Shown one piece after another: positions 1-34,660 of a DNA stretch of 34,660 nt. Position 1 is the stretch's first letter. The number at the start of each line of letters is the position of its first letter. A model generated the notes under the pieces. The model was not told the origin of the DNA and did not search any database. It saw only the letters and a program-made list of their open reading frames with translations. This DNA is from Desulfovibrio sp. (GTDB taxonomy: Bacteria > Bacillota > Dethiobacteria > DTU022), in the NCBI GenBank assembly GCA_020060545.1, contig JAGUZX010000117.1, forward strand, positions 1 through 34,660. The letters run 5' to 3'. Position numbers and translations under genes: made by a program.

Positions 1-1
1 G

Positions 2-520
2 GAGCCGTTCGTCCTGGACCCGCGCCGCTGCCTCTCTTACCTGACCCAGGCGCCCGGGACGGTGCCCGCCGCCTTGCGGCCCCTGCTCGGAACCCGGCTT
101 TACGGCTGCGATCTCTGCCAGGAAGCCTGCCCCCGCAACCGGGAGCTAATCGAAACGCCCCCTCCCGCAAGCGGGTTCGCCTTCTTCCCCGCCGAGCCGC
201 TCCTGCTGCCGCTGCTGGAGATGACCAGGCAAGAATTTGCCCGGACGATCGGCCTGACCGCCGCGGGGTGGCGCGGTAAAACCATCCTGCAGCGCAACGC
301 CGCCATCGCTCTCGGCAACTGCGGCGATACGGCGGCCGTTCCCGCCCTGGCCCGCGTCCTCAAAAGCGACCCCCGGCCGCTGCTGCGGCTCCACGCCGCC
401 TGGGCGTTGGGCCGGATCGGAGGAGGCAAGGCCCGCCGGCACCTCGAGGCTTCTTTCAAGCAGGAGCCCGACCGCTCCGTGAAAGAAGAAGCCCGCCTGG
501 CTTTGAGCGGTGAGGGGTGA
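2..520 (+). CDS. queG: Epoxyqueuosine reductase QueG, C-terminal part
   Basis: The frame is open from the left edge, so the gene starts outside the window; about 172 residues are visible. QueG reduces epoxyqueuosine to queuosine in tRNA using cobalamin and two [4Fe-4S] clusters. The visible part begins in the ferredoxin-like region: a lone Cys in DPRRCLSYLTQ is followed by the CDLCQEACPRN cluster motif, the usual spacing of the second QueG cluster. The last 80 or so residues (ALGNCGDTAAVPALARVL, AAWALGRIGG) are HEAT-like repeats, which many QueG proteins carry at the C-terminus. The gene ends in TGA and has no same-strand neighbour close behind it; nagA converges on it. Identification of the family is strong; only the N-terminal cobalamin domain cannot be checked. 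Confidence 0.9.
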   Translation, partial: EPFVLDPRRCLSYLTQAPGTVPAALRPLLGTRLYGCDLCQEACPRNRELIETPPPASGFAFFPAEPLLLPLLEMTRQEFARTIGLTAAGWRGKTILQRNAAIALGNCGDTAAVPALARVLKSDPRPLLRLHAAWALGRIGGGKARRHLEASFKQEPDRSVKEEARLALSGEG

Positions 521-665
521 TCGGTAAGATGTAGGGGACGGCACAGTGATACCTTTGTCGTTAAGAAAAGCCTGTTTACTGCAGGATGGCCAACAACAAT
601 TGCAAGTACGCATTGGCTTGCCTTACCGGTGAACCAGGATTCCAGACTGCGCACGAACCGTGCCG
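521..665. other. Short intergenic gap between convergent queG and nagA
   Basis: About 145 bases between two convergent genes. I see no clear hairpin with a T-run, no conserved RNA and no reading frame with a ribosome binding site. Confidence 0.5.
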
Positions 666-1862
666 CTACAGGAGGCAGGAAATTTCACGGCCCCGGCAAA
701 GGGTGAGCAGCACGTTGCACGAGGCGTCCATGACCACCACGTCGGCGTCTTTGCCCGGCTCCAGGCTTCCCTTGCGCGCCTGGAGGCCCAGAACCCGCGC
801 CGGGTTGACGGTCGCCGCCGCCAGCGCCTCCTCCAGGGGCAGGGAAGCCATGCCGGCCGCCAGCGCTACGGCCCGGTTCATCGTCAGGGTGCTGCCGGCA
901 AGAGTGCCGTCCGGGAGAAGCGGCCGCCCCTGCTTGACCACAATTTTCCGGCGCCCGAAGACGTACTCTCCTTCGCCCATCCCGGCGGCAGGTGAAGCAT
1001 CGGTGATCAGGACCACCCCATCCGGCCCCTTGGCCCGGAATAGAATCTTGGCCGCCGCCGGGTGGGCGTGGACCCCGTCGGCGATCAGCTCCGCGCTGAT
1101 GCCGTCCAGGCTCAGGACGGCACCCAGCGCTCCCGGTTCGCGGTGGTGAAAACCGGCCATGGCGGAATAAGTGTGCACGGCGTGGCGCAAACCTCTCTCC
1201 GCTGCTGCGCAAACCCGCTCAAAACCGGCCCCGCTGTGGCCCAGGGCGACAATGACCCCGAGCGCGTTAAAATATGAAACCGCCTCTAACCCGCCCTCCA
1301 GCTCCGGGGCCAGGGTGACCATTACCAGGCTGCTTCCGGCGGCGCCGGCCAGCTCCTCCAGGCTCCGCCGTTCCGGGAGCAGCAGGTGCTCTTCCGGGTG
1401 GGCCCCTTTAAATTGAGGATTCAAAAAAGGCCCCTCCAGGTGCAGGCCGAGGATTTCCGGCCCCGCCGCCTCCCGCCGGGCCCGGCCGATTGCGGCGGCC
1501 GCCGCTTTGAGCCGGGGCAGGGCATCGGTCAGCAGGGCCGGCAGCAAAGCGGTGGTCCCACCGGCGGAGGCATGAAAGAATGCCGCCTTGGCTAGGTCGG
1601 AGGGGGCGGCGCGGTTAAAATCGATGCCGCCGCCGCCGTGCAAGTGCATATCGATAAAACCGGGGACGATATAGTTTCCCCGGGCGTCGTAGCGTTTCAC
1701 CCTCCGGGAGGCGCTCCCGGCCGGCGGGGCGCCCCGGAACAGCGCGCTAATCCGCCCGTCCCGGATGACCACCCCTCCCCGGAAACGCCGCCGGGGGGTA
1801 AAAACCTCCCCGTTGTAAACGACCGCCGCCTGTCCGTTTTCGTGATCCGCCATTGGGATCAT
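666..1862 (-). CDS. nagA: N-acetylglucosamine-6-phosphate deacetylase
   Basis: An amidohydrolase that removes the acetyl group from GlcNAc-6-phosphate, a cytosolic step in amino-sugar and cell-wall recycling. The approximately 398-residue length is normal for the family. Visible landmarks are the metal-binding PGFIDMHLHGGGG (HxH near residue 74), the HLEGPFLNPQFKGAHP loop, VIVALGHSGA, the AVHTYSAMAGFHHREPG loop, ELIADGVHAHP, the catalytic Asp region VLITDASPAAG, and a C-terminal LEPGKDADVVVMD strand typical of amidohydrolases. A GTG at 1865 lies directly against the AAAGGAAA ribosome binding site, so the ATG at 1862 is the more probable start; an ATG at 1853 is also possible. It lies 33 bases downstream of the small membrane protein gene and is probably co-transcribed with it. 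No nagB or transporter is nearby. Confidence 0.93.
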   Translation of the reverse strand: MIPMADHENGQAAVVYNGEVFTPRRRFRGGVVIRDGRISALFRGAPPAGSASRRVKRYDARGNYIVPGFIDMHLHGGGGIDFNRAAPSDLAKAAFFHASAGGTTALLPALLTDALPRLKAAAAAIGRARREAAGPEILGLHLEGPFLNPQFKGAHPEEHLLLPERRSLEELAGAAGSSLVMVTLAPELEGGLEAVSYFNALGVIVALGHSGAGFERVCAAAERGLRHAVHTYSAMAGFHHREPGALGAVLSLDGISAELIADGVHAHPAAAKILFRAKGPDGVVLITDASPAAGMGEGEYVFGRRKIVVKQGRPLLPDGTLAGSTLTMNRAVALAAGMASLPLEEALAAATVNPARVLGLQARKGSLEPGKDADVVVMDASCNVLLTLCRGREISCLL

Positions 1863-1895
1863 CACTTTCCTTTCAGGAATTCGGGGGACACCCGG

Positions 1896-2318
1896 CTAGC
1901 GCTTCCGCGCCGAAACCCAGGCCGCCAAAACGGCGGCGGCTGTAACCAGGGCCGTACCTGCCGCCGACCAGAGGGCAAAGGGCGCAAAAAGCCCCCGCTG
2001 CATCGCCCAGCGCTGGGCGGTATTGACCAAACCGTGTTCAAAAAGCAGGGAAAGGCCATAAACGATCAGGACCAGTGACAGCGCCGCCGGCAGCCAGTTG
2101 GCCCTGCTTTCGCCGGCCCGATCGGGCAGGTTAAAAAAAGCGGCGAGGACAGCGGAAAGGTTGCCGCTGCGCAGATCGTAAAGGCACAGCGCCAGGAAGA
2201 CAACCCCGATCACAAGCATAAAAATGTGGCTCCAGCCGTGATAGGCCAGCAGCAGCAGCAAAAAAAACAGGACCGCCAGGTCAAGGATGATAAACAGGAT
2301 AAACTTGCGCAAGTGCAT
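1896..2318 (-). CDS. Small integral membrane protein of unknown function
   Basis: A 140-residue protein that I do not recognise. It begins MHLRKFILFIILDL and has four strongly hydrophobic stretches (roughly residues 5-28, 30-48, 73-95 and 108-133), a charged loop (NLPDRAGESRANW) between the second and third, and a basic SARKR tail, so a four-helix inner-membrane protein is likely. The ATG at 2318 is chosen because GGAGG sits nine bases before it. The frame stays open about 330 bases further upstream, but that extension overlaps the divergent protease gene and reads as low-complexity polar sequence. The gene precedes nagA by 33 bases, which suggests one transcript; any functional link to amino sugars is only inference from that. 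Confidence 0.75.
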   Translation of the reverse strand: MHLRKFILFIILDLAVLFFLLLLLAYHGWSHIFMLVIGVVFLALCLYDLRSGNLSAVLAAFFNLPDRAGESRANWLPAALSLVLIVYGLSLLFEHGLVNTAQRWAMQRGLFAPFALWSAAGTALVTAAAVLAAWVSARKR

Positions 2319-2350
2319 CACCGGCGCCCTCCACAAATAATCACTGCCAG

Positions 2351-2371
2351 GGCAGGATAAACATTCCTGCC
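2351..2371. promoter_or_regulatory. Perfect inverted repeat between divergent genes
   Basis: GGCAGGA, a seven-base spacer (TAAACAT), then TCCTGCC. It lies in the 114-base divergent region between the membrane-protein gene (start 2318) and the site-2 protease gene (start 2433). It could be an operator acting on both genes or a hairpin in one leader; nothing in the sequence decides between these. Confidence 0.4.
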
Positions 2372-2432
2372 TGTCAAACTTATTATTTGTTTCCAGCAAC
2401 ATTATACTATAACACCGAAGGAGGTCGTAACT

Positions 2433-3551
2433 TTGAACAGCACCTTTCGCCTGACCCGGGTGCTCGGCATCTCCATCGACATCCATATCAGCTGGCTGCT
2501 GGTGGCCGCCCTCTTCAGCCTGACTCTGGCCCGCACTTACTTCCCCGGGGCGCTGCCGGGCCTGACTCTCCACACGTATTGGACCGCCGGTATCCTTACC
2601 ACCGTGGTAATTTTCGCCTCGATTCTGGCCCATGAACTGGCTCACTCCCTGGCGGCGATCCGGGAGGGGATTTCGATTAAAAGAATCGTCCTATTCATCT
2701 TCGGCGGGGTGGCCCAAATGGAGATGGAGCCGGACCGGCCCCTGGCGGAGTTGAAGATTACAGCCGCCGGCCCCCTGACCAGCCTGGCAATCGCTTTGCT
2801 CCTGGGCACGGTTTATTATTTAGCCCTGCCTCCGGAGCACATTTTCAGCCAGGCCGTTTTTTTTGTGGCCCGCCTTAACCTGATCGTAGCCGCCTTCAAC
2901 CTGGCGCCCGCCTTTCCCCTGGACGGGGGGCGGCTGCTCCGTTCGGCGATCTGGCATTTTGGAAAGAACCTGCTCCGGGCTACCCGAATCGCCGTTGCCA
3001 TCGGCAGCCTGCTCTCCTTCCTGGCGATGGGGCTAGGCTTTCTGCTGATCTTCTTCCAGGGAACGATCTGGGGCCTCTGGTACGTCTTTCTTGGATGGAT
3101 GATCTACCAGGCTGGCCAGTCCAGCTATTCCCAGCTTGTGTTCCGCCAGACTTTCGCCGGGATTAAAGTGTCCGAGATCATGAGCGCAAATCCCCAGACG
3201 GTTCCGCCCGATTTAAACCTGGAACAGCTGGCCGAACAATTTCTACAGCACAAATTTGGGGCGTTCCCGGTATTCTACGGCTCGTCCACCCACGGCCTGG
3301 TGTCTCTGCACCATATGAAGGAGGTCCCCCGGGAAAAATGGCCGCACACTTCGGTGGTGAGCGTTATGACCCCGCTGAAAGAGTGCATCGTGATCGAGCC
3401 GCAGGCGGACGCGGCGGAGATCATGATGAAAATGGCGGCCGGCGGTGAAGGGCGCGCCCTGGTCATGGAAAACGGCCGCCTGGTGGGGATCCTCAGCCGG
3501 ACCGACATGATGCGCTTTATGCAGATGCATATGATCCTCGGCGCCGAATAG
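2433..3551 (+). CDS. Site-2 protease (M50) with C-terminal CBS pair
   Basis: An intramembrane zinc metalloprotease of the SpoIVFB/Rip type, expected to cut a membrane-embedded substrate. The zinc motif HELAH is at residues 67-71 inside a transmembrane segment, and the third ligand is in NLAPAFPLDGGR (Asp164). Five or so hydrophobic helices occupy residues 1-225. Two CBS domains follow (about 244-300 and 306-368; IMSANPQTVPPDL and VMTPLKECIVIEPQADAAEI), which usually sense adenine nucleotides. At 372 residues it has the usual length for the CBS-containing M50 branch. The start is TTG at 2433, fixed by AAGGAGG seven bases upstream; TATACT at 2403 could be a weak -10. No obvious substrate such as an anti-sigma factor is adjacent, so its target is unknown. 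Confidence 0.92.
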   Translation: MNSTFRLTRVLGISIDIHISWLLVAALFSLTLARTYFPGALPGLTLHTYWTAGILTTVVIFASILAHELAHSLAAIREGISIKRIVLFIFGGVAQMEMEPDRPLAELKITAAGPLTSLAIALLLGTVYYLALPPEHIFSQAVFFVARLNLIVAAFNLAPAFPLDGGRLLRSAIWHFGKNLLRATRIAVAIGSLLSFLAMGLGFLLIFFQGTIWGLWYVFLGWMIYQAGQSSYSQLVFRQTFAGIKVSEIMSANPQTVPPDLNLEQLAEQFLQHKFGAFPVFYGSSTHGLVSLHHMKEVPREKWPHTSVVSVMTPLKECIVIEPQADAAEIMMKMAAGGEGRALVMENGRLVGILSRTDMMRFMQMHMILGAE

Positions 3552-3564
3552 AGCCCCCCCCGCT

Positions 3565-3601
3565 TACCGGTGCGGGCAGGGTGCTACCTGCCCGGCCGGT
3601 A
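3565..3601. terminator. Long hairpin between convergent genes
   Basis: CGGGCAGG (3573-3580) pairs with CCTGCCCG (3587-3594), and the stem is extended by TACCGG (3565-3570) with CCGGTA (3596-3601). The six-base loop contains the stop codon of the minus-strand lipoprotein gene. There is no T-run on either side, so it is a very stable but atypical bidirectional terminator or mRNA-end stabiliser. Confidence 0.6.
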
Positions 3602-4918
3602 GGCGGGATGGCGGGCATTTTCGAGGTAAAGTTCGGGCGCCCCGCCGTGAACGGCGTCAACCCGCCAGAGGTCAAAACCTCCTCCCGCCCCCGGCTGCAG
3701 CACCAGGATCTCGCGGCCATCCGGGGACCAGGTCAACGGTTCCATCCACCCGTCCATCGGCAGGACTTCAAATACCGATTGACCCGCCCCGATCCGGTAA
3801 ACTTTTTCCCACGCCGTCCGGGTGCCCCCGGACGAAATATTGATCACGGCCAGATCCCAGAAACCTTCGATGTAGCCGTCGCCCAGCTCGAGCCCTTGGG
3901 TATAAAGCAGGGCCGCCAAGCGGTCGCCGCCGGGGGACCAGGCAAAGCGGACCGGGTAGGAAAACTCGGAGTAGGTAATCATCACGTCCTGGCCGGCCAG
4001 GACCGAAACAGCCCCGGTCAGGCCGTCAACAAGACGCAGGCTGTCGTAGCTGCCCAGCGCGACAGCCTTCCCGGCCGGGGAAACCCCCAAAAGGGGGGCT
4101 GATCCGCCCGCGGGTCCCGTGTAAAGAACCCGGTAATCCTCGCCTTTTTCATTCACTGCCGCCAACTCTTTGAAAAAAAGGTAGCCGCTGAGCTCCTCAA
4201 TCTGGCACCTGGCCACAACCATGCCGCTGCCGTCGGGAAACCAGCCCTGGCCGGCGATAAAAGGCAGGTTAACAATAAATTCATCGTTCCGGCCGCGCAG
4301 GACAAGCTGCGCGGTCTCCTCCAGCGCAGTATAAGCGATCGTTTTCCCGCCCGGGTGCCACCACGGCCCACCGCTTATATAGCCGCCGGCGGCTAAATCC
4401 CGGACAGCCCCGGCGAGCGATTTCAGGCGCAGTGTCCGGCCGTCTCCCAACCCATAGGCCAACTCACTGCTGTTCGGGTGCCAGAGGCTGGCGCCGGTTA
4501 CGGCAAAATTAGAGAAATATATTCCGCTTTCGATCAGGACCGCCCCGCTGCCGTCGGCGCTGATGACCCAAAGATCCGCGGTGTCCATTCCGGCGACCGG
4601 CTGGCGAAAGCAGGCCAGCTTATGCCCATCCGGCGACCACTCGAAATACTCGACATCGCCCCAGGCGGTTAACCTTGTCCGCTCACGCTCCGGGGATGCC
4701 AGCCAGAGATCCCGCGCGGAGAGAAAGGCGAGTTCCGTCACAACCGTCACCGGAGGCGCCCCCGGGCCTCCCCCCGGTCCCGAGCCTCCCGGCGGGAGCG
4801 TGCCGTTACCCGGATCAACCGGGTTATCGCCGCCCGGGGCGGCGCACCCGCCGGTCAAAAACAACAGGGCTATTAAGAGCAGGGCCGGCGGCGGCAGCCT
4901 TAATTTACTTATTTGCAC
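3584..4918 (-). CDS. TolB-like beta-propeller lipoprotein
   Basis: A 444-residue exported protein. The N-terminus is a lipoprotein signal peptide: MQISKLRLPPP, a hydrophobic core, then FLTGGCAAP, with Cys25 the likely lipidated residue. A Gly/Pro-rich linker (about residues 27-58) leads to six or seven repeats of the PD40/WD40-like type, recognisable by WSPDGHKLACF, WHPNSSELAYG, WHPGGKTIAYT, FPDGSGMVVA, WSPGGDRLAAL and WSPDGREILVL. Such propellers bind proteins or ligands outside the membrane; no catalytic motif is seen. The start is GTG at 4918 with a GGGGGTGG ribosome binding site about seven bases upstream. The gene stands alone, convergent with the protease gene, and its partner is unknown. 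Confidence 0.85.
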   Translation of the reverse strand: MQISKLRLPPPALLLIALLFLTGGCAAPGGDNPVDPGNGTLPPGGSGPGGGPGAPPVTVVTELAFLSARDLWLASPERERTRLTAWGDVEYFEWSPDGHKLACFRQPVAGMDTADLWVISADGSGAVLIESGIYFSNFAVTGASLWHPNSSELAYGLGDGRTLRLKSLAGAVRDLAAGGYISGGPWWHPGGKTIAYTALEETAQLVLRGRNDEFIVNLPFIAGQGWFPDGSGMVVARCQIEELSGYLFFKELAAVNEKGEDYRVLYTGPAGGSAPLLGVSPAGKAVALGSYDSLRLVDGLTGAVSVLAGQDVMITYSEFSYPVRFAWSPGGDRLAALLYTQGLELGDGYIEGFWDLAVINISSGGTRTAWEKVYRIGAGQSVFEVLPMDGWMEPLTWSPDGREILVLQPGAGGGFDLWRVDAVHGGAPELYLENARHPAYRPGR

Positions 4919-5373
4919 GACGGGCCACCCCCTGATTTTTGGGTGAACGCTATGCTAAGGATTTCCGCAATTACCTTAAATATCCTTCTTTTTCATTGGC
5001 CCGCCCGTTAAAAGTTTTGCACTCCCGCCGCACCGGCAGGCAGGCCTGAATTCGCTTAATCATACCTCCCCCTGCGCCTCCGGTCAATCCCCCGCAGCTC
5101 GGGTCCGCCCGCCGGGACAGGAGACACAAAGCGACAGCTTAATCTGTTCCATCCTGCTGTCAAAAAGGATCATTTCCTGGGAAATAAGGCGGCCCCTTGT
5201 CGGCAGGTTGACCCTGCTGTCAAAACAGGCTTAATCGGGAAAAACCCGGTCTTTTTCTTGTCGACGGCCTCACCGGCCGGCGCCCGTGGCTTTCAACCCC
5301 AACCTGCCGCTCGTCACGTTTCGCCGAACTCCACCCGGGTCCTTTGGGCCGGTGCATTTTAAACAAGATCTTT
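4919..5373. other. Intergenic region with short direct repeats and hairpins
   Basis: About 450 bases without a convincing gene between the divergent lipoprotein and hemolysin III genes. CCTGCTGTCAAAA occurs twice, at 5153-5165 and 5213-5225, 60 bases apart. GCAGG-TTGAC-CCTGC (5203-5217) and CGGG-AAAAA-CCCG followed by GTC and TTTTT (5236-5256) can form small hairpins, the latter terminator-like on the plus strand. Reading frames here lack ribosome binding sites and family resemblance. Confidence 0.45.
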
Positions 5374-5374
5374 G

Positions 5375-5403
5375 TTGCCTGTTTTACGGGCAGACTGTAT
5401 AAT
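5375..5403 (+). promoter_or_regulatory. Sigma-A type promoter for hemolysin III gene
   Basis: TTGCCT at 5375-5380, a 17-base spacer, then a perfect TATAAT at 5398-5403, 18 bases before the ATG at 5421. The transcript leader would be very short but would still include the GGAGAG ribosome binding site. Confidence 0.7.
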
Positions 5404-5420
5404 GGCTGAGAGGAGAGACA

Positions 5421-6071
5421 ATGGAACCGGCCAAAAAATATATGCTGCTGAACGAAATCGCCAACGCCGTTACCCACGGCCTGGGCACGGCCCTCGCCGC
5501 CGCCGCCCTGGTCCTGCTTGTCGTTTTCGCCTGTATTTACGGGGACGCCTGGCACATCGTCAGCTTCAGCGTATACGGCGCCACCCTGGTCCTGCTTTAC
5601 CTGGCTTCGACTCTCTACCACAGCTTTCAAAACGAAAAGGTGAAACATCTTTTTAAAATCCTCGACCATGCGGCCATTTTTTTACTTATCGCCGGCACTT
5701 ACACCCCCTTTACCCTGGTTACGCTGCGGGGCGCGTTCGGGTGGACCCTCTTCGGCATCATCTGGGGTCTGGCCGCTGCCGGGGTTGTCTTCAAAGCGTT
5801 CCATGTCAACAGGTTTGCCGTACTTTCGACCGTGTTTTATGTCCTGATGGGGTGGCTGATTGTCATTTCGGTCAAGCCCCTGGTCTTAAACCTCCCCTCC
5901 GCCGGCCTCTACTGGCTGCTCGCGGGCGGCCTTTCTTACACCGCCGGGATTTACTTCTACGCCCAGAAGCAGAAACTGTTCCGGCATGCCGTCTGGCACC
6001 TCTTTGTGCTCGGAGGCAGCACCGCCCACTTCTTTGCCGTGCTTTTATACGTGCTGCCGCTGCGCCGCTAG
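5421..6071 (+). CDS. Hemolysin III family (PAQR-like) membrane protein
   Basis: A 216-residue protein with seven hydrophobic helices, the normal size for the bacterial Hly-III/YqfA branch of the PAQR superfamily. Family landmarks are EIANAVTHGLG at the N-terminus, LASTLYHSF, the His/Asp motif LDHAAIFLLIAGTYTPF, LSTVFYVLMGW, and the C-terminal HAVWHLFVLGGSTAHFF. The conserved Ser, Asp and His residues of these motifs bind zinc in the superfamily. Despite the name, hemolysis is not established for most members; roles in membrane energetics have been proposed. The ATG start has GAGGAGAG just before it. It is monocistronic: the next gene converges on it. Confidence 0.92.
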   Translation: MEPAKKYMLLNEIANAVTHGLGTALAAAALVLLVVFACIYGDAWHIVSFSVYGATLVLLYLASTLYHSFQNEKVKHLFKILDHAAIFLLIAGTYTPFTLVTLRGAFGWTLFGIIWGLAAAGVVFKAFHVNRFAVLSTVFYVLMGWLIVISVKPLVLNLPSAGLYWLLAGGLSYTAGIYFYAQKQKLFRHAVWHLFVLGGSTAHFFAVLLYVLPLRR

Positions 6072-6164
6072 CGCCGGGGATCGGCCGCTAAAGAGCATGC
6101 GCCTGGCAGCGGCGGGAATTGACTTTTTCGCGCACCGCAAAGCGGCGCATACAGGATCCGGATT

Positions 6165-8149
6165 TTAAGAACCGGGAACGGCTGCCGGCCCGTTTTCTTT
6201 CAGCAGGGCCTCCAATTTAGCCGGGCCGGTGACAGGGCTGAGACAGCTGCGGTTGCGGCAGAGGTAAGCCGTAGCCACGCCATTTTGAGCCGTCACCGGC
6301 TCCAGGAACGGCGCCAGCGTTTCAACCGCTTTACGTTCAATGCCCGAAGGGTGGAAAAGCAACACCATGTTCGGGTTGAACTGGCGCCGGACAGCGGCGG
6401 CCAGCCGATCGACCGCAGCGGAACCGGTGCCGCCGGCGATAACCACTTCCCCGGCCGGGCCGTCATCCGGCCGAGCTTAAGCAGGTTCAGGGCCGCCACG
6501 GAGTTGCCCGAAGGGGTCGCCCCATCGTAGGCGTGTGCAAAGACGGGCCGATCTCCGGATTGATCGGCGCCTGCGTACAGGAGGGCGCCCCCCTCGCCCT
6601 GAAATATCTCAAGCATCATTTCGGTCAGGGAGATCGCCCGGGCCAGCTGCTCCGCCTGGAAAGTGGCCTGGTAAAGCTCGAGCAAGCCCCACACCAGGAA
6701 CGCGTAATCGTCGAGACAGGCGGGATAAGCGGCTTCGCCGTCCCGGTAGCGCCGCAGGAGCCGGCCGTCCGTTCGGGTAAGCTTCTCCAGCACAAAACCG
6801 GTGGCCGCGGCGGCCGCCTGCGCGTAAAGGGGCGCCTCCAGTACCGCCGCTCCCCTGGCCAGCGCGGCGATGATCAGCCCGTTCCAGGCGGTGAGGATGT
6901 TGTCGTCTTTGAAGGGGCGTTCCCGGTTGGAGCGGGCTTCGAGAAGCTTCTCCCTTGATTCTTCCAGGATCTCATTCAAATCGGACGGATCCAGGCCCTT
7001 TTCCGAGGTATACTGTTCTTTCTCGTGGGGGCGGTGCAGGATGCTTTTGCCGTGCTCGAAATTGCCGCGCTCCGTTACCCCGAAGTACCCTGCCATAACG
7101 CTGCCGCGTTTTTCCCCCAAAACGGCGGTCATTTCCGCGGGGGTCCACGCGTAAAAGACGCCTTCTTCGCCTTCGCTGTCGGCGTCTTCCGCAGCGCAAA
7201 AAGCTTCTTCCGGCGAAAGCAGGTCCCGCAGTACGTACTCGAAAATATGCCGGGCGGCGGCGGCAAACTCCGGCTCCCTTATCGCCTGGTAAGCTTCCAG
7301 GTAGGCCAGGGCCAGCAGCGCCTGGCCGTAGAGCATCTTCTCAAAGTGCGGCACCAGAGCCAGGCCTCGTCGGTGGCGTAGCGGTGGAACCCGAAGCCAA
7401 GCTGGTCGAAAATGCCGCCCCGGGCCATGGCCTTCAAGGTCGCGGCGGCCATCTCCAGCGCTTTCGCCTCGCCGGTGCGCTTCCAGTAGCGCAGCAAGAA
7501 GGTGAGCTGGTGGGGGATGGGGAACTTGGGCGCGCCGCCGAAACCGCCGTGGTGCTCGTCAAAGCTGTCCCGCAGGCGGCGGTAGGCCGCGTCGAGCGCC
7601 TCGGCGCCCGGAAGGGCGCCGGTTCCTCCCGCCCGGCCCTGCCGCTTGACTGCCCCGAGAAGCTGTTCTCCCGCCCCGGCCGCTTTTTCCCGCCCTCTCT
7701 GCCATAAAATGGCAAGCATCGGCAGCAGCTCAATCATGCCGCTTAGCCCGAAGCGGGATCTTTGGGGGAAATAGGTCCCGGCAAAAAAGGGCTTCTTCTC
7801 CGGGGTCAAAAAGACGGTAAGCGGCCACCCGCCGTGGCCCGTCAGCGCCTGGCAGGCCGTCATGTAGATGTGGTCAAGATCGGGCCGCTCCTCCCGGTCC
7901 ACCTTGACGCACACGAAGTGCTCGTAGCAGCACCGCCACTTCCGGATCTTCAAACGACTCCCGCTCCATGACGTGGCCCCAGTGGCAGCAACTATAGCCT
8001 ATGCTTAAAAATATTGGTTTGTCCTCCCTCCTTGCTTTTTCAAAAGCCTCCTCAGACCATGTGTACCAATTGATTGGGTTATATGCGTGTTGCAATAGAT
8101 AGGGTGATTTTTCGTTTATTAAGCGGTTTGGTTCGCGAACAAGTGACAT
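6165..8149 (-). pseudogene. Thioredoxin-domain YyaL/SPATA20-like gene, three frameshifts
   Basis: Together the pieces rebuild a nearly full-length member (about 660 residues) of the thioredoxin plus six-hairpin glycosidase-like family (DUF255/YyaL). The N-terminal piece (8149 to about 7930) starts [18 protein letters not shown]; the next (to about 7356) has [14 protein letters not shown] and GGFGGAPKFP; the third (to about 6450) has PHFEKMLYGQALLALAYLE and DDNILTAWNGLII; the last ends at 6165. Frame breaks lie near 7924-7930, at 7355-7358 (probably a duplicated CT inside a W-L-V-P coding stretch) and at 6449-6452 (one base lost from a G run on the coding strand). The family motif CHWCHVM is CHWGHVM here, so the redox CxxC is gone as well. 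The first 55 or so codons are AT-rich and the rest very GC-rich. The ATG at 8149 has an AAGGGG site. Function is almost certainly lost. Confidence 0.88.
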
Positions 8150-8423
8150 GCCATTACCCCTTTTTTATTTGATTGATGACAATTAGATGACCTACTTACT
8201 GCAAAAACCACATTTTATCAATAACTTATTGATTTTTTCAGTTACGTTAGAAATGAGCAGGCGACCAATATAATGATCCGATAAATCCCTACACATACCT
8301 CCTTGCTACACTTCCATGTTTACTCTCTAATATCATTAATAGTATACTATACCATAATATGTTTAACAACATTTTTGAAAATTCTCTTAATAATATTTAT
8401 AGGAATGCAGGCATTGAAGAGTA

Positions 8424-8537
8424 ATGTGTATTATTATTGATGCTAATACTATTCCATCAGTCTTTAATAGAGAATCTGCAGCCCCTATAGAACTAATATT
8501 TGAACGAGATGGAATGCACCGCCAGCCAATACCCTGA
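8424..8537 (+). pseudogene. Truncated 5' end of a PIN-domain-like gene
   Basis: A 37-codon frame starting MCIIIDANTIPSVFN and continuing ESAAPIELIFERDGM. The opening hydrophobic strand followed by DAN is the first beta-strand and first acidic catalytic residue of PIN-domain nucleases, toxins of many toxin-antitoxin pairs, and this particular opening (MCxIIDAN) resembles one PIN-like family. The remaining 100 or so residues are missing: the AT-rich coding sequence stops where GC-rich repeat-bearing DNA begins (about 8512). No antitoxin gene is next to it. I read it as a gene fragment left by a deletion or insertion; the identification rests on a short motif. Confidence 0.45.
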
Positions 8538-8542
8538 TTGAA

Positions 8543-8616
8543 ACAAGGGGCGGGGTTGCTGCTTCCACTTGCCGATTACTGCCCAACCAGGCAACAACCA
8601 GTCATCCCCTTGCTTT
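8543..8616. repeat. Imperfect palindromic repeat, copy A
   Basis: ACAAGGGGCGGGGTTGCTGC (from 8543) is followed 25 bases later by the approximate reverse complement (8590-8616; GCAACAACCAG then CATCCCCTTGC). The same sequence family occurs at 23434-23491 and 25157-25235, with a half copy at 9439-9450. It separates the broken PIN-like fragment from the promoter of the molybdopterin oxidoreductase gene. Confidence 0.6.
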
Positions 8617-8639
8617 ATGGCCGGAGTGAGCGGGCAGCG

Positions 8640-8669
8640 TTGACATCCATGACAGAATATTGCTATAAT
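8640..8669 (+). promoter_or_regulatory. Consensus promoter with extended -10
   Basis: TTGACA at 8640-8645, an 18-base spacer, then TGC-TATAAT with the -10 at 8664-8669. Transcription would start near 8676, only about ten bases before the ATG at 8687. The sequence around the -10 (ATTGCTATAATTGTTCCAG) is almost identical to the promoter at 20656-20685. Confidence 0.8.
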
Positions 8670-8686
8670 TGTTCCAGGTGCTGAGG

Positions 8687-9439
8687 ATGAAAACTTTGCA
8701 GGAATTACCCGTTTTTCCTTCTCCCCGGGTTCTGAAGGCGGAAGAATGGCGCCTGGTGGTTGACGGGATGGTCCGCACCCCGCTCCGCCTGTCGATGGCG
8801 GAATTATACCGTTTTCCGGTAGTCAAGTTAGGGGCCGATTTCACCTGCGTCGAGGGGTGGCAGGTCCCTGCTTTGCGCTGGGAAGGGGTGGAGCTGAACG
8901 CTGTCCTTAAGCAGGCCGAACCTTTGCCCGAAGCCCGCTACGCTTTGCTGCATGCCGGGGAGTACCGGGTAGCCGTTCTCCCGGAGCAGGCCGGGCCGGG
9001 AGGCGGGGTTTTGGCCTACCGCCTTAACGGAATGCCCCTGGATCATCCCCACGGGGCGCCCCTGCGCTACGTTTCGGCCAGTCCCGACTGCTTCGACAGC
9101 GTCAAGTGGCTGGAGCGGATCGAGTTGACCGACAGGGAGGATCTGGCTACCGGGGCCAAGATCGCGCTTGCCCGGATCGGCCGCCTCAAAAGGCTTTCGG
9201 AGATGGAGCCGGGAGAGCAGGGGGAAATTGTCCAGGTCGAACCGGCCGATCATGACCCGGCCAACATTGAAGCCAAAGGGCTGCTTCCCGGACTGGCTAA
9301 GGGCCTGCGCCTGAAATTGGTCGCCCGCGGTCCGGGAGGGGATGTAGTCCTGGAAGCCGGCGGCACCCGGTATAATCTTCGCGGCGATGCGGCCGGGTCG
9401 GTGTGGGTGCAACCGCGAAAATCAGAGCGGAAACCGTAA
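8687..9439 (+). CDS. Sulfite oxidase-like molybdopterin protein fused to FeoA-like domain
   Basis: A 250-residue cytosolic protein. Residues 1-165 form an oxidoreductase molybdopterin-binding domain of the sulfite oxidase/YedY superfamily: EWRLVVDGMVRTPLRLSM, then the Mo-ligating Cys in ADFTCVEGWQVPALRWEG, and HGAPLRYVSASPDCFDSVKW. The C-terminal 75 residues look like a FeoA/SH3-like domain: LSEMEPGEQGEIVQVE, GLAKGLRLKLVARGPGGD, then VVLEAGGTRYNLRGDAAG and a final VWVQP strand. No signal peptide is present, unlike periplasmic YedY. An in-frame TTG at 8669 lies inside the -10 box, so the ATG at 8687 is preferred; the leader is then very short, with GAGG touching the start. The gene converges on bamI. 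The substrate is unknown. Confidence 0.82.
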   Translation: MKTLQELPVFPSPRVLKAEEWRLVVDGMVRTPLRLSMAELYRFPVVKLGADFTCVEGWQVPALRWEGVELNAVLKQAEPLPEARYALLHAGEYRVAVLPEQAGPGGGVLAYRLNGMPLDHPHGAPLRYVSASPDCFDSVKWLERIELTDREDLATGAKIALARIGRLKRLSEMEPGEQGEIVQVEPADHDPANIEAKGLLPGLAKGLRLKLVARGPGGDVVLEAGGTRYNLRGDAAGSVWVQPRKSERKP

Positions 9440-9463
9440 AGCAAGGGGAAGCCGCCGCTGCCG

Positions 9464-9488
9464 GCCGCCTTTGGCCCAACAAAGCGGC
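9464..9488. terminator. Hairpin between convergent genes
   Basis: GCCGCCTTTG (from 9464), loop GCCCAA, then CAAAGCGGC ending at 9488; nine pairs with one bulged base. It lies between the 3' ends of the molybdopterin gene and bamI and may end transcription in both directions. There is no long T-run. A half copy of the AAGCAAGGGG repeat (9439-9450) lies just left of it. Confidence 0.5.
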
Positions 9489-9503
9489 AACTCCGTCCCG
9501 CTT

Positions 9504-10085
9504 TTAAGATGTGAGCGCTTCAATATAAACATATGCCGCCTGCAGCGCCTCCGTGGGGCAAAGCGGAAAGCATTCCTTGCAGTTCCAGCATTCTTTGGAG
9601 GCTATCTCCGGGATAAAGCTGATTTCCCGGCTGGCCCCCCGGTTGACAAACCCGACGGCGTGCTTCTGCTTCACCTCGGCGCAGTACCTGACGCACAGGC
9701 CGCAATGAATGCAGAACGAGGCCTCTTTTTCAAAACGGTCTTTGTCCGCGCCGTATTTATGCGCCAAATCCTTTAAGTCCCTGGCGTCAGGAGCGTGAGA
9801 CAGCAGCAGCTGCAAGATCATCTTGCGAATGCGATCTACCTTCTCGGACCTGGTTCTCACCGCCAGGTTTTTTTCGACCGGGTAAAGGCAGGCGGCAACC
9901 AGCCTGGTGCGGCCGTTTGATTCCGCTTCGACCGTGCAGATGCGGCAAGCCCCGTAAGGATCCAGTTTCGCATGGTGGCAGAGGGTCGGGATGACAATCC
10001 CCGCACTTTGCGCCGCCTCCAAGATGGTCATGCCTGCCCTGGCTTCAACATCTCTTCCATCGATTTTTAGAAGGATCTTGCTCAT
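9504..10085 (-). CDS. bamI: BamI: NuoG-like iron-sulfur subunit of class II benzoyl-CoA reductase
   Basis: A 193-residue iron-sulfur protein resembling the N-terminal part of NuoG/HoxU. It starts with a [2Fe-2S] ferredoxin fold (ILEAAQSAGIVIPTLCHHA, then YGACRICTVE and AACLYPV) and ends with two [4Fe-4S] motifs, CIHCGLCVRYCAEV and CWNCKECFPLCPTEAL. In the Bam complex the NuoEFG-like subunits BamGHI are thought to connect NADH with the electron-bifurcating core. Its ATG overlaps the bamH stop (ATGA, 10082-10085), so it is translationally coupled. It is the last gene of the operon; a convergent gene and a hairpin follow. Assignment as BamI rests on gene order as well as domain content; in isolation it could be called a hydrogenase diaphorase small subunit. 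Confidence 0.85.
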   Translation of the reverse strand: MSKILLKIDGRDVEARAGMTILEAAQSAGIVIPTLCHHAKLDPYGACRICTVEAESNGRTRLVAACLYPVEKNLAVRTRSEKVDRIRKMILQLLLSHAPDARDLKDLAHKYGADKDRFEKEASFCIHCGLCVRYCAEVKQKHAVGFVNRGASREISFIPEIASKECWNCKECFPLCPTEALQAAYVYIEALTS

Positions 10086-12010
10086 TTTTCTTTACTCCCC
10101 CTGCTGATCGTTCTTTCTTCTTCAGGGATCGGAGGCGGCACAGGCGCGCCGGAAATTTTCCGCACCGCGCCAAAACGTGAGGGGCATACTTCAAAGCAGG
10201 TATTGCACTTGGTGCATTTTGCCTGGTCAATGACATGGATCTTGTTCTTGCCGCCTAGAATCGCCTCTGAAGGGCATTTCCTGAGGCACGCCATGCAGGC
10301 CTGGCACCTGCCCGGGTCGATATGGTACGCGATGAGCGCCTTGCAGGAAAGGGCCGGGCACCTCTTTTCCCTGATGTGCGCTTCATACTCGTCTCTGAAA
10401 TACTGCAAAGTGCTCAAGAAGGGGTTGGGGGCGGTCTGGCCCAAAGCGCAAAGCGCGGCATCGCCCGCCACCTCGGCCAGCTCCTCCAGAAGCTCGATGT
10501 CGCCCTCTTTTCCCTTGCCCAGCGTGATATTGGTGAGTATTTTGAGCATCTGCCTGATCCCCTCACGGCAAGGAACGCACTTGCCGCACGATTCGTCGGT
10601 GAGGAAGTTCAGGAAATACCTGGCCACATCAACCATGCAGGTGTCTTCATCCATGACGATCATCCCGCCTGAACCCATCATCGAACCGGCTTTGCTGAGC
10701 TCATCAAAACCGACTGCCAGGTCCAGCAACTTCTCGGGGATGCAACCGCCGGACGGCCCCCCGGTCTGCACCGCCTTGAACTTCTTGCCGCCGGGGATGC
10801 CGCCGCCGATCTTGTAGATAATGTCCCGCAGGGTGATCCCCATCGGCACCTCCACCAGGCCGGTATGGTTAATCTTGCCGACCAGCGAGAAAATCTTGGT
10901 GCCCTTGCTTTTTTCCGTGCCAAACTGGGCGAACCAGTCCGCGCCCTTGTTGATGATCGGCGGCACATTGGCCCAGGTCTCCACGTTGTTCAGCACGGTC
11001 GGTTTCTCCCAAAGACCCTTGATGTTGGAGCGGATATATTTCGGCCTGGGTTCTCCCGCCTTGCCTTCCAGGGCGGTCATCAGGGCGCTCGATTCGCCGC
11101 AGACGAAAGCGCCGGCGCCCTGGTGCACTTTAACCGTAAAATTAAAACCTGAGCCAAGGATGTTTTCCCCGAGGAAACCATACTCCTCAGCCTGCCTGAT
11201 CGCAACACCTACGTTTTCCACCGCCAGGGGATATTCCTGCCGGACATAGATATAGCCTTCCCGGGCGCCGATGGCATAGGCCCCGAGGGTCAGCCCTTCA
11301 AGCACGGAGTGGGGATTGCCCTCGAGGAGGCTCCGGTCCATGTACGCTCCGGGGTCCCCCTCGTCCGCATTGACGATCACATATTTGATGTCACCGGGGG
11401 CATTGCGGGATCCTTCCCATTTTACGCCCGCGGGGAAGCCGCCGCCGCCCCTTCCTCTTAAGTTCGATTTTTTCACTTCCTCCAATACCTGTTCGGGGGT
11501 CATCCGGGTAAGGGCTTTGGCCAATGCGCCGTAACCGCCAAGCGCCAGGTAGTCATCGATGCTCCTGGGATCAATTTTAATGTTGGAGCCGAATATCAGC
11601 CGCTGCTGGTTCTTGTAAAAGGGGATTTCAGATTCATGGACGATCTTTTCACCGGTTCCGGGGTCGGTATAAAGCAAACGCTCGATTACCTTTTTCTCCT
11701 TGATCGTCTGGGAAACGATTTCGGGGATATCCTCAGGCTGTATCTGTAAATAACAGATTTCATCCGGGTAAATAACGATAATCGGGCCCCTCTCGCAAAA
11801 ACCGTGGCAGCCGGTCTTCCTGATTTCCACCTCGCCGCCCAGGCCCTGTTTCGCAATCTCCGCTTCGATCCGCGCGGCGACCTGTTTGCTGCCACAAGCG
11901 TGGCAGGCGGACCCGGAACAGAGGGTAATCCAACGTTTTTGGGGGTCCCGCTTCGACAGGAGGCTTGCCTTGAGTTCTTCCAATTCAGCAACCGATTTTA
12001 TCCGTGCCAT
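10082..12010 (-). CDS. bamH: BamH: NuoF-like flavoprotein subunit
   Basis: A 642-residue NADH-binding flavoprotein. The order of domains is: thioredoxin-like [2Fe-2S] region (CSGSACHACG near residue 31 and GCHGFCERGP), the NuoF Rossmann and FMN core (GRGGGGFPAGVKW, NADEGDPGAYMDR, GAFVCGESSALM), a ubiquitin-like SLBB strand region, the [4Fe-4S] helix ESCGKCVPCREG, and a C-terminal 2x[4Fe-4S] ferredoxin (CQACMACLRKCP and CTKCNTCFEVCP). This is the long NuoF form found in bifurcating hydrogenases and in BamH. It should oxidise or reduce NAD(H) and pass electrons to BamG, BamI and BamE. The ATG at 12010 follows GGGAAGATT; the gap to bamG is 18 bases. Confidence 0.9.
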   Translation of the reverse strand: MARIKSVAELEELKASLLSKRDPQKRWITLCSGSACHACGSKQVAARIEAEIAKQGLGGEVEIRKTGCHGFCERGPIIVIYPDEICYLQIQPEDIPEIVSQTIKEKKVIERLLYTDPGTGEKIVHESEIPFYKNQQRLIFGSNIKIDPRSIDDYLALGGYGALAKALTRMTPEQVLEEVKKSNLRGRGGGGFPAGVKWEGSRNAPGDIKYVIVNADEGDPGAYMDRSLLEGNPHSVLEGLTLGAYAIGAREGYIYVRQEYPLAVENVGVAIRQAEEYGFLGENILGSGFNFTVKVHQGAGAFVCGESSALMTALEGKAGEPRPKYIRSNIKGLWEKPTVLNNVETWANVPPIINKGADWFAQFGTEKSKGTKIFSLVGKINHTGLVEVPMGITLRDIIYKIGGGIPGGKKFKAVQTGGPSGGCIPEKLLDLAVGFDELSKAGSMMGSGGMIVMDEDTCMVDVARYFLNFLTDESCGKCVPCREGIRQMLKILTNITLGKGKEGDIELLEELAEVAGDAALCALGQTAPNPFLSTLQYFRDEYEAHIREKRCPALSCKALIAYHIDPGRCQACMACLRKCPSEAILGGKNKIHVIDQAKCTKCNTCFEVCPSRFGAVRKISGAPVPPPIPEEERTISRGSKEK

Positions 12011-12028
12011 AATCTTCCCAATCTTCCC

Positions 12029-12523
12029 TTACTCATAATTTTTTAACACGTCCGCCGTCCCGGACGGCGACATCTTGCCGTGCGTCTTCCCGTCGACCTC
12101 CATCACCGGGCCCAAAGCACAGCAGCCGAGGCAGCCGACCGTTTCCAGGCTGAACTTCAAGTCGAGGTCGGTTTCGCCTGGTTTGATGCCGGTCAGATCC
12201 TGCACCGTATCGAGGACACGCTGCGCGCCGCGGACATGACAGGCGGTGCCCATGCAAATGTGAATTTCATGGCGCCCCTTGGGAACCAGGCTGAAGGCCT
12301 TATAAAAAGTGGCGATATGTTGGATCCGGGTTAAAGGAACCTGCAGTTTTTCGCTGACCCTCTCCAGCGCTTCCTTGGGCAGCCAGCGGTTTTCGCTCTG
12401 GATCTCCAGCAAGACTTGAATGAGCGAGCTGGCTTCGCCGTGGTGTTTGTCGATAATCTGGTCAATTCTGGCGTTATCCATGGCTTCTATGTCAACCTCC
12501 TTTGCCTGATCCACTGCCTGCAA
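12029..12523 (-). CDS. bamG: BamG: NuoE-like [2Fe-2S] subunit
   Basis: A thioredoxin-like [2Fe-2S] protein of the NuoE family. Cluster ligands are in ICMGTACHVRGA and VGCLGCCALGPVM, and the helical N-terminal region contains LLEIQSENRWLPKEAL and IATFYKAFSLVPKG, all standard for NuoE. It works with BamH as the NADH-side electron module. The start is uncertain: TTG at 12523 gives 164 residues; ATG at 12481 gives 150 residues, the more usual length, with a GGAGG 14 bases upstream. It sits 20 bases after bamF (or 62, with the later start) and 18 before bamH. Confidence 0.88.
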   Translation of the reverse strand: MQAVDQAKEVDIEAMDNARIDQIIDKHHGEASSLIQVLLEIQSENRWLPKEALERVSEKLQVPLTRIQHIATFYKAFSLVPKGRHEIHICMGTACHVRGAQRVLDTVQDLTGIKPGETDLDLKFSLETVGCLGCCALGPVMEVDGKTHGKMSPSGTADVLKNYE

Positions 12524-12543
12524 CCGGGCGAGATGGGCTCCCT

Positions 12544-13311
12544 CTACGCGAGAACGAAGCGCTTCCCGCTTTCATCGTACCTGACCAGCCCCTGCCTGGC
12601 CGAACTGCTGAGGTGCCTCGATATTTCTGACGGGGTCAGGCCTAAAATGGCGGACATTTCTCCAGTGGAAAGGGGCTTTTCCCGCAGGAGCAAGACAATC
12701 TGGCTGATCGCCAGTTTACCGGCAATTAATTCCCGAAACAGCCGCTCAAGCTCCTCACTGGAGTAGAATGCCTGGTATTCTTCGATTGTGGTGAAATGGA
12801 CCCTCAGCCTCTCACTTTCCACCAGCCTGATGTAGGGGATTAGTTTGGTAAACGCTTTCAGTTTCAGTTTGAGACCGTTTTCATCTATTCCTTCCCCTTG
12901 GCCAAGAGGCCCTAATTCCTTCACCTGCTTGATGAAATGATCAACAACTTCGGCAAAGAGGTTTCCTTCACCGGAGGACATGAATTCGATCTTCAACCTC
13001 TCCGGGTTAAGGCCCAGGTGGGCCATGATTTTCTTGAACAGGAGCACCTTGTTCAAGGCATGGTAATTGCCATGGGTAATATAGTTGCACTCATTTAAAC
13101 GGCAGCCGCCGATAAACACCCCGTCCGATCCCTTGGAGAAAGCCCTGAGTACATGTGCCAGGTCGACTCTGCCGGTGCACATGACTCTGATCAGCCTGAT
13201 TTCAGTTGTGTATTGCAGTCTGGAAACTCCAGCCAGGTCAGCAGCGCCGTACCCTCACCACTGGCAGACAAACCCGATAATTCTTGGTTTAAACTTGAGC
13301 CCTGTACTCAT
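12544..13311 (-). CDS. bamF: BamF: MvhD-like selenoprotein with C-terminal winged helix
   Basis: The reading frame opens at ATG 13311 (AAGGAGG ten bases upstream) and continues through an in-frame TGA at 13257-13255 to a stop at 12544; with the TGA read as selenocysteine it is 255 residues. The N-terminal 140 residues are MvhD/FlxD-like: GFVCQW-Sec-GYGAADLAG, RVMCTGRVD and GGCRLNECNY, where homologues have NWC at the Sec site. MvhD carries electrons between a partner enzyme and HdrA, here BamE. Residues about 190-255 (LSTGEMSAILGLTPSEISRH, then SARQGLVRYDESGKRF) are a winged-helix DNA-binding-like domain. The gap to bamE is 32 bases. Automated annotation would probably start the protein at an internal ATG (13182) and lose the Sec. 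Confidence 0.88.
13220..13257 (-). promoter_or_regulatory. bamF selenocysteine TGA and SECIS-like hairpin
   Basis: The Sec codon is TGA at 13257-13255 (codon 19). Twenty-two bases after it a hairpin CTGGA-GTT-TCCAG can form (13232-13220), with GU in the apical loop, as bacterial SECIS elements have. Distance and loop fit the general bacterial pattern; the stem is short, so the structure is inferred. Confidence 0.65.
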
Positions 13312-13343
13312 GCGTTCCCACCTCCTTCGCGTGTAATCCCATC

Positions 13344-16300
13344 TTAAACCACCGCTTGATCGCGTTCGGCGCTCTCTTCCTCCAGGAGTGCCGCGTCGAT
13401 CTGGCTCAAGATTTCGTCGTCGGTAAAGTGCTTGAGCTGGATCGCCCCCGTCGGGCACTTGGCGTTGCAGAGGCCGTCTCCCTTGCACAGAACAGGATTA
13501 ACCGCGGCCTTCCTGCCCAGCGGGGTCTCCCGGAATTCGATGGCGCCGTACTTGCAGGCGGCGATGCACGCGCCGCACGAAATGCATTTGTTTTCGTCCA
13601 CCGCGCAGATGGAGCCGGAGGCGGTGACCGTATCGCTGGAGAGAAGCGTCAGGACCCGGCCCGCCGCTCCGTAAGCCTGGCTGACCGTTTCCTTGATCAG
13701 CTTGGGATAGTGCGCGATCCCGCAAAGATAAACGCCCTCCGCGGCAAACTCAACCGGCCTCAGCTTGACGTGGGCTTCTTTGAAGAAGCCGTCCGGGTTC
13801 AAGCCCACCTTGAACAGGTTTTCCAATTCCCGGGCCCCCGCGGCAGGAATGATGGCGGCAGCCAGGGCGATGATATCGGCATCCAGCTCGAGTTTCTTGC
13901 CCAGCACATAATCGGTCGCGGTAACCTTCAAGATACTCTTGCCGCCTTCCGCAACCGCTTCCACCAGCGGCGGATCATGCGGTTCATAACGGATGAACCG
14001 GACCTCTTTTCCCGCCGCCTCCCGGTAATAATCCTCGTTATACCCGTATGTCCGGATATCGCGGAAGAGGATGTAAACATCCGTCCCGGGGTTGATCGCT
14101 TTCAGCTTCAGCGCGTTCTTGATCGACTCGCTGCAGCAGATCCGGCTGCAGTAGTTCCGGTCTTCATTGCGGCAGCCGACGCACTGGATCATCACGACGC
14201 TTGCCGCGTTCGTTACCTTTGCGTCACCTTTGGCGATCCGCTCCTCCAGGTCGAGGTGGGTCATGACGCGTTCGTCTTCCCCGTAAAGGTATTCGGCGGG
14301 CGTATAGATATCGGCGCCCACGGCGATAACGGTTGCGCCATGTTTGATTTCAAAGACCCTTCCTTCAGACCGCACCACGGTTACGAAATTGCCCACATAA
14401 CCGGCGGCATCGCTGATGGCCGCGCCGGTATAGACATGGATGAGGGGGTGCCGGTATACCTTTTTGATCAGATCGCGCAAATACGCCTGGACATCCAACC
14501 CTTCGAGAGTGTCATGAATGCGTCGCGCCGTGCCTCCCAGCTCTGTCTCCTTCTCCACCAGGTGAACCTCGTGCCCCTGCCCGGCGATGGAGAGAGCGCA
14601 GGTCATGCCGGCGATCCCTCCCCCGACCACCAGCGCCGCCTTGTTTACCGGCAGCTCAATCTCCATGAGCGGCTCCAAATGGCGGGACCGGGCCACCGAC
14701 ATCCGGATCAGATCCTTCGCCTTCCGGGTGGCTTCTTCCTTTTCCTTGGGGTGGACCCAGGAGCAATGTTCCCTGATATTGGCCATTTCGTAATAATATT
14801 GATTCAGCCCCGCCTCCCGGAGGGTATCCCTGAACAACGCTTCAAGAGTCCGGGGGGAGCAGGCGGCGACGATCACCCGGTTGAGCCCTTTTTCCTTGAT
14901 CATGTCCGTGATCTCTCCGGCACAATTGGTGGCGCATGAAAACAGCTGTTCCTGGGCGTGGACGACATTGGGCAGGGTTTTGCAGTATTCAACCGCTTCA
15001 GGGACATTGACGATCCTGCCGATATTGGCCCCGCAATGGCAGACAAAGACCCCGATCCTGGGTTCCTCCCCCGAGGCATCCCTCTCCGGCGGGTAGACCC
15101 TCTCCCTGGCCAGATCCCCTCTCCTGGCGGTGAGGAGCTCGCCGCACCGGGAGCCGGCCCCGCTGGCGGAAAAAACCGACTCGGGGATGTCGACCGGACC
15201 CTGGAAAGCCCCGCTGATGAAGATCCCCGGCCGGGAGGTCTCCACCGGATTAACCGGATCGGTTTGACAGAACCCGTGCCCGTTGAGCTCGATCTTGAAT
15301 TTATCCGCCAGGTCCTTGAAATCGGCGGGAGGGTTCAACCCGACGGACAGCACCACCATATCGAATTCCTCTTCTTTGACTCCATCGGCGGTGGTCGCGT
15401 AGCGGATCGTGACGCTCTTCGTTTCCGGGTTCTCTCTTACCACCGATACATAGCTCCTGATAAACCGCACCCCGGGAAGGCTCTCCGCCCTCTGGTAGAA
15501 GCGCTCGAAATCCTTCCCGTAGGATCGGATATCGTTATGGAAGACGGCACACTCGGCCGCGGCGTCATGGTCCTTGGTCAGGATCACCTGTTTCTGGGTA
15601 TAGGTGCAGCATACGGCGGAGCAGTAGCTGCTGCCGCCCGGTGTAACCTGCCTGGAACCGACGCATTGAATCCAGGCGATCTTGTGCGGATGTTTCAAGT
15701 CGGAAGAGCGCAGCACCTCGCCTTCGTATGGGCCGGTGGCGCATAACAGCCGTTCGTAATCCATGCTGGTTACCACGTTCGCAAACTTGCCGTAGCCATA
15801 GTCCTCCCGCAGCCGGGGGTCAAAGGGCTCAAATCCGGGAGCCAGGACGATCGCCCCCGCTTTTATCTCTACCTTCTCCGCCGTCTGATTAAAATCGATG
15901 GCGTTATTCTTGCAAACCGCTTCGCAAATCCGGCATTTTTTCTCCTTGAGGTAAAGGCAGCTTTCGTCGATATAAGTGATCAGGGGAATCGCCTGGGAGT
16001 AATAGATATGGATCGCCTTATTCTTCGAGATGGCCTGGTTAAACTGATCGGGGTATTTGACCGGGCAGTATTCCACACAGACAGTGCAGCCGGTGCATTT
16101 GTCCTCCAGAACATACCTGGGCTTTTTAGTCAGCGTGACTTTGAAATTTCCCGGTTCCCCTTCCAGGCTGTCAACTTCGGTATAGGTTAGGACCTCGATA
16201 TTGGTATGCCGGTCGACCTCGACCAGTTTGGGCGAGAGTATTCACATGGAGCAGTCGTTGGTGGGAAAGGTCTTGTCAAGCTGGGCCATATGGCCGCCGA

Positions 16301-16484
16301 TGGCCGGCCCTTTCTCCACCAGGTAAACCTTGAAACCGGCATTGGCAAGATCCAGCGAAGCCTGAATGCCGCTGATCCCGCCGCCGGCAACTAAAACATC
16401 CCCAAAATTGGCGCCGGCAAGGCTTTTTGCATGCCGCTCCTTGGCTCTTTCCATTCCTGTTACTGCCGGTACTTTAATGTTCAC
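13344..16484 (-). CDS. bamE: BamE: tandem HdrA-like flavo-selenoprotein
   Basis: The reading frame runs from GTG 16484 through an in-frame TGA at 16244-16242 to 13344; read as selenocysteine it gives 1046 residues. Module 1: FAD site [20 protein letters not shown], then [18 protein letters not shown][12 protein letters not shown] (HdrA proteins have Cys at this site), and ferredoxin motifs [12 protein letters not shown] and [12 protein letters not shown]. Module 2 is a complete Hdr[27 protein letters not shown], a second FAD site [16 protein letters not shown], and [19 protein letters not shown]. It ends in a 2x[4Fe-4S] ferredoxin ([12 protein letters not shown] and [10 protein letters not shown]). 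This is the probable flavin-based electron-bifurcation site of the Bam complex. GAGGTGA precedes the GTG start. Repeats fill the 83-base gap to bamD. Confidence 0.9.
16209..16244 (-). promoter_or_regulatory. bamE selenocysteine TGA and SECIS-like hairpin
   Basis: The Sec codon is TGA at 16244-16242 (codon 81). Fifteen bases downstream CTGGTCG (16226-16220) pairs with CGACCGG (16215-16209), closing a four-base AGGT loop. A seven-pair stem with GGU in the loop at this distance is what a bacterial SECIS needs. Confidence 0.7.
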
Positions 16485-16517
16485 TTCCGAATCACCTCAC
16501 CAATTTTATGCGCGCCC

Positions 16518-16572
16518 AGGTGTGTCCCCTTACCATGGGGACATACCTCCCCAGGAGGTGTGTCCCCTTACC
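16518..16572. repeat. GTGTGTCCCC repeat cluster between bamD and bamE
   Basis: AGGTGTGTCCCCTTACC occurs exactly at 16518-16534 and 16556-16572, with an inverted near-copy of its core (GGGGACATACCT) at 16536-16547. Direct and inverted copies can pair into alternative hairpins. The right copy overlaps the TAA stop of bamD (16568-16570), so the element begins inside the gene end. It resembles small dispersed repeats of this type in other Firmicute genomes. Confidence 0.7.
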
Positions 16573-17722
16573 TTATCACTTCTTGGATAATCTCCGTGAT
16601 CTCCTTGACCTGGATGACATCCTCATAATTTAAGCCCAGCCTGCTGTCCTCGAGAGCGGTGAGGCAATAGGGACACGCTGTAACCAGCACTTCGGCCCCC
16701 AGCCCGCCGGCTTCTTTTATTCTTAAGTTGGAGAACCGGTCGGACATCTTGGTATCAATCCAGATCCTGCCTCCTCCCATGCCGCAGCAGAGGCTGTTTT
16801 CCCTCGACTCCTCCATCTCTTGCAGTTCCAAGCCGGGGATCCTTTTTAAGACCCCCCGCGGGGCGTCGTAGATGCCGTTATGCCGGCCCAGGTAGCACGG
16901 ATCATGATAGGTCACTTTTTTATGATACTCCTTGCTGATTTTAAGCCTGCCCTCATTAATCAGCTCGCCCAGGTACTGGGAGATGTGAACCACCTCAAAG
17001 TTGACCTTGAACCCGGCATAGTCGTTCTTGAACGCGTGGTAGCAATGAGGGGAAGAAACAAGAATTTTCTTCACCCCGTGATCAATAAAAGACTTGATGT
17101 TTTCCCTGGCCAGCTGTTTGAACAGCGCCTCGTGGCCTGTCTTGCGGATGCTTTCCCCGCAGCAGCTCTCCCCGGCGCCCAGGATCCCGAAATCGACCCC
17201 CGCCTGGTTGAGGATGCCGGCCGTGGCCTGCGCCACCTTCTTCAATTGCCCGTCGTAGCTTAAAAAGCAGCAGGGAAAATATAATATTTCCATCCCTTCG
17301 GTAAACGGTTTTACCGAGAGCCCCTCCGCCCAATCCGCCCTCTTGGCCCGTTCTTCCCCGAAGGGGTTGCCTTCAGCGGCAAGGCTTGCGCTTGCGGAGC
17401 GGACCGGCTTGAGAAAGGCTGGGGTAACACCGTACGCGTTGGCGATCCGGCGCAGGGCGACCATGTCTTCGATCTGCTTGACGTCCCTGGGGCATTGCTG
17501 GGGGCACTTACCGCAGGTGGTGCAGCGCCAGACCTCTTCGCGGTCAATTTCGGGAAAGCCGAATGTAGCCTCGCGGATCAGCTTGCGCATACTGAAATTG
17601 ATCACCCTGTTCCAGGGACAGACACTGTCGCATTTGCCGCATTGATAGCAGTACTTGACGGCATCCCCGCCGCTCTCTTTGATCTCTTCGATGACCTCTC
17701 TGATCGGGGCTTCGGTATCCAC
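16568..17722 (-). CDS. bamD: BamD: HdrD-like iron-sulfur subunit with two CCG domains
   Basis: A 384-residue protein equal to a fused HdrC plus HdrB, as in HdrD and BamD. Two [4Fe-4S] motifs open it (CYQCGKCDSVCP at residues 25-36 and CTTCGKCPQQCP at 67-78). Two cysteine-rich CCG domains follow: FPCCFLSYDG with ESCCGES, and HDPCYLGRHNGIYD with SLCCGMGGG and TACPYCLTAL; in HdrB these hold noncubane [4Fe-4S] clusters. It should relay electrons between BamE and the BamBC catalytic pair. The start is GTG 17722 with AAGGGAT upstream; the gap to bamC is 30 bases. No selenocysteine codon interrupts it. Confidence 0.88.
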   Translation of the reverse strand: MDTEAPIREVIEEIKESGGDAVKYCYQCGKCDSVCPWNRVINFSMRKLIREATFGFPEIDREEVWRCTTCGKCPQQCPRDVKQIEDMVALRRIANAYGVTPAFLKPVRSASASLAAEGNPFGEERAKRADWAEGLSVKPFTEGMEILYFPCCFLSYDGQLKKVAQATAGILNQAGVDFGILGAGESCCGESIRKTGHEALFKQLARENIKSFIDHGVKKILVSSPHCYHAFKNDYAGFKVNFEVVHISQYLGELINEGRLKISKEYHKKVTYHDPCYLGRHNGIYDAPRGVLKRIPGLELQEMEESRENSLCCGMGGGRIWIDTKMSDRFSNLRIKEAGGLGAEVLVTACPYCLTALEDSRLGLNYEDVIQVKEITEIIQEVIR

Positions 17723-17752
17723 GATTTTGATCCCTTCTTATCCCTTAATGTT

Positions 17753-18292
17753 TTATGCCTTCTGGGACATGCGGGCCACGCTGTCCATGAGATTCTGCAG
17801 CCCATATTTGTCAACCAGCGCTTTCAACCCGGTCTCCATCTCGTCCGGCACCGCTTCTTCTTCTACTTCCTCTTCCCTTTCTTCGTAAGTGAGGGCGTCG
17901 TTGATGCACCACTTCACGCACAGGGGCTCTTCCTGCGGCGGATCGTCTTCACACATATCGCATTTGAGAGGGAGGCCGGAATCGGGTTCCTTGAAAGCGT
18001 CCCGGGAGGGGCAGGAAGCCCTGCAGAAGGAGCACTCGTCGTATTCTTTCCCGTCGATGACATATTTGTCCCTGCCCATGCACTCGGCGGCGGTATACTC
18101 ACCCGCGTAGACAGGAAGATAGACGTCTTGCAGCGGTTCGCGGATCAGCCGGATCCGGGCCCTCGCCGGGTTGCTGCTGCTGTATTTCGGCGAAGCGTGA
18201 AATGCGGAGCAGATTACCTCGCAGGCCCGGCAGCCGTTGCACTTATCGAGATCGATCTTGATGACCTTAACTTTCTTCTTCACTTTGCCCAT
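17753..18292 (-). CDS. bamC: BamC: polyferredoxin partner of BamB
   Basis: A 179-residue ferredoxin-like protein with Cys motifs for about three [4Fe-4S] clusters: CNGCRACEVICSAFH, CSFCRASCPSRDAFK and CDMC paired with PLCVKWCINDAL. This is the electron-transfer small subunit known to copurify with BamB. An acidic stretch (YEEREEEVEEEAVPDE) lies near the C-terminus. The ATG at 18292 is preferred over an upstream in-frame start because AGAGGGA precedes it and the product then begins MGKVKKKVKVIKIDL; it overlaps the bamB end by 26 bases, which points to translational coupling. Confidence 0.88.
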   Translation of the reverse strand: MGKVKKKVKVIKIDLDKCNGCRACEVICSAFHASPKYSSSNPARARIRLIREPLQDVYLPVYAGEYTAAECMGRDKYVIDGKEYDECSFCRASCPSRDAFKEPDSGLPLKCDMCEDDPPQEEPLCVKWCINDALTYEEREEEVEEEAVPDEMETGLKALVDKYGLQNLMDSVARMSQKA

Positions 18293-20249
18293 TATTGTCA
18301 ATCCCTCTCTTTGCGAAGTCAGCGCTGATGTAATCCATCCCCAGTTCATGCAGGGACTCTTTGGTGGGAATACCTTCTTTGTTAAACCCTTTCAGCTTGT
18401 AATACGCATCCAGGAGCCGGGTTTCAAGCTCGGGAAATCTCTTCTTCCAGTGGTTCTCCGGGGGGCGATCGTCTTCTCTTCTTAAGCCCCTCCGGACATT
18501 AATCGCTCGCAGCAAAGTCCGGTTCCTTTTGGCTATTTTCCACAGCGCGTCTTTGTCGATGTCCATCCCGGTCGCCGCGGAGATCAAGATCGGAAAATTG
18601 TGAATATGGTAGGGCGGCTTCAATGGAAATGACGACAAACCGGCGCACATCCCGAGGGCGTCATCAATGTAGTGCATCGTCTCCTGCCAGTCCACAATTT
18701 CACAGGTTGCTTCAACCGTCGGGTAATAGGGAAATGAATTCTCCCCGCGCGGTTCCCAGTTTAAAAAATACTCCTTAATCTTTTCATCGGGAACATGGAC
18801 CCAATCCTTGACGAACGCTTCTCGCTCCTCCCGCGTTTCAAAAGGCGCCTGCGGGAAATTCCCTTCGATTTGGGTGATGTTGATCTTCTCGCCGGTAGCC
18901 CACATCAGGAAATAAATGGGGTTCAGCATTGACAGCTTGAGCGGCAGCTGCTCATGTTTTTTGATCGTGTTGTGGTCGTACGCCTCCGCCCCCTTGCCGA
19001 TCTGGCGGGCCGCCCAGTAGACGCCATTGGCCAAAACATCGCCGATCCCTTCCCGCCGCACGATGCGGTCGAGCAGCCAGTAAAATTTGCCCTCGTTATC
19101 GGACGGCATCCCTGCAAAATCCTGGTCGGTCAAGATGCCGGCTTCATAAAGCTCCAGGGCGAAAGCCATCACCTGCGGGGTTGAGAATCCGTCCACGCCG
19201 TACTCCGTGGCGCGCTGGGCGATTCGAAAACCAAAATCGAGGTCGGAATAGGCCGCCATGGTATAAGTGAGCTTGGAGAAGCATTTCATCATATAGGTTG
19301 AAATCCCCGGAACGGAGATAATGGCCCCGCATTTCATCGGGCAGTTGTAGCAGCTGATTAACCGCGTCCGCACACTTTCCTGGGTCTCCTTCCACTTCTC
19401 TTCCACATCCTTGGTCCAGTAATCTTTGATCCGCGTGCGGGCGTTTCCCCACATGAAATTCTCGGTGTGCCACTTCTCGTCATGGATTAACATCTCTTTC
19501 GGCGACCCGAGCCCGGCCAATATGGGCATCACCCCCGGAATCGGATTGCCGTCCCGGAGCGGGATATAGCGCATCACTTCGTTGCAAAGCTCCATAAATT
19601 GATCCGGCCGGGCAATATTGATATCCTTTGTCCCGCGCACGGCGATCGCTTTTAACCCTTTGTCTCCCATCACGGCGCCTATGCCGAGCCGGCTGGCGCT
19701 GGACCGGCCGTGCTCGATGGAAGCCATATAGACCCTGTTTTCGCCGGCCAGGCCGATCGCGGCCACCTGGGCGTGCGGTTCCTTCAGCTCCCGGCGGATC
19801 AGCTCCGCGGTTTCAATGGCGCCTTTGCCATGCAAATGGGAGGCGTCACGTATCTCCACCTTGTCGTTGTGAATCCACAAATAAACCAGGCTGGGGGACT
19901 TGCCGCGAATAATCACTTGGTCATAACCGGCATGCTTCAGCTCCGGTGCGAAAAATCCCCCCATCATCGAGAACGCCATGAACAAAGTCTGGGGCGAAAA
20001 CGCCGAAACAATGGTCCGGTTGGCGCCGGGAGCGGGGGTGCCGCACAAAAGGCCGGCCGCAAATATGAGCAGGTTATCAGGTGAAAAGGGTTCCACTTCC
20101 GGAGGGACCCGGTCCCATAACAGCTTGGCGTTGGTGCCCAGCCCCCCCAGGTGAAGTTCGGTCAATTTCGGGTCGGTTTCCACCCTCTCTATGTTTCCGC
20201 GTGATAAATCAATTTCTAAATTATACCCTGTTTCGGCGTACCTCATCAT
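18267..20249 (-). CDS. bamB: BamB: tungsten-containing benzoyl-CoA reductase catalytic subunit
   Basis: A 660-residue member of the aldehyde:ferredoxin oxidoreductase family. The opening MRYAETGYNLEIDLSRG, then LHLGGLGTNAKLLWDRVP, LLCGTPAPGANRTIVSAFSP and MAFSMMGGFFAPELKHAG, is the pattern I associate with BamB rather than with ordinary AORs. The [4Fe-4S] cluster ligands are SCYNCPMKCG (near residue 300) and the later Cys in DALGMCAG (near 532). BamB dearomatises benzoyl-CoA to cyclohexa-1,5-diene-1-carbonyl-CoA at a tungsten-bis-pterin centre without ATP. Two ATGs, 20249 and 20246, follow AGAGGTG; either may be the start. It heads the eight-gene operon. A related aryl-CoA could be the true substrate, and the sequence alone cannot tell. 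Confidence 0.85.
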   Translation of the reverse strand: MMRYAETGYNLEIDLSRGNIERVETDPKLTELHLGGLGTNAKLLWDRVPPEVEPFSPDNLLIFAAGLLCGTPAPGANRTIVSAFSPQTLFMAFSMMGGFFAPELKHAGYDQVIIRGKSPSLVYLWIHNDKVEIRDASHLHGKGAIETAELIRRELKEPHAQVAAIGLAGENRVYMASIEHGRSSASRLGIGAVMGDKGLKAIAVRGTKDINIARPDQFMELCNEVMRYIPLRDGNPIPGVMPILAGLGSPKEMLIHDEKWHTENFMWGNARTRIKDYWTKDVEEKWKETQESVRTRLISCYNCPMKCGAIISVPGISTYMMKCFSKLTYTMAAYSDLDFGFRIAQRATEYGVDGFSTPQVMAFALELYEAGILTDQDFAGMPSDNEGKFYWLLDRIVRREGIGDVLANGVYWAARQIGKGAEAYDHNTIKKHEQLPLKLSMLNPIYFLMWATGEKINITQIEGNFPQAPFETREEREAFVKDWVHVPDEKIKEYFLNWEPRGENSFPYYPTVEATCEIVDWQETMHYIDDALGMCAGLSSFPLKPPYHIHNFPILISAATGMDIDKDALWKIAKRNRTLLRAINVRRGLRREDDRPPENHWKKRFPELETRLLDAYYKLKGFNKEGIPTKESLHELGMDYISADFAKRGIDNNGQSEEES

Positions 20250-20316
20250 TTAAACACCTCTGCTTATGTTTTAACTATTGAAAAAATTCGCAAACCAAAA
20301 TTACATGCGCTGCGCT

Positions 20317-20332
20317 TTAAAGTTGACTTTAA
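20317..20332. promoter_or_regulatory. Palindromic operator candidate upstream of bamB
   Basis: TTAAAGT, TG, ACTTTAA: perfect seven-base arms with a two-base centre, 68 bases before the bamB start. Size and symmetry suit a dimeric repressor or activator site. The regulator is not in the window. Confidence 0.45.
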
Positions 20333-20340
20333 CCGCATCC

Positions 20341-20447
20341 CCGGGAAGCTGACACCTTAGGCCCCATTCCATAATTTTGCCGGCCGGGAGAGATACAGAA
20401 AAGGGTTTGAGCCCAGGCCAACCCTTTCATTCCTGCCGCTTCCCGGC
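20341..20447 (-). promoter_or_regulatory. Possible attenuator with mutually exclusive stems
   Basis: On the minus strand GCCGGGAAGC (complement of about 20438-20447) can pair either with TCCCGGC (complement of 20383-20389), enclosing a second stem AAAGGGTT/AACCCTTT (20400-20407 with 20420-20427), or with GCTTCCCGG (complement of 20341-20349). The first and second pairings exclude each other. This resembles leader attenuation, but no T-run terminator is visible and no known riboswitch consensus was recognised. Confidence 0.4.
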
Positions 20448-20655
20448 TACCCTTACTTTACAAGATCTTCAAAGAAAAAAAATCGCTAAAAAGTATGGAA
20501 GCCAGGGTGAAAAAAGAGTAAATTAAGGATTAACCCTTTAGCATGAGGCAATATAAATGCCGGGAACAGGCCATCTATTGTCAACCGTTGATGAAACTGA
20601 TCATCGACAATGTTCAACAGGCAACAGGATCTTCCTCCAAGAAATTTCTGTGCAT

Positions 20656-20685
20656 TTGACGGCAATATCGGAAGATTGCTATAAT
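20656..20685 (+). promoter_or_regulatory. Promoter for the SDR gene
   Basis: TTGACG at 20656-20661, an 18-base spacer, then TGC-TATAAT with the -10 at 20680-20685. The surrounding ATTGCTATAATTGCTCCAG matches the promoter at 8640-8669 at all but one of 19 positions. The leader to the ATG at 20797 would be about 105 bases. Confidence 0.75.
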
Positions 20686-20796
20686 TGCTCCAGATAACGG
20701 CACAAGCCTATCTTTTTATCTTCCGGCCGGGATTGGCCGCGTTGGGCGGCCCGGGTATGGCCGGCGAGGAACAATTTGCCGCTAGGGGGGCGTCTC

Positions 20797-21603
20797 ATGT
20801 TCGCGGGAAAAAACATCTGGATCACCGGGGGCTCTTCCGGACTGGGGCTGGCGCTGGCGAGGATGCTCGGCGAGAGGGGAGCAAACCTCGTCCTTCTGGC
20901 GAGGGACCGCATAAAGCTCGACAAGGTGAAAGCAAGCCCCGGCAGTTCGAAAATCGAAACCATGGTTTGCGACGTGGCCGATCCTCGCGCGGTGGATGAA
21001 TGTTTCAAGGGCCTGGCCGCGCGGCTGGGAGCGCCCGACATTCTCGTCAACTCGGCGGGGGTGCTCCTTGAGGGATACTTCGAGAACCAGCCGCTCGCGG
21101 AATTCCACCGGCTGATGAGCATCAACTACTTCGGAACCCTGCACTGCATCCAGTCCGCCCTGCCCATGTTCAAGCAAAACGGGGGCGGCCGGATCGTGAA
21201 CATCGCCAGCAGCGGCGGCCTCTTGGGCATTTTCGGTTACGCGGCCTATTGCTCGTCCAAGTTCGCGGTGGTCGGGCTGACCGAAGTGTTGAGAGCGGAG
21301 CTGAAGCCGCAAAATATCGCCGTCCACCTGGTGTGTCCCGCCGAATTCAACTCGCCGATGGTGGAGGGGATCGCCGGGGGCCGCACTCCCGAAAACCGGG
21401 CGGTGGTCCACACCGTCCCGGTCCTGGAGGCCGGCGCGGTCGCGCGCGCGGTGATCGCGGGGGTCGAAAAGGGGAAATATATCATCATCCCCGGACTGCC
21501 GGTTCAAGTGACTGTCAAGCTGGGCCGGGCCTGGCCGGGACTGGGCCGCGCGATCATGGACTCCCGGATCAAAAAATTCTACCAGGGCCCGAATAAAAGA
21601 TAA
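20797..21603 (+). CDS. Short-chain dehydrogenase/reductase
   Basis: A 268-residue classical SDR. The nucleotide-binding glycine motif is TGGSSGLGLALA near the N-terminus; NSAG lies in the fourth strand, the catalytic Ser is in VNIASSGGLLG, and the Tyr/Lys pair is YCSSK. The C-terminal part (VCPAEFNSPMVEG, then PVQVTVKLGRAWPGLGRAIM) is extended and mildly hydrophobic, as in the 3-ketosphinganine-reductase-like branch, so a lipid or acyl-type substrate is plausible. The ATG at 20797 follows TAGGGGGG; an in-frame TTG at 20776 is a poorer choice. The gene is divergent from bamB. No ring-modifying function should be assumed. Confidence 0.85.
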   Translation: MFAGKNIWITGGSSGLGLALARMLGERGANLVLLARDRIKLDKVKASPGSSKIETMVCDVADPRAVDECFKGLAARLGAPDILVNSAGVLLEGYFENQPLAEFHRLMSINYFGTLHCIQSALPMFKQNGGGRIVNIASSGGLLGIFGYAAYCSSKFAVVGLTEVLRAELKPQNIAVHLVCPAEFNSPMVEGIAGGRTPENRAVVHTVPVLEAGAVARAVIAGVEKGKYIIIPGLPVQVTVKLGRAWPGLGRAIMDSRIKKFYQGPNKR

Positions 21604-21640
21604 TTGGAGACTTGGCAGGACGATCGGTTCTTTAATTGGT

Positions 21641-22195
21641 TCATTTTCTCAACTCCAGGCAGTATTTTTTGCGTATCGCTATTTCATTCAAGATCGAATG
21701 GAGTAGTCTGGATTTATCTTTAATTTCCGATCCTTCATAACCGTTTCTTGCATTGAATATTGATTCTTTTAATTCATCAATCTCTAAAACGGTAACCGCA
21801 ATACAGTAGTAGCTTTTTGAACGCCCCTCATTAAATTCCTGCAACATCTCTCTTAATAATTGTTCGCGAATTTTTTGTAACTTCTCAAACTCAGCTAATC
21901 CTTTCTTCCGAATTAACGCAATATCATCTTCAAGCTTTTGGTAACATTTGAAAGTATCATGTTGCTTGCTAAAGTCTCTATGGTTTCTCCATTTTTGGCA
22001 GGTTTTATTTTCCTGGCATTCCCAGCAAAATTCAACCCCTTTTTTCTTTATGGCACATGTGATAAAAGGACACCCGGCTGTCATCCTGCCTTCGCTTTTG
22101 CATCCCAAACACCGACTTTTTGTTTCCGTGTGATAATTGGGACACAGTCTACAAGAAAGCCCACAAATACCGATCTGAGGGTATTCAATTTTCAT
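21641..22195 (-). CDS. DUF3795 cysteine-rich protein
   Basis: A 184-residue cytosolic protein matching the DUF3795 pattern: GICGLSCRLCPNYHTET near the N-terminus, then SRCLGCKSEGR, CPFITCAIKKKG and EFCWECQENKTCQKW. The many paired cysteines suggest a metal or iron-sulfur site, but no activity is known for the family. The C-terminal half is a charged helical region. The ATG at 22195 is chosen over 22210 because GGAATACCG precedes it. The gene is markedly richer in A+T than its neighbours, so it may have been acquired. It converges on the SDR gene with a 37-base gap. Confidence 0.8.
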   Translation of the reverse strand: MKIEYPQIGICGLSCRLCPNYHTETKSRCLGCKSEGRMTAGCPFITCAIKKKGVEFCWECQENKTCQKWRNHRDFSKQHDTFKCYQKLEDDIALIRKKGLAEFEKLQKIREQLLREMLQEFNEGRSKSYYCIAVTVLEIDELKESIFNARNGYEGSEIKDKSRLLHSILNEIAIRKKYCLELRK

Positions 22196-22472
22196 CGGTA
22201 TTCCTTTCATTGATTTTATATATTTTTTGTTGACATAAGTTTCTTCATCTGGACCTTTATTGCTTTCATTCGTTATTTCGACATTTAATCCTGCAAAACT
22301 TTACCGAACCTCCGGAACGTTTTCAAAAAAAGAAATACTTTTTTCTTTGATACCGTTACCAGGCGCCGGCTGTTAATAACCATTGACAATAAAACGCCTG
22401 TTTGATATGCCTATAATCGGTAAGCAATGCTTGGCAAATCAACACCTCAAAACATTCGGAGGGAGGACTTAT

Positions 22473-22874
22473 TTGAAAAAGAAGCATGTTATTCTCTTAG
22501 CGTTCCTTGCGGTGTCGGTAGCCGGAGCAGCCATTGGTTTAGGTATACTTAAAACAAAGATCGCAGCGATAGAGAAACAGATGGCCGGGATTACCATAGC
22601 TGATGTTGATCTCACCAATATCGCGGACGGGGTTTATAACGGCAGTTGCTCCGTATTTCCCGTAGCTGCCGAAGTGAAAGTGACGGTAAAAGATCATGCT
22701 ATAACTGCAATTGAACTGGTCAAACATAACCACGGCCAGGGCGCGGCGGCCGAAGTCATTCCGGGCCGGGTAGTTGAAGCGCAATCCCTGGTAGTTGATA
22801 CTGTTTCCGGCGCAACGTACAGCAGCAATGTTATTTTGAAAGCAATTGAAAACGCATTGACAGGTGCAAAATAG
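22473..22874 (+). CDS. Membrane-anchored FMN-binding domain protein
   Basis: A 133-residue protein. Residues 1-25 form an N-terminal transmembrane or uncleaved signal segment (KKKHVILLAFLAVSVAGAA), and the rest is an FMN-binding domain like the C-terminal part of RnfG/NqrC. The motif VVDTVSGATYSSNVI contains SGAT, whose Thr is the site of covalent FMN attachment in this family; ADGVYNGSCSVFPVAAEV is the usual opening strand pair. The TTG start at 22473 follows GGAGGGAGG by six bases. The flavodoxin gene begins 75 bases downstream, so the pair may form a flavin-based electron-transfer unit at the membrane. The -35/-10 upstream is unclear. Confidence 0.85.
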   Translation: MKKKHVILLAFLAVSVAGAAIGLGILKTKIAAIEKQMAGITIADVDLTNIADGVYNGSCSVFPVAAEVKVTVKDHAITAIELVKHNHGQGAAAEVIPGRVVEAQSLVVDTVSGATYSSNVILKAIENALTGAK

Positions 22875-22949
22875 AATATGTAATTTTTAGAGGGTATCCC
22901 TTTTGTTGACTCAAGAGTATGGAGAAAAAATTAGAAAGGAGACGGGAAG

Positions 22950-23411
22950 ATGAAAGTGGGAATAGTCGTTTATTCTCAAACCGGAAACACTTTTAGCGTG
23001 GCTCAAAAACTGAAGGATAAGTTTATGGAAGCGGGACATGCGGCGGAGATCGAACGGGTCACCATCACCGGTGAGGCCGCCCCGGGGTCGAAGAATTTCC
23101 AACTCGAGACCCGTCCCCATACGGATCCGTATGATGTTCTTATTTTTGCCGCTCCAGTACAGGCCTTTTCCCTGAATCCGGCAATGGCAACCTACCTCGA
23201 ACTGCTTTCTTCGCTTCAAGACAAAAAAATTGCCTGCTACGTAACAAAGCGGCTGCCCGGTAAATGGACCGGCGGAAACCGGGCTGTCGCCAGGATGAAA
23301 AAAATCTGTGAGGCAAAAGGAGGCCATGTTTACGGCACTGAAATTATCATCTGGAACGCGAAGCGCGATCAGGCCATTACGGACTGCGTGGAGCGGCTGA
23401 GCCGCCTGTAG
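22950..23411 (+). CDS. Flavodoxin family protein
   Basis: A 153-residue flavodoxin-like FMN protein. The phosphate-binding loop VVYSQTGNTFSVAQ lies in the first strand-helix unit; DVLIFAAPVQAFSLNPAM and KIACYVTKRLPGKWTGG cover the isoalloxazine loops. It should act as a soluble one- or two-electron carrier or an NAD(P)H-linked flavin reductase; the TKRLPGKWTGGN loop differs from classical electron-transfer flavodoxins and looks more like the flavodoxin-like reductase group. AAAGGAGA precedes the ATG. It is probably co-transcribed with the FMN-binding protein upstream. Confidence 0.87.
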   Translation: MKVGIVVYSQTGNTFSVAQKLKDKFMEAGHAAEIERVTITGEAAPGSKNFQLETRPHTDPYDVLIFAAPVQAFSLNPAMATYLELLSSLQDKKIACYVTKRLPGKWTGGNRAVARMKKICEAKGGHVYGTEIIIWNAKRDQAITDCVERLSRL

Positions 23412-23433
23412 CAACCGTAAGCAGGGGAAGGAT

Positions 23434-23491
23434 GAAGCAAGGGGACGGCTCACACTCACTTTCTTTTACCCGGCAAAGCAACAACCCCGCG
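23434..23491. repeat. Palindromic repeat, copy C
   Basis: GAAGCAAGGGGACGG at 23434-23448 and, further on, AAAGCAACAACCCCGCG at 23475-23491. These correspond to the left arm and the right arm core of the repeat at 25157-25235. This copy lies in the gap before the glycyl radical enzyme pseudogene, so the two copies bracket that broken gene. Confidence 0.5.
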
Positions 23492-25156
23492 ATTCCTGCG
23501 GCTGCCGCTGCGGCCTGCAAAAAAGGAACCGCTCTTTCTGCGAGAAGGTCAATCCTGGCTAGGGGGGCTTTCAAAATGACAAGCGCTGGCAACGACCGGA
23601 TCGGGCTGATCCGGGAAGAGATGATGCAAGAACCTTACTCGATCTGCCTGGAGCGCCCAACCCTGCTTGACCGCTTCTGGCGCTCCGGGGCGGCGAAAGG
23701 CAAGCATTACTACATCCGGCGGGCCGAAGCGCTCGCCTATATCTGCACCCACCGCCGGCCCCGCATTTACCGCGGGGAGCTGCTCCTCGGCAATATCTCC
23801 TCCAAACGCATCGCGGCCAACTATTACTCCGGGGGCGGCTCGGTGCACATCCTGGAAGACTTGCTCCGGCTAGAGAAGCGCGCCGTGGTCCCCTTAAGGC
23901 TTACCCGGCGGGAAAAAGCGCGCCTGCTTTCCCTGGGGCTGCGGCATTTTCGCCACGGCGTCGCCGCGCAGGCGCTGCTGCGCCCCGGGTGGTCCCGCTT
24001 CTTTTTCGACCTGTTCCGAGCCAAGAGGCGGGCTTCAGCCCGGAGCACGCCCGCGACTACGCCGTGATCGGCTGCGTCGAGATGGGCAGCCAGGGCCGCA
24101 CCTACAACTCCTCGAACGCCGCTCTTTTCAACCTGCCCCTCTGCCTGGAGCTGGCCCTGAACGAGGGCCGCCGTTTCCGGGGCGGTCGCCGCCTGGGGGC
24201 GGCCACTCCGCCCGCCGCCGCGTTGCGGAGCTTTGACGACCTGCTGCAGGCTTATCAAGCGCAGGTCGAAGACGGGGTGGCCGAAATGGTCAGGGTGATT
24301 ACCCGGCTGGAGAGCGTCTACCGGTATGCCCGCCCCACCCCCCTCAACTCCATCCTCACCGCGGGCTGCCTGGAGCGGGGCGCCGATGTGACCTGGGGCG
24401 GGGCGCGATACGATTTTACCTCGGTCCAGGGGGTGGGGCTGGCCGATGCCGCCGAGTCCCTCTACGCTTTGCGCCGCCTGGTCTTCGAAGAGAAAAGATT
24501 TACCCTGCCCGGGTTGGTGCAAATTCTCAAGCGCAACTTCAAGGGTCACGAAGCGCTGCAGGCGGAGCTGCGCCACCGCTTCCCCCGTTACGGCACCGAC
24601 TCGCCGGAGGTGGATAGTTACGTCCAGGTGGCGGCGGACATTTACAGCGCAGCCGTGGGGCGGCACCGCAACTCGCGGGGCGGGCGCTATATCTGCGGCT
24701 TCTACTCCATGACCTGCCACCACGGTTTGGGTTGGCATACCGGCGCGCTACCAAACGGGCGCCTCGCGAAAGCGCGCCTCTCCAACGGCCTTTCCCCCGT
24801 AGACGGCGCCGATACCGCCGGCCCCACGGCGCTGTTGAACTCCGCGGCGAACCTGGACAGCCGCCGCTGGGCCAACTGCTGCGCTTTCAACCTGAAGCTG
24901 GAGCAAAGCGCGGTTAAGGGAGAGAAAGGAAGGCAGAACCTGGAGGCTTTGGTCCGGGCTTACTTCGAGCAGGGGGGGATGCAGCTCCAGGTAAATGTGC
25001 TGGACGCGGCGCAGCTGCGGGCGGCCAAGGCGGACCCGTCAGCCTACCCGGGGCTGCTGGTGCGGGTGTCGGGCTACTGCGCCTATTTCCGCGATCTCTC
25101 TCCCGCCGTACAGGAAGAGATCATCGAGGCGCACGGCGCACGGCCTTTAAACGGGC

Positions 25157-25235
25157 AAAGCAAGGGGACGGGGTTGTTGCTTCCTCCGGGGGAAGAAGGT
25201 GGGTGGGGTAGCAACAACCCCGTCCTCTTGCTTTT
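25157..25235. repeat. Palindromic repeat, copy D (best copy)
   Basis: The left arm begins AAAGCAAGGGGACGGGGTTG (25157) and its near reverse complement GCAACAACCCCGTC plus CTCTTGCTTTT ends at 25235, with a purine-rich centre of about 22 bases. A transcript would fold into a long hairpin. It forms the last in-frame codons of the glycyl radical pseudogene. Confidence 0.7.
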
Positions 25236-25244
25236 GCTCATAAA

Positions 25245-25273
25245 AAACCCGGCCCCGTTAAAGGCCGGGGTTT
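25245..25273 (+). terminator. Hairpin terminator after the glycyl radical pseudogene
   Basis: AAACCCGGCC, loop CCGTTAAA, then GGCCGGGGTTT with one bulged G, followed by the T-rich GTATT. It is a plausible rho-independent terminator. Confidence 0.6.
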
Positions 25274-25295
25274 GTATTGATTCACATTTCAAGGT

Positions 25296-25323
25296 CTGAC
25301 CCCTTAGGGACTGACCCCTTAGG
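25296..25323. repeat. Tandem CTGACCCCTTAGG repeat
   Basis: The 13-base unit occurs at 25296-25308 and 25311-25323, separated by two bases. The first copy contains the stop of the frame that runs through the pseudogene end. Confidence 0.6.
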
Positions 25324-25328
25324 CGAAT

Positions 25329-25358
25329 TTGCAGTTAAAGCGCTTCTCGTGGTAAAAT
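25329..25358 (+). promoter_or_regulatory. Promoter for the DUF2062 gene
   Basis: TTGCAG at 25329-25334, an 18-base spacer, then TAAAAT at 25353-25358, 40 bases before the GTG start at 25399. Confidence 0.5.
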
Positions 25359-25398
25359 TACTCTTGAAAACATTGCAGGCTGAAAGGACGGAACAAGG

Positions 25399-25926
25399 GT
25401 GTCCGGACAAAAATTTAAAATGAGGCCGTGTCGTTTTAGGTGGGATAAGCTGAAACGGCGTTTTTACAAGCTTGTCGAACAGCAAGTTGTCGAAATGAAA
25501 GAAAAACCCGGCAAAGTGGCTTTCGGGTGTGCGTTGGGTTTTGGAGTCAATTTTTTACCGACCCTGGGCCTTGGGTTTTTGTTTGCTTTTCTCCTGGCCA
25601 CTATTTTCAAGGGCAACCAGGTCAGCGCCACCGCCACGAGCCTGCTCACCGGTTTTCTTATCCCGTTGAAGTACGCGTTAAACCTCCTGGTCGGGGGGGT
25701 TATCCAGGCGCACGAAACGGAAAATCTCCTGGAATTTATCACCCGCCAGTATGGATTGATTTTTAAAATCGGCAGCATCCAGGATCAGCTCTTAAACTTC
25801 CTTGATTTCTTCGGCTCCACTTTTATGGTTGGCGCGGCGATCAATGCCGCCTTTTTCGGGACGGGATTTTACTTTTTTGCCGGTTACATTTTGAAGAATA
25901 AAATCAATAAAGTCCCTGCCGGGTAG
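25399..25926 (+). CDS. DUF2062 membrane protein
   Basis: A 175-residue protein with the DUF2062 core: an amphipathic basic N-terminal helix, then KPGKVAFGCALGFGVNFLP and GLGFLFAFLLATIFKGNQVS, a second hydrophobic pair around LLTGFLIPLKYALNLLVGG, and a last helix GAAINAAFFGTGFYFFAGYI before a basic KNKINK tail. DUF2062 proteins are small inner-membrane proteins, sometimes fused to glycosyltransferases; no activity is established. The GTG start at 25399 is chosen because AAGG lies close upstream and the product then begins MSGQKFKMRP. It is monocistronic. Confidence 0.82.
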   Translation: MSGQKFKMRPCRFRWDKLKRRFYKLVEQQVVEMKEKPGKVAFGCALGFGVNFLPTLGLGFLFAFLLATIFKGNQVSATATSLLTGFLIPLKYALNLLVGGVIQAHETENLLEFITRQYGLIFKIGSIQDQLLNFLDFFGSTFMVGAAINAAFFGTGFYFFAGYILKNKINKVPAG

Positions 25927-26038
25927 AGCAGGGCCAAATCATCCGCCGCCGGCCGTCCTGATGACCCTTCATTACCGCGAAGCAGGTTTACTGGAATAAA
26001 CCGGCCAGATTATACTGCGGTCCCGGGGAGGAACAACA

Positions 26039-26809
26039 ATGACAGCGCTAAAAGAACGAAACATCTTGATCATGGGTGTGGCCAACAAGTACAGCATCGC
26101 CTGGACTATCGCCCGCGCCCTGGCCGGGGCCGGCGCAAACCTGGCCTTTACTTACCAGGATGAGCGCTTCAAGCCGAAGGTGGCGCGGCTGGTCGCGTCG
26201 GCCATGCCGGGCGCGCCGCTCGTGCCCTGCAACGTCGCCAGCGACGCGGAGATCGAGGCGCTGTGCGATGAATTAAAAAGTAAATTCGGGAAGCTGCACG
26301 GCCTGGTCCACAGCATCGCCTACGCCCGGAGCGGCGAGTTGGCCGGGCGCTATCTGGATACGACCAGGGACGGGTTCAAGCTGGCCCAGGAGATCAGCGC
26401 TTACTCGCTTGTCGCGGTCAGCCGCGCCGCCCGCCCGCTGATGGCGGAAGGCGGCAGCATTATCACCCTGACCTTTTTCGGCTCCCGCCGGGTGGTGCCC
26501 CATTACAACGTGATGGGGGTGGCCAAAGCGGCCCTGGAGGCAAGTGTGCGCTACCTGGCCTACGACCTGGGACCGCACGGGATCCGGGTCAACGCCATCT
26601 CCGCCGGGCCGGTGCGCACCCTCTCTGCGAAGGGAATCAGGGATTTCAACGCGATGCTGCGCCACGCCGAGACGAAAAACCCTTTGGGGCGGCCGGTCGA
26701 GGTGGAAGCGGTCGCCGATGCGGCCCTCTTCCTGGCCGGCGACCACTCCCGCGGCATCACCGGCGAAGTAATCCACGTCGACAACGGCTATCACATCATG
26801 GGCATTTAA
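26039..26809 (+). CDS. fabI: Enoyl-[acyl-carrier-protein] reductase FabI
   Basis: A 256-residue NADH-type enoyl-ACP reductase for the last step of each fatty acid elongation cycle. Landmarks are the divergent nucleotide motif GVANKYSIAWTIA, HSIAYA, the catalytic Tyr/Lys pair in HYNVMGVAKAALEA, IRVNAISAGPVRTLSAKGI and the C-terminal ITGEVIHVDNGYHIMG. Length is normal. The segment usually written LTYYG or LSYLG is LTFFG here, so the Tyr upstream of the catalytic one (Tyr146 in E. coli FabI) is Phe. GGGGAGGAACA precedes the ATG. The gene stands alone, away from other fab genes, which is common for fabI in Firmicutes. Confidence 0.93.
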   Translation: MTALKERNILIMGVANKYSIAWTIARALAGAGANLAFTYQDERFKPKVARLVASAMPGAPLVPCNVASDAEIEALCDELKSKFGKLHGLVHSIAYARSGELAGRYLDTTRDGFKLAQEISAYSLVAVSRAARPLMAEGGSIITLTFFGSRRVVPHYNVMGVAKAALEASVRYLAYDLGPHGIRVNAISAGPVRTLSAKGIRDFNAMLRHAETKNPLGRPVEVEAVADAALFLAGDHSRGITGEVIHVDNGYHIMGI

Positions 26810-26859
26810 ACAAGCTTGGCGCCGTTGAAACCGCAAACAGCTTTAAAAAACTAAATGCC

Positions 26860-26873
26860 GGGGCGCCGGCCCC
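26860..26873 (+). terminator. Short GC hairpin after fabI
   Basis: GGGGC, loop GCCG, GCCCC, followed by an AT-rich ACAGGCTATTATTTTAT. A possible terminator for fabI; the stem is only five pairs. Confidence 0.4.
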
Positions 26874-26937
26874 ACAGGCTATTATTTTATCTAAAATCAT
26901 CGATCCAACGGGCGGTAATCCCTGATCCAAAGGTTGA

Positions 26938-30093
<3,156 letters not shown>

Positions 30094-30185
30094 GGCGATG
30101 GATGCCTTCGCCCCGGGCTATAGAAACAAGGCTTTTCGTGGGGCAAGGGACCCGTCTCTCCATCCCTCCGCAAACCGTTTAACAC

Positions 30186-31112
30186 TCAAGCTGACGCAAT
30201 CTCTCCGGATACAGGCAAGGGAACAGCTTCGCCGCCGGGATCCGGAGCCAGCACGCTCAGCGCGCGGGGGGCTACTTCAACCGTCAGGGGCAGAGTGCCG
30301 AGCAGTTCCCCGTCGGCCTGGATCATCAGGGAGACCGGCGATTTGACTGTAATCCGGCGGGCGGTGAAGACTTCGATGTCCGGGTGGCCGATATGCCCGC
30401 CGCTGTATACCTTCGGCAGAATCTTCAAGGTCTCGATTTTACTCAAATCTTTGGCCAGGCAGACATGAAAGCAGCCGTCATCGAGCACCGCCGGCGGAAC
30501 TACTTTCAAGCCGCCGCCGTAAAAGGAACCGTTGCCGATGGCAATTAACAGGGCCTTCCCCTCCCAGCGGCGCCCGTCGTATTCTACATCCAGGGGAGCG
30601 TTACGATAAGTGACAAGGTTTTTCAAAATGCCAACCAGGTATGCCGCCTTGCCGGTCAAATGTTTTAGCTTCGTGTTGATCTCATAGGCCACCTGGCCGT
30701 CGAAACCGGCCCCGATCACATTGACGAAATAGCGGCGGCCGTCGATCCTTCCCAGGTCGATCCGCCTGCTTTTCCAGTGGAATAGTTGTTTGGCCACGGC
30801 AAAGGGGTCCTGCGGGTAGCGCAGGCTGCGGCAGAGATCGCTTCCCGTCCCGGTCGGCAAGATCCCGAGCGTGCACCGGGAAAGATCCATCCCGTTGACC
30901 ATCTCAAAGATGGTGCCGTCCCCGCCTACCGCAACCAGGAGCGACGCCCCCTCCGCCCCGGCCTGTCCGGCCAGCCTTACGGCGTCGCCGGCTTGCACAG
31001 TATAATAGGTCTTGAAAGCAAGCTCCCGGCGCAATAAAGGCTCTATTTTGTCCCAGATCTTGCCTGAACGGCCCCGGCCCGCCAGGCGGTTGACAATGAA
31101 AGCTGTTTCCAT
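30186..31112 (-). CDS. Diacylglycerol kinase family lipid kinase
   Basis: A roughly 308-residue member of the DagK/YegS/BmrU family, which phosphorylates diacylglycerol or a related lipid at the membrane face. Motifs are FIVNRLAGRGRSGKIW at the N-terminus, the nucleotide loop VAVGGDGTIFEMVNG, LGILPTGTGSDLCRSL, FVNVIGAGFDGQVAYE, AIGNGSFYGGGLKVVPPAV with DDGCFHVCL, and the C-terminal QADGELLG strand. All the family's conserved Gly/Asp residues are in place. The ATG at 31112 is eight bases after GAGG; an in-frame ATG at 31118 is only two or three bases from it. The gene is divergent from the CDF transporter. Confidence 0.9.
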   Translation of the reverse strand: METAFIVNRLAGRGRSGKIWDKIEPLLRRELAFKTYYTVQAGDAVRLAGQAGAEGASLLVAVGGDGTIFEMVNGMDLSRCTLGILPTGTGSDLCRSLRYPQDPFAVAKQLFHWKSRRIDLGRIDGRRYFVNVIGAGFDGQVAYEINTKLKHLTGKAAYLVGILKNLVTYRNAPLDVEYDGRRWEGKALLIAIGNGSFYGGGLKVVPPAVLDDGCFHVCLAKDLSKIETLKILPKVYSGGHIGHPDIEVFTARRITVKSPVSLMIQADGELLGTLPLTVEVAPRALSVLAPDPGGEAVPLPVSGEIASA

Positions 31113-31346
31113 GTGCATTACCTCATCTGACTATATTGTTTATAAAAAGGAATAATTCTACAGAATCCAAAAAACTTCCTTCTTCCACACTTATGATATA
31201 ATAAAAAAACAGAGTCACCGCCTCACCGCGGCTGAAGCGATGTTACCATCCGCCCCCCATTAATCATATACTAACAACCGGGGGGTTGCACGGCGGCGCT
31301 CTGTTAAAATTAACATCTCCGGTTAGGGAAGAAAGAAGGGGCTCTT

Positions 31347-32285
31347 TTGCAAAAATGGGCCGGTTACCTGTTGGACCGGCTGCTGGCGAAACGGGACATC
31401 AATATCCCGGAGGAAAGATCCAGGGTCGGAATGCTGGAAGGCTGGGTAAGCATATCGGGCAACCTGCTTCTCGCTGTGGCCAAAACCGTTTACGGTTTGC
31501 TTACCGGCAGCATCTCCTTGCTGGCCGACGCCGCCCATACCGCCTCTGACATCTCTTCATCGCTGGTAATCCTGATCGGTTTTAAAATTTCCGCCAGAAA
31601 GCCGGACCGGGAGCATCCTTACGGCCACGGCAGGATCGAATACCTGGCCGGACTTGTTATCGCCATTTTTTTAATCGCCGCCGGCCTGTCTTTCGCCTAT
31701 ACCGCCTTGATCCGCCTTCTCAGCGGCGCGGTGATCCATCCCAGCTGGCCGGCCGTAGCCGTCACGGCATTTTCCATTTTCTATAAAAACTTTATGTACC
31801 ATTTCTCCCAGCTGCTGGGCAAAAGAATTAGCTCGGTAGCGGTGCAAGGCAGCGCCTGGCACCACCGCAGCGACGCTCTCTCTTCGGTGGCGGTCCTGGC
31901 CGCTCTGGCCGGCGGCTATTTCGGCCTGGCAGCGCTGGACGCCGTCATCGGCTTTCTCGTCGCCGGCCTGGTTGTTTTCACCGGAGCCTCAATCGCCCGC
32001 AATTCGGTCAGCCGGATCCTCGGCACCGCTCCCAGCCAGGCGTTACAAGAAGGGGTGATCGACTGCGCCCGGCAAATCGAGGGGGTGATCGACGCCCATG
32101 ACCTTGAACTGCACGATTACGGCTTCTTAAAGTCGGTTACCCTCCACATCGAGGTAGACGGCAGCCTGAACCTGGCCGACGCCCACGAAATAGCCTACCG
32201 GGTGGAACAGTTAATCAGTGTGTCTTTCAACTGCAGCACCGTGGTGCACCTCGATCCCTGTCAAGCGGGAAAAGCAGCCGGATAG
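31347..32285 (+). CDS. Cation diffusion facilitator family transporter
   Basis: A 312-residue CDF metal exporter (zinc, cobalt, iron or manganese). About six transmembrane helices span residues 30-220. The metal-site motifs are LLADAAHTASDISSS in the second helix, HPYGHGRIEYL before the third, and AWHHRSDALSSVAV in the fifth. The C-terminal cytosolic domain (VIDAHDLELHDYG, LHIEVDGSLNLADAHEIA) is a ferredoxin-like CDF dimerisation fold. The HTASD and HRSDA arrangements do not fix the metal. The TTG at 31347 is chosen because AAGGGG precedes it. It is monocistronic, followed by a hairpin. Confidence 0.92.
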   Translation: MQKWAGYLLDRLLAKRDINIPEERSRVGMLEGWVSISGNLLLAVAKTVYGLLTGSISLLADAAHTASDISSSLVILIGFKISARKPDREHPYGHGRIEYLAGLVIAIFLIAAGLSFAYTALIRLLSGAVIHPSWPAVAVTAFSIFYKNFMYHFSQLLGKRISSVAVQGSAWHHRSDALSSVAVLAALAGGYFGLAALDAVIGFLVAGLVVFTGASIARNSVSRILGTAPSQALQEGVIDCARQIEGVIDAHDLELHDYGFLKSVTLHIEVDGSLNLADAHEIAYRVEQLISVSFNCSTVVHLDPCQAGKAAG

Positions 32286-32315
32286 CCAGGCTGAGGGCCG
32301 CGGGGTGGAAAATAA

Positions 32316-32347
32316 AACCGGGCTTGCACAAGCCCGGTTGGCTGAAG
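32316..32347 (-). terminator. Perfect hairpin terminator
   Basis: AACCGGGCTTG (32316-32326) and CAAGCCCGGTT (32329-32339) pair perfectly. Read on the minus strand the stem is followed by TTATTTT, giving a classical rho-independent terminator for the glutaredoxin gene; on the plus strand it may also stop the CDF transcript. Confidence 0.8.
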
Positions 32348-32385
32348 AACGTTTGACCGCCGCCGGCGGCATGTCGCTACAGCCC

Positions 32386-32595
32386 TCACCCCTGCCCCCT
32401 GTAACCGACCGCTTTAACCTTGCCGTCTTCCACGACTACCGGAACCTTGTCCGCGCCGTATACTTCTTTTACTTTCTTCAGGGCCGCCGCATCCCGGCTG
32501 ACATTGTAAACCCGGTATGCAACCCCTTCCCGGTCGAACTCCTGCATCTGCTTGGCACAGTACGGGCAGCCGTCCTTAATGTACAGGTCCAACAT
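32386..32595 (-). CDS. Small glutaredoxin-like thiol-disulfide protein
   Basis: A 69-residue glutaredoxin/NrdH-like protein, nearly all of a single minimal thioredoxin fold. The redox motif CPYC is at residues 10-13 (LYIKDGCPYCAKQM), followed by the cis-Pro strand KVPVVVEDGKV. It should reduce disulfides or glutathione/mycothiol-type mixed disulfides in the cytosol. AAGGGGTG precedes the ATG by six bases and the terminator follows the stop, so it is a complete monocistronic unit. Confidence 0.88.
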   Translation of the reverse strand: MLDLYIKDGCPYCAKQMQEFDREGVAYRVYNVSRDAAALKKVKEVYGADKVPVVVEDGKVKAVGYRGQG

Positions 32596-33163
32596 CTTGA
32601 CACCCCTTTCTGCATAAAAATCTAATATGATTAGTCGGTATCCTTAACTAATGAAATATAATGCTACAAATTATTGTCGTTTTTACCATTTTAACTTCAA
32701 ACAGATTCTAAGACAACCCACCATAACTTGTTTTGTAAGAACAGCAAAGCTGCAAAAGTTTATGCATGAGCAATGCGAGAACAAGGTTTTTATTATTTCG
32801 GTATTGTTTTTAGAGATTTGAAGCGAAGCGACTTCTTCAGAAACGTGTTTTTCCAAAGGTGTCAACTGAGAAGTGGTCCTTTTTAGAATCTTAATGAGAC
32901 TGTAAGAACAAAAAGAAAATGCCGCGAGGTTTAAAACTCTTAATCCGAGCTTCAGGGTAATCCTGTACCTGGTTATCTTAATTTTTGGGCATATTTTATT
33001 CGCAAGCCAATTCATCTTCACACATAGGTTCCGCCCCACATTTTTGATGAGACCTTAAAACGATTTTGGGCATGTCCCCGGAACCGAGAAACCCAAAGGG
33101 ATTACCAAAGAGCAAATAGGGAATCTAAAGTAATTTTGAAAATATCAACATTTAAAACAATAG
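32596..33163. other. AT-rich region without a recognised gene
   Basis: About 570 AT-rich bases. A 118-codon minus-strand frame (33039 to 32683, with SQLTPLEKHVSEEVASLQ inside) is open but has no ribosome binding site and no family I recognise; it could be the remnant of a transposase or of a mobile-element tail. No terminal inverted repeats were found by eye. Confidence 0.35.
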
Positions 33164-33192
33164 TTTACATACATGATTAATAGTGCTATAAT
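33164..33192 (+). promoter_or_regulatory. Promoter of the degraded secreted-protein gene
   Basis: TTTACA at 33164-33169, a 17-base spacer, then TGC-TATAAT with the -10 at 33187-33192. It is a near-consensus extended -10 promoter, 40 bases before the ATG at 33232. Confidence 0.75.
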
Positions 33193-33231
33193 TTCCATAA
33201 GTCAAAATACTCGTGTGGGGGAGATGACTAA

Positions 33232-33620
33232 ATGAGCATTAAGAGTAAATCTTCGCTAATAATAGTAGCGCTATTTAGTAGCTTTAGTGGCCTTGTTGTT
33301 AGGTAACGTTCAAGCGTCACCAAAACCTTCGGAGACAGAGAGTAAAAGGATTGGAATACCTTCATTAACCCACTTTGAATTCGTGATCCTGAGATTGCAC
33401 CTAAATATGGCGTTATGGGGTACCTTGAGATCAACCTTTGGCGATAAGTAAGGGTGAAGAAGCAAGCATAACACTTTTACTGCACTTAGTTTCCCACGTC
33501 CCTGAGCTTACGGAGATTCAAGTAAACCTGGACCCCACGAGCGTTCACGGTCTCACCATTGAGCAGGTCTATGTCACCGAGAATGCAAAGGGAGAGATTA
33601 CCGGAAGGGACATAGTGTAA
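33232..33620 (+). pseudogene. Frameshifted gene for a small exported protein
   Basis: The ATG at 33232 follows GGGGGAGA and opens MSIKSKSSLIIVALF, a signal-peptide start. The continuation is in other frames: LVALLLGNVQASPKPSETES with GIPSLTHFEF (about 33281-33378), then RDPEIAPKYGVMGYLEINLW (about 33380-33440), then GEEASITLLLHLVSH, TEIQVNLDPTSVHGLTIEQ and a TAA at 33618-33620. Joined, these give an exported protein of about 125 residues that I do not recognise. At least two frameshifts and a stop (TAA after NLWR) break it. The intact promoter and terminator indicate recent decay, or alternatively sequencing error. Confidence 0.6.
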
Positions 33621-33660
33621 CCGCTCGGAATCCTTGTCGGGACCGGGGCGGTTTTTTCTT
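33619..33660 (+). terminator. Rho-independent terminator
   Basis: AACCGC (33619-33624) pairs with GCGGTT (33648-33653), with further pairing inside, followed by the run TTTTTT (33652-33657). It begins inside the stop codon of the preceding pseudogene. Confidence 0.75.
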
Positions 33661-33754
33661 GTCAGTGTTATCGGAGTAATGGCATAATGGTTGGCGGATG
33701 GATGTACATATTCAGCCGACAATCATTCTAGGAGACAGTGGAGAAACGGAAAGA

Positions 33755-33785
33755 GGGAACCCCTAGGCCAGCAACCTTAGTTCCC
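33755..33785. repeat. Imperfect hairpin left of the insertion element
   Basis: GGGAACCCCTAGG and CCTTAGTTCCC form an imperfect stem around a CCAGCAA loop. It lies just before the DUF6431 frame and may be near the element's left border; the matching right end is outside the window. Confidence 0.35.
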
Positions 33786-33795
33786 CCTTCCTCCC

Positions 33796-34461
33796 TTGCG
33801 TAAGCGTAAAGCTCCGCTATGGTTATCATACATGGATTGGGGAATCTCTGTAAAGAGTTATTTGAAAATGATTGAGCAAGGGTGTCCGGAGGAGTGGAGG
33901 CCGAAGCAGTGCCGCCACTGCCTGGCAGTAGTAGGGATTCACCTGCATGGACGGTATTACCGGAAGCTGTACACCCTGCTTGAGGTGTTGAAGCTAGCGA
34001 TCTTTAGATTTAAGTGCACAACCTGCGGATAGACCTTCTCGCTCTTACCGCCCTTCCTGATTCCCTACCGGGGAGCGGCGCCGGATGTCCAGGAAGAATT
34101 AGTTCGTCAAGCGGATCAGGGACACCCCCTGGAAACGATCGCGGAGAAGCTCACCCCGGCTACAGAACCCTACTCGGCCAAGACCCTGTGGCGGTGGAAA
34201 AAGGAATGGAACGGCTTACGGGTCTCGCTTGAGCCGACCTTTTGGGGACAGGTCTTTACCCGCTTCCCCCACATCCGGTCACCTGAAGGCAGAAATACCG
34301 GGTGGGGCTGGATCTTCGCCGCCTGGCAAGAAATTAGGGGCGAGCTGGCCGGTGAAGAAACCGGGTGCCTGCAGTGGCTAAGATACCTGGCCCTCTCAAA
34401 GGCGGCGGCGGAAAGAACCACGCCACCCCACAAACTCTGTCCATGTTCTTACCCGCTCTGA
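33796..34461 (+). pseudogene. DUF6431-type insertion-element gene with in-frame amber stop
   Basis: A single frame from about 33796 (TTG; ATG at 33832 is an alternative) to TGA at 34459-34461 is interrupted only by TAG at 34030-34032. The N-terminal piece, MDWGISVKSYLKMIEQG then CRHCLAVVGIHLHGRYYRK and RFKCTTCG, is a zinc-ribbon typical of DUF6431 proteins. After the TAG the same frame continues TFSLLPPFLIPYRGAAPD and AKTLWRWKKEWNGLRV, exactly what such proteins have after CG-x. The TAG sits where homologues have a residue such as Arg or Lys, so a nonsense mutation is likely. These proteins accompany a transposase, and one follows here. No convincing ribosome binding site was seen. Confidence 0.7.
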
Positions 34462-34524
34462 TGTAGGAAAATTGGTTTTGCCGGAAAAGTATTCCGAGCT
34501 TACCAGTTTAGGAGCGTGGAAAAG

Positions 34525-34660
34525 ATGAGCAATACCTTGCCCGACCAGCTGGCGGCCTTCCGCTACAGCCTGATCGCGCCCATCGTCTGCCGCCAGACGC
34601 CGCTAATGCCCGGGGAACTAAAAGCTTACTTAGAGGAGACGGCCTCTAAAGCCTTCGAGA
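34525..34660 (+). CDS. Transposase/integrase N-terminus, runs off the edge
   Basis: The ATG at 34525 has AGGAG about ten bases upstream; 45 codons are visible before the window ends. The sequence LAAFRYSLIAPIVCRQ followed by GELKAYLEETASKAFE resembles the N-terminal helical region of DDE-type transposases/integrases (FRYxLIAPVV), which precedes a helix-turn-helix. It directly follows the DUF6431 pseudogene, an arrangement known for such two-gene elements. The catalytic domain is outside the window, so whether it is intact cannot be judged. Confidence 0.65.
   Translation, partial: MSNTLPDQLAAFRYSLIAPIVCRQTPLMPGELKAYLEETASKAFE

Follow-up and report, generated by a model that had tools for sequence, protein, structure and literature searches.

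Tungsten- and selenium-containing class II reductases have reportedly been described by Loeffler et al. in 2011, and Huwiler et al. are said to have reported selenocysteine (Sec) in the complex of Geobacter metallireducens in 2019. The bamF gene of G. metallireducens has been annotated as a hydrogenase delta subunit with a helix-turn-helix (HTH) motif (PMC1924859), and a bifurcating-complex setting has been described for Bam (PMC12096430, PMC11971306). In methanogens, MvhD hands electrons to the flavin of HdrA via a [2Fe-2S] cluster (PMC6019823). A selenoprotein motif, CxxU, has been published for the domain PF02662 (PMC13188914), and Sec is established in MvhD/VhuD as well as in HdrA, where it also occurs as CxxU (PMC13188914, PMC11227280). 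The selenoproteins reported for Desulfococcus multivorans are BamE, HdrA, and MvhD, a list in which BamF does not appear (PMC5109826). Sec in MvhD and in bam complexes is already known, and its predicted presence in the BamF protein described here is largely expected.

The window, i.e. the whole stretch of 34,660 nucleotides that was analyzed, stems from a genome most closely related, among named ones, to members of the Bacillota. It contains a complete bamBCDEFGHI operon, in which bamF is located between bamE and bamG (Table 1); its gene product is BamF of a class II benzoyl-CoA reductase, an MvhD-like electron-transfer subunit. Elsewhere in the window (8149-6165, minus strand), a thioredoxin-domain gene, named YyaL-like by eye, appears to be split over several frames, which suggests frameshifts, i.e. 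either a pseudogene or assembly errors.

Table 1. Coordinates of the bam genes and of the recoding features of bamF in the window
Feature	Position	Strand	Description
bamB	18267..20249	minus	AOR-family tungsten-enzyme subunit; AFOR_N, AFOR_C
bamC	17753..18349	minus	4Fe-4S subunit
bamD	16568..17722	minus	HdrBC-like, CCG domains
bamE	13344..16484	minus	HdrA-like; Sec TGA at residue 81 of the listed frame (NDCSM-U-ILSPK)
Shine-Dalgarno-like AAGGAGGTG	13327-13319	minus	upstream of ATG 13311; similar sites in relatives
bamF	12544..13311	minus	255 codons + stop, TGA at codon 19 read as Sec
Predicted Sec codon TGA, codon 19 (CQW-U)	13257-13255	minus	homologous sites: 94 TGA, 9 Cys
SECIS-like hairpin	13232-13220	minus	stem CUGG/CCAG, loop AGUUU; G-U 13227-13226, covarying pair 13228/13225
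bamG	12029..12523	minus	NuoE-like
bamH	10082..12010	minus	NuoF-like
bamI	9504..10085	minus	NuoG/HoxU-like ferredoxin subunit

Judged by comparison of sequences, the TGA in the 5'-part of bamF is very probably a selenocysteine codon, with hairpin-directed insertion of Sec at residue 19. The reading frame begins with the ATG at 13311-13309, runs through the codons TGC CAG TGG TGA (C-Q-W-U), and stays open past the TGA down to the stop ending at 12544. Without recoding, the listed bamF ORF (212 aa) begins with the ATG at 13182, which corresponds to codon 44, and the first 43 codons are lost. The earlier note had made the same reading: a Sec codon at position 19, a start further upstream preceded by a ribosome-binding site, and a true N-terminus 43 codons upstream of the ATG a gene finder would choose. 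All of this agrees with the minus-strand sequence, and the interval given there for the Sec feature (13257-13220) spans exactly the region from the TGA to the 3'-end of the SECIS-like hairpin. Reading codon 19 as Sec thus corrects the start of BamF. The Sec codon is easily overlooked because it precedes the start chosen by gene finders, and with a Sec codon as early as this, standard gene calling silently loses a redox-active motif.

Conservation of the TGA was analyzed in relatives from the same class (98 genomes) and in the 80 best-scoring loci of named genomes from Bacillota, Desulfobacterota, Chloroflexota, and others. Having been chosen by score, the 80 loci do not represent an unbiased census. 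In these sets, the position equivalent to codon 19 is CxW-TGA at 94 sites and CNW-Cys at nine, and no other residue or stop occurs; the TGA of bamF is therefore not a chance occurrence. In the same-class genomes, a single TGA is the sole in-frame stop of nearly all orthologous bamF genes, apart from a few exceptions of the Cys type. The Sec form has the motif C[QHTNF]WU[AGV]Y and the Cys form the motif CNWC[CS]Y; as the Cys homologs read C-N-W-C, Sec replaces the Cys of the NWC motif, as the earlier note had proposed. In locus L141, the record of which is titled Bathyarchaeota, typical bacterial-type bamEF genes with a bacterial SECIS are found, probably due to a binning error or to transfer. 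A Dethiobacter locus (L095:5001-9421) harbors tandem bamF copies 3.65 kb apart that are identical in 767 of 768 bases; bamG is also duplicated, suggesting a recent duplication or an assembly artifact.

The TGA is followed by a short SECIS-like hairpin. Counted after the TGA, nucleotides 23-26 (CUGG) pair with nucleotides 32-35 (CCAG) and enclose the loop N27-G28-U29-N30-U31. The loop starts at nucleotide 27 after the UGA, within the range of 16-37 nt published for bacterial SECIS elements (PMC10778597). Among 86 distinct sequences, G28 and U29 are invariant, the Ser codon is always TCC, and the loop bases 27 and 30 are complementary in every case (A-U in 75, C-G in 10, G-C in one). The changes of this pair are synonymous, falling on the third positions of Gly and Val codons. 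The degree of 27/30 pairing was equaled in none of 100,000 permutations, a figure that is not a strict probability, as the sequences are related; at least two different pair changes have occurred. In the nine Cys homologs, the combinations A-T, G-T, C-T, C-A, and C-C are found at these positions and the covarying pair is absent. RNAalifold, applied to the whole set, kept only two stem pairs. Because this program is uninformative on so short a hairpin, pairs were counted directly: in 24 distinct rows, 99.2% of the cells were paired compared with 89.8% after shuffling (0/500), and sliding the partners destroyed the signal. In addition, synonymous change is lower in the hairpin segment than downstream of it (pS 0.43 vs. 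0.74). The loop GGUCU of the SECIS element of Escherichia coli fdhF has the same arrangement, and the G-C form found in one locus (L112) matches it. An Rfam scan of the window yielded no SECIS match; a weak msiK match below the cut-off was taken as chance.

The Sec machinery was searched for in the source assembly, which consists of 135 contigs and is 95% complete. Full-length SelB and SelD, the latter with an in-frame TGA of its own, are encoded on contig 14. Of SelA, a remnant of 131 codons is left at the beginning of this contig (C14:80-472). It joins some 25 codons of the N-terminus, the seventh of them a TAG, to some 110 codons of the C-terminus, and most of the middle is deleted. No intact SelA was found in the source assembly, and a second search with the SelA of a relative found nothing else. 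An intact SelA is encoded by relatives, with scores above the cut-off in 26 of the 30 genomes searched. A tRNA-Sec was also not found in the source assembly, and a 30-base match on contig 43 is not a tRNA. The earlier note had held that absence of the Sec machinery would speak against its reading, and the result is divided: SelB and SelD are intact, SelA persists only in part, and the search for tRNA-Sec found none in this assembly.

These observations raise the possibility that SelA, perhaps along with tRNA-Sec, was lost recently in this lineage; UGA would then terminate translation or be misread, and bamE and bamF would be disabled with their sequences still intact. The damaged selA is the sole copy in a nearly complete assembly, and its distance of 17 kb from selB and selD differs from the relatives examined, in which selA adjoins selB in the translated loci. 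However, the assembly is fragmented and the selA remnant directly borders a contig end, and the apparently frameshifted thioredoxin-domain gene hints at assembly errors in the window itself. The missing tRNA-Sec says little because several relatives whose selA is intact also yielded none in this search. Moreover, the SECIS hairpin is intact and pN between bamF and its nearest relatives is low. As selB, selD, and both Sec-encoding bam genes are intact, we infer that real loss is less likely than damage to the contig end during assembly or the absence of a contig, and the disablement of bamE and bamF is considered unlikely. A true loss of SelA in a lineage that retains SelB and SelD as well as two bam genes with SECIS elements, the complex either dying or being made with another residue at the cluster site, appears quite unlikely. 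If SelA had been lost, Ser would be possible at this site, provided that tRNA-Sec was charged with serine but not converted.

Alternatively, the TGA could be a true stop, with a functional protein starting at the ATG of the conventional 212-aa ORF. This is very unlikely, as this protein would be missing over a quarter of the MvhD domain together with its conserved CxxC motif, and as the TGA alternates with Cys only. The read-through BamF protein matches the MvhD/FlpD family PF02662 at residues 11-134 (Pfam, E 3.4e-47; 159.9 bits vs. a cut-off of 22.3), and the match crosses the TGA; alignments with solved MvhD chains begin at residue 6 or 7 and likewise extend over this site. An AlphaFold2 model of BamF (mean pLDDT 81) resembles the solved MvhD structures 5odh_D, 8rvu_F, and 7bkb_F with target TM-scores of 0.86-0.92 (0.86 for 5odh_D). 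Within the class relatives, codons 2-18 of bamF have a pN/pS of 0.29, codons 20-43 one of 0.14, and codons 44-100 one of 0.19; the first two values indicate that the protein is under purifying selection before as well as after the TGA. Read-through of the UGA as Trp, as Cys, or by a near-cognate tRNA without Sec is highly unlikely, since covariation in the SECIS-like hairpin is restricted to genes with the TGA and another TGA in the operon, that of bamH, ends its gene normally.

The C-terminal part of BamF contains an ArsR-type winged helix (Pfam HTH_5 at residues 204-244). Against the VhuD family NF045873, BamF reaches 141 bits, which is below the curated cut-off of 215. A second type of BamF was observed in three loci (L072, L073, and L074), in which the MvhD-Sec domain is combined with a C-terminal ferredoxin-like part with two [4Fe-4S] clusters and the winged helix is missing. 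Many of the loci L137-L163 align only up to residue 197 of BamF and may represent this ferredoxin-fused type.

Actual insertion of Sec into BamF in this organism would proceed by binding of SelB and Sec-tRNA to the hairpin located 23-35 nt downstream of the UGA, which would guide Sec to residue 19. There, in the MvhD-type [2Fe-2S] domain, Sec would substitute for the second Cys of CxxC and might serve as a ligand of the cluster. By analogy to MvhD and the flavin of HdrA, BamF probably transfers electrons toward BamE inside the bifurcating complex.

The adjacent bamE gene indeed contains a second Sec codon, as the earlier note had stated (Table 1). The bamE TGA is followed by a conserved hairpin-like stretch, GGUCGAGGUCGRCC, which is absent from Cys-type bamE genes. 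Both sites could be read in 57 named loci, of which 43 encode Sec in both proteins, eight encode Sec in BamF and Cys in BamE, and six encode Cys in both; the combination of BamF-Cys with BamE-Sec was found in none of them, and a separate phylum sample is nested alike. Seven of the eight loci with Sec in BamF only belong to the Geobacter-type clade and one to a member of the Peptococcaceae (Bacillota). The comparison of the two sites suggested in the earlier note revealed nesting, but on the BamE tree a single change suffices for the BamE site and no fewer than three are needed for the BamF site. With so few events, functional coupling cannot be claimed, and covariation was rejected as proof of joint function. 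That the two Sec codons imply a selenium-tuned Hdr-Mvh electron relay, as previously proposed, is not established, as Geobacter-type operons combine Sec-BamF with Cys-BamE; joint selenium tuning of BamE and BamF is possible. From the nested pattern, with Sec-BamE found only beside Sec-BamF, an order in which selenium came into use in this complex can be proposed and tested. Some genomes (G372 and G415) contain a Sec/Sec next to a Cys/Cys bamEF pair, which is reminiscent of the Sec and Cys isoforms of hydrogenases in Methanococcus.

Altogether, strong comparative evidence is added that BamF, and not only BamE, is a selenoprotein in many anaerobic degraders of aromatic compounds. The operon shares its subunit set and the architecture of BamF, an MvhD domain with a C-terminal HTH, with the Geobacter-type class II benzoyl-CoA reductase, and the bamF loci retrieved from Geobacter and Geomonas have the TGA at the same codon; in contrast, BamE of the Geobacter type has Cys where BamE described here has Sec. 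The Sec forms of VhuD/MvhD from methanogens and Asgard archaea share PF02662, the CxxU motif, and a neighboring HdrA with CxxU. They differ in that the SECIS element of bamF is of the bacterial type and located inside the reading frame, whereas the archaeal element is located in the 3'-UTR. Furthermore, BamF has an additional winged-helix domain, and its partner is an AOR-type tungsten subunit instead of the hydrogenase that accompanies the archaeal proteins.

Follow-up and report, generated by a model that had tools for sequence, protein, structure and literature searches.

The locus raises the question of how an in-frame TGA within a gene for a fused HdrA-like protein is read, and whether it ends a short orphan frame or encodes selenocysteine (Sec). 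The window, which is the whole stretch of 34,660 nucleotides that was analysed, corresponds to contig C76 and has a G+C content of 0.57; the draft genome to which it belongs measures 2.5 Mb in 135 contigs and is 95.5% complete. The bamE frame lies on the minus strand, with a GTG start at position 16484 and its end at position 13344 (13344..16484), and encodes, as judged by frame and homology, 1046 residues in two fused HdrA-like modules. TGA codon 81 (16242..16244, minus strand) is the sole internal stop among the 1046 codons, and 965 codons follow it. An earlier note had placed this TGA within NDCSM-TGA-ILSPKL, followed by an open frame of 965 codons with HdrA homology; frame analysis bore out both the motif and the open frame, and a phmmer search matched the product through the site to solved HdrA (E 1.1e-190). 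The predicted mis-splitting of the gene was also reproduced, with translation table 11 yielding an ORF of 910 aa from a GTG start (13344-16076), which would drop the FAD-binding glycine-rich stretch at residues 31–41. On the evidence set out below, codon 81 is almost certainly read as selenocysteine, as in many relatives.

The neighbouring genes on the minus strand provide the context for naming the protein. From position 20249 to position 9504, the gene order is AOR enzyme, polyferredoxin, HdrD-like Fe–S protein, HdrA-like protein, MvhD/FlpD-like protein, and NuoE-, NuoF- and NuoG-like proteins, and the order bamB-C-D-E-F-G-H described for Geobacter (PMC1924859) is the same as in the window. 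The bamB-like gene for a tungsten enzyme of the AOR family (18267..20249) was assigned by homology, and its product matches the crystallised Geobacter metallireducens BamB (4z3w) with 1150 bits, the next entry scoring 235 bits. A bamC-like polyferredoxin gene was recognised by family match (17753..18349), and its true start may be further downstream because the ORF overlaps bamB. Domain matches identify a bamD-like gene with 4Fe-4S and CCG (HdrB/D-type) domains (16568..17722). Downstream of bamE lie bamF (12544..13311), encoding 255 residues of FlpD/MvhD-like type with a C-terminal ArsR-like HTH domain, and three genes assigned by family match, namely, a bamG-like gene of the NuoE family (12029..12523), a bamH-like gene of the NuoF family (10082..12010) and a gene for a ferredoxin of the NuoG N-terminal type (9504..10085), which we take to be bamI. 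The name BamE is backed by the gene order and by the 1150-bit match of the neighbouring product to Geobacter BamB; a fused HdrA-like protein encoded inside a bamBCDEFGHI-like cluster places it as the BamE subunit of class II benzoyl-CoA reductase. Such a protein would transfer electrons to BamBC for benzoyl-CoA reduction.

The host is probably an aromatic-degrading anaerobic bacterium; this lifestyle is plausible because, besides the bam-like gene order, the genome holds a ring hydrolase (a member of the TIGR03200 family elsewhere in the genome, with 584 bits and above the cut-off) and genes for the alpha and beta subunits of phenylphosphate carboxylase. Two other features of the window were observed. 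A palindrome, GGGGACAYACCTCC...GGAGGTRTGTCCCC, lies in the interval separating bamD from bamE (16537-16567) and is partly repeated at about 16529; it may represent a mobile palindromic element or act as an attenuator within the operon. A glycyl-radical (PFL-like) enzyme is encoded at 23432-25299 and is seemingly split over two frames with a break near 24000-24070, as a frameshift or a pseudogene. BamE itself scores 951.7 bits with the HdrA profile NF040770 (cut-off 1100) and 721.3 bits with the HdrA2 profile NF041778 (cut-off 1400), below the cut-off in both cases. The predicted protein is HdrA-like and fused, and is not classed with the methanogen HdrAs.

The aligned codon was compared in the best 80 of 377 relatives in the genome collection, a sample that leans to near relatives because the window protein was used as the query for homologues. 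TGA occurs in 66 of these 80 loci (56 by motif, with tblastn recovering 10 that the motif did not detect) and TGC or TGT in 14, and neither TAA nor TAG was found at the site among the best 80 of 377 relatives. The frame remains open for at least 940 codons past the site in 80/80 loci; frameshifts or other stop codons in close relatives, named in the earlier note as evidence against selenocysteine, were not seen in these loci. Among the BamE-type matches listed at an E-value of 1e-100 in 60 genomes (this genome and relatives), each has one TGA or no internal stop, and no other internal stop was found. The TGA at site 81 is spread over several phyla; among named relatives, those with the BamE closest to that of the window are Dethiobacter and Syntrophomonadaceae MAGs. 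Desulfonema magnum (L112), a relative in culture, is among the loci that share the site. A contig labelled Bathyarchaeota (L054) carries a bacterial-type Sec BamE gene with a hairpin in the coding region; it groups with Chloroflexota and is probably misbinned.

A bacterial SECIS is an RNA hairpin whose loop has a G at its first or second base and lies about 16–37 nt from the UGA. Folding and comparison reveal such a hairpin at 16209..16226 (minus strand), with 7 bp, an AGGU loop and a UGA-to-loop distance of 22 nt, beginning 15 nt past the TGA. Its sequence is CTGGTCG-AGGT-CGACCGG (16226-16209), in which one of the seven pairs is U-G, and the seven-pair hairpin with GGU in the loop that had been proposed 15 bases after the TGA is therefore confirmed. 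The folding energy of the hairpin is unremarkable (z -0.77; 42 of 200 shuffles at least as stable), and energy was rejected as proof of a SECIS. The Rfam scan of the window yielded no match at the gathering score and is uninformative on a SECIS here.

The evolution of the hairpin, unlike its energy, is decisive, and it was analysed in 65 distinct TGA-bearing sequences, window included. Past the TGA, codons +6 to +11 have an entropy of 0–0.20 bit and are nearly always CTG GTC GAG GTC G[A/G]C CGG, whereas each of the other degenerate codons from -20 to +30 has at least 0.49 bit in the same sequences. All 455 of 455 pair cells form standard pairs, compared with 0.7–57% in controls with slid registers. 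Double compensatory changes occur in two of the seven pairs, from C-G to A-U in L070 and from G-C to C-G in L050 and L071, and the latter two loci stand apart on the tree of 81 sequences. The stem of seven pairs is likewise complete in another 13 TGA loci, which the motif search had not picked up. In bamE, the nearest relative (L040, whose protein is 87% identical) departs from the window at 162 of 401 fourfold sites (about 40%), and the 18 bases of the hairpin are identical between the two. The frozen synonymous sites, the full pairing and the compensatory changes argue for the reading as a bacterial SECIS; such evolution is the footprint of an element kept by selection on the RNA.

The Cys forms were placed on a tree of 81 sequences, in which the columns of the Sec/Cys trait were masked and the root was not fixed. 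All 15 Cys forms (L048, L055, L058, L061, L068, L076, L079, L089, L092, L100, L104, L115, L116, L118 and L129) are separated from the rest by one branch (SH-aLRT 94), so that a single change between Sec and Cys suffices; whether Sec or Cys is the older state depends on the root of the tree. The Cys forms replace Leu83 by Glu, mostly Leu87 by Phe, and Val90 by Cys, within or beside the hairpin. The idea that these forms have no hairpin was dropped after folding, in which 90 of 105 pair cells (85.7%) paired in register, against 14–63% in slid registers. All seven pairs are complete in 4/15 sequences, in which the hairpin is weaker, with a stability of 6.0 to 8.1 kcal/mol; the exact sequence of the TGA forms is not kept in any of the 15, and the loop is AAUG or AGUG. 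The likeliest reading of these sequences is a decaying SECIS remnant in a clade that would have gone from Sec to Cys, and coding constraint could add to the pairing in both the TGA and the Cys forms. SECIS remnants have been described in other families (PMC1794560). Cys90 of the Cys forms was also considered as a required second ligand, which is unsupported as a general rule; the residue at position 90 in 11 single-module Cys HdrAs of relatives is V, A, S or C.

A second selenocysteine is predicted at TGA codon 19 of bamF (13255..13257, minus strand), in the context FVCQW-TGA-GYGAAD. A hairpin with the core GCTGGAGTTTCCAG follows at 13217..13234 (minus strand); the codons over it are conserved in relatives, with little codon variation in 63 distinct sequences, window included. 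The states of BamE and BamF were compared in 86 rows, which include a few genes fetched twice, and are Sec/Sec in 68, Cys/Sec in six and Cys/Cys in six, with BamF not found in six. Sec-BamE with Cys-BamF occurs in none of the 80 rows with both states called.

The decoding machinery had been proposed as a check, and its outcome is divided, with selB and selD present, selA deleted in its core and tRNA-Sec (selC) not found. The selB product matches its profile over the whole length (391 bits, cut-off 242), and selD scores 373 bits (cut-off 125). Absence of both selB and tRNA-Sec had been named as grounds against selenocysteine, and of the two only tRNA-Sec was not found in this assembly. The selD gene has a TGA at the active-site position (locus L016, 1531-1533, contig C14), followed by a hairpin, and is a third Sec gene in the genome. 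The selA gene at C14:68-470 (L020) has a normal start, a TAG in frame at codon 7 and about 350 core residues missing; its N-terminus is joined straight to the C-terminal part, and selB and selD are intact downstream. Truncation by the contig end was rejected, since the start and an upstream TATAAT box are present and the N-terminus is joined to the C-terminal part. The core-deleted selA reflects either an assembly fault, another copy that was not assembled, or a recent loss of SelA in the strain. Contamination as the source of C14 is unsupported, with a G+C content of 0.56–0.62 that fits that of the window and with phenylphosphate carboxylase genes on board, which would suit an aromatic degrader.

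The tRNA-Sec covariance model gave 12 matches in this genome, none over the cut-off, and eight candidates that were fetched proved to be ordinary Arg, Ser, Leu and Gly tRNAs. Two anticodon-arm patterns for tRNA-Sec had no match in the assembly, and ARAGORN and Rfam found nothing on contig C14. Among the 60 genomes, this one included, tRNA-Sec is over the cut-off in 45 and selA in 54; 13 other genomes have selA over the cut-off and no tRNA-Sec match at an E-value of 1e-9, so failure to find tRNA-Sec in a draft assembly carries little weight. In family f5, selA and tRNA-Sec are often on the same contig, and mostly not in f1, the family of the window. The core-deleted selA, the more unusual of the two findings, and the undetected tRNA-Sec are the main limit on the Sec claim for this very organism.

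The reading of codon 81 as Sec draws on the alternation of TGA and Cys, the conserved hairpin, the presence of selB and selD, and a published precedent for BamE. The gene accordingly combines a TGA opposite the Cys of its homologues, a hairpin of the SECIS type, conservation at the RNA level and a genome with selB and selD, and selenium is predicted in the BamE protein. With high confidence, we favour the reading of codon 81 as a Sec codon served by a SECIS; BamE would further be an HdrA pseudo-dimer with Sec81 at the cluster between its modules. A different history is that bamE is a selenoprotein gene by descent in a strain that has recently lost Sec decoding, so that the TGA now terminates. 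The selA gene without its core and with an in-frame TAG, together with the undetected tRNA-Sec, would fit such a loss; we nevertheless consider it improbable, as selB and the TGA-containing selD are intact, both bam TGA frames and their hairpins persist despite the divergence of bamE fourfold sites from the nearest relative, and misses of tRNA-Sec are common in draft assemblies, as in the 13 other genomes above; the present assembly, in 135 contigs, is 95.5% complete.

The same incompleteness of the machinery could point to near-cognate read-through, by which Trp, Cys or Arg would be inserted without the Sec machinery. This is very unlikely, because Cys is the only alternative residue at the site in the 80 loci, the hairpin sequence is frozen in the TGA forms only, generic read-through needs no hairpin, and selB and selD are present. 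Hardly any weight is given to a reading in which the TGA truly ends translation or is an artefact of assembly, with bamE a pseudogene or a gene starting near 16076. The table 11 ORF is compatible with such a start, but it loses the FAD-binding stretch; the same TGA recurs at the same codon in several phyla, and the frame is intact elsewhere. On the comparative data, this last alternative is effectively refuted.

The role of Sec81 was approached through solved HdrA. In a gap-free alignment, U81 falls opposite residue 197 of HdrA 5odc, and the aligned residue is Cys in four of five solved HdrA sequences, in agreement with the Cys stated in the earlier note for HdrA homologues, and X in 9sfi. The X at residue 197 of 9sfi_A is possibly selenocysteine; no publication naming this entry was found in the literature covered. 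In the HdrA dimer, Cys197 from one subunit is reported to provide a ligand that completes the N-terminal [4Fe-4S] cluster in its partner, and fused HdrAs have lost Cys197 and the N-terminal domain in complementary fashion (PMC9012536). In BamE, module 1 (about 28–460) has Sec81 and is without the N-terminal Fe–S domain, its HdrA match starting from about residue 150. Module 2 (about 467–1046) has an N-terminal Fe–S domain match at 467–627 and no equivalent of Sec81; the residue opposite Sec81 is Ala in five, Tyr in one and a gap in four of the 10 loci with module 2 aligned. C482, C484, C517 and C542 of module 2 are invariant in 21 aligned sequences. The alignment with Cys197 and the complementary fused modules suggest that Sec81 may be an Fe–S ligand. 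The AlphaFold model of BamE (mean pLDDT 58.9, pTM 0.36) lacks the quality needed to locate Sec81.

In the proposed mechanism, SelB-GTP-Sec-tRNA would bind the hairpin and Sec would be inserted at UGA 81 by the established bacterial route. BamE would then be a covalent HdrA pseudo-dimer, one chain forming its own heterodimer, and Sec81 would most likely ligate, or sit on, the inter-module [4Fe-4S] cluster. This cluster would be on the low-potential branch that feeds BamBC with electrons for ring reduction. In BamF, the predicted Sec19 is in the CxxU of an MvhD-like subunit, in whose homologues a [2Fe-2S] cluster lies close to the bifurcating FAD. The flavins flanked by the Fe–S steps of BamE and BamF are thought to drive benzoyl-CoA reduction. 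We tentatively propose, at somewhat under even odds, that Sec81 is a selenolate [4Fe-4S] ligand between the BamE modules and that, with Sec19 of BamF, selenium tunes two Fe–S steps around the flavins.

Flavoprotein disulfide reductases have a disulfide near FAD, and by analogy C78-x-x-U81 could be a redox-active pair beside FAD instead of contributing an Fe–S ligand; this concerns the mechanism and not the Sec reading. C78 is invariant in the 21 aligned sequences, the site comes soon after the FAD-binding GG motif, and the HdrA motif is given as CxxU in a 2026 review (PMC13188914). The redox pair is rather unlikely, since the aligned Cys197 in the solved HdrA dimer is a cluster ligand from the other subunit (PMC9012536) and the BamE modules show the complementary loss expected of a ligand role. 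Within the literature covered, which excludes many relevant subscription papers, no published statement was found that the Sec of HdrA ligates an Fe–S cluster or that joins Sec at this site with the ligand role of Cys197. PMC6085437 contains no occurrence of Bam, selenocysteine or Cys197, and the accessible parts of PMC12096430 and PMC13397495 treat the class II reductase and hold nothing on the Sec of BamE.

BamE and HdrA are already known as selenoproteins, and the bamE of the window adds one more case. BamE of Desulfococcus multivorans (dmul_C24500/10) was reported as a selenoprotein gene in 2016, and its bamE likewise lies in a bam cluster with an in-frame UGA and a SECIS (PMC5109826); unlike the window, it belongs to another phylum, and the available text of that paper does not analyse the site itself. 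Reports of Sec-HdrA adjoining Sec FrhD/MvhD, in methanogens and in bacteria, go back to at least 2006 (PMC1794560, PMC2702500, PMC13188914, PMC11227280). The Sec-HdrAs of methanogens, Asgard archaea, Syntrophobacter, Desulfobacterium and others have Sec in C-x-x-U as in BamE, and they often adjoin a Sec-containing FrhD/MvhD, comparable to bamF of the window. The SECIS is outside the coding region in archaeal Sec-HdrA, whereas the hairpin of the window is within the coding sequence; in methanogens, HdrA consists of one module that has an N-terminal Fe–S domain of its own, in contrast to the two fused modules of BamE (PMC9012536). Tandem or split bacterial hdrA genes had already been noted (PMC1794560). 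The fused HdrAs of Moorella and ANME archaea resemble BamE in having two modules, of which one has lost Cys197 and the other the N-terminal Fe–S domain, but ANME HdrA3/4 has the opposite order, with the Fe–S domain in the N-terminal module; Sec at position 197 is not discussed in the accessible text (PMC9012536). The Cys-form BamE clade (Pelotomaculum, Desulfosporosinus lacus, Desulfotomaculum and others) has the orthologous fused protein, about 73–78% identical, and differs from the window in having Cys81, Glu83, mostly Phe87 and Cys90 in place of Sec81, Leu, Leu and Val.

Correct reading of codon 81 merges the 80-residue orphan and the truncated ORF into a single full-length subunit, and a like annotation repair applies to bamF and most of the homologues examined. 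It ties selenium to the benzoyl-CoA reductase complex in anaerobes of several phyla. The X of 9sfi at the exact Sec site suggests that direct inspection is possible, and the natural Cys-form clade, in which a remnant of the hairpin is retained, serves as a comparison for the Sec form. If the role of Cys197 holds, BamE would provide a sharply testable selenium ligand of an Fe–S cluster in flavin-based electron bifurcation.
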